NCBI GenBank assembly: GCA_009912575.1
Contig: WNDP01000026.1
Location: 1 to 38,207 of the forward strand
From: Acinetobacter bereziniae
GTDB taxonomy: Bacteria > Pseudomonadota > Gammaproteobacteria > Pseudomonadales > Moraxellaceae
Reading direction: 5' to 3'
DNA: 38,207 bases
The position numbers were made by a program, and so were the translations under genes. The number at the start of each line of letters is the position of its first letter. Positions within the stretch are counted from its first letter, which is position 1. This document shows positions 1 through 38,207 of this stretch, piece after piece. Under the pieces are notes generated by a model that had not been told where the DNA came from, searched no databases, and worked only from the letters and a program-made list of their open reading frames with translations.

Positions 1-145
1 TATGGCACAGGAAGGATGGAGTGTTCAAAGATTATTAAGAATTATTCAGGTGAATTTATTTGAAAGAAAATTGCTGAAATATTTATTTTTGCCAGATAAA
101 AAGTGGTTAAAGCAAGAAGAACCTCAACTGAGGTTCTTCTTGTGA
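1..145 (+). CDS. C-terminal end of a possible IS4-type transposase (5' part outside window)
   Basis: An open frame enters from the left edge and ends at TGA 143-145. The visible 47 residues include the basic stretch LLRIIQVNLFERKLL, which resembles the C-terminal helix of IS4-family DDE transposases; this is recognition by eye, not a search. The last residues (EEPQLRFFL) are encoded inside a perfect hairpin, so part of the tail is terminator sequence read as protein. It converges on and overlaps the hydrolase remnant on the minus strand by about 39 bp. The catalytic domain is not visible, so the family call is tentative; a host gene of another kind is possible. Confidence 0.4.
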   Translation, partial: MAQEGWSVQRLLRIIQVNLFERKLLKYLFLPDKKWLKQEEPQLRFFL

Positions 146-1008
146 TATTTGTGGGACAGCAGTGGTATGTCCTGATCGTTTAAATATAATATTTTTGGCA
201 TTGATCAAACTATTGGAAACTTGCATTTGTCCTTCAGCTGGATACAGTGAAGACTTTTCGCCAATAAAGAAGGTCGTAGGGCAAGCCAATTGAGCAATGG
301 CATCACGATAATCTTCATCATGATTGAGATAATTGTCGATATACCACGTTAAATAGTCCATGCGACGGATAGGCAATAAGTGTTTTTGGAGTTGTGGATG
401 TTTTAAGGCTAAATTAAACATAAATGGACTTAATTTATTGCTGCCTTGAATCTTAATGAAATTCAACCAAATTTGAATCAGTTCTGTTCTTGGCTCAATC
501 GGCAATTCATCAACAAAAAGATACTGAGAATACTGATGTAAAAAGTCAGAAAATCTTTGAGTAAGCGATTTATTTTAAAATATTTTTTGCCAAACAAACC
601 AAATTCCCAAGTATCATCTGTTGGAATTTTAGGGGTTTGATCGATATGTAAATAAGCTTTTAATTTGCCAGCCAAATTCCCATACTGCATACCATGCATT
701 GCAGTGGTTGCGCCCATGGAATAACCCATGAGAATAAAATTATTTAAATTCAGTTGATCAATTAAGCTGTCAAGGTCATGCCAGTGATTTGATATTGCAT
801 CAATATCTTGTGGAATATTACACGTCTTCGAGCCACCAAAACCACGCCAGTCGGGGATATAAAATTTGTATTGTTTAATGTTGGGTAGTAAAAAAGGTAA
901 CCACTGCCAGCTATGCATGCCTAAACCAGACAAAACAAGTACAGGTTCGCCTTGACCAATTTCACGGACAAATAATTTCTCGCCATCAGGCATTGTATAG
1001 TGTGGCAT
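107..1008 (-). pseudogene. alpha/beta hydrolase, broken by a one-base frameshift
   Basis: Two minus-strand frames together make one alpha/beta-hydrolase fold of about 300 residues. The first, from ATG at 1008 (MPHYTMPDGEK), carries the oxyanion region (LSGLGMHSWQW), the DWRGFG turn and the nucleophile elbow GYSMGA. The second carries a cap-like region and the catalytic His (KRSGHTTAV). The frame changes near 550-565, where the downstream frame reads RFSDFLHQYSQYLFVDELP upstream of its apparent start, consistent with loss of one A in a short A run. The 3' end runs into a hairpin shared with the neighbouring gene, so the extreme C-terminus may be foreign. The gene starts 8 bp after the PadR stop, so the two are probably cotranscribed. 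The substrate is unknown. A sequencing error is the main alternative to true inactivation. Confidence 0.75.
113..142. terminator. perfect hairpin, likely bidirectional terminator
   Basis: Fourteen-base arms (113-126 and 129-142) are perfectly complementary around a two-base centre. The hairpin lies where the plus-strand partial gene and the minus-strand hydrolase remnant converge. Each stop codon lies just beyond one arm, so both proteins end with the same palindrome-encoded residues (EEPQLRFFL). Confidence 0.7.
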
Positions 1009-1016
1009 GCATATTC

Positions 1017-1568
1017 CTACGGATTGTCTTTATTCTCAAATGCTTTTAGTCGTGGAATCACTTCATTGAGCCAGTTGATCCAGCCAGTTTCCAAGTCTAT
1101 TCCCAATTGTAAAATCATTTTATGGATATATAAAGTACGATCAGGTGTCTCTGTGTGTTCAAAATCTTTGGAAAAGATTTGAAGATAGAGTTTTAAATTT
1201 TCTTGATGCAATTTTAAATGACGTTCTAATTCAGGTAAAACAGTATTTCCACCAAATTGTGCTTCGGCACGTAAGCGCACCATAAGCTCTTCACGAAGTT
1301 GAGCAGGCTGTCCTTGCTTGACCATCCAGTCAGCCAACTCGACACGCCCAAGTTGTTCAACCTGATAGGTTTTTTTACGACCTTGATCGGCCCGATCTTC
1401 TAAAGTCGAAATCCAGCCTTTTTTTTGCATGCCGTTGAGTTCACGGTAAATTTGCTGATGGGTCGCATTCCAAAAGAATCCCATGGATCGGTCAAAGCGT
1501 CGTGCCAACTCAAAACCTGTGCTTGGTTTTTCAATTAGACTGGTCAATAAAACATGGGCTAATGACAT
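1017..1568 (-). CDS. PadR-family transcriptional regulator
   Basis: A 183-residue protein with the PadR winged-helix N-terminus: residues 1-80 include MSLAHVLLTSLIEKPSTGFE and the wing segment with the YRELNGMQKKGWI helix. The C-terminal helical half is the Vir_act_alpha_C-type dimerisation region of longer PadR proteins. PadR proteins are usually repressors released by phenolic or other small effectors. It is divergent from the fadH-like reductase, and the 168-bp gap contains two related dyads, so it probably represses itself and that reductase. The hydrolase remnant follows 8 bp downstream. The start at 1568 is the only good ATG before the family motif. The effector is unknown. Confidence 0.9.
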   Translation of the reverse strand: MSLAHVLLTSLIEKPSTGFELARRFDRSMGFFWNATHQQIYRELNGMQKKGWISTLEDRADQGRKKTYQVEQLGRVELADWMVKQGQPAQLREELMVRLRAEAQFGGNTVLPELERHLKLHQENLKLYLQIFSKDFEHTETPDRTLYIHKMILQLGIDLETGWINWLNEVIPRLKAFENKDNP

Positions 1569-1608
1569 TGTGTAATATTAGGTCAATAAAATGAATATAA
1601 AGTCATTG

Positions 1609-1625
1609 TGCAACAACATGTTGCA
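1609..1625. promoter_or_regulatory. dyad operator 1, putative PadR site
   Basis: TGCAAC-N5-GTTGCA lies in the gap between padR and the fadH-like gene. Its core CAACATGTTG is a perfect 10-bp palindrome. It shares half-sites with the second dyad centred about 50 bp away. Assignment to the adjacent PadR protein is inference from position. Confidence 0.55.
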
Positions 1626-1659
1626 TAAAAATCAAATCTCGATTATAAATACCCAAACT

Positions 1660-1675
1660 ATGCAACTTGTTGCAT
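1660..1675. promoter_or_regulatory. dyad operator 2, putative PadR site
   Basis: ATGCAAC-TT-GTTGCAT has perfect 7-bp arms and the same TGCAAC half-site as dyad 1. The centres are about 50 bp apart, close to five helical turns, suggesting cooperative binding of a dimer pair on one DNA face. It lies 62 bp upstream of the reductase start. Confidence 0.6.
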
Positions 1676-1709
1676 TAAAAAATATTAGACTTTTTCATCA
1701 GATTGATAG

Positions 1710-3761
<2,052 letters not shown>

Positions 3762-3784
3762 TCCAATTTTAAAAACTTAAACAA

Positions 3785-3832
3785 AATCCTCTCTTTGTTC
3801 AATCGTCTTTAAGATTGTTTACAGAGAGGATT
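3785..3832 (+). other. long-range hairpin holding the ribosome-binding region of the next gene
   Basis: AATCCTCTCT (3785-3794) pairs perfectly with AGAGAGGATT (3823-3832), with a small nested CAATC/GATTG stem inside. The 3' arm contains the purine-rich GAGAGGA just before the NTF2-like start. The plus strand has no U run after it, so it is not a standard forward terminator; it could terminate minus-strand transcripts or modulate translation. Confidence 0.4.
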
Positions 3833-3850
3833 CTATTCAGGATGAAAGAA

Positions 3851-4261
3851 ATGAGTTTTACACAAAGCAAATCTGCAATACAAAAATGGCATCAGATGCT
3901 AGAAAGCCGTGATATTAGTATTTTAAATGAACTGCTTGCGGATGATGTAGTTTTTCGCTCGCCAGTGGCTTATCACCCATATGAAGGTAAGCAAGTTGTT
4001 TTCTTTATTTTAAGCAATGTGATCCAAATTTTTGAAAATTTTACTTATCATCGAGAGTTTTATACAGACGATGAGCAGAGTGTGGTGTTAGAGTTTTTAG
4101 CCAACGTCGCTGATAAAAAGTTAAAAGGGATTGATATGATTCGTTTTAATGAGGCTGGAAAAATTGTAGATTTTGAAGTGATGATTCGCCCGAAAAGTGG
4201 ATTGGAAGCTTTAGCTGCCCAAATGGGGCAACGAATGGCTGCCTTTATACCCAAAGCATAA
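3851..4261 (+). CDS. NTF2-like / SnoaL-fold protein
   Basis: About 136 residues with the cone-shaped NTF2-like pattern: an N-terminal helix (AIQKWHQMLESRDISILNEL), LLADDVVFRSPV, a central helix, then alternating strands (VVLEFLANV, GIDMIRFNEAGKIVDFEVMI). Members are small isomerases, hydrolases or binding proteins, and function cannot be read from the fold. The ATG at 3851 is preferred because AGGA lies eight bases upstream; in-frame ATG 3842 and TTG 3815 are alternatives. It sits 89 bp after fadH on the same strand and ends in its own hairpin, so it may be read with fadH. It could accompany the reductase in metabolism of an unusual acid, which is inference only. Confidence 0.8.
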   Translation: MSFTQSKSAIQKWHQMLESRDISILNELLADDVVFRSPVAYHPYEGKQVVFFILSNVIQIFENFTYHREFYTDDEQSVVLEFLANVADKKLKGIDMIRFNEAGKIVDFEVMIRPKSGLEALAAQMGQRMAAFIPKA

Positions 4262-4277
4262 TGGTATAAATAGATAG

Positions 4278-4295
4278 TGGGAGTGTTGACTCCCA
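4278..4295 (+). terminator. hairpin terminator after the NTF2-like gene
   Basis: TGGGAGT-GTTG-ACTCCCA is a perfect seven-pair stem with a four-base loop, followed by a short T-rich stretch, 16 bp after the stop codon. Confidence 0.65.
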
Positions 4296-4304
4296 TATTT
4301 AAAG

Positions 4305-4317
4305 TATGATTATCATA
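4305..4317. promoter_or_regulatory. small dyad upstream of the hydrolase gene
   Basis: TATGAT-T-ATCATA is a perfect 13-bp dyad 21 bp upstream of the start at 4339. It may be an operator. It resembles AT-rich sites such as Fur hexamers only loosely, so no regulator is assigned. Confidence 0.3.
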
Positions 4318-4338
4318 AATAAAAAGTTGAGGTGAAAA

Positions 4339-5427
4339 ATGTCTGTACTCCATAAGTTTACCGAGATTACCCAAGGTTTATTAGATCAAGTGACTGGTGC
4401 TGAATTGCCAAAGTTGTATTTTAATCAGCAAGGTGCAATGTCTGAGATCTTAGAGAAACTACCTCAATTACAAGATAAATATCGTCCTACACCGTGGTTG
4501 ACCAATACACACGCACACCTTTTATATTTTGATTTAATTAAAAAAAAGACAGTTAAGTTGCAATATGATCGGATTGATCAAATCACTATGCAAGATGGTG
4601 GCGTTACTGCTATTGCATGGTATGGTTATGATTTACCTAAAGAGACACCGACTATTGTGATCATGCATACCATTACTGGAACGCCAGAAAGTATGCGTGA
4701 ATTGGTCAAAGATTTACATGAATATACTGGTTGGCGTATTGCATTATGTTTACGTCGTGGGCATGCAGGTCTACCTATGCCTGTTCCGTTGATGTCGATT
4801 TTTGGTTCCACTTCTGATTTAAAAGCGCAATTGGCTTATATCGAAAATTTATTTCCAGCGAGTGATCTTTATGCTGTTGGTTCATCGGCAGGAACGGGAT
4901 TATTGGTACGTTATCTGGGCGAACAAGGTTTAGACACCCCATTTAAAGCGGCATTTGCAATGTGTCCAGGCTACGATACTGAGCTTGGCTTTGAAAATGT
5001 GCATCCGTTCTATACCAAGGTGATGACCAAAAAATTGTTTAAAGCATTTATCACGCCTTATGCTCAAACATGGACACAGATTCACTCAGTACAAAATGTA
5101 TTACAGACGAAAACTTTACAAGAATTTCAAAATGAATATTTTGAAATGGCAGGGTTTTCAGATTATGAAAGTTATTCAAAAGCCACTAATCCTATTTATG
5201 TTTTTGAAAATGTCAAAATTCCATTAATGATTTTGAATGCAGAAGATGACCCTGTGTGCTCAATAAAAAACTTGGAACCCTATAAAGAAACCATTCAAAA
5301 TATGGATAATGTTGTTGTGGTAACAACCAAAAAGGGCAGTCATTGTGGTTTTTATGAGGGCTTACATACCAAATCTTGGGCTTCACGTTTAATGGCAGAT
5401 TTTCTAAAACAGTATTCAGTATCTTAA
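4339..5427 (+). CDS. alpha/beta hydrolase of the YheT-like type
   Basis: A 362-residue alpha/beta hydrolase. The N-terminal part includes YRPTPWLTNTHAHLLYFDL, like the lead-in of the YheT/Eht1 (AB_hydrolase_4) group, where a conserved N-terminal segment precedes the fold. The nucleophile elbow is GSSAG around residue 181, a candidate acid is in LNAEDDPVC, and the catalytic His is in KKGSHCGFYEGL. The HTITGTPESMRELV loop would form the oxyanion hole. There is no signal peptide or membrane segment, so it is cytoplasmic. Family members are esterases or acyltransferases of mostly unknown substrate. It has its own leader and a very strong terminator downstream. It is intact, unlike the hydrolase at the left edge. 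Confidence 0.85.
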   Translation: MSVLHKFTEITQGLLDQVTGAELPKLYFNQQGAMSEILEKLPQLQDKYRPTPWLTNTHAHLLYFDLIKKKTVKLQYDRIDQITMQDGGVTAIAWYGYDLPKETPTIVIMHTITGTPESMRELVKDLHEYTGWRIALCLRRGHAGLPMPVPLMSIFGSTSDLKAQLAYIENLFPASDLYAVGSSAGTGLLVRYLGEQGLDTPFKAAFAMCPGYDTELGFENVHPFYTKVMTKKLFKAFITPYAQTWTQIHSVQNVLQTKTLQEFQNEYFEMAGFSDYESYSKATNPIYVFENVKIPLMILNAEDDPVCSIKNLEPYKETIQNMDNVVVVTTKKGSHCGFYEGLHTKSWASRLMADFLKQYSVS

Positions 5428-5456
5428 TATTGTGTTTGTAATACTAATTATAAGTA

Positions 5457-5490
5457 GCAAAAAACCAGTCATGAATGACTGGTTTTTTGC
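5457..5490. terminator. bidirectional terminator
   Basis: Sixteen-base perfectly complementary arms around GA, with A-tract and T-tract flanks (core ACCAGTCAT/ATGACTGGT), lie between the convergent hydrolase and lipoprotein genes. Confidence 0.93.
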
Positions 5491-5524
5491 TTAGAAAACT
5501 ATTTATTTGTTGAAAAGTGATCTT

Positions 5525-5998
5525 TTAGTTTTTCAATGCAGGTGTAGCCGCAGCGATTGCAGCAGCAACTGCGTCATCTTCAGATTGAGCATTGCCTGAA
5601 CTTGCTTTAGGCGCAGTTTGGGTCTTCGGTGCAGTTTGAGCTGTTTCAGTCTTCACTGACTCAGCTTTTGCAGGTTTAGCTTCTGTCGCAGCTGGTTTAT
5701 TTTCAGCGACTTGAGTTGCTTGTGTTGTTGCAAGTGCTTCATGTGTTGGTTCACGACGAATTTCTGTGCTTGTATTTGCAGTTTCAGTACGTTCAACTTC
5801 TACATGCGCAGGAATTTCAGCTTGTTGTGTATTTTGTTCAGCACTTGGTAAGCTTTCAAACTGTGCTGGTTCAGATGTTGCTGTTTGAGCAGTTTCAACT
5901 TTCTCTTGCTCAGTTTCTTTAGGCTCTTCTTTTTTTACGCAAGCAGATACAAGTAATGCTGTCGCAATTGCGCCACAAATTAAAAATTTCTTATTCAT
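5525..5998 (-). CDS. low-complexity lipoprotein of unknown function
   Basis: A 157-residue protein with a lipoprotein signal peptide (MNKKFLICGAIATALLVSAC; lipobox LVSAC, lipidated Cys20). The mature part is highly biased toward Glu, Ala, Thr, Gln and Lys (KKEEPKETEQEK; repeated KTETAQTAPKTQTAP-type runs), so probably disordered, with a short Ala-rich C-terminal helix (AVAAAIAAATPALKN). No catalytic domain is visible. A tethered extended linker in the periplasm is plausible but unproven. It has its own extended -10 promoter and is divergent from pyrG. Confidence 0.85.
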   Translation of the reverse strand: MNKKFLICGAIATALLVSACVKKEEPKETEQEKVETAQTATSEPAQFESLPSAEQNTQQAEIPAHVEVERTETANTSTEIRREPTHEALATTQATQVAENKPAATEAKPAKAESVKTETAQTAPKTQTAPKASSGNAQSEDDAVAAAIAAATPALKN

Positions 5999-6036
5999 AA
6001 TTACTCAAAACAAAACAGATTAGAGAGATGTTACAT

Positions 6037-6045
6037 AGTATAACA
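6037..6045 (-). promoter_or_regulatory. extended -10 promoter for the lipoprotein gene
   Basis: Read on the minus strand this is TGT-TATACT, an extended -10 about 40 bp upstream of the lipoprotein ATG. The -35 region is AT-rich and poor, typical for extended -10 promoters. Confidence 0.5.
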
Positions 6046-6143
6046 GCAAAATGATATTTAAAAATCACCTTATCAAGTGCTAATTTTTTATTGGAAATGC
6101 TGATAGAATAGCCAATTGTTTATTGTTCTATGAATTGATGTGA

Positions 6144-7868
<1,725 letters not shown>

Positions 7869-7895
7869 GTGTGTAAAACAAACTAGGAAGTTTAA

Positions 7896-8751
<856 letters not shown>

Positions 8752-8753
<2 letters not shown>

Positions 8754-8782
8754 TGCCCTTAGTTAGAAGGCATCTTATTTTT
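8752..8782 (+). terminator. hairpin with T-rich tail between kdsA and eno
   Basis: GATGCC...GGCATC forms a stem (8752-8774) extended by TT/AA around a bulged C and followed by TTATTTTT. It overlaps the kdsA stop codon. It is probably a partial terminator that lets eno be expressed at a level distinct from pyrG-kdsA. Confidence 0.6.
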
Positions 8783-8784
8783 AA

Positions 8785-10092
<1,308 letters not shown>

Positions 10093-10112
10093 TCTTTTCT
10101 ATTGATTTAAAT

Positions 10113-10156
10113 TAAAAAAGCCATTCTTTTATTTAATATAATGAATGGCTTTTTTA
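10113..10156. terminator. terminator after eno
   Basis: TAAAAAAGCCATTC (10113-10126) pairs perfectly with GAATGGCTTTTTTA (10143-10156) and ends in a T run. Confidence 0.92.
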
Positions 10157-10205
10157 TACGTTATCCAAATGATTATAGCTTTAAGTAAGTTATTATATAA
10201 TTTAA

Positions 10206-10220
10206 TTCATTGATAATGAA
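10206..10220. promoter_or_regulatory. small dyad upstream of the membrane-protein gene
   Basis: TTCATT-GAT-AATGAA is a perfect 15-bp dyad in the AT-rich gap upstream of the 10303 gene. It is an operator candidate without an assigned regulator. Confidence 0.25.
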
Positions 10221-10302
10221 AATTAGTTGATTTTTATTAAAATAATATTGTTTATTAGACAGAAATTTATTATGAGTAATATTGATATATGTGAGTTTTA
10301 AC

Positions 10303-10582
10303 ATGCAGATTTTTTTTGGCAATATTCTTTGGTTTTGTTTCAGCGGGGTGTTGGTTTTATGCAAGCTTTGTAAAAGTTGATCATAAAAGCGCAATTAGTT
10401 TTAGAAAAAAAGAAGCAGAAAGAAAAGGTGAACAGCCAAATTATGGCTCCGTAAGTTTGGATGGCTGGGATATGTCAGCAACTTTTAAAGCTCAAGCAAA
10501 GTGGAATAGTTTCGGTGCAATTTTTGCAGCATTATCTGTTTGTTGTCAATCTATAAGCATAATTATTCAATTACTAACTTAA
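10303..10582 (+). CDS. small two-helix membrane protein with a frame break in a T8 tract
   Basis: The frame from TTG 10316 encodes an N-terminal membrane helix (IFFGFVSAGCWFYASFV), a hydrophilic middle (RKKEAERKGEQPNYGS, LDGWDM) and a C-terminal helix (FGAIFAALSVCCQSISIIIQLL). The only nearby ATG, at 10303, is out of frame. Removing one T from the eight-T run (10310-10317) would fuse it cleanly as MQIFLAIFFGF and give a natural start. So this is either a one-base error or mutation, a slippage-controlled gene, or a TTG-started gene. I recognise no family. It stands alone between the eno terminator and ftsB. Confidence 0.65.
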
Positions 10583-10772
10583 AATGAATTGAATAATTTT
10601 TTAGAATTTTTATTAAAAAGTCAATTATTGAGAAATTACACATTCTTTTATAAAATAGAAAAATTATTTTGTTCTAGTTTTGCAGTTTTCGCATAGTTTA
10701 TTGTTCTTAGTTAGAAATATTTGATGTATATTAGTACCTTAATTTAATGCTGTTACTCAAGACGCAAATCCC

Positions 10773-11159
10773 ATGTTAGAAGTCTTTAAAACAACTTCAA
10801 GTAAAGTGATTGCAATACTGACGATTTTAATCGTTGCAGTATTGCAATATCGCTTTTGGTTTGGTGAGGGAGGTCATTTTCCTCATCAAGCTTTAGTACA
10901 GCAAATTGAACAGCAAGCTGAAGTCAATGCTGAACTAAAAGAACGTAATCGCATCCTTGCTGCTGAAGTGTATGATTTAAAAAATGGTTCCGAAGCCATA
11001 GAGGAACATGCACGTCTAGATCTCGGTCTGGTAAAGCCACATGAAACTTTTGTGCAAATGAGTACCATTAGTACCCATTACAAGCCCATTTATATAGATC
11101 CAAATGTAGACTTAAGAACCAATGAAGACGATAACGAACCTGTGCCAGACCAACCGTAA
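10773..11159 (+). CDS. ftsB: cell-division protein FtsB
   Basis: A 128-residue bitopic protein. A short cytoplasmic start is followed by one membrane helix (about residues 11-28, VIAILTILIVAVLQYRFWFG) and a periplasmic coiled coil (about 37-75, QQIEQQAEVNAELKERNRIL), then DLKNGSEAIEEHARLDLGLV, the conserved DivIC/FtsB block, and an acidic tail. FtsB joins FtsL and FtsQ in the divisome. Its 3' end overlaps ispD by 38 bp in another frame, as is usual for this pair, implying translational coupling. Confidence 0.95.
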   Translation: MLEVFKTTSSKVIAILTILIVAVLQYRFWFGEGGHFPHQALVQQIEQQAEVNAELKERNRILAAEVYDLKNGSEAIEEHARLDLGLVKPHETFVQMSTISTHYKPIYIDPNVDLRTNEDDNEPVPDQP

Positions 11160-11847
11160 AATTTGGGCAATTGTCCTGGCTGCTGGCTCAGGTCGTCGTT
11201 TTTCAAAAACCGAACTTAAGCAATATCAAATTATTGAAAATAAAACAGTCCTAGCGCATACCATCGACCGTTTAAATGAATTGCCACTTGCTGGTTATGT
11301 ACTTGCAATTGGTGAGCAAGATCATTATGCCCAGACATTGGCTTTAAAAAATCAACATTTAAGTCATTTTTGTTTAGGTGGTCATGAGCGTGTTGATTCG
11401 GTACTCAACGCTCTCATTTATTTAGAACAATTTGCACAAGCTGATGATTTTGTTTTTGTTCATGACGCGGCACGTCCTTGTGTTACCCAAGAGTGTCTTG
11501 TGAATCTACTTAATACAGCAATCAACTTAAATACCAATGCAATTCTTGCAATCCCAGTAAGAGATACCTTAAAGCGTGTTGACCAGCAACACACTATTGC
11601 AAACACAGTGAGTCGTGATCAATTGTGGCAAGCACAGACTCCTCAAATATCAACATTTTTAAGCTTAAAAACAGCCATAGAAACAGCGCTTAACGATGGG
11701 GTTTTGATCACAGATGAGGCAAGTGCTTTAGAACATAGTAATCACGCTGTCCAAGTCGTGATGGGGCGTTCAGATAATATTAAAATTACTTATCCAGATG
11801 ATTTGGAATTGGCAAAATTAATTTTACAATCGCAACAAACGCATTAA
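11122..11847 (+). CDS. ispD: 2-C-methyl-D-erythritol 4-phosphate cytidylyltransferase
   Basis: A 241-residue nucleotidyltransferase of the MEP isoprenoid pathway that joins MEP and CTP. Visible motifs are the CTP-binding loop VLAAGSGRRFSKTELKQYQ (slightly divergent at the usual PKQY), GGHERVDSVLNAL, VHDAARPC, AIPVRDTLKRV, LWQAQTPQ, ITDEASALE and KITYPDDL. The ATG at 11122 lies inside ftsB; because the conserved core starts at IWAIVLAAG, later starts are unlikely. The gene forms an operon with ftsB. Confidence 0.97.
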   Translation: MKTITNLCQTNRKIWAIVLAAGSGRRFSKTELKQYQIIENKTVLAHTIDRLNELPLAGYVLAIGEQDHYAQTLALKNQHLSHFCLGGHERVDSVLNALIYLEQFAQADDFVFVHDAARPCVTQECLVNLLNTAINLNTNAILAIPVRDTLKRVDQQHTIANTVSRDQLWQAQTPQISTFLSLKTAIETALNDGVLITDEASALEHSNHAVQVVMGRSDNIKITYPDDLELAKLILQSQQTH

Positions 11848-11908
11848 AAAATTGTGAAAATAAAAAATAATTCTTAAAGGATAGATGTTCTCCTTGAATA
11901 TTTATCTC

Positions 11909-11914
11909 TATAAT
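11909..11914 (+). promoter_or_regulatory. consensus -10 box upstream of rodA
   Basis: A perfect TATAAT 36 bp before the rodA ATG. The -35 position (about 11886-11891, TGTTCT) is weak. It probably gives rodA its own promoter after ispD. Confidence 0.4.
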
Positions 11915-11949
11915 TTGGCAAGATTAAGCTAGGTTTAAGATTTGCATTC

Positions 11950-13086
11950 ATGACACCATCGCCGCAGTATAAATTTTTACGTCAGTCCGTTAGAGATGGT
12001 TTAAGTATTAATCAAAAAATGTCGAGATGGGATAAATTGCATCTTGATCCATGGTTATTGGGCTTATTAATTATCAATGCTGTTCTTGGTTTATTGATGG
12101 TTTACAGTGCTTCTTCAGAAGACATGACTATGGTGGTTCGTCAAGCCATAAGCTTTGGTGTAGGCTTTGTTTTATTGTTTGTTTGCGCCCAAATCCCTCC
12201 AAAGGTTTATCAAGCGATCAGTCCATGGTTCTATTTGATTGCCATTCTATTACTGATTTTGGTCTTGCTGATTGGTGATGTACGTTTAGGTGCAAAACGT
12301 TGGCTAACCCTACCGGGTATTGGCAGTATGCAGCCTAGTGAGTTTATGAAATTTGCAATGCCTTTAATGATGGCTTGGTATTTTGCACGAAATCCCTTAC
12401 CTCCCAAGTTTAGACATATTGTGGTGGCTTTAATGATTATGGTGGTGCCATTTGTATTGGCACTACTGCAGCCAGACTTGGCGATTGGTATCGTGATTGG
12501 TGGTGTCTTTGCCTTATTTCTCAGTGGCATGTCATGGACTTTAATTATTGGCACACTGGCTGCATTAGCAATGGCTTTTCCATTGATCTGGACATTTGTC
12601 TTACAAGCATACCAAAAGAAACGAATTATGACTTTGTTTGATCCTGAGTCCGATGCACTGGGAGCTGGTTGGAATATTATTCAGTCTAAAATTGCAATTG
12701 GTTCAGGTGGAATGACAGGACGAGGATTCTTAGAAGGGACACAATCTCAATTAGGTTACTTACCCGAACACCATACCGATTTTATCATGTCGACATATGC
12801 TGAAGAGTTTGGATTTATTGGGGTATTTTTCTTATTTGCCTTGTATACCGCGATGATTTTTAGATGCATGATCATTAGCTTAAATAGCTTCCATAATTAT
12901 GGACGTCTGTTGGCTGGAACCATTGGTTTATCCTTATTCTTCTATGTTTTTGTCAACTCTGGCATGGTAAGTGGCATTTTGCCTGTAACAGGTGATCCTT
13001 TACCTTTAATGAGTTATGGCGGTTCTGCCGTGATTGCATTGTTAGCAAGTTTTGGAATTGTGATGTCTATTCATACCCATCGATGA
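11950..13086 (+). CDS. rodA: peptidoglycan glycosyltransferase RodA (SEDS family)
   Basis: A 378-residue SEDS protein with about ten membrane segments. Diagnostic pieces are LLMVYSASS in the first helix, GIGSMQPSEFMKF (the QPSE motif), LLQPDLAIGI (with the conserved Asp), IAIGSGGMTGRGFLEGTQSQLGYLPEHHTDFIM (here split mentally at GTQSQLGYLPEHHTDF) and PVTGDPLPLMSYGGSA. RodA polymerises lipid II during elongation together with PBP2. PBP2 (mrdA) is not next to it here, so the mrdAB pairing seen in E. coli is absent in this window. The gene is followed by a hairpin and a long noncoding gap. Confidence 0.96.
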   Translation: MTPSPQYKFLRQSVRDGLSINQKMSRWDKLHLDPWLLGLLIINAVLGLLMVYSASSEDMTMVVRQAISFGVGFVLLFVCAQIPPKVYQAISPWFYLIAILLLILVLLIGDVRLGAKRWLTLPGIGSMQPSEFMKFAMPLMMAWYFARNPLPPKFRHIVVALMIMVVPFVLALLQPDLAIGIVIGGVFALFLSGMSWTLIIGTLAALAMAFPLIWTFVLQAYQKKRIMTLFDPESDALGAGWNIIQSKIAIGSGGMTGRGFLEGTQSQLGYLPEHHTDFIMSTYAEEFGFIGVFFLFALYTAMIFRCMIISLNSFHNYGRLLAGTIGLSLFFYVFVNSGMVSGILPVTGDPLPLMSYGGSAVIALLASFGIVMSIHTHR

Positions 13087-13108
13087 TTTTATCCTTAAGC
13101 TGATGATG

Positions 13109-13150
13109 AAAAAGCGCTCTGACTCTTTATTGATGAAGGGGGCTTTTTTT
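13109..13150 (+). terminator. probable terminator after rodA
   Basis: AAAAAGC (13109-13115) pairs with GCTTTTT (13142-13148) and is followed by more T. Inner pairing is imperfect. Confidence 0.6.
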
Positions 13151-13597
13151 ATGAAGCGATATAATCAGTCATAATTGTCTACTTTATCGTTAGACTGGCT
13201 GAATATTTATACAGATGATCCATTCAAAGTGAGTTTTTCAGCAGATTAGCGCTATATGTATGCGATTTAATTCAGGAATGTATAAGAAGCGTAAAGGGAT
13301 AAAATATATTCTATAATCATTATCAGTGAATATTCGTGCTTTCTGAGCTGAGCAAGGCTTCTATCACAATACTATTTGCTGAAAGCGATATACCTTGTTA
13401 TATATTCTACGAAAAAAATGATTATTTTAAGACAAAAAACTAAACAATTCAGCAGTATAAACCATAGTGACAGTTCCATACGGAATCTGTGTTGCCAAAT
13501 TCTTTCTAAGTGCTACATTAAAAGAGTGGCAAAAATTCAGATCAAAATAGATAACTTTTTATTATAAGACGATAAATTCGTATAAGGTCGGTTCAGT
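13151..13597. other. 447-bp AT-rich gap before dadA, no supported gene
   Basis: No frame with convincing protein character is present; the longest (63 codons from 13376) lacks a ribosome-binding site and looks random. ATAATCATTATC at 13313-13324 equals the last twelve bases of the Fur consensus, but the other half does not match. The dadA promoter must lie here but I cannot place it. Confidence 0.5.
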
Positions 13598-14866
13598 ATG
13601 CATATCATCATCATGGGCGCAGGTGTTATTGGTACAACATCGGCATATTATCTCAAACAAGCAGGTCATGAGGTCACTGTAATTGACCGTCAACCGAATG
13701 TAGCACTTGAAACAAGTTTTGCGAATGCTGGGCAAGTTTCACCAGGCTATGCATCACCTTGGGCTGCTCCCGGTATTCCATTGAAAGCATTTAAATGGAT
13801 GTTTCAACCACATTCGCCGCTCGCCATTAAATTAACTGGTGATATGTACCAATACCAATGGATGGTACAAATGTTGGCTGAATGCAATATCAATCGCTAT
13901 CAAATCAATAAAGAAAGGATGGTGAGAATTTCAGAGTATAGCCGTGATTGCTTAGATGAATTGCGTGCAGAAACCCAAATTCATTTTGATGAGCGTCAAC
14001 TTGGGACATTGCAACTGTTTCGTAAACAGCAACAATTAGATGTTGCAGGCAAAGATACCGAAGTTTTAAAGCATGAAGGTGTGCCATTTGAGTTGTTGGA
14101 CAAAGCAGGTGTCATTAAAGCAGAGCCTGCATTGGCACATGCGACTGTTGATTTTGTTGGTGGTTTGCGCTTGCCCAATGATCAAACAGGGGATTGCCAA
14201 AAATTTACCACAGAATTAGCAGAACTCGCTGCACAGCAAGGTGTAAATTTTCTTTTTAATACCGTGATCGAAACAATTGAAAAAGATTCAGATCGAATTA
14301 CAGCCATTAAGCTTAAAGATGGCAGCACATTGAAAGGTGATGTCTATGTAATGGCCTTGGGAAGTTATAGTCATGAGATGTTAAAACAACTCAATATTGA
14401 TGCACCTGTATATCCATTAAAAGGCTATTCGATCACCACAAAAATTATTGATCCAACACTATCACCGATCTCCACGATCTTAGATGAATCTTATAAAATT
14501 GCTTTAACACGTTTTGATGACCGTATTCGAGTTGGAGGAATGGCTGAAATTAATGGTTTTGATCGTTCTTTAAAATCAAGTCGTGAAGATACCTTGCTGA
14601 TGGTACTCCAGCAATTGTTTCCAAATGCCAGTGATATTAGCGATGCTCATTTTTGGACGGGTCTAAGACCAGCAACTCCTGATGGCACACCAATTGTTGG
14701 TAAAACCAAGTATCAAAACTTATATACCAATACTGGACATGGCACATTGGGTTGGACCATGTCTTGCGGTTCAGCAAAACTACTCTCCGATATTATTTCA
14801 GGAACAACACCACAAATTGAGTACGATGATTTGAACGTGTTTAGGTATGAAGGTGTCAATGCTTAA
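13598..14866 (+). CDS. dadA: FAD-dependent D-amino-acid dehydrogenase, copy 1
   Basis: A 422-residue DAO-fold flavoenzyme: N-terminal Rossmann motif [13 protein letters not shown] with VIDRQ, then [22 protein letters not shown], typical of Dad[10 protein letters not shown] in the substrate domain, and the C-terminal FAD segment [15 protein letters not shown]...[17 protein letters not shown]. DadA deaminates D-alanine and other D-amino acids at the inner membrane, passing electrons to the respiratory chain. It usually sits with the racemase dadX, but none is seen here. It has a paralogue at 16552. The ATG at 13598 starts directly at the beta strand of the Rossmann fold, as in the family. Confidence 0.93.
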
Positions 14867-14916
14867 ATTTATTGTTTTGCGCTTTGTAACATCTGAAAGT
14901 CAGATGAATTCACTGC

Positions 14917-15611
14917 ATGGATCAATCACCAGCATACATTATGGGTGACTCGACATTGATAAATCAAAATATATTGGCAAGTGAAATATCTTTCGATCAA
15001 GCACACTTTTGGCACTGGTTTATACGTACTATGCGTGGCTTTGATGAACAAAAAGAACTGAATTTAGACGAAGCGATGAGATAACAGGCTTGGATTTGTA
15101 TAGCACGCAAATCAGTGAATGGACTGAATCTTTTTTGCCAACACATTTGAATTTACAGGGGAGAAATTACCATTTGGTGATCACTCCTAATCTCTATATT
15201 GATATTCAGTTTACTCATGAAGAGATGAACTATTATCTCAATGATCTGTATATCGGCAATATTGGCAGGCATTTTGAGGCATGGTTTTTTAGTTTTAAAG
15301 AGTTGCAACGCTTGCAATTAACGGATTTAGATTTCTTATTGTTGCTGCCGATGCTTGCTGTTGAACAGAATCAGTCAAAGGTTGTCACAGAACTGATTGC
15401 TCAATGTTTATCGAATATAAAATCTTTTCAAGGCCATGAAGATTATATTGCAAGCTGTGTAGTGAATGGCTTGACCATTCAGGATGATTTTTATCTGGAT
15501 GAATCAGTTGGGGTGTGTAATCAACAAAATCATAGTATACGTAATTTGCAACAACATCTTGATGATAGGGAGCATATCCAAAAGTTAAATGAACTGTTAA
15601 ATACAATCTAA
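14917..15611 (+). pseudogene. unknown gene, apparently split by a frameshift
   Basis: A first frame (14917-15084) encodes 55 residues from ATG (MDQSPAYIMGDST...FDQAHFWHWFIRTMRGFDEQ). It stops at 15082-15084, and a second frame, open from about 15048 and formally startable at TTG 15090, encodes up to 173 residues (LDLYSTQISEWTESFL ... HIQKLNELLNTI). The second lacks a good start, and the two join smoothly with one extra base near 15075-15090, giving a soluble protein of about 225 residues rich in aromatic and acidic residues. I do not recognise it. Fold and size are reminiscent of small stand-alone cytoplasmic proteins such as immunity proteins, which is only an impression. It lies between two dadA paralogues. 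Confidence 0.6.
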
Positions 15612-15680
15612 GGATTAAATTTCAGATTACGGTTGATCGACTTTATAGTCCGATAATGGGTAAAGTGGAAAGATCAGATG

Positions 15681-15706
15681 TAATCAACAAATCTAATCAA
15701 CAAATC
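15681..15706 (+). repeat. tandem duplication of 13 bp
   Basis: TAATCAACAAATC occurs twice head to tail, 24 bp before the start of the unknown gene at 15730. It could be a recent slippage event in the leader or a pair of regulator half-sites. Confidence 0.8.
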
Positions 15707-15729
15707 TAGTCAAGATTATCGAGTAGAAA

Positions 15730-16218
15730 ATGAATGCGTTAAAAGTTTTACGTTTTGCTGTAGATGGTATTGCTGTAATCGCAAATACTCAGAATCATCA
15801 GATTCAACATTTATTAGATAATTTTTCAGCTTATGCCTATGAATCAGAATTTGAAAGAATAATGTATTTTTCCGCGACTGATTTATACGTAGAGTTAAAA
15901 TTGGATGCGTCACATATACAATTGTTGGTCAACTCGTGGGCAGGTGAGACTTATACACAATGCAATATGAGTGTAGAACTCAGTGAAGCATTGGTTTCCG
16001 AAAGTGGTGTTGCGTTGATTCTAACTGAGCAAGATATTGATGAAGCCATTTGGTTGGAGCACTTATATGCTGAAAATATGGCTGAACTCGATGTGGCATT
16101 AACCCAAATTGAGCAAGCTGCACAATTAGAACAAAATAGCATTCAAGCCTATATTTTAAGATTTTTGACTGAGGAAGATAAACAACAGTTTTTAGCTGAT
16201 TTTGGTAAATCAGAATAA
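15730..16218 (+). CDS. conserved-looking acidic protein of unknown function
   Basis: A 162-residue cytoplasmic protein starting MNALKVLRFAVDGIAV. It is acidic, with alternating strand-like segments in the first 80 residues (VIANTQ, YFSATDLYVELKLD, IQLLVNSW) and a helical C-terminal half (DEAIWLEHLYAENMAELDVAL ... FLTEEDKQQFLADFGKSE). No signal peptide, membrane segment or catalytic motif is seen. Codon use resembles the neighbours. It is just upstream of the glycine riboswitch and follows the split unknown gene, so the pair may be a small functional unit between the two dehydrogenases. I do not recognise a family. Confidence 0.75.
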   Translation: MNALKVLRFAVDGIAVIANTQNHQIQHLLDNFSAYAYESEFERIMYFSATDLYVELKLDASHIQLLVNSWAGETYTQCNMSVELSEALVSESGVALILTEQDIDEAIWLEHLYAENMAELDVALTQIEQAAQLEQNSIQAYILRFLTEEDKQQFLADFGKSE

Positions 16219-16256
16219 TTTTTACTATTCATTACCGCAAAAGTGTATCTATTTTA

Positions 16257-16284
16257 TTCAAAATGGCATATACATTGCTATATA
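16257..16284 (+). promoter_or_regulatory. candidate promoter for the riboswitch transcript
   Basis: TTCAAA (16257-16262) and TATATA (16279-16284) are separated by 16 bp. A start near 16290 would put the first aptamer at the very 5' end, as expected. Confidence 0.4.
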
Positions 16285-16295
16285 AAAGGAAAGAT

Positions 16296-16501
16296 AACTG
16301 CAGGAGAGAAGTCTCTTGTAGACTCGCCGAAGGAGCAACGACCCCGGAAACTCTCAGGCAAAAGGACTGTAGTTATTGTAAAACCTCTGGAGAGAAGTCA
16401 TTCTATTGAAAATAAAAAAGAAATGGCTCACCGAAGGGGAAGGTAAAACCTAAATAGTTTAGGTCTTTATCGAAGCTCTCAGGTACACATGACAGATGGG
16501 G
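16296..16501 (+). promoter_or_regulatory. tandem glycine riboswitch
   Basis: Two complete aptamers are present. Aptamer 1 (16296-16374): P1 AACTGCAG pairs with CTGTAGTT, enclosing GGAGAGA, GCCGAAGGAGCAA and CCGGAAACTCTCAGGCAAAAGGAC (core CTCTCAGGCAAAAGGAC). Aptamer 2 (about 16384-16501): CTCTGGAGAGAA, CACCGAAGGGGAAGG, a P3 stem ACCTAAA-TAG-TTTAGGT and CTCTCAGGTACACATGACAG. These are the hallmark conserved cores of the gcvT-type glycine RNA. The regulated gene starts at 16552. Just downstream, CATAC (16502-16506) could pair with GTATG (16550-16554) over the start codon, which would allow control of translation. No terminator lies between aptamer and gene, so translational control is likelier. 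The element normally turns expression on with glycine. Confidence 0.97.
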
Positions 16502-16551
16502 CATACATTGACAATGTAATGAAAAGAATCGCATTTCAAAGGAGTGTGCGT

Positions 16552-17796
16552 ATGTGTCATGTTGTCGTTATTGGTTCGGGTATTACAGGTGTAACCTCTG
16601 CCTACGAACTTGCTCAATTAGGTTATCAAGTAACTGTTATTGATAAACATTTATTTCCTGCTATGGAAACCTCATTTGCCAATGGCGGACAACTATCTGC
16701 GTGTAATGCAGAAGTATGGAATCAAAAGTCTACGGTACTCAAAGGCATTAAATGGATGGCAAAAAAAGATGCCCCATTATTGCTCAATCCAGCATTTGAT
16801 TTGCATAAATATGCTTGGCTGGTTGAGTTTTTAGGCAATATCAAGCACTATGAAGCCAATACTCAAGACACGGTCAGAATGGCACTGTTAGCACGTCAAA
16901 GACTTTTCAATATTGCTGAGCAAGAAGGCATTGATTTCGACCTAGAAAAACGTGGGATTTTGCACTTCTATCATTCTGAGTATGATTATAAAGTGGCAAC
17001 CAGTGTCAATGCACTGTTGTGTAAAGGTGGTTTAGAGCGTCATGCAGTGACAAATGCAGAAATTAAAACCATTGAACCAAGCTTAACTGGCAAATATTAC
17101 GGTGGTTTTTATTGTCCAGGTGATGCAACAGGTGATATTCATAAGTTTACGACAGGTCTCGCTAAAGCCACTGAAAAATATGGGGTAAAATATTTATTTG
17201 GCATGGAAGTCGTGAATGTTGAGCACACTGCAAATGGCGTTAATATTCAATACCATCCAAGTGTTGAAAATATGGAAGGTCATTCAGTTGCTATAGAACA
17301 ACTGAGTGCTGATGCAGTGGTGATCTGTGGCGGAGTCGGCAGTTATCAATTAGCCAACCAACTTGGTGATCGTGTGAATGTTTATCCTGTAAAAGGTTAT
17401 TCAATCACTGTACAGCTTGATGATGAACAAAGTATCAATGGTGCACCTTGGGTCAGCTTGCTCGATGAAAGTGCAAAAATTGTGACTTCGCGATTGGGAG
17501 CAAATCGTTTGCGTATTGCTGGGACAGCAGAGTTTAATGGTTATAACCGTGATATTCGTTCTGATCGTATCCAGCCTTTAAAGGATTGGGTCAATAAAAA
17601 CTTTGATATATCGACAGAGCATTGCGTGCCTTGGGCAGGGTTACGTCCAATGATGCCAAATATGATGCCTGTAGTAAAACGAGGTAAACGTGAACGTGTA
17701 TTCTATAACACTGGACATGGGCATTTGGGTTGGACTTTATCAGCTGCAACTGCAGTTATGATCAGCCAAGAAATTGCCAATTCACATCCTTTATAA
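16552..17796 (+). CDS. FAD-dependent D-amino-acid dehydrogenase paralogue under glycine riboswitch control
   Basis: A 414-residue DAO-fold flavoprotein: GSGITGVTSAYEL Rossmann motif with VIDKH, ETSFANGGQLSACNAEVW, LERRGIL-like DLEKRGILHFY, PGDATGDIHKFT, KGYSITVQL and C-terminal LRPMMPNMMPVV...NTGHGHLGWTLSAATA. It belongs to the DadA family but is clearly distinct from the copy at 13598. AAAGGAG lies seven bases before the ATG at 16552; the in-frame ATG at 16489 is inside aptamer 2 and is rejected. The known reaction is oxidative deamination of small D-amino acids. Glycine control suggests glycine itself may be the substrate (giving glyoxylate and ammonia), or that glycine signals a D-amino-acid surplus. 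A hairpin follows the stop. Confidence 0.92.
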   Translation: MCHVVVIGSGITGVTSAYELAQLGYQVTVIDKHLFPAMETSFANGGQLSACNAEVWNQKSTVLKGIKWMAKKDAPLLLNPAFDLHKYAWLVEFLGNIKHYEANTQDTVRMALLARQRLFNIAEQEGIDFDLEKRGILHFYHSEYDYKVATSVNALLCKGGLERHAVTNAEIKTIEPSLTGKYYGGFYCPGDATGDIHKFTTGLAKATEKYGVKYLFGMEVVNVEHTANGVNIQYHPSVENMEGHSVAIEQLSADAVVICGGVGSYQLANQLGDRVNVYPVKGYSITVQLDDEQSINGAPWVSLLDESAKIVTSRLGANRLRIAGTAEFNGYNRDIRSDRIQPLKDWVNKNFDISTEHCVPWAGLRPMMPNMMPVVKRGKRERVFYNTGHGHLGWTLSAATAVMISQEIANSHPL

Positions 17797-17841
17797 AAGA
17801 TTAGCTTTATAAAATATAACAAAGCGTCAATGTGTTTAATT

Positions 17842-17870
17842 GCAAGGAGCGGATATAAGCCGTTCTTTGC
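17842..17870. terminator. hairpin between convergent dadA paralogue and nfsB
   Basis: GCAAGGAGCGG pairs with CCGTTCTTTGC as eleven pairs including two G-U, with a 7-base loop. Confidence 0.6.
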
Positions 17871-17888
17871 AAATCTTTAGGTTGTATT

Positions 17889-18542
17889 TTAAAATCGAGT
17901 AATCACATCTTCTTGCGCTAAACGAGACTTAGGTAATCTGGCGTTGAAATCTACATCGCTGCGGTAACCCAGTGTCATAATGACTGATGGAATTAAGCTT
18001 TTTTCAGTTAAACCCAATTCTTCAGTCAAAATTTCTTCATCAAAACCACCAATCGGTGTCGCATCTATACTTTCAATTCCGGCTGCTAAAAGCATTTGCC
18101 CAAGTGCAATAAAGGTTTGGTTTTCAGCCCAACGTTGAATGTCTCCTTTTTCATTTCGATAATAAGAAACATAGCCTGAACGGCTTTCTTTTTGTCCTTG
18201 CTTGGCTTTTTCATCTTTAAAGCGCCCACTAAGATCATCTTGTTGTAACAAATCTGCCAGATGTTGCTCGCTTATATCTGCTTTGGTACAAAATAAAATG
18301 GTATGTGATGAATCTAATACTTTTGGTGCATTATAGGCATATTTACCAATAAGAGCTTTTGCAATACGCTGTTTTGCCAGATCATGTTCTGCAATAAAGA
18401 AATGCCACGGTTGAATATTAATTGAAGATGGTGTTAAACGTAGGATTTCAACTAAACGCTCAAATTGTGCTTGAGGTATTTTCTTAGTAGCGTCATAAGC
18501 CTTGGTGGTATAACGTGTTTTAGCTACTGTGAGTAGATCCAT
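17889..18542 (-). CDS. nfsB: oxygen-insensitive NAD(P)H nitroreductase, NfsB-type
   Basis: A 217-residue FMN nitroreductase. It follows E. coli NfsB along its length: MDLLTVAKTRYTTKAYDATKK, LRLTPSSINIQPWHFFIA (FMN phosphate region), KVLDSSHTILFC, AENQTFIALGQMLLAA, DATPIGGFDEEIL and the C-terminal DFNARLPKSRLAQ. Such enzymes reduce nitroaromatics and quinones in two-electron steps. It is transcribed alone and its transcription start region is covered by a 24-bp inverted repeat, so it is probably repressed until a xenobiotic or quinone stress arises. The regulator is not next to it. Confidence 0.93.
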   Translation of the reverse strand: MDLLTVAKTRYTTKAYDATKKIPQAQFERLVEILRLTPSSINIQPWHFFIAEHDLAKQRIAKALIGKYAYNAPKVLDSSHTILFCTKADISEQHLADLLQQDDLSGRFKDEKAKQGQKESRSGYVSYYRNEKGDIQRWAENQTFIALGQMLLAAGIESIDATPIGGFDEEILTEELGLTEKSLIPSVIMTLGYRSDVDFNARLPKSRLAQEDVITRF

Positions 18543-18553
18543 GAATGTATCTC

Positions 18554-18577
18554 ATATATCGTAAATTTTCGATATAT
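18554..18577 (-). promoter_or_regulatory. inverted-repeat operator of nfsB
   Basis: ATATATCG-N8-CGATATAT is a perfect eight-base inverted repeat lying between the -10 box and the nfsB start codon. The centre-to-centre half-site spacing of 16 bp suits a dimeric winged-helix repressor. Confidence 0.6.
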
Positions 18578-18603
18578 TCTATGCTAAAACGCCTAAAATT
18601 GAA
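18576..18603 (-). promoter_or_regulatory. nfsB promoter
   Basis: On the minus strand TTCAAT (18603-18598) and TAGAAT (18581-18576) are separated by 16 bp. The operator begins at the -10 box. Confidence 0.5.
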
Positions 18604-19001
18604 TGTTAAAATCGTAAATAAACATGAAAATCATCAGCGAATTGAAATAATTGTATAAATTTTAACTATAATTTTCCATCTTTAGATACTTCAATCTGAT
18701 TTATATTCTTGTAACTAGAAGAATGCTTGAAAATGAAGTTTTGAGATGCTTTCTAAATGGTGTTAAGTCCTATTTATTTTTGAACCATTATCATTTCATA
18801 AATATAATTTTTTAAAGGTCATAACTGCAAAAATACACTAACAGATCATATATAGTTTGTATGGCACATGCCAAGAAATTATAGATATTCAATTTAACTC
18901 AGCCAAAGAAACAGATTTCCACCATTGCAAGATGAAGATTACAATCTAGTTTGTAGATGTCGAGAAAAATCAATTCATTTAGGGTTCTGAGTTTTGTTGA
19001 G
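18604..19001. other. 398-bp AT-rich gap, no supported gene
   Basis: Between the nfsB promoter and the lpxH stop codon all frames are short. A stretch of about 40 codons on the plus strand before 18950 looks weakly coding but has no start, so it may be a relic or chance. Confidence 0.5.
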
Positions 19002-19724
19002 TTATGCTTGAATAACCCATTGAATAAAATGCCATTCTGCATTTTCATTGATTTCTAGTATCATGGCTTCAGAGGTTTTTTCTCGCCAATCACCAAGAAC
19101 AATACGTACTTTTTGTTTTACATCGTGAATAGCAGGACGATGAGTATGTCCATGAATTAAAATATCGGCATTTTCTAAAGCTTGATCTACAGCTTGTGAA
19201 TTAACATCCATAATTTGATAGGATTTATTTTGCTGTGACTGACGGCTTTTTTTACGAAAACCATTTGCAAGATTTTGTCTAAAGGAAAGTGGGGTCTTTT
19301 TTAAAAGCCCTAGCAAAATTGGATTTCGAATAATTTTTTTGAACCGTTGATAAGAAACATCATCAGTACATAAGGCATCGCCATGTTCTAGGCGAAAATG
19401 AGTTTGCGCTATTGTCAGTGTGTAAATATCAGGCAGGAGTTTGCCATTGAATTGGTCAAGAAATGCTTGCCCTAAAGCAAAATCACGATTGCCGACTTGA
19501 AAATAAATTTGATTACCTGCTTGATTAAACTGTTGTAAATGTTTAACAACTTCATCTAGCCAAGGCGCAGTATAGTCATCCCCAATCCAAGCATTAAACC
19601 AATCTCCCAAAATAAATAATTGAGTCTTTTGAGATTTATAATGTTCCAATAAATCAAAAAACCCTCGAACCAGTCGAGGGTGTTCTGGTGACAAATGTAA
19701 ATCAGCGATAAACAGATAGGTCAC
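19002..19724 (-). CDS. lpxH: UDP-2,3-diacylglucosamine diphosphatase
   Basis: A 240-residue calcineurin-like metallophosphoesterase that cleaves UDP-2,3-diacylglucosamine to lipid X in lipid A synthesis. Metal-ligand motifs appear in order: FIADLHLS, GDWFNAWIGDD, QVGNRDFAL, LEHGDALCTDD and IHGHTHRPAIH. Length matches LpxH (about 240). It acts at the cytoplasmic face of the inner membrane. It follows ppiB on the same strand, but a terminator-like hairpin separates them, so it may have its own promoter. Confidence 0.96.
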   Translation of the reverse strand: MTYLFIADLHLSPEHPRLVRGFFDLLEHYKSQKTQLFILGDWFNAWIGDDYTAPWLDEVVKHLQQFNQAGNQIYFQVGNRDFALGQAFLDQFNGKLLPDIYTLTIAQTHFRLEHGDALCTDDVSYQRFKKIIRNPILLGLLKKTPLSFRQNLANGFRKKSRQSQQNKSYQIMDVNSQAVDQALENADILIHGHTHRPAIHDVKQKVRIVLGDWREKTSEAMILEINENAEWHFIQWVIQA

Positions 19725-19765
19725 GTATTTTCCTATTTCATCATCCTAATCGTTTGAGCCTGATT

Positions 19766-19788
19766 TAAAAAAGGATACAAGGCATCCT
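19766..19788 (-). terminator. terminator after ppiB (minus strand)
   Basis: On the minus strand AGGATGC-CTT-GTATCCT forms seven pairs (one G-U) followed by TTTTTT. It lies between ppiB and lpxH and should reduce read-through. Confidence 0.7.
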
Positions 19789-19817
19789 GAAAAAAGGCTC
19801 CGAGAAGGATTTATACT

Positions 19818-20327
19818 TTATTCAGAAATAATTTTTGCAGATTCGATAACGACGTTTTCAAGTGGAACGTCAGCGTGGTAACCACGGTTGCCTGTACGAA
19901 CACCTTTAATCGCTTCAACGATATCTAAACCTTCAGTTACTTTACCAAATACTGCGTAACCCCAACCTTGAGCAGTTTTACCTGTATGGTTCAAGAATGA
20001 GTTATTTTTTACGTTGATAAAGAATTGTGCTGAAGCAGAGTGAGGCGCTTGTGTACGTGCCATTGCAATCGTACCTTCGTCATTACTCAAACCGTTGTCA
20101 GCTTCGTTTTCAATTGAATCACGCGTGGTTTTTTCTTTGAAGTTTTCATCCATGCCACCGCCTTGGATCATAAAACCGTCAATAACACGATGGAAGATTA
20201 CGCCATCATAAAAACCATCACGAACATATTCTAAAAAGTTAGCAACAGTTTTCGGTGCTTTTTCAGAGTTAAGTTCAAGAACAATGCGTCCTTTGTTGGT
20301 GTTTAATTCGACTTGAGGAAAACTCAT
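19818..20327 (-). CDS. ppiB: cyclophilin-type peptidylprolyl isomerase B
   Basis: A 169-residue cytoplasmic cyclophilin without signal peptide. Catalytic and binding motifs: [15 protein letters not shown] (with the Arg), [21 protein letters not shown], and [17 protein letters not shown]. The N-terminus [14 protein letters not shown] is the standard first strand. It catalyses cis-trans isomerisation of Xaa-Pro bonds. GGAG precedes the ATG on the minus strand. It is divergent from glnS. Confidence 0.96.
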
Positions 20328-20494
20328 TCTATAATCTCCTAATCATGACGAAAAATGTCATGGGTTTTTGGTTGAGAGAAGCATAAGCAAACTGTAAACT
20401 ACATAGCAAGTAAAAATGTGAAATTCTTTTGTTAAAAAGGATAAAATCGCATTTTCTATATTCAATTTTAACTTTTAGAAGTGATTTATCAACT

Positions 20495-22216
20495 ATGAAG
20501 CCAAATGATGTTGTTTCAGAACTGCCGAAAAGCCCGACAAATAATGCCAGCCCTGTCGATAATGCGCAGCAAGAACAACAACCGGGCTTAGATTTCGTAC
20601 GTCAAGTGATTACTGATGATTTGTCAGCAGGGCGTACACAGCAAGTCGTGACACGTTTTCCACCTGAGCCAAATGGTTATTTGCATATTGGTCATGTTAA
20701 AGCGATTTGCTTGAATTTTGGCATTGCAGAAGAATACCAAGGTTTATGTAATCTGCGTTTTGATGATACTAATCCAGATGCAGAAGAACAAGAATATGTA
20801 GATGGCATCGCCAATGATGTGAAATGGTTAGGCTTTGAGTGGAACGGTGAGCCACGTTATGCTTCAAGCTATTTCGATCAATTACATGCTTGGGCAGTAC
20901 AGCTTATTCTACAAGGTGATGCTTATGTAGATTTGCAAAGCCCTGAAGAAATTAGAATTAATCGTGGTAACTTTGTTGAACCAGGTAAAAACTCGCCTTA
21001 TCGTGATACATCTGTCGAAGAAAACCTTGCTCGTTTTGAAAAAATGAATAATGGCGGTTTTGCCGAAGGTGAAGCTGTATTGCGTGCCAAAATTGATATG
21101 ACATATCCAAATGTTCATATGCGTGATCCAATTTTATATCGTGTACTTCATTCAGAGCATCATCAAACGGGTGATAAATGGAAAATGTATCCAATGTATG
21201 ACTATGCGCATCCATTGTCAGATGCAATAGAAGGCATTACACACTCTTTATGTACATTGGAATTCCAAGATCATCGTCCATTTTATGATTGGATTGTTGA
21301 AAAAGTTCACTCTAAGGCTGTGCCACGTCAATACGAATCTAGCCGTTTGAATATTGATTACACCATTACTTCTAAGCGTAAACTACGTAAATTGGTTGAA
21401 GGTCATTATGTAAATGGTTGGGATGATCCACGTATGCCAACTGTTGTGGGGATGCGTCGCCGTGGATTTACACCTGAAGGTTTACGTGATTTCTGTAAGC
21501 GTGTTGGTGTGTCTAAAACGGATGGTATCGTTGATGTGGCAATGCTGGAATTCTGTATTCGTCAGTCGCTTGAAAATACAGCAGCGCGTGGTATGGCTGT
21601 ATTAAATCCATTGAAGGTGACTTTAACCAATCTAACAGCGGATATGCAACTTAAACATGCACGCCATCCAAATGTTGATATGGGTGATCGTATTATTCCT
21701 TTAAGCACTGAAATCTATATTGATCGTAAAGATTTTGAAGAAGTGCCACCAAAAGGCTTTAAACGTTTGGTTCCAGATGGTGAAGTTCGTTTACGTCATG
21801 CCTATGTGATCAAATGTGACGAAGTGATTAAAGATGAAAATGGTGAAGTTATTGAACTGAAATGTTCAATTGATCCTGAAACTTTAGGTAAAAATCCAGA
21901 AGGTCGTAAAGTAAAAGGAGTTATTCATTGGGTCTCTGCAACTCAAGGGATTCCTGCCGAAGTGCGTATTTATGATCGTTTATTTACAGAAGCTGCGCCT
22001 GATGCTGATGATGATTTCTTGAAGTTTTTAAATCCTGAATCTTTAAAAATCGTACAAGCAGTGGTTGAACCTGCTTTGGCTCAAGCAAAACCAGAAGATC
22101 GTTTTCAGTTTGAACGAGAAGGTTATTTTGTTGCAGATCAATTTGATCATACGACTGAAAAACCTGTGTTTAACCGTATTCTGGATTTGAAAGACAGCTT
22201 TAAGCCAGGTAAATAG
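20495..22216 (+). CDS. glnS: glutaminyl-tRNA synthetase
   Basis: A 573-residue class I aminoacyl-tRNA synthetase that charges tRNA-Gln. It has the HIGH-type signature [23 protein letters not shown], the [18 protein letters not shown] block, the KMSKS-equivalent TSKRKLRKL, and two C-terminal beta-barrel anticodon-binding domains ([16 protein letters not shown] ... RVYD-like EVRIYDRLF). The ATG at 20495 is chosen; upstream in-frame TTG 20429 would add an unconserved basic extension. The extra N-terminal Gln/Pro-rich stretch (about 30 residues before LDFVRQVI) is typical of gammaproteobacterial relatives. Downstream a repeat separates the stop from the nearest good terminator. Confidence 0.97.
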
Positions 22217-22259
22217 CGTGAGTTGGATGCAACCACATCTTCAACTCATTGAAAAAAAA

Positions 22260-22501
22260 TAAGTCTCGGCGGAGTCTTGCTGCGTTTTCACCCAATTTCA
22301 GGATCAGCCTGCGGCTAGCCCTACTTTTCTTTCGGGAAAAGTAGGCAAAACCATTGTCACCCGCAAAACTCGTCAACCACCAGCAACATGTTTAATCAGT
22401 CACAGAAACAATACTTTATAGAAGTAGTCCTGCCTCAAACAGTTGCGGATGACGTTTCCAAGTATCATATTTCATCAAGATTTTTATATCGAACTCAGGT
22501 T
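22260..22501 (+). repeat. intergenic repeat, copy A
   Basis: A noncoding block richer in GC than its surroundings, with a strong stem CCTACTTTTC-TTTCGG-GAAAAGTAGG (22320-22345). Its 3' part, GCCTCAAACAGTTGCGGATG (from 22432), recurs with changes in copy B at 23091, and both copies end in TCAGGTT. It lies between glnS and a terminator at 22523. A dispersed noncoding repeat of this genus is the best reading. I cannot define exact ends. Confidence 0.55.
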
Positions 22502-22522
22502 AAATAATTTAATAATAGTAAG

Positions 22523-22547
22523 AAACCTAGCTTCGGCTAGGTTTTTT
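22523..22547 (+). terminator. UUCG-loop terminator
   Basis: AAACCTAGC-TTCG-GCTAGGTTT is a perfect stem with a TTCG tetraloop followed by a T run. It is about 300 bp after glnS and probably its original terminator, displaced by repeat copy A. Confidence 0.93.
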
Positions 22548-22564
22548 ATGTTCAATAAAATTGA

Positions 22565-22594
22565 TTGAGCTGAGGGATATAAAAGCGATATATT
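22565..22594 (+). promoter_or_regulatory. candidate ppnP promoter
   Basis: TTGAGC (22565-22570) and TATATT (22589-22594) are 18 bp apart. The position fits a start about 25 bp before the ppnP ATG. Confidence 0.4.
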
Positions 22595-22624
22595 AAACGT
22601 ACAAATAATAATCAGGGTCAGCCA

Positions 22625-22944
22625 ATGTCTTCTCAATTTGATGCAGTTACGGTGCGTATTAAACCCAATATCCATTATAAAGGACGTTCGATTAGCTATG
22701 TAATTGAATGCCAAGATGGTTAAAAAAAACATTAGGGGTGATTTTACCCACAGACAAACCTTTAACTTTTGAAACACATGTCAGCGAAAAAATCGAAATT
22801 ATTTCTGGAAAATGTTTTATAAAAAGAGATCAGAGTGAAGAAACTGAGGTGTATCATCCAGGTGAATTTTTTACTGTTCCAGCAAATAGCCGTTTTAATA
22901 TGCAATCCACAGAAGTTGTCGATTATATTTGTCATTTGGAATAA
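22625..22944 (+). pseudogene. ppnP: pyrimidine/purine nucleoside phosphorylase PpnP, frameshifted
   Basis: From ATG 22625 the frame reads MSSQFDAVTVRIKPNIHYKG ... VIECQDG and then stops at TAA 22721-22723. The rest of the protein, KKTLGVILPTDKPLTFETH...EIISGKC...FFTVPANSRFNM...DYICHLE, continues in the next frame. This is the cupin-fold DUF1255/PpnP family (about 105 residues) that phosphorolyses a broad set of nucleosides. The break falls at an eight-A run (22722-22729), where family members read DGTKKTLG, consistent with loss of one base. The second half has an internal ATG at 22708, but a half-cupin would not fold. It is either inactivated, or a homopolymer error. Confidence 0.85.
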
Positions 22945-22959
22945 CCCTATTCTTTGTTG

Positions 22960-23151
22960 TAGCGTGAGCAGCAAAGCTCCGTAAGTGCAAACCATTATGC
23001 ACAGCGACAGCGTTGCTCAAGGTAAAACCCGTCAGCTATCAGCGAAGTATTCAACAATTTGTAGGAAGGATATTTTATAAAAGAAATATTGCTTCAAACA
23101 GTTGTGAAGAACGTTTACGGACATCAAAAAATTTATATAAGATTCAGGTTG
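22960..23151 (+). repeat. intergenic repeat, copy B
   Basis: A second diverged copy of the block seen at 22260-22501. GCTTCAAACAGTTGTGAAGA (from 23091) matches copy A at most positions, preceded in both by a TTTATA(A/G)AAG-like segment and followed by TTTATAT...TCAGGTT. The 5' part has its own inverted arms TGAGCA...TGCTCA. The two copies flank ppnP in the same orientation. Confidence 0.5.
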
Positions 23152-23200
23152 AGTTCGTTATATTGATTGGTATAAGTTAAATTTAACATCGTTAAATCAA

Positions 23201-24109
23201 TTATTTATTAAAGTTTTTAAAATAATCTTGCAGATATTCAATCAAAACTTTGACTTTGTTTGGCATGAGTTTTCGATCAGGAACTACAGCATAAATCGCC
23301 GTTGGTTCAACGATAAATTCAGGTAGGATTTGCACTAATCTGCCTGCACTCAAGTCATCATGAACATGCCAATAGGAATGATTCGATATGCCTAACCCTG
23401 ATAGAGCAGCTTGACGCACACCTTCTCCAGCGTTGGTAATAAAGTGTCCTTGCACATGGACACTCAATAATTGTTCAGATTTTTCTGGATGAATAAAATT
23501 CCAAGTATGGCTCACACCTTTTTGATGGCGTTGAACAATACATCGGTGCAGTGCTAAATCTTCGATCTGATGCGGAGTGCCAAATTGCTGTAAATATTCT
23601 GGCGCTGCACAAAGTAAACGTTTATTTATACATAAGGGTTTGGCAATCAATGATGAATTTTGTAGCTTTCCAATTCGAATGGCAATATCCATTCCTTGAG
23701 CAATCAAGTCTACATTTTGGTCATTTAAATCTAAATTCATCGACAATTCAGGATGCAGCTTTAAAAAATCAGCAATAACTTTGACCAATACATGCACACC
23801 AAAGCTAGCAGAAGCGGTGATATTGATATTTCCTGAAAGTTTTTGATCTTGTTTTTTTAGATTTTCAGTTAAGGCTTGGAAACTTGCTAACAATGGCTGA
23901 CCCTGTTCAATCAGGGTCAGGGCTTCTTCTGTGAGCCGTAATTTTACGGGTAGGGTAGTGCGATAAAATAGCCTAAGCGATAATTGATTTTCTAATCGTT
24001 GAATACGTTGACTTGCAACGGATACTGCGATATTGGCTTGTTTTGCAGCTTGGCTGATCGAGCCAAGTTCAGCAACACGAAGAAAGAATTGAAAATCTTC
24101 AGTATTCAT
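23201..24109 (-). CDS. LysR-family transcriptional regulator
   Basis: A 302-residue LysR regulator. The winged helix-turn-helix is at residues 1-60 (FFLRVAELGSISQAAKQANI ... RIQRLENQLSLRLFYRTT). A two-lobed periplasmic-binding-like effector domain follows (GNINITASASFGVHVL, LNDQNVDLIAQGMDIAIRIG, AGEGVRQAALSGLGIS). It is of the CrgA/DmlR type, which usually controls a divergent metabolic gene. The divergent neighbour is an aldo/keto reductase, and a dyad lies between them. The effector is unknown. Confidence 0.93.
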   Translation of the reverse strand: MNTEDFQFFLRVAELGSISQAAKQANIAVSVASQRIQRLENQLSLRLFYRTTLPVKLRLTEEALTLIEQGQPLLASFQALTENLKKQDQKLSGNINITASASFGVHVLVKVIADFLKLHPELSMNLDLNDQNVDLIAQGMDIAIRIGKLQNSSLIAKPLCINKRLLCAAPEYLQQFGTPHQIEDLALHRCIVQRHQKGVSHTWNFIHPEKSEQLLSVHVQGHFITNAGEGVRQAALSGLGISNHSYWHVHDDLSAGRLVQILPEFIVEPTAIYAVVPDRKLMPNKVKVLIEYLQDYFKNFNK

Positions 24110-24145
24110 TTTCCATAAAATCGAAAAAGTATTTTTTGATTATCC

Positions 24146-24160
24146 TGATTTTTTAAATCA
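24146..24160. promoter_or_regulatory. putative LysR operator
   Basis: TGATTT-TTT-AAATCA is a perfect six-base-arm dyad in the 103-bp gap between the LysR gene and the aldo/keto reductase, as expected for a LysR recognition site. Confidence 0.45.
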
Positions 24161-24212
24161 ATGAAAATAGTTATTTTGTGCTTATTCTCATTATTGATTT
24201 GGATAGAACAGC

Positions 24213-25265
24213 ATGAAATATAATTTTTTAGGGCATTCAGGTTTAAAGGTGTCAGAACTTGGTTTTGGAGCTGGAACCTTTGGTGGAAAAGGACCTTTAT
24301 TTTCAGCATGGGGAAATACTGAACAAAATGAAGCCAACCAAATGATTGCATCTTGTGTAGATGCAGGCATCAATTTTTTCGATACTGCTGATGTCTATTC
24401 AGAAGGTGAGTCGGAAAAAATACTTGGAACTGCAATAGCGCCGTATCGACATGATGTGATTATTTCAACCAAAGTGGGTATACGTAATGATCCACAGGTG
24501 AATCAAGTTGGTTTTAGCCGTGATTATTTAATACGTGCCGTTGAGCAATCTTTAAAACGTTTAAATACCGATTATATTGATGTATTACAGTTACATCAGT
24601 TTGATAGTTTTACTTGTGTAGAACAATTGATGAAAACCTTAGATGAGCTAGTTCGTAGTGGAAAAGTGCGTTATATCGGCGCATCAAACTTCTCAGGTTG
24701 GCAATTGATGAAGGCGCAGTCAATTGCTGAACGTTATGGTTATGAAAAAATGGTCGCTCATCAAGTTTATTATTCACTCATTGGACGTGACTATGAGTGG
24801 GAGTTAATGCCTTTAAATCATGATCAGCACATTGGTGCTGTGGTTTGGAGTCCATTGGGGTGGGGACGTTTGACAGGAAAGTTTGATCGAGAGCATCCCA
24901 TCCCAACTCAAAGTCGTTTACATGCAACAGCGCAGTTTGCACCACCAGTAAATGATCAATATCTCTATAAGGTTATTGATACTTTGAAAGAATTATCATT
25001 AGATACAGGTTATTCAGTTGCACAAATTGCACTGAAATGGTTACTTAATCGACCTACCGTTTCTACTGTATTGATTGGTGCTCGAAATCAGCAGCAACTA
25101 CAAGATAATCTTATTGCCAAAGACGTCATACTGACACAAGCACAGCTAGCGTGCCTAAATCAAATCAGTGCAGTATTTCCACCTTATCCTTATTATCCAT
25201 ATTGGAATGGTCAATTCTCCGAACGCTACCAAGCTTTAGTTGAATCTTCATTTATTCAAAACTAA
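24213..25265 (+). CDS. aldo/keto reductase
   Basis: A 350-residue (beta/alpha)8 oxidoreductase. The catalytic tetrad is visible: Asp in FFDTADVY, the Tyr of VYSEG, Lys in ISTKVG and His in LQLHQFD. NADPH-binding segments GASNFSGWQL and LIGARNQQQL are in place. It belongs to the longer AKR group (YajO/IolS-like) rather than the aldose-reductase type. These reduce small aldehydes or ketones. Divergence from LysR suggests inducible expression. A GGA ribosome-binding site lies about ten bases before the ATG. Confidence 0.92.
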   Translation: MKYNFLGHSGLKVSELGFGAGTFGGKGPLFSAWGNTEQNEANQMIASCVDAGINFFDTADVYSEGESEKILGTAIAPYRHDVIISTKVGIRNDPQVNQVGFSRDYLIRAVEQSLKRLNTDYIDVLQLHQFDSFTCVEQLMKTLDELVRSGKVRYIGASNFSGWQLMKAQSIAERYGYEKMVAHQVYYSLIGRDYEWELMPLNHDQHIGAVVWSPLGWGRLTGKFDREHPIPTQSRLHATAQFAPPVNDQYLYKVIDTLKELSLDTGYSVAQIALKWLLNRPTVSTVLIGARNQQQLQDNLIAKDVILTQAQLACLNQISAVFPPYPYYPYWNGQFSERYQALVESSFIQN

Positions 25266-25290
25266 GCTTTTAAATTGATTAACAAAAACC

Positions 25291-25327
25291 TGATACTGAT
25301 TCATACGGAGTTGTGCTATCAGTATCA
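25291..25327 (+). other. hairpin between AKR and SRPBCC genes
   Basis: TGATACTGAT (25291-25300) pairs perfectly with ATCAGTATCA (25318-25327) over a 17-base loop. There is no U run, so it may be a weak terminator or a leader structure. Confidence 0.4.
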
Positions 25328-25375
25328 TCTTGTTGATCCAATTGTTATTCCTATAAATTAAATAGAGTCATAAGA

Positions 25376-25822
25376 ATGAATCCAACCATTGAAACACAAA
25401 TGTTAATTCGTAAACCTGTAACTGAGGTTTTTAATGCTTTTATTGACCCAGAAATAACCACTAAGTTTTGGTTTAGCAGTTCCACTGGACCACTAAAAGA
25501 AGGAAAGATTGTGCAGTGGGGGTGGGATAAATATCAAGTAAAATCAAAGGTCATGGTTTTTAATATTCTTGAAAATAAATTGATTCAAATTGCTTGGGGT
25601 GAAGATCCAAAAACATCTGTGGATTTTATTTTTGATGAAGTCAGTACTGAGCAAACTTATGTCACCATTCGAAATTATGACATACCATTACAAGGCTCTG
25701 AATTGACTAAATTTATAATTGATGCGACTGGTGGCTTTACCACAGTACTGGATGGTTTAAAGGCCTATTTAGAGCATGGTTTAATGCTTAATCTGGTGGA
25801 GGATAAATTTCCCCCATTTTAA
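25376..25822 (+). CDS. SRPBCC / AHSA1-type protein
   Basis: A 148-residue START-like protein: IETQMLIRKPVTEVFNAFIDPEITTKFWF at the N-terminus (the usual helix-loop that begins AHSA1 proteins), alternating strands with GWDKYQVK and VTIRNYDIPL, and a long C-terminal helix (TTVLDGLKAYLEHGL). These bind hydrophobic ligands or act as ligand sensors; several are encoded near small regulators. No enzyme function can be assigned. It is monocistronic as far as visible. Confidence 0.88.
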   Translation: MNPTIETQMLIRKPVTEVFNAFIDPEITTKFWFSSSTGPLKEGKIVQWGWDKYQVKSKVMVFNILENKLIQIAWGEDPKTSVDFIFDEVSTEQTYVTIRNYDIPLQGSELTKFIIDATGGFTTVLDGLKAYLEHGLMLNLVEDKFPPF

Positions 25823-25920
25823 AAATTGAGTCAATCGTATCCAATGATTTAGCATTCAGCTTCGTTTGAAATGGGTGCTAAACAAGGTTCATTATGTGAA
25901 CATATAGCCCCCGAAACTTT

Positions 25921-26457
25921 TTACTTCTTGGTGTGTTGATCTTTCATCGAAAGGTAAGCAGGAAGTTTAAGTTTTGATTGAGCCCTGAGTTTCATTTTTA
26001 TGTATAACACCAAAGCAAAGCATGTGGTCGCTACGGTTAAGAATAACCCATTCATATAGGTCATGATCGAACTAATATAACCAATTGTGGTTAAACGATT
26101 CATCATTTTAACTACTTGTGGGCTACTTTCTACCCCTGTGATTGCCCAACTACAAAGATGTTCACAATTATTGATAATTAAATGATAGCTGTTTTCGTGC
26201 ATACGTGAACGCATTCGACGTACGACATGACGACCTGAAAATTTAGGTTGATCATAAAGCCGTATACGAATGGTTTTACCATGTGAAAACTTTTCGAGCG
26301 AAGTGATTTCTATCGGGCGTTTTTTAAAAAAATGTGCAAAACCTGAATAGTGAATAACACGACCTCTTCCCGCATAAATGCCATGATGACTATAGCCAAA
26401 ATTTTTGACGATTAAATGCGCACCTATTGGGTATTTGATGATCTGTTTTGTCTGCAT
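25921..26457 (-). CDS. LRAT-domain (NlpC/P60-like) membrane-anchored protein
   Basis: A 178-residue protein. Residues 10-110 carry the permuted papain-like LRAT fold: GAHLIVKNFGYSHHGIYAGRG with the catalytic His pair and NNCEHLCSWA with the nucleophilic Cys (about residue 99). A membrane helix follows (about 133-152, LFLTVATTCFALVLYIKM), then a basic tail, so the enzyme domain is probably anchored at the inner membrane facing the cytoplasm. The fold is used for acyl transfer or lipid/thioester hydrolysis. Bacterial members are mostly uncharacterised. It is convergent with the SRPBCC gene and stands alone. Confidence 0.88.
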   Translation of the reverse strand: MQTKQIIKYPIGAHLIVKNFGYSHHGIYAGRGRVIHYSGFAHFFKKRPIEITSLEKFSHGKTIRIRLYDQPKFSGRHVVRRMRSRMHENSYHLIINNCEHLCSWAITGVESSPQVVKMMNRLTTIGYISSIMTYMNGLFLTVATTCFALVLYIKMKLRAQSKLKLPAYLSMKDQHTKK

Positions 26458-26638
26458 ATTTCACTCAGTTCAAATAAATTGTACAGATGTATTTAATTGA
26501 AAGGATAGAATGATTATAGCGATGCTTAATGAATTTGATAGCCCTGAAAGTGATAATTAAGTAAAAAATTGCATCTATAATGCTAAATATGCTGCATTAT
26601 TAAATCAAATACTCAAGAAATAATCGCGGAGTGAAGTG

Positions 26639-27397
26639 ATGAATTTTAGATCTTGGCTATGTACACTGATGACCAGTATGGGATTAACGGTTTTGTCATT
26701 TCAGGTACAGGCAGATACCACCTACATCAAAATCACTAAAGATAAAAAAGTGATCGCCGATGTGATTCGGATTGATGATTTGGCTAAGCTAAAATTATTT
26801 CTCAACGATCAACAGGGGCAACCCTATAAAAAGTTTGCAGCGATACAGAAAGCACAAAGAAAATGTCCCATCAGCTTTGCAATGAATGCAGGTATGTATC
26901 ATGCGAATTTTACACCAGTTGGGCTTTATATTGAGCAAGGTAAACAACAGGTCGAGTTAAATCAGGAAAAAAATAAATTCGGTAATTTTTTCATGCAACC
27001 CAATGTTGTGGTTGCATGGAATAACCAACAAGCAATCATTAAAACTACAGCTCAGTATCGTAAATTAAACTTCAATGCCCGTTATGCGACACAATCTGGA
27101 CCAATGTTAGTGGTCAATGGACAAATTAATCCTGATTTTTTAAAAAGTTCAGATTCGTTAAAAGTGAGAAACGGTGTGGGAATTAAAAATAACCAGCTGT
27201 ATTTAGTGATGAGTCGTGGAAGAATCAATTTTTTTGAATTTGCAGATATATTTAAATCTCAGCTCGGTATTGATCAGGCTTTGTATTTAGATGGAACAAT
27301 CTCAAGTGCATTTATTCCACAGGCGAAAAGAAATGATCAAGTTTATGACTTAGGACCAATATTCGTCTATCAAGAATCGTCTCAATGTGGTCATTAA
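26639..27397 (+). CDS. secreted phosphodiester glycosidase-like protein (DUF2233/NAGPA)
   Basis: About 252 residues with a cleavable signal peptide (MNFRSWLCTLMTSMGLTVLSFQVQA-D, cleavage after QADT region). The mature protein has the NAGPA/YigE pattern: FAMNAGMYHANFTPVGLYIE, SGPMLVVNGQINPDF, RNGVGIKNNQLYLVMS and ALYLDGTISSAF. The mammalian relative removes GlcNAc from phosphodiesters; the bacterial role is unknown but extracytoplasmic. ATG 26639 is preferred, since GGAG lies seven bases upstream; GTG 26636 is in frame. It ends at a strong shared terminator. Confidence 0.88.
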   Translation: MNFRSWLCTLMTSMGLTVLSFQVQADTTYIKITKDKKVIADVIRIDDLAKLKLFLNDQQGQPYKKFAAIQKAQRKCPISFAMNAGMYHANFTPVGLYIEQGKQQVELNQEKNKFGNFFMQPNVVVAWNNQQAIIKTTAQYRKLNFNARYATQSGPMLVVNGQINPDFLKSSDSLKVRNGVGIKNNQLYLVMSRGRINFFEFADIFKSQLGIDQALYLDGTISSAFIPQAKRNDQVYDLGPIFVYQESSQCGH

Positions 27398-27419
27398 AAA
27401 AATTAATGATCCTCAATTC

Positions 27420-27452
27420 AAATGGGTATATTGATGCAATATCCCCATTTTT
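27420..27452. terminator. bidirectional terminator
   Basis: AAATGGG-t-ATATT pairs with AATAT-c-CCCATTT over a GATGC loop, with A/T tracts on both sides, between convergent genes. Confidence 0.85.
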
Positions 27453-27473
27453 ATAGCTTATGCTGGAAATTTA

Positions 27474-27719
27474 TTATTTAACCATACCTAAAATTGAAGA
27501 TTGAGCTTTACAAGCCTGTATAGCATCTTCTTTTGACAGTTTTTTAATTTCATCTTCAAAAGCTTTTTTCTGTTCTTTGAGTGCATCTTCAGGAATTCCA
27601 CTTTGTTTTGCAAAGTCTTCCATTTTTTCCCAAGACTCTTGGCATTCCTTTGGCATACCGCCACATGCAGTGAGCAATGTACCTAAAGCCAGAATTGGAA
27701 TCAAACGTAATAATTTCAT
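27474..27719 (-). CDS. small lipoprotein, DUF5339-like
   Basis: An 81-residue lipoprotein: signal MKLLRLIPILALGTLLTAC with lipobox LTAC and lipidated Cys19. The mature part has Cys residues in PKECQESWEK and QACKAQ that may form one disulfide, and a charged helix KEQKKAFEDEIKKLSKED. The pattern (C-x-W...C near the end) resembles DUF5339 proteins known mostly from Acinetobacter and relatives. Function unknown. GGAT precedes the ATG on the minus strand. Confidence 0.85.
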   Translation of the reverse strand: MKLLRLIPILALGTLLTACGGMPKECQESWEKMEDFAKQSGIPEDALKEQKKAFEDEIKKLSKEDAIQACKAQSSILGMVK

Positions 27720-27829
27720 ATCCTTTACCCTTAATTTTAAAATAGATTTGTATCTGATTTATTGGTATTTAACTTAAAGTTTTATAACCAATATAAATGA
27801 CGATGAAATGAATTTTTATGGGTAAACAT

Positions 27830-27873
27830 AAAAAAGACTTCATTCTTCAAATATATAGGCCAGAATGAAGTCT
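27830..27873 (-). terminator. terminator of the fadL-like gene
   Basis: AGACTTCATTCT and AGAATGAAGTCT form a perfect 12-pair stem (27835-27873). On the minus strand it is followed by a T run. Confidence 0.9.
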
Positions 27874-27912
27874 ACGCTAAAAAATAAATTTAACCAAATT
27901 TCGGTTTTGTCT

Positions 27913-29154
27913 TTAGAAACGGTAACCGATTTTTAAACCATAACCTATCGCATTGTTGTTACGATAGTCACCTTGTTGAGCAATCTCTGAAGCACCAGGA
28001 ACAGGAATATAATAAGTACCATCTTGTGCTGTTGCATCTCCAATCCATAGATATTTAATCCCTCCAGCAATAAAATAGTCTGCACTTGGATTATATTGAA
28101 TACCTAAACCCAATCCCCAGCTACCTTTGGTTGGATTTAAGACTGAAGCTGGATTTCCTGTTCCAGAATCCCATGAAACATCGGCCGAAGCTGCCCATTT
28201 ATCAGTAAACTGATGTCCTAGTCCAAGCGTTAAATTATATTGATCCTTTTGATAATCATCGAGGTTAAATCCTCCTGAATACAGTCCTTGACTTAACTCG
28301 GCTGTTGCAAGCTCGGTTAATGCACCGAATTGAGTAGGGCGAATTTTAAAATCTTTCCAGTTGACCCAACGGGCATTTAAGTAGGCTATCGTGTCTTTAT
28401 ATACACCTGTTTGCAGGTCGACATTGACAGATTGAGGTGTATTGATTTCGGTATCTTTATCGGCAGTAACAGCCAATGCCTGACCAAAAATGGTTTCTTG
28501 TGCATCAATTTTATGTTTAATTTTTGAGCGGTATGTTACTGCGGCTTTTAGTGCAATATCAGGTATTTGAAAAGCTGCACCTGCTAACCAGCCTACAGCA
28601 CTGTCTTGTTTGAATTTTGCATCATATCCATTAAATAGACTCATGGAGTTACCACGTAGAGCTACAGAGCCTTTCACAGTTTGATAAACGCCACCACCGT
28701 AAAAGTTAAAATGTGCATTAGGCTGAAAACCGAATAGCATCGTAATATTTTGTGTATCTACTTTGGCTGAAGTGGCTTTCATACTGATTTCGGTATCAGA
28801 AAAAGTATTATTACTTCGTAAAGGATATTCAATATCAGCGCCATAAGGTTGATCGTAAATTACACCGAAAGAAACTTTGGGTGCAATCTGAAGTTTAAGT
28901 GCTGCATTATAGTATTGAAAGGATTGTGCCATATCACCTGTGCTGAGGTCATGACTATCTGGATTGACTAAATCTGCACGGTTGCGGACTGTACCAGATA
29001 CATCTGGGTCAACTGCGGAAATACTGGCTTCAAAATAATTTTTATCTTCAAGAAATGCCAGTATTGATTGTCCAGATTGATCCAACGCAGCTGCCTGAGC
29101 ATAGCCTGTCGAAAATAATGTGAGCATACTGAGAATGAGGGGTTGTTTATTCAT
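27913..29154 (-). CDS. FadL/OmpP1-type outer-membrane channel for hydrophobic compounds
   Basis: A 413-residue outer-membrane beta barrel with signal peptide (MNKQPLILSMLTLFSTGYAQA). The mature N-terminus ALDQSGQSILAFLEDKNYFE is the plug-forming region of FadL relatives. Long amphipathic strands follow, and the protein ends in a C-terminal aromatic (GLKIGYRF), the BAM signal. Such channels take up long-chain fatty acids or aromatic hydrocarbons. The start at 29154 is chosen because GGAAAG lies just upstream and the signal peptide begins there; a start at 29202 would add 16 residues. A TetR gene is divergent upstream, a common arrangement for such transporters. Confidence 0.93.
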   Translation of the reverse strand: MNKQPLILSMLTLFSTGYAQAAALDQSGQSILAFLEDKNYFEASISAVDPDVSGTVRNRADLVNPDSHDLSTGDMAQSFQYYNAALKLQIAPKVSFGVIYDQPYGADIEYPLRSNNTFSDTEISMKATSAKVDTQNITMLFGFQPNAHFNFYGGGVYQTVKGSVALRGNSMSLFNGYDAKFKQDSAVGWLAGAAFQIPDIALKAAVTYRSKIKHKIDAQETIFGQALAVTADKDTEINTPQSVNVDLQTGVYKDTIAYLNARWVNWKDFKIRPTQFGALTELATAELSQGLYSGGFNLDDYQKDQYNLTLGLGHQFTDKWAASADVSWDSGTGNPASVLNPTKGSWGLGLGIQYNPSADYFIAGGIKYLWIGDATAQDGTYYIPVPGASEIAQQGDYRNNNAIGYGLKIGYRF

Positions 29155-29202
29155 GCTGTTCTTTCCTTGAATATTTTTTGTTATTTCGGTTCTAGAATTC
29201 AA

Positions 29203-29582
29203 ATAAAATGGCCACAGATGACCTAACTTAAGTCACTAGTTTCGCTGGTTTATTTAAATACTTTATTTAAATAAGTGAAGCATTTTTGTTCAATTGAAAA
29301 AAGGGGATGAGTGACCAAATAAAGGGGGGATTAACGGACAAAGTTAGAATGTTATGCGTTTAAGATAAATTGTTCGATGTGGCATTAGGTGTTTAATCAA
29401 AGTTTAAAACTGACTGGGCTTCTGCTCGTAGTTGACTAAAATGAATATTCAATCAATGATAAAAATACATTGGTTAAGTTTATATATGAGTATGAAATTA
29501 CTGAGTTTGATAGCTTATTGATTTAAAATTTATTAATATTTAACTTGAATGACCTCAGCCTGAATGGGATTTACAGATTGCT
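29203..29582. promoter_or_regulatory. fadL/tetR divergent intergenic region with repeated dyads
   Basis: ATTTAAAT, itself a palindrome, occurs at 29252-29259 and 29265-29272 with 13-bp spacing, upstream of the fadL-like gene. It may be a repressor site for the adjacent TetR protein, though AT-rich chance repeats are possible. I see no gene in the rest of this 380-bp gap. Confidence 0.35.
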
Positions 29583-30221
29583 ATGAATTATAAAAGATCC
29601 TCTGTGATGGAAGAAAAAATGCAGCAGAATCGCGAGATGATTTTATTGTCAGCTCGTGAACTGGTGGCACAAGGAGGATTTAAAGATGCTCAAATTCAAG
29701 CGATTGCAGATCGAGCTGGTGTATCAAGTGGATTAGTTTACCGTTATTTTGAAAATAAAAATCAGGTGTTAATCGAAGTTTTAAATGCTGCCATTCATAT
29801 TGAAGTGAATATTTTGAATGATATTGCCCATACAGAATTAACTGCTGTTGAAAAATTAGATAGGGCAGTAACCACATTTGTCAAAAGAGCAATGAATAGT
29901 CCACGACTTTCTTATTCACTGTTATTTGAACCTGTCGATCCACAATTCGAGCTAGAACGCTTTCAAAGCAAACAATTGATTAAAGAAAGTATTATTAAAA
30001 TTTTAACTGAGGGGCGACACTCAGGTGAGTTTATTTTTGAAGATTTGAATACCACAGCCTTGTGTGTTGTAGGTGCAATGACATTTGTAGTGATTGAACC
30101 ACTTAGTATTGCGAAAACCAAGCGTTTTGATAAAACCTATAAAGAATATTTTGTTAAACAAATTGCTGATTTTTGTCTGCAAGCCGTTAAAGTTAAACAT
30201 AGTTTAGCATCAGATTCCTAA
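29583..30221 (+). CDS. TetR/AcrR-family transcriptional regulator
   Basis: A 212-residue TetR regulator. The N-terminal helix-turn-helix is at residues 15-60 (NREMILLSARELVAQGGFKD, IQAIADRAGVSSGLVYRYFENKNQVLIEVL). The all-helical ligand-binding C-terminal part shows no further motif. The ATG at 29583 is used; ATG at codon 9 (MEEKMQQ) is possible. It is divergent from the FadL-like channel and 48 bp upstream of a methyltransferase, so either may be its target. The ligand may be a fatty-acyl or aromatic compound, which is inference from the neighbour. Confidence 0.92.
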   Translation: MNYKRSSVMEEKMQQNREMILLSARELVAQGGFKDAQIQAIADRAGVSSGLVYRYFENKNQVLIEVLNAAIHIEVNILNDIAHTELTAVEKLDRAVTTFVKRAMNSPRLSYSLLFEPVDPQFELERFQSKQLIKESIIKILTEGRHSGEFIFEDLNTTALCVVGAMTFVVIEPLSIAKTKRFDKTYKEYFVKQIADFCLQAVKVKHSLASDS

Positions 30222-30269
30222 TCATTCTTTTATCAACCATTTTTTAAAATTCAATCAAAGGAACAAATC

Positions 30270-30959
30270 ATGGCAAAGGACTTTAATCATCCAATGGTTG
30301 TTGAAAGTTATGATGAGCATATCCGTAAGTTAATTCCAGGTTATGAGCTGATCCACTTACAAGTCCATGCTTTGCTCAAAACGTATCTTCCTTTACAGGC
30401 AAATATTCTGGTGGTTGGATGCGGTACAGGATATGAGTTGCAGTATTTGGCAGAGCAATTTCCGCAATGGAATTTTACAGCAATTGATCCTGCGCCCAAC
30501 ATGATTGATAAAGCCAAACAACATATTGATGGTTTAGGGCTTTCATCACAAATTGAATGTATCGTAGGTGATACCTCTATATTGCAGAATATTGACACAA
30601 CTTTTGATGCTGCATTGGCGATTTTGGTTTCACATTTTGTTCCTGTTGAGGCAAAAGCTCAATTCTTTACAGATATTGCAAATAGCCTAAGCAGTACAGG
30701 CTTATGTTTAAGTGTAGAGCTTACTCAATTTGAAAATGTGCAACAGTTAGACAGTCTAAAAATTTTGACATTGGATTCAGGATTACATGAAAAGCAAGTA
30801 GAGCTTATGGCAGATCGTATCACTCAAGATTTTGCATTAATTCGTCAAGACGAGATCATTGATTTGTACAAACAGGCTGGTTTTGCTTTAGTAAAAAGTT
30901 TTGCACAAGTGCTGAATTACTATGGCTTTATTGGGTTAAAGCATTCGATAGGGAAATAA
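30270..30959 (+). CDS. class I SAM-dependent methyltransferase
   Basis: A 229-residue Rossmann methyltransferase. Motif I is ILVVGCGTGYELQYL, motif II AIDPAPNMIDKA, then IVGDTSIL and a motif IV-like FDAALAILVSHFV. The N-terminal helix and the C-terminal strand pair (FAQVLNYYGFIGLK) complete the fold. It belongs to the small-molecule methyltransferase group; the substrate is unknown. It follows tetR by 48 bp with AAGGA before the ATG, so they are likely cotranscribed. Confidence 0.9.
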   Translation: MAKDFNHPMVVESYDEHIRKLIPGYELIHLQVHALLKTYLPLQANILVVGCGTGYELQYLAEQFPQWNFTAIDPAPNMIDKAKQHIDGLGLSSQIECIVGDTSILQNIDTTFDAALAILVSHFVPVEAKAQFFTDIANSLSSTGLCLSVELTQFENVQQLDSLKILTLDSGLHEKQVELMADRITQDFALIRQDEIIDLYKQAGFALVKSFAQVLNYYGFIGLKHSIGK

Positions 30960-31007
30960 AACTTTTATCATCGAATTTTAATGATCTTCACTGTGTCTAA
31001 TTCTAAT

Positions 31008-31063
31008 ATCTATACTGGGTATTTTATCAAAACGATTGGTTTCGATTTAATCCCAGTATAGAT
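31008..31063. terminator. long hairpin between convergent methyltransferase and plsB
   Basis: ATCTATACTGGG (31008-31019) pairs perfectly with CCCAGTATAGAT (31052-31063) around a 32-base loop. Confidence 0.7.
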
Positions 31064-31083
31064 TTATTCAAGTTACAATGCAG

Positions 31084-33285
31084 TTATTTATCCTTTGAAT
31101 CTTCTTCAGGCTCTTTCACCACATTTACATCATATAAATGTGCAAGAGCAGAAAGTAGGCGAATTTTAGGATCTGCATTTGAAATGCTGATGATTTGATC
31201 TGCATTAATATCAATCAGTTTTTCAGCGCTGAAATAATCAAGAATACATTCAATTTGAGCATCAACTTCAGTTTCATCCCATTTTAAGAAAAATGCTTTA
31301 TGGATTAACGGATATTGTTCAATCACTTGTGAGCATAATGTAGATTTTTCAATTTTAAATATCTGTTCTTCAGTGTGCTGTTTAAATACTTTTGCGATCA
31401 AAGCAGGCAGAATAAAGGTGTGTAGGATGTTATTACTAAAATATTTGAGTAAGCCGACCTGTATATCACTGACTTTTACCCAACGTTCATTATCATGCTC
31501 AATCAATTCAACCTGTTTGAGTTTCATGGCATATTGAATGATTTCTTTATTGGAAAGTTCAGTCATCTGCATACGATCGTCATAACGATGATGCTTCAAT
31601 AAATTGCGGAATTGCTCTAAACGAATCAATACTTCTCTTTCAGCCAAGCTATGCGTCGGAGCGTTTAACAACACCAAAGAAATCAAACTGATTGGATTGA
31701 TCACAACAGCTTTATTTATGTTCTCCAAAATATCGATTGCAACATCATTCACTGTGGCTTTGACACTGTCAGGAATCTCATCATGCAATCCGACATGTTG
31801 CGGTGCTTGATTTTTTTCCAGAATATCTTCAAGAAAAACAGGCTCACCTAGATTGACATGTACGACACCAAATACTTTTTCAATTTTTTGAATAGATTTT
31901 AATAAACCAAATAAAGATTCAGCCTGTTTTTTTTGACCGCCCAATTCTTTGATGTATGAACTTCCTTCAATCTGCTTTTCATAACCAAAATATGTAGGAA
32001 TAAAGGCAATTGGTTTGCTGTTTCCACGCAGATAACTTTGAATCGTCATTGCCAACATGCCTTTTTTAGGCGGCAATAATAATCCAGTTCGTGAGCGTCC
32101 ACCTTCAATAAAGTATTCCATCGGAGTATTGCGATTTAATATGCTGTAGATATATTCTTTAAAAACAGCGGTATATAACGCATTTCCATTGAAGCTACGG
32201 CGAATAAAGTACGCGCCTGCACCACGCATTAACTGTCCAACTACAGGCATATTCAGATTAATACCTGCTGCAATATGCGGAACCATAAGCCCACGGTTAT
32301 AAATCACATAAGACAGTAGCAAGTAGTCGATATGGCTACGATGACAAGGGGTGTAAACAATCTCATAATCTTTGGCAAGTTCACGTACAGTGTCAAAGTT
32401 ATGTACTTCAATTCCATCATACAATTGCGTCCAAAGCTTGGTTAATGCAATCTCAGCGAAACGTAAGGTCGAGTAGGAAAAATCAGAAACGATTTCATCT
32501 AAATACTTGTGCGCCAAGTTTTCAGCTTCATTGACGCTGATTTTCTTGTGAATACTTTCGTTTAAAATGGCTTCTTTGATGGCTTCAGTCGTCATCAATT
32601 TATTGATGACATTGCGACGATCTGAAATATCAGGGCCGAGAATGGCTTCTTTATAGCCATTAAATTCTTTATTCAGCTCAGTAACCACATAATGAGCCGG
32701 TGAGAAATTCGGAGTAAGCTCAATTGCTGAATTGATCAATTGACGGAGAGAAATCGCTTGATGGAACTCGATATAATTTTCGCGACCATACAGCGTGATA
32801 TTGAGTGCTTGTTTGATACCTGTGGGTTTTGCCCAAGCATCTGCCATCAGTGCCTTATACCAACTGTCTTCATTTTCAGGTGCACGTCCCCATAAAATTG
32901 TCGTTGGGATCAGCAATACATCTTGTTCAGGATGTTTCAACAAAAATTCAACCAGACGAATGATTTTATCTGGGTAATAAGCTGAAGCATTACTTTTTGT
33001 TGGCTCTAAAGTAATAAATGAATCATCTTCTTGATAGTCAGAAGAGAGCTGAAGTGGTGCAAAAGCAGGGCTGAGTTTTCTCTTTTCAGTTTCATTATCG
33101 ATCAAGACTTTATTGGATGTAGAGTCGTCTTGGATGACATAACAAATTGGAAAATGTGGTGTATTTGGATCATTAATTGTATTTTCAAGTGTTTGTGTAT
33201 CACCCAAAACTTGCGGGCTGACAATTTTATCTAAGATTTTTTTTGTAAATTGACGGTAAAATTTTTGATAAGCACTGCTTGCCAT
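31084..33285 (-). CDS. plsB: glycerol-3-phosphate 1-O-acyltransferase PlsB
   Basis: A 733-residue acyltransferase of the inner membrane that starts phospholipid synthesis by acylating glycerol-3-phosphate. Acyltransferase motifs appear in order in the middle: HRSHIDYLLLSYV (HX4D, about residues 315-320), GAYFIRRSF, YFIEGGRSRTGLLLPPK and AFIPTYFGYE. It is shorter than the 807-residue E. coli enzyme, mainly at the termini, which fits other Acinetobacter forms. The long C-terminal helical part is the family's regulatory domain. GAAGAGAAG precedes the ATG. It is divergent from cysK. Confidence 0.95.
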   Translation of the reverse strand: MASSAYQKFYRQFTKKILDKIVSPQVLGDTQTLENTINDPNTPHFPICYVIQDDSTSNKVLIDNETEKRKLSPAFAPLQLSSDYQEDDSFITLEPTKSNASAYYPDKIIRLVEFLLKHPEQDVLLIPTTILWGRAPENEDSWYKALMADAWAKPTGIKQALNITLYGRENYIEFHQAISLRQLINSAIELTPNFSPAHYVVTELNKEFNGYKEAILGPDISDRRNVINKLMTTEAIKEAILNESIHKKISVNEAENLAHKYLDEIVSDFSYSTLRFAEIALTKLWTQLYDGIEVHNFDTVRELAKDYEIVYTPCHRSHIDYLLLSYVIYNRGLMVPHIAAGINLNMPVVGQLMRGAGAYFIRRSFNGNALYTAVFKEYIYSILNRNTPMEYFIEGGRSRTGLLLPPKKGMLAMTIQSYLRGNSKPIAFIPTYFGYEKQIEGSSYIKELGGQKKQAESLFGLLKSIQKIEKVFGVVHVNLGEPVFLEDILEKNQAPQHVGLHDEIPDSVKATVNDVAIDILENINKAVVINPISLISLVLLNAPTHSLAEREVLIRLEQFRNLLKHHRYDDRMQMTELSNKEIIQYAMKLKQVELIEHDNERWVKVSDIQVGLLKYFSNNILHTFILPALIAKVFKQHTEEQIFKIEKSTLCSQVIEQYPLIHKAFFLKWDETEVDAQIECILDYFSAEKLIDINADQIISISNADPKIRLLSALAHLYDVNVVKEPEEDSKDK

Positions 33286-33424
33286 AATCTTCTCTTCAGA
33301 TGAGTTCTACCGTTATTATGCTTGAAATAATATACAAATATATACTTTGATTTGCTGACAATTCAGTCAAATACATTGCATAAAAACTAAACTTATGATT
33401 TATATAAATAAACTATTTCATTAT

Positions 33425-33433
33425 TGCTATAAT
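33425..33433 (+). promoter_or_regulatory. extended -10 promoter of cysK
   Basis: TGC-TATAAT is an exact extended -10 box, 84 bp before the cysK ATG. No clear -35 is present, as is common with the TGn extension. Confidence 0.55.
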
Positions 33434-33517
33434 TAAATTCAGTTACTGAGTGTCAAAGCTACATAAAAAAGCATTATGATAGATTGATATAAATTAATTT
33501 AAATTCAAGGAAAGACC

Positions 33518-34516
33518 ATGTCTACAGATCCAAATTTCCCAAGCACAGAAAATCTAGGTATAGCTGTTTATGCCAATAATGCTGAATCTATTGGCAATAC
33601 ACCTTTGATTCGTATCAACCGTTTGATTAGCAGTGGCGCGACTGTTTTAGCAAAAACTGAAAGCCGTAATCCTGCATTTTCTGTGAAAGACCGTATTGGT
33701 GCTGCGCTTATTGCTGATGCGGAAGCCAAAGGGCTTTTAAAGAAAGGCATGCATATTGTTGAGCCAACCAGTGGTAATACAGGAATTGCATTGGCATTTG
33801 TAGCAGCGGCAAAAGGTTATGAAATTACTTTGACGATGCCTGCCAGTATGAGCCTTGAACGTCGTAAAGTATTAAAAGCGCTAGGTGCAAATTTAATTTT
33901 AACTGAGCCAGCAAAAGGGATGAAAGGTGCAGTTGAGGAAGCTGTACGTTTAGCTACAGAACAGCCTGAAAAATATTATTTGCCTCAACAATTTGAAAAC
34001 CCTGCCAACCCTAAAATCCATGAAACAACAACAGGGCCAGAGATTTGGGCAGCAACCGCAGGAAAGGTTGATATTCTTGTAGCTGGCGTGGGTACTGGTG
34101 GAACGATTTCAGGAATCTCAAGTTATTTTGAAAATGTTAAAAATCAAGCAATTTACTCGGTTGCCGTTGAACCAGCAGATTCTCCAATTATTGGCCAAAC
34201 CAAGCGTGGTGAAACGCTAACACCTGGCCCACATAAGATTCAGGGTATTGGTGCAAATTTTATTCCTAAAAACTTGAATTTAGATTTAGTTGATGAAGTA
34301 ATTGCGATTGAAAACCAAGTTGCCATTGATTTTGCTCGTCAAAGTGCAACTCAGGAAGGTATTTTTGTAGGTATTTCGAGTGGTGCAGCATTAGCGGCAG
34401 CGGCACAGTTGGCGGCCCGTCCTGAAAATGCAGGAAAAACAATTGTTGTAATATTACCTGATGCTGGTGAACGCTATTTATCTTCAGTATTGTTTGAAGA
34501 TATTTCAGCGGATTAA
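33518..34516 (+). CDS. cysK: cysteine synthase A
   Basis: A 332-residue fold-type II PLP enzyme that makes cysteine from O-acetylserine and sulfide. The PLP Lys is in [11 protein letters not shown], the substrate loop is [10 protein letters not shown], the phosphate loop [10 protein letters not shown], and the PLP ring Ser is in [11 protein letters not shown]. The N-terminal block [12 protein letters not shown] fits. Compared with the usual 310-325 residues it has a slightly long N-terminus before the conserved part. AAGGAAAG precedes the ATG. It has its own promoter and terminator. Confidence 0.95.
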
Positions 34517-34577
34517 GCGCCAATAGCCAATTGATTGAACTTGATCGACATTACGATCGAATGCTGAAGTCGACAAA

Positions 34578-34617
34578 AAATAAACCCTCTCAGGCATAGT
34601 TAAGAGAGGGTTTATTT
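34578..34617. terminator. terminator after cysK
   Basis: AAATAAACCCTCTC (34578-34591) and GAGAGGGTTTATTT (34604-34617) are perfect 14-base arms around a 12-base loop. Confidence 0.93.
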
Positions 34618-34723
34618 GATATTTAGAGAGCAAGATTGATGCAAAAAATTAAAAATAAATTAAACAAACCAGAATGATTCTTTAAAACTTGTATTGCATA
34701 TAGATAGAGTATTTTCACTGCCT

Positions 34724-35171
34724 TTACCATTCCAAAAGATCACTTACAAGGTTTTGAAATACGTTCATAGGCTCAGATAGAGAATAACCCTCTAACGAAA
34801 GATAAATTTCATCATCATAAAAATCTATTAAAGCGTCTAAATTATCAATATTCATATATTTAGATAAAAAAGTATGCCTTGAATAAAGGATGAATATCGT
34901 CTTGAGTAGTCACATTAGAAACTTTCTTTAAAAAGTATTTACTTAGTAAATTATTAATTATTAATTATTCAGGTATATATCAAAACTTTCTTTAGATATT
35001 TTTTTAAACAGTCCAAAATTGTTCAGAAGTTTATAGAAAACAAATATCTAAAGCTAATTCATAAGAAGGATCTTTTTATAAAATATCTAAGCTCCATTTT
35101 TGAATATCCTCTGGAGATGTTAAGTTTAGCTCCAGTTCGGCTTTAAATTGAATTTTATCAACTTCACTCAT
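34724..35171 (-). pseudogene. ruined gene of unknown family, stops and frameshift
   Basis: Read on the minus strand from ATG 35171, with an AGGGGA ribosome-binding site, the frame gives MSEVDKIQFKAELELNLT...QKWSLDIL and a stop, then KDPSYELALDICFL and another stop, then TSEQFWTV. In other frames coding-like pieces continue: KKISKESFDIYL, KYFLKKVSNVTTQDDIHPLF and KYMNIDNLDALIDFYDDEIY...NVFQNLVSDLLEW to the stop at 34724. Together they look like one soluble acidic protein of about 150 residues that has decayed by several mutations. I do not recognise it. It sits between cysK and the toxin-antitoxin pair, at the start of the accessory region. Confidence 0.6.
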
Positions 35172-35261
35172 TTATATTTAATTCCCCTAAACTTAATATA
35201 TTACACCTTATGCAAAATTAAAAATGGGAGCTTTAAAGCCCCCCCGATTCTATTGATCATG

Positions 35262-35534
35262 TTAAATAAGCGTTGGATGAGCATCTAGAATACGAATTAA
35301 TGTTGCTGCTGGACCTGTTGGATAGCGTCTACCTTGTTCCCAATTCTGTAAAGTGCGAGGGCTAATATGCAAACGTGCAGCAAATTCATTTTGGCTCAAT
35401 CCCGTTTTTTCACGTACTTCCTTAATATTAGGTAATACCATTTCTGTTACATGACTTGCCTGAATCTCTTTACGCTTAATTGCCCCAGCTTCTTTAATCG
35501 AAGAAACGAGGTCATCAAATAAAGTATTATCCAT
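35262..35534 (-). CDS. XRE-family antitoxin, NadS/HigA-like
   Basis: A 90-residue DNA-binding protein. The N-terminal half (MDNTLFDDLVSSIKEAGAIKRKE) is the toxin-neutralising arm expected for this family. The C-terminal half is an XRE helix-turn-helix (IKEVREKTGLSQNEFAARLHISPRTLQNWEQGRRYP) followed by GPAATLIRILDAHP. It closely follows the NadS-like antitoxin pattern. It overlaps the upstream toxin gene by 8 bp (toxin first, HigBA order), implying coupling. It should repress the shared promoter at 35856-35884. Confidence 0.93.
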   Translation of the reverse strand: MDNTLFDDLVSSIKEAGAIKRKEIQASHVTEMVLPNIKEVREKTGLSQNEFAARLHISPRTLQNWEQGRRYPTGPAATLIRILDAHPTLI

Positions 35535-35847
35535 GAAGTTGCTCCTTCACTAATTGACGCAGAATTGCAGTTTCCTTATCCGTTAAATTGTCTTTCATAG
35601 ACTTGGGATAAGCGACTAAAAAGAAAATATGGTCATCTTCTGAAACCCAATAATAGATTACACGGATACCACCACTTTTTCCTTTATTGCCATGAGCACA
35701 ACGTACTTTTCGTATTCCACCACCATTTTTTATCACATCACCTTTATCAGGCTCTACCAAAAGATCTTGCTGTAACTGGCGATATTCATCATCAGTAACA
35801 AGTTCTTTGATTTGCTTGGTAAAAATGCTGGTTTCAATAAATAGCAT
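35527..35847 (-). CDS. RelE/HigB-type toxin
   Basis: A 106-residue RelE-superfamily protein: FIETSIFTKQIKELVTDDEY at the N-terminus, the GDVIKNGGGIRKVRCAHGNKGKSGGIRVIYYW core and FFLVAYPKSMKDNLTDKE near the end, the pattern of toxins annotated RelE/HigB2 next to NadS-like antitoxins. Known relatives cleave mRNA on the ribosome. Basic core residues (Arg, Lys, Tyr) expected for activity are present and the frame is intact, so the pair may be functional. The toxin gene comes first and overlaps its antitoxin. Confidence 0.92.
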   Translation of the reverse strand: MLFIETSIFTKQIKELVTDDEYRQLQQDLLVEPDKGDVIKNGGGIRKVRCAHGNKGKSGGIRVIYYWVSEDDHIFFLVAYPKSMKDNLTDKETAILRQLVKEQLHG

Positions 35848-35855
35848 AGCTTTTG

Positions 35856-35884
35856 TACGTCAATGGCGTATTAAAAGTATAACA
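35856..35884 (-). promoter_or_regulatory. toxin-antitoxin promoter with operator-like dyad
   Basis: On the minus strand an extended -10 (TGT-TATACT, 35884-35876) precedes the toxin ATG by about 30 bp. TACG-N7-CGTA (35856-35870) lies just after it, at the expected transcription start, suiting autorepression by the XRE antitoxin. Confidence 0.5.
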
Positions 35885-35965
35885 ATTTGAAAATAAAAAA
35901 GCGAGAATTACAAGTATTCAGTTCTGATAGCGTCCATTATGTGAAATAGGCACAATATATAGATT

Positions 35966-36187
35966 TTAAGTAACAAATATTTTCCAAATCCATTTAAAAA
36001 TGTTGCCAACCAAGTGAGGAAATAAATAACCTATAATAAAGTAGCTAATTACTGTAAAAATTACAATTTTAGATGAGGAGATCGTAGAACTTATATATAG
36101 GGAGGAAAATATTGCTAGTCCTAGGCCTAAGATAATCCCACCTACAGAATAGTAAAATGCTGTAATTAAACGTTCAGAATTATCCAT
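35966..36187 (-). CDS. small two-helix membrane protein
   Basis: About 73 residues from ATG 36187 (MDNSERLITAFYYSVGGIIL). Two hydrophobic helices (SVGGIILGLGLAIFSSLY and KIVIFTVISYFIIGYLF) are followed by an aromatic-basic tail (NIFKWIWKIF). The in-frame TTG at 36202 is a less likely start. It begins 11 bp after the stop of a broken upstream gene, so it was probably the second gene of an operon. No family is recognised. Small two-helix proteins in accessory regions may be immunity proteins or holin-like, which cannot be decided here. Confidence 0.65.
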   Translation of the reverse strand: MDNSERLITAFYYSVGGIILGLGLAIFSSLYISSTISSSKIVIFTVISYFIIGYLFPHLVGNIFKWIWKIFVT

Positions 36188-36198
36188 CACTACTACTC

Positions 36199-36490
36199 TC
36201 AAACTCTAAGTACTTTAAAATGATAGTATGGCTTTTTAGAAGTAAATGATAGAAAGCTTAACTGCCTACTAGAAAAACGATCCGTTTCTGCCTTAAACCA
36301 GTTGAATACTAAACTAGCTTGTTCAACATAATCCCAATAATTCTCCTTATTGATTCCTCTGAAATCATCATACAAAGTAAGCGTACAAGACTGAGTAAGA
36401 TTTATCCCAAGGGTTGTCCGCAGGAAATGGGGATAAATTTTGCGTCGAAGGGCTTGTTTTTTATATAGGATTTGGTTTTTGTTGATTTTT
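36199..36490 (-). pseudogene. C-terminal gene fragment upstream of the small membrane protein
   Basis: A minus-strand frame ending at TGA 36199-36201 reads CTLTLYDDFRGINKENYWDY...VFNWFKAETDRFSSRQLSF...KKPYYHFKVLRV, which looks like a genuine protein C-terminus. Upstream it runs without a start codon into a different-looking sequence containing one 16-bp direct repeat and stops near 36490. The likely history is replacement of its 5' part by the segment at 36401-36750. Family unknown. Confidence 0.5.
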
Positions 36491-36750
36491 TAATCAGAAT
36501 AATGGATGAAAAGATGACAAAAATCATTCGTTGAGCAGTGGACTTGTGCTGCAAACAAAGTTCTACTTTGTTTTTGTTCATCTTGGTCAACGGGGATATA
36601 CATATCACCTTTGATCAACGGCGGAATCCATGTTGCCAAACGCAATAGCAATTAATATAGGCTAATGGAAAAAGTAAAATCTATTTATGAATCTTACTAA
36701 AAGTTTTGCCAGAATAAAGTTAACTTGAATTAACTTTATTCCAAGGGTTG
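36401..36750. repeat. segment bounded by a 16-bp direct repeat
   Basis: TTTATCCCAAGGGTTG (36401-36416) recurs as TTTATTCCAAGGGTTG (36735-36750), matching at 15 of 16 positions, 334 bp apart. The enclosed DNA holds coding-like minus-strand pieces (IKGDMYIPVDQDEQKQSRTL and PFDAKFIPISCGQPLG) in different frames, and an ATTTATCCC/GGGATAAAT dyad at its edge. It looks like an inserted or duplicated relic. No transposase is present. Confidence 0.55.
36712..36741. terminator. perfect AT-rich hairpin downstream of the transglycosylase gene
   Basis: GAATAAAGTTAA and TTAACTTTATTC are perfect 12-base arms around CTTGAA. It is 33 bp after the minus-strand transglycosylase stop, overlaps the second direct repeat, and could terminate that gene. 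Confidence 0.5.
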
Positions 36751-36773
36751 GTGTTAGATTGTAGTGCTAAATT

Positions 36774-37310
36774 TTATAACGAAGATTTTAACTGCTTTTC
36801 GTGCTGTTTCACTTGTTTCGCATATCTCTTTCCTTGGCGTTTCATTTTACGATTTGATTCATAATTTGTAGGGCCCACATTGTAATAACCTAATGCTTTT
36901 TTCCAACTACCTGCAGATTGGTTATATTTCGCTAAGATCATTGTTCCGCAGCGTACATTGGTATATTCATCAAACAGATCGCCTGGGCAGGCTTGTTGCC
37001 AATAACGTGGCATAACCTGAGTTAAACCAACTGCTCCAGAGGGTGAAGTCACGTAACTACGATAACTGGATTCTTGACGAATTGTAGCTGCAATCAGTAA
37101 AGGATCGACATCGTATAGATCAGCACTTTGCACAATAAGTGGTGAGACTCGATTTGCAATATCAGGGGAAACTGAATAAGCCTTTTGTATGCCTGTAGAG
37201 AGTTTGGCTGCACGCTTTTGCACAGAACCGCCACCTAAAGATGAGCACGCCGTAATTGCAAGTGTCACACAAACGATAGAAATTATTTTTAATTGATACT
37301 GAGGATTCAA
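36774..37310 (-). CDS. lytic transglycosylase lipoprotein (SLT domain)
   Basis: A 178-residue protein. A lipoprotein signal (MNPQYQLKIISIVCVTLAITAC, lipobox ITAC, lipidated Cys22) is followed by an SLT-type lytic transglycosylase domain: LYDVDPLLIAATIRQESSYR with the catalytic Glu, SPSGAVGLTQVMP, CGTMILAKYN and KKALGYYNVGPTNYE. The C-terminal tail is very basic. It would cleave peptidoglycan between MurNAc and GlcNAc in the periplasm. No ATG is available before the signal peptide; TTG 37310 is the likely start. It is smaller than MltC or Slt, nearer to EmtA/MltE types. Confidence 0.9.
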   Translation of the reverse strand: MNPQYQLKIISIVCVTLAITACSSLGGGSVQKRAAKLSTGIQKAYSVSPDIANRVSPLIVQSADLYDVDPLLIAATIRQESSYRSYVTSPSGAVGLTQVMPRYWQQACPGDLFDEYTNVRCGTMILAKYNQSAGSWKKALGYYNVGPTNYESNRKMKRQGKRYAKQVKQHEKQLKSSL

Positions 37311-37579
37311 AACAAAACCAATACTGCTGATCTAAGATTGGTCATGATGTTAAGTGTCCAATTTATACCTGTCAATCTCACTACATCAGTAGATTTATTC
37401 ACGATTTGTATCTTTAGCTTTGAACGAATGGTTATTGAGCGATTGCTGTTTTGAAAATAATTTGTTTAATAATTTTTAATAAATATGATTTTAATTTTTA
37501 ATGAAAATTAAAAAAAACCATTTAAATGTTAAGCATAATTTGATAAAAGAATAGTTGTTCATGATAATTATAAAGGCTT

Positions 37580-37899
37580 ATGACTAAAAGATATAAACGC
37601 TATGCGATCAAAACCATCAAGGATTGGCAAGGCGAAGATTGGGATGTTTATGAAGAGCGAAATACACAAGCTGGGATTATGATCTACAAAGGTTGGATGT
37701 ATGAGCAAATTGCAAAGAGTCAATATATTTTTACATTTTGACCAATGATTTAGCTGAGTTTTTAAAGAAAAACGATCGGGCTAAATTTATGAAATTGCTC
37801 GGATTGTCAGTTAAAATAATCACTAGATTTAGACGTGCATTGGGTCTTCAAAAAAAATATGACTATACTTTATCTACTTTCAAGGATTGGATGCTTTGA
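37580..37899 (+). pseudogene. unknown gene, frameshifted and cut by an IS end
   Basis: ATG 37580 with AAAGG upstream starts MTKRYKRYAIKTIKDWQGED...MYEQIAKSQYIF. It hits a stop at TGA 37739-37741, but one more T in the preceding T run restores YILTNDLAEFLKKNDRAKFM...KIITRFRRALGLQKKYDYTL...KDWML. The joined protein (about 106 residues) is basic and helical at the C-terminus, perhaps nucleic-acid binding. Its final stop TGA (37897-37899) is the first three bases of the IS terminal repeat, so its real 3' end is lost. Family unknown. Confidence 0.6.
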
Positions 37900-37996
37900 A
37901 CCGTACCATGTTTGTCGGAGACTCAACATTCTGAGAAACTACTCCGATGAAAAAATCAAACTATACCCCTGAAATCAAAGAAAGAGCGGTTCAACT
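37897..37996 (+). mobile_element. left end of an IS3-family element, 100-bp remnant
   Basis: A terminal repeat TGAACCGTACC...TCGGAGA (37897-37921) is followed by the first codons of an IS3-type OrfA (ATG 37947, MKKSNYTPEIKERAVQL). The remnant ends exactly at 37996, where the matching terminal repeat of a second copy begins. Confidence 0.8.
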
Positions 37997-38207
37997 TGAA
38001 CCGTACCGGGTTTTTCGGAGAGATTTTTATTTAAGTTAGGCCACCTGACCTAACGGGCTCATCTTATCATAGTACATTGCTTCAAATTCAAATGGTGATA
38101 CATAACCTAGAGCACTATGTACACGCTTTTTATTGAACCAATCCACCCAGTTTAATGTCGCAAGTTGTACATCTACCAAACCTTGCCAATCTGCTTTTAG
38201 ATATTCA
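37997..38207 (-). mobile_element. right end of a second IS3-family element, opposite orientation
   Basis: Its terminal repeat TGAACCGTACCGGGTTTTTC (from 37997) differs from that of the first copy at a few positions, as left and right ends of IS3 elements do. The transposase reads on the minus strand and leaves the window at the right edge. It appears inserted into the orfA of the first copy, or joined to it by a deletion. Confidence 0.85.
38036..38207 (-). CDS. IS3-family transposase OrfB, C-terminal part
   Basis: The last 56 codons of an IS3-type integrase-fold transposase: EYLKADWQGLVDVQLATLNW, VDWFNKKRVHSALGYVSPFEFE and MYYDKMSPLGQVA, ending at TAA 38038-38036. The WFNKKRVHSALGYVSP segment is characteristic of the rve C-terminal end, after the catalytic Glu of the DDE triad. 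The 5' part lies outside the window. Confidence 0.92.
   Translation of the reverse strand, partial: EYLKADWQGLVDVQLATLNWVDWFNKKRVHSALGYVSPFEFEAMYYDKMSPLGQVA

Follow-up and report, generated by a model that had tools for sequence, protein, structure and literature searches.

A tandem glycine riboswitch ahead of a putative glycine-oxidizing flavoenzyme gene in Acinetobacter

Introduction

In the available parts of the published accounts, glycine riboswitches are described upstream of glycine cleavage (gcv) genes, transporters and serine genes, as well as of malate synthase in SAR11 (PMC2211319, PMC3766115, PMC9481103, PMC5069720), control of malate synthase (glcB) being called exclusive to SAR11 (PMC5069720). 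In the accessible text of a 2025 survey, contiguous glycine switches accompany gcv, glyA and sdhA, and COG0665 appears only under TPP (PMC12452182). A. baumannii is listed with a glycine riboswitch, no target being named in the portion of the source available (PMC9495176). No report of the pairing described below was found among the papers listed from the open-access literature; the supplements of PMC3766115 (Burkholderia, Ralstonia, Rhizobiales) may already list it.

The window studied here is a stretch of 38,207 nucleotides from Acinetobacter bereziniae. Its riboswitch shares with those located before gcvTHP the RNA family (RF00504), the tandem architecture, a presumably catabolic target and a better conserved aptamer 1, whereas the target is a flavoenzyme gene and not the cleavage system. 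The SAR11 switch before glcB resembles it in that a glycine switch is tied to the use of glyoxylate, according to the available parts of PMC2211319 and PMC5069720. The difference is that in two Acinetobacter genomes, outside SAR11, glcB sits behind the proposed glycine-oxidizing gene.

Organization of the locus

The features of the locus are as follows.

13598-14866: classic DadA paralogue, same window
16264-16278, + strand: sigma-54-type -24/-12 promoter element TGGCATATACATTGC, a motif conserved in genus leaders
16291-16379, + strand: glycine aptamer 1 (RF00504, 75.9 bits), consensus core
16377-16505, + strand: glycine aptamer 2 (RF00504, 47.2 bits), divergent, above the gathering score
16501-16506, + strand: GCATAC tail that follows P1 of the second aptamer, able to pair with 16544-16549 or, through CATAC (16502-16506), with 16550-16554; no covariation
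16520-16538, + strand: hairpin TGAAA/TTTCA directly 5' of the Shine-Dalgarno site, recognized by conservation of pairing
16540-16544, + strand: Shine-Dalgarno site AGGAG
16552-17796, + strand: FAD-dependent amino acid dehydrogenase of the NCBIfam PRK12409 family (414 aa), proposed glycine dehydrogenase/oxidase

A sequence-only reading of this DNA had claimed a tandem glycine riboswitch in front of a DadA-family gene, with a covariance search as the check. This search returned two adjacent RF00504 matches on the same strand, both exceeding the gathering score of 32, and the gene product scores 716.5 bits with PRK12409 (NF009074; cut-off 494), which bears out the claim. The two aptamers have three bases in common, and a clan-filtered scan listed aptamer 1, omitting one overlapping match of the same clan. 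They are the sole RF00504 matches in the whole genome, and 46 nt separate the 3' end of the riboswitch from the start of the gene. The reading had further held that both cores are complete. This stands for aptamer 1, whose core is that of the consensus in the RF00504 alignment, but less so for aptamer 2, which is over threshold and appears divergent by eye (GGGG for GGAG, TGAC for GGAC, and a G-C pair of P3 replaced by A-T). Sub-threshold matches to bablM, mir-4003 and RalA in the window were dismissed as chance.

Upstream of the riboswitch (13598-16218), after a rodA-type gene, are found the classic DadA gene, an Imm19-family immunity gene (15090-15611) and a 162-aa gene of no assigned family. 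At two other loci (L204 and L205), a rodA match is the closest window gene before the switch-gene pair.

Linkage in Acinetobacter and relation to the glycine cleavage system

Among 120 Acinetobacter genomes, the window's own included, the riboswitch is present in 102 and PRK12409 is above cut-off in 103. At 101 of the 104 tandem switch loci, belonging to 99 genomes, the switch lies directly upstream of PRK12409 on the same strand, with 106-201 nt between the end of aptamer 1 and the gene; G034 and G090 have two such pairs each. The other three loci precede gcvH-gcvP. Because 99 of the 120 genomes, the window's included, contain the pair, the association is more than chance; it is widespread and not peculiar to the window locus. 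The switch occurs without PRK12409 over cut-off in G015, G055 and G092, PRK12409 without the switch in G001, G045, G065 and G119, and 14 genomes have neither.

Several single loci deserve mention. A decayed 27-bit aptamer remains in G119 (L068). In the enzyme of this genome, as in that of A. celticus (L124), the conserved MMPN stretch is interrupted by a gap of four residues; in these two cases, the switch and its gene may be undergoing decay in parallel. In G157 (L206), from a second draw, an intact-looking riboswitch is followed by a broken PRK12409: the matches cover its first 47 and its last 70 residues, and about 3 kb separate the two segments. A. baylyi DSM 14961 (L126) has the complete set of promoter element, two aptamers and gene. 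In the plasmid collection, the best match of the window is A. baumannii DNA (84% over 4.2 kb). Three plasmid records of this species that carry the gene (NZ_CP104448, NZ_CP064203, NZ_CP077849) look like chromosomes, each being about 4 Mb long.

GcvP is over cut-off in three of the 120 genomes, exactly G015, G055 and G092, leaving 117 without it. In these three, the riboswitch is upstream of gcvH-gcvP, with gcvT next in G055, and aptamer 1 of a gcvHPT operon of the genus has the same core as that of the window. The switch-PRK12409 pair and GcvP are therefore mutually exclusive in this sample, none of the 99 pair genomes having GcvP over cut-off. Within the family but outside the genus, the switch is present in 69 genomes. 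Coordinates are listed for 68 of them: GcvP follows at a distance of 2.2-6.4 kb on the same strand in 62, PRK12409 is adjacent to the switch in three (G130, G155, G164), and GcvP over cut-off is absent from the last three (G213, G215, G219). Besides G015, G055 and G092, a fourth genome, G206 from the family draw, has the switch and GcvP on a single contig and in the same orientation.

In G055 and G092, the gcv genes occupy a chromosomal site other than the PRK12409 site of G034 and G107. As the window neighbours searched for (eno, ispD, rodA and others) are absent within about 20 kb of these gcv genes, the loci are separate, and an in-place swap of targets behind one riboswitch was rejected.

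Spread beyond Acinetobacter and downstream neighbours

In the class sample, PRK12409 is above cut-off in 8 of 369 genomes, the window's included. Five of the other seven (G348, G403, G412, G465, G499) have a tandem switch before it; in G595 the start of the gene coincides with the edge of a contig, no switch match being present in the assembly, and G417 has no switch. GcvP is over cut-off in G348, G403, G465 and G595, represented by two partial matches in G412, and not found in G499 and G417. The PRK12409 match of G465 (L077) contains one in-frame stop and has an nhaA-I riboswitch in its vicinity.

A profile scan of named genomes gave at least 585 confirmed relatives, the best 80 of which were examined. 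These 80 comprise nine Acinetobacter loci, the others including Bradyrhizobium, Phyllobacterium, relatives of Burkholderia, Achromobacter and relatives of Roseobacter; among the matches listed, the closest to the window gene are from Acinetobacter. RF00504 is over threshold directly upstream in 78 of the 80, spanning alpha-, beta- and gammaproteobacteria (19, 19, 20 and 20 per batch of 20), and has no upstream match at the loci of A. celticus (L124) and of a Granulosicoccus (L157). The glycine riboswitch of Phyllobacterium salinisoli (L134) has a cobalamin riboswitch (466-645, - strand) at a distance of about 1 kb. In a quick tree, the Acinetobacter genes group together (support of 100) and branch among the betaproteobacterial genes at moderate support values (84-93). 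This placement suggests, without proving it, a transfer of the gene.

Downstream, malate synthase (glcB) follows the second switch-gene pair of G034 and of G090. It is behind the gene in none of the 80 named loci, in two of which a probable serine dehydratase follows. In the G090 spacer that separates PRK12409 from malate synthase (L200, between 3351 and 3581, - strand), a small open frame of some 38 codons with a hydrophobic stretch was noted by eye; no comparable small frame was seen in the L199 spacer.

Promoter and leader

The sigma-54 consensus has GG and GC ten bases apart. The window element fits [ACT]GG[CT]A-N6-TTGC with this spacing, from which a transcript start at about 16290 can be inferred. 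Out of 54 genus leaders, one was too short; the full pattern is found 5-16 nt upstream of aptamer 1 in 52 of the remaining 53, for 0.04 expected from mononucleotide shuffles. None of the three gcv leaders contains the full pattern, although each has the bare GG-N10-GC (0.4 expected). Of the nine named Acinetobacter loci, seven carry the element, A. baylyi included; outside the genus it is found in one of five class leaders and one of 37 named leaders (37 of the 71 named other-genus loci were scored, the core pattern missing 34). The rpoN gene is present in all ten genomes tried, the window's own among them. No sigma-70-type promoter was found at 16150-16600, nor was a conserved palindrome of a general sigma-54 activator: repeated palindromes are limited to 7 or fewer of 32 representatives and read like terminators of the preceding gene.

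Pairing of CATAC with GTATG over the start codon, and hence translational control, had been proposed from the letters of the window. The helix can indeed form in most genus leaders (86.6% of cells paired, mostly four pairs), but no compensatory change or covariation was seen across them; this is neutral because the 3' side of the helix is the start codon. Translational control itself is plausible, since no terminator-like site was found at 16150-16600. A stronger register in the window joins GCAUAC to GUGUGC, a segment lying between the Shine-Dalgarno site and the start codon (-9.5 kcal/mol versus a shuffled mean of -4.4, reached by about 1 in 100 shuffles). As a general feature of the genus this helix was rejected, showing no excess over shuffles. 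Over 35 distinct leaders, own energies are slightly better than swapped ones (-7.9 versus -7.0).

In the TGAAA/TTTCA hairpin, 91.4% of cells are paired, and nine cells are changed on both sides, all in one of the five pairs; its covariation score is reached by none of 500 shuffles, a comparison in which kin sequences can beat shuffles without structure. Upon constrained folding, the sites are slightly more open with P1 formed in 47 of 54 cases. Moreover, aptamer 1 outscores aptamer 2 in 29 of the 29 named loci with both aptamers listed, overlapping second aptamers being left out. This order fits the glycine-cleavage type of switch as described in the available part of PMC6944388. P1-linked opening of the sites and the better scores of aptamer 1 together suggest a translational ON switch.

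Function of the flavoenzyme

The preferred explanation, to which we give a probability of roughly 0.7, is a glycine-catabolic unit in which a glycine-induced enzyme converts glycine to glyoxylate by oxidation, taking the place of the cleavage system. RNA polymerase with sigma-54 would start just upstream of aptamer 1. With abundant glycine, the two aptamers would fold and the ribosome-binding site become accessible. The flavoenzyme then made would oxidize glycine to glyoxylate and ammonia, passing electrons to an acceptor that may be a quinone, as in a respiratory enzyme, or O2, and malate synthase would consume the glyoxylate. In most Acinetobacter, the unit would thus replace the absent cleavage system. 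This explanation builds on the riboswitch match, the linkage in three proteobacterial classes, the exclusion of GcvP in the genus sample, the malate synthase neighbour in two genomes and a predicted fold like that of glycine oxidases.

The nearest solved folds are indeed glycine oxidases (e.g., ThiO / 4ysh, 1ng3). The product is, however, only 23% identical to them and scores 116.8 bits with the ThiO model TIGR02352 (cut-off 250.8); it may act like a glycine oxidase though not filed as ThiO. HcnBC hydrogen cyanide synthase, a flavoprotein dehydrogenase acting on glycine, resembles the proposed enzyme by description.

It is unlikely that the product is a true D-amino-acid dehydrogenase with glycine acting only as a signal, such as one of stress on the cell wall caused by competition between glycine and D-alanine. 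NCBIfam names PRK12409 'D-amino acid dehydrogenase', D-arginine dehydrogenase is among the fold matches, and the product belongs to the superfamily of the window's classic DadA, with 35% identity; the label of paralogue given by the sequence-only reading is right, since the window carries both genes. The product nevertheless falls below the cut-off of the classic DadA model PRK00711 (344.1 versus 383 bits). In the genus sample, all 104 riboswitch loci precede PRK12409 or gcvH and none a classic DadA gene. The lack of GcvP in the 99 pair genomes and the malate synthase or serine dehydratase neighbours in four genomes also speak against this alternative. Whether glycine is the substrate or the signal for D-amino-acid breakdown had been left as a choice. 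The substrate option is now better supported because of the GcvP exclusion, malate synthase in two genomes, probable serine dehydratase in two of the 80 named loci and the glycine-oxidase folds.

Even less probable is an enzyme that makes glycine, from sarcosine or another N-alkylglycine, and is shut off by it through an OFF switch. Sarcosine oxidases are close fold matches, and transporter-type glycine switches are OFF switches in the available part of PMC6944388, but the aptamer-1-type conservation, the exchange with glycine cleavage and malate synthase downstream in two genomes argue otherwise. Finally, that the leader senses another ligand through a glycine-type aptamer of altered specificity is highly improbable: glycine-rejecting variants exist (PMC9481103, available part) and aptamer 2 is divergent, but aptamer 1 has the consensus core, which the genus gcvHPT operon shares.

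Returning to glycine oxidation, a broader scenario to which we give even odds is that Acinetobacter acquired a ready-made cassette of riboswitch and glycine dehydrogenase, and burns glycine via glyoxylate and malate synthase under sigma-54 and glycine control. This would be a cleavage-free and tetrahydrofolate-free route, widespread in Proteobacteria and misnamed. Many genes annotated as 'D-amino-acid dehydrogenase' would then encode glycine-degrading enzymes, their substrate being revealed by the riboswitch. Glycine handling in the many Acinetobacter without GcvP over cut-off would be explained, and the glycine riboswitch regulon would gain a glyoxylate-producing target.

In the PRK12409 alignment, residues 363-373 of the window protein read GLRPMMPNMMP, against GLRPATPDG in classic DadA; this stretch, with its bulky methionines, may shape a small substrate pocket.
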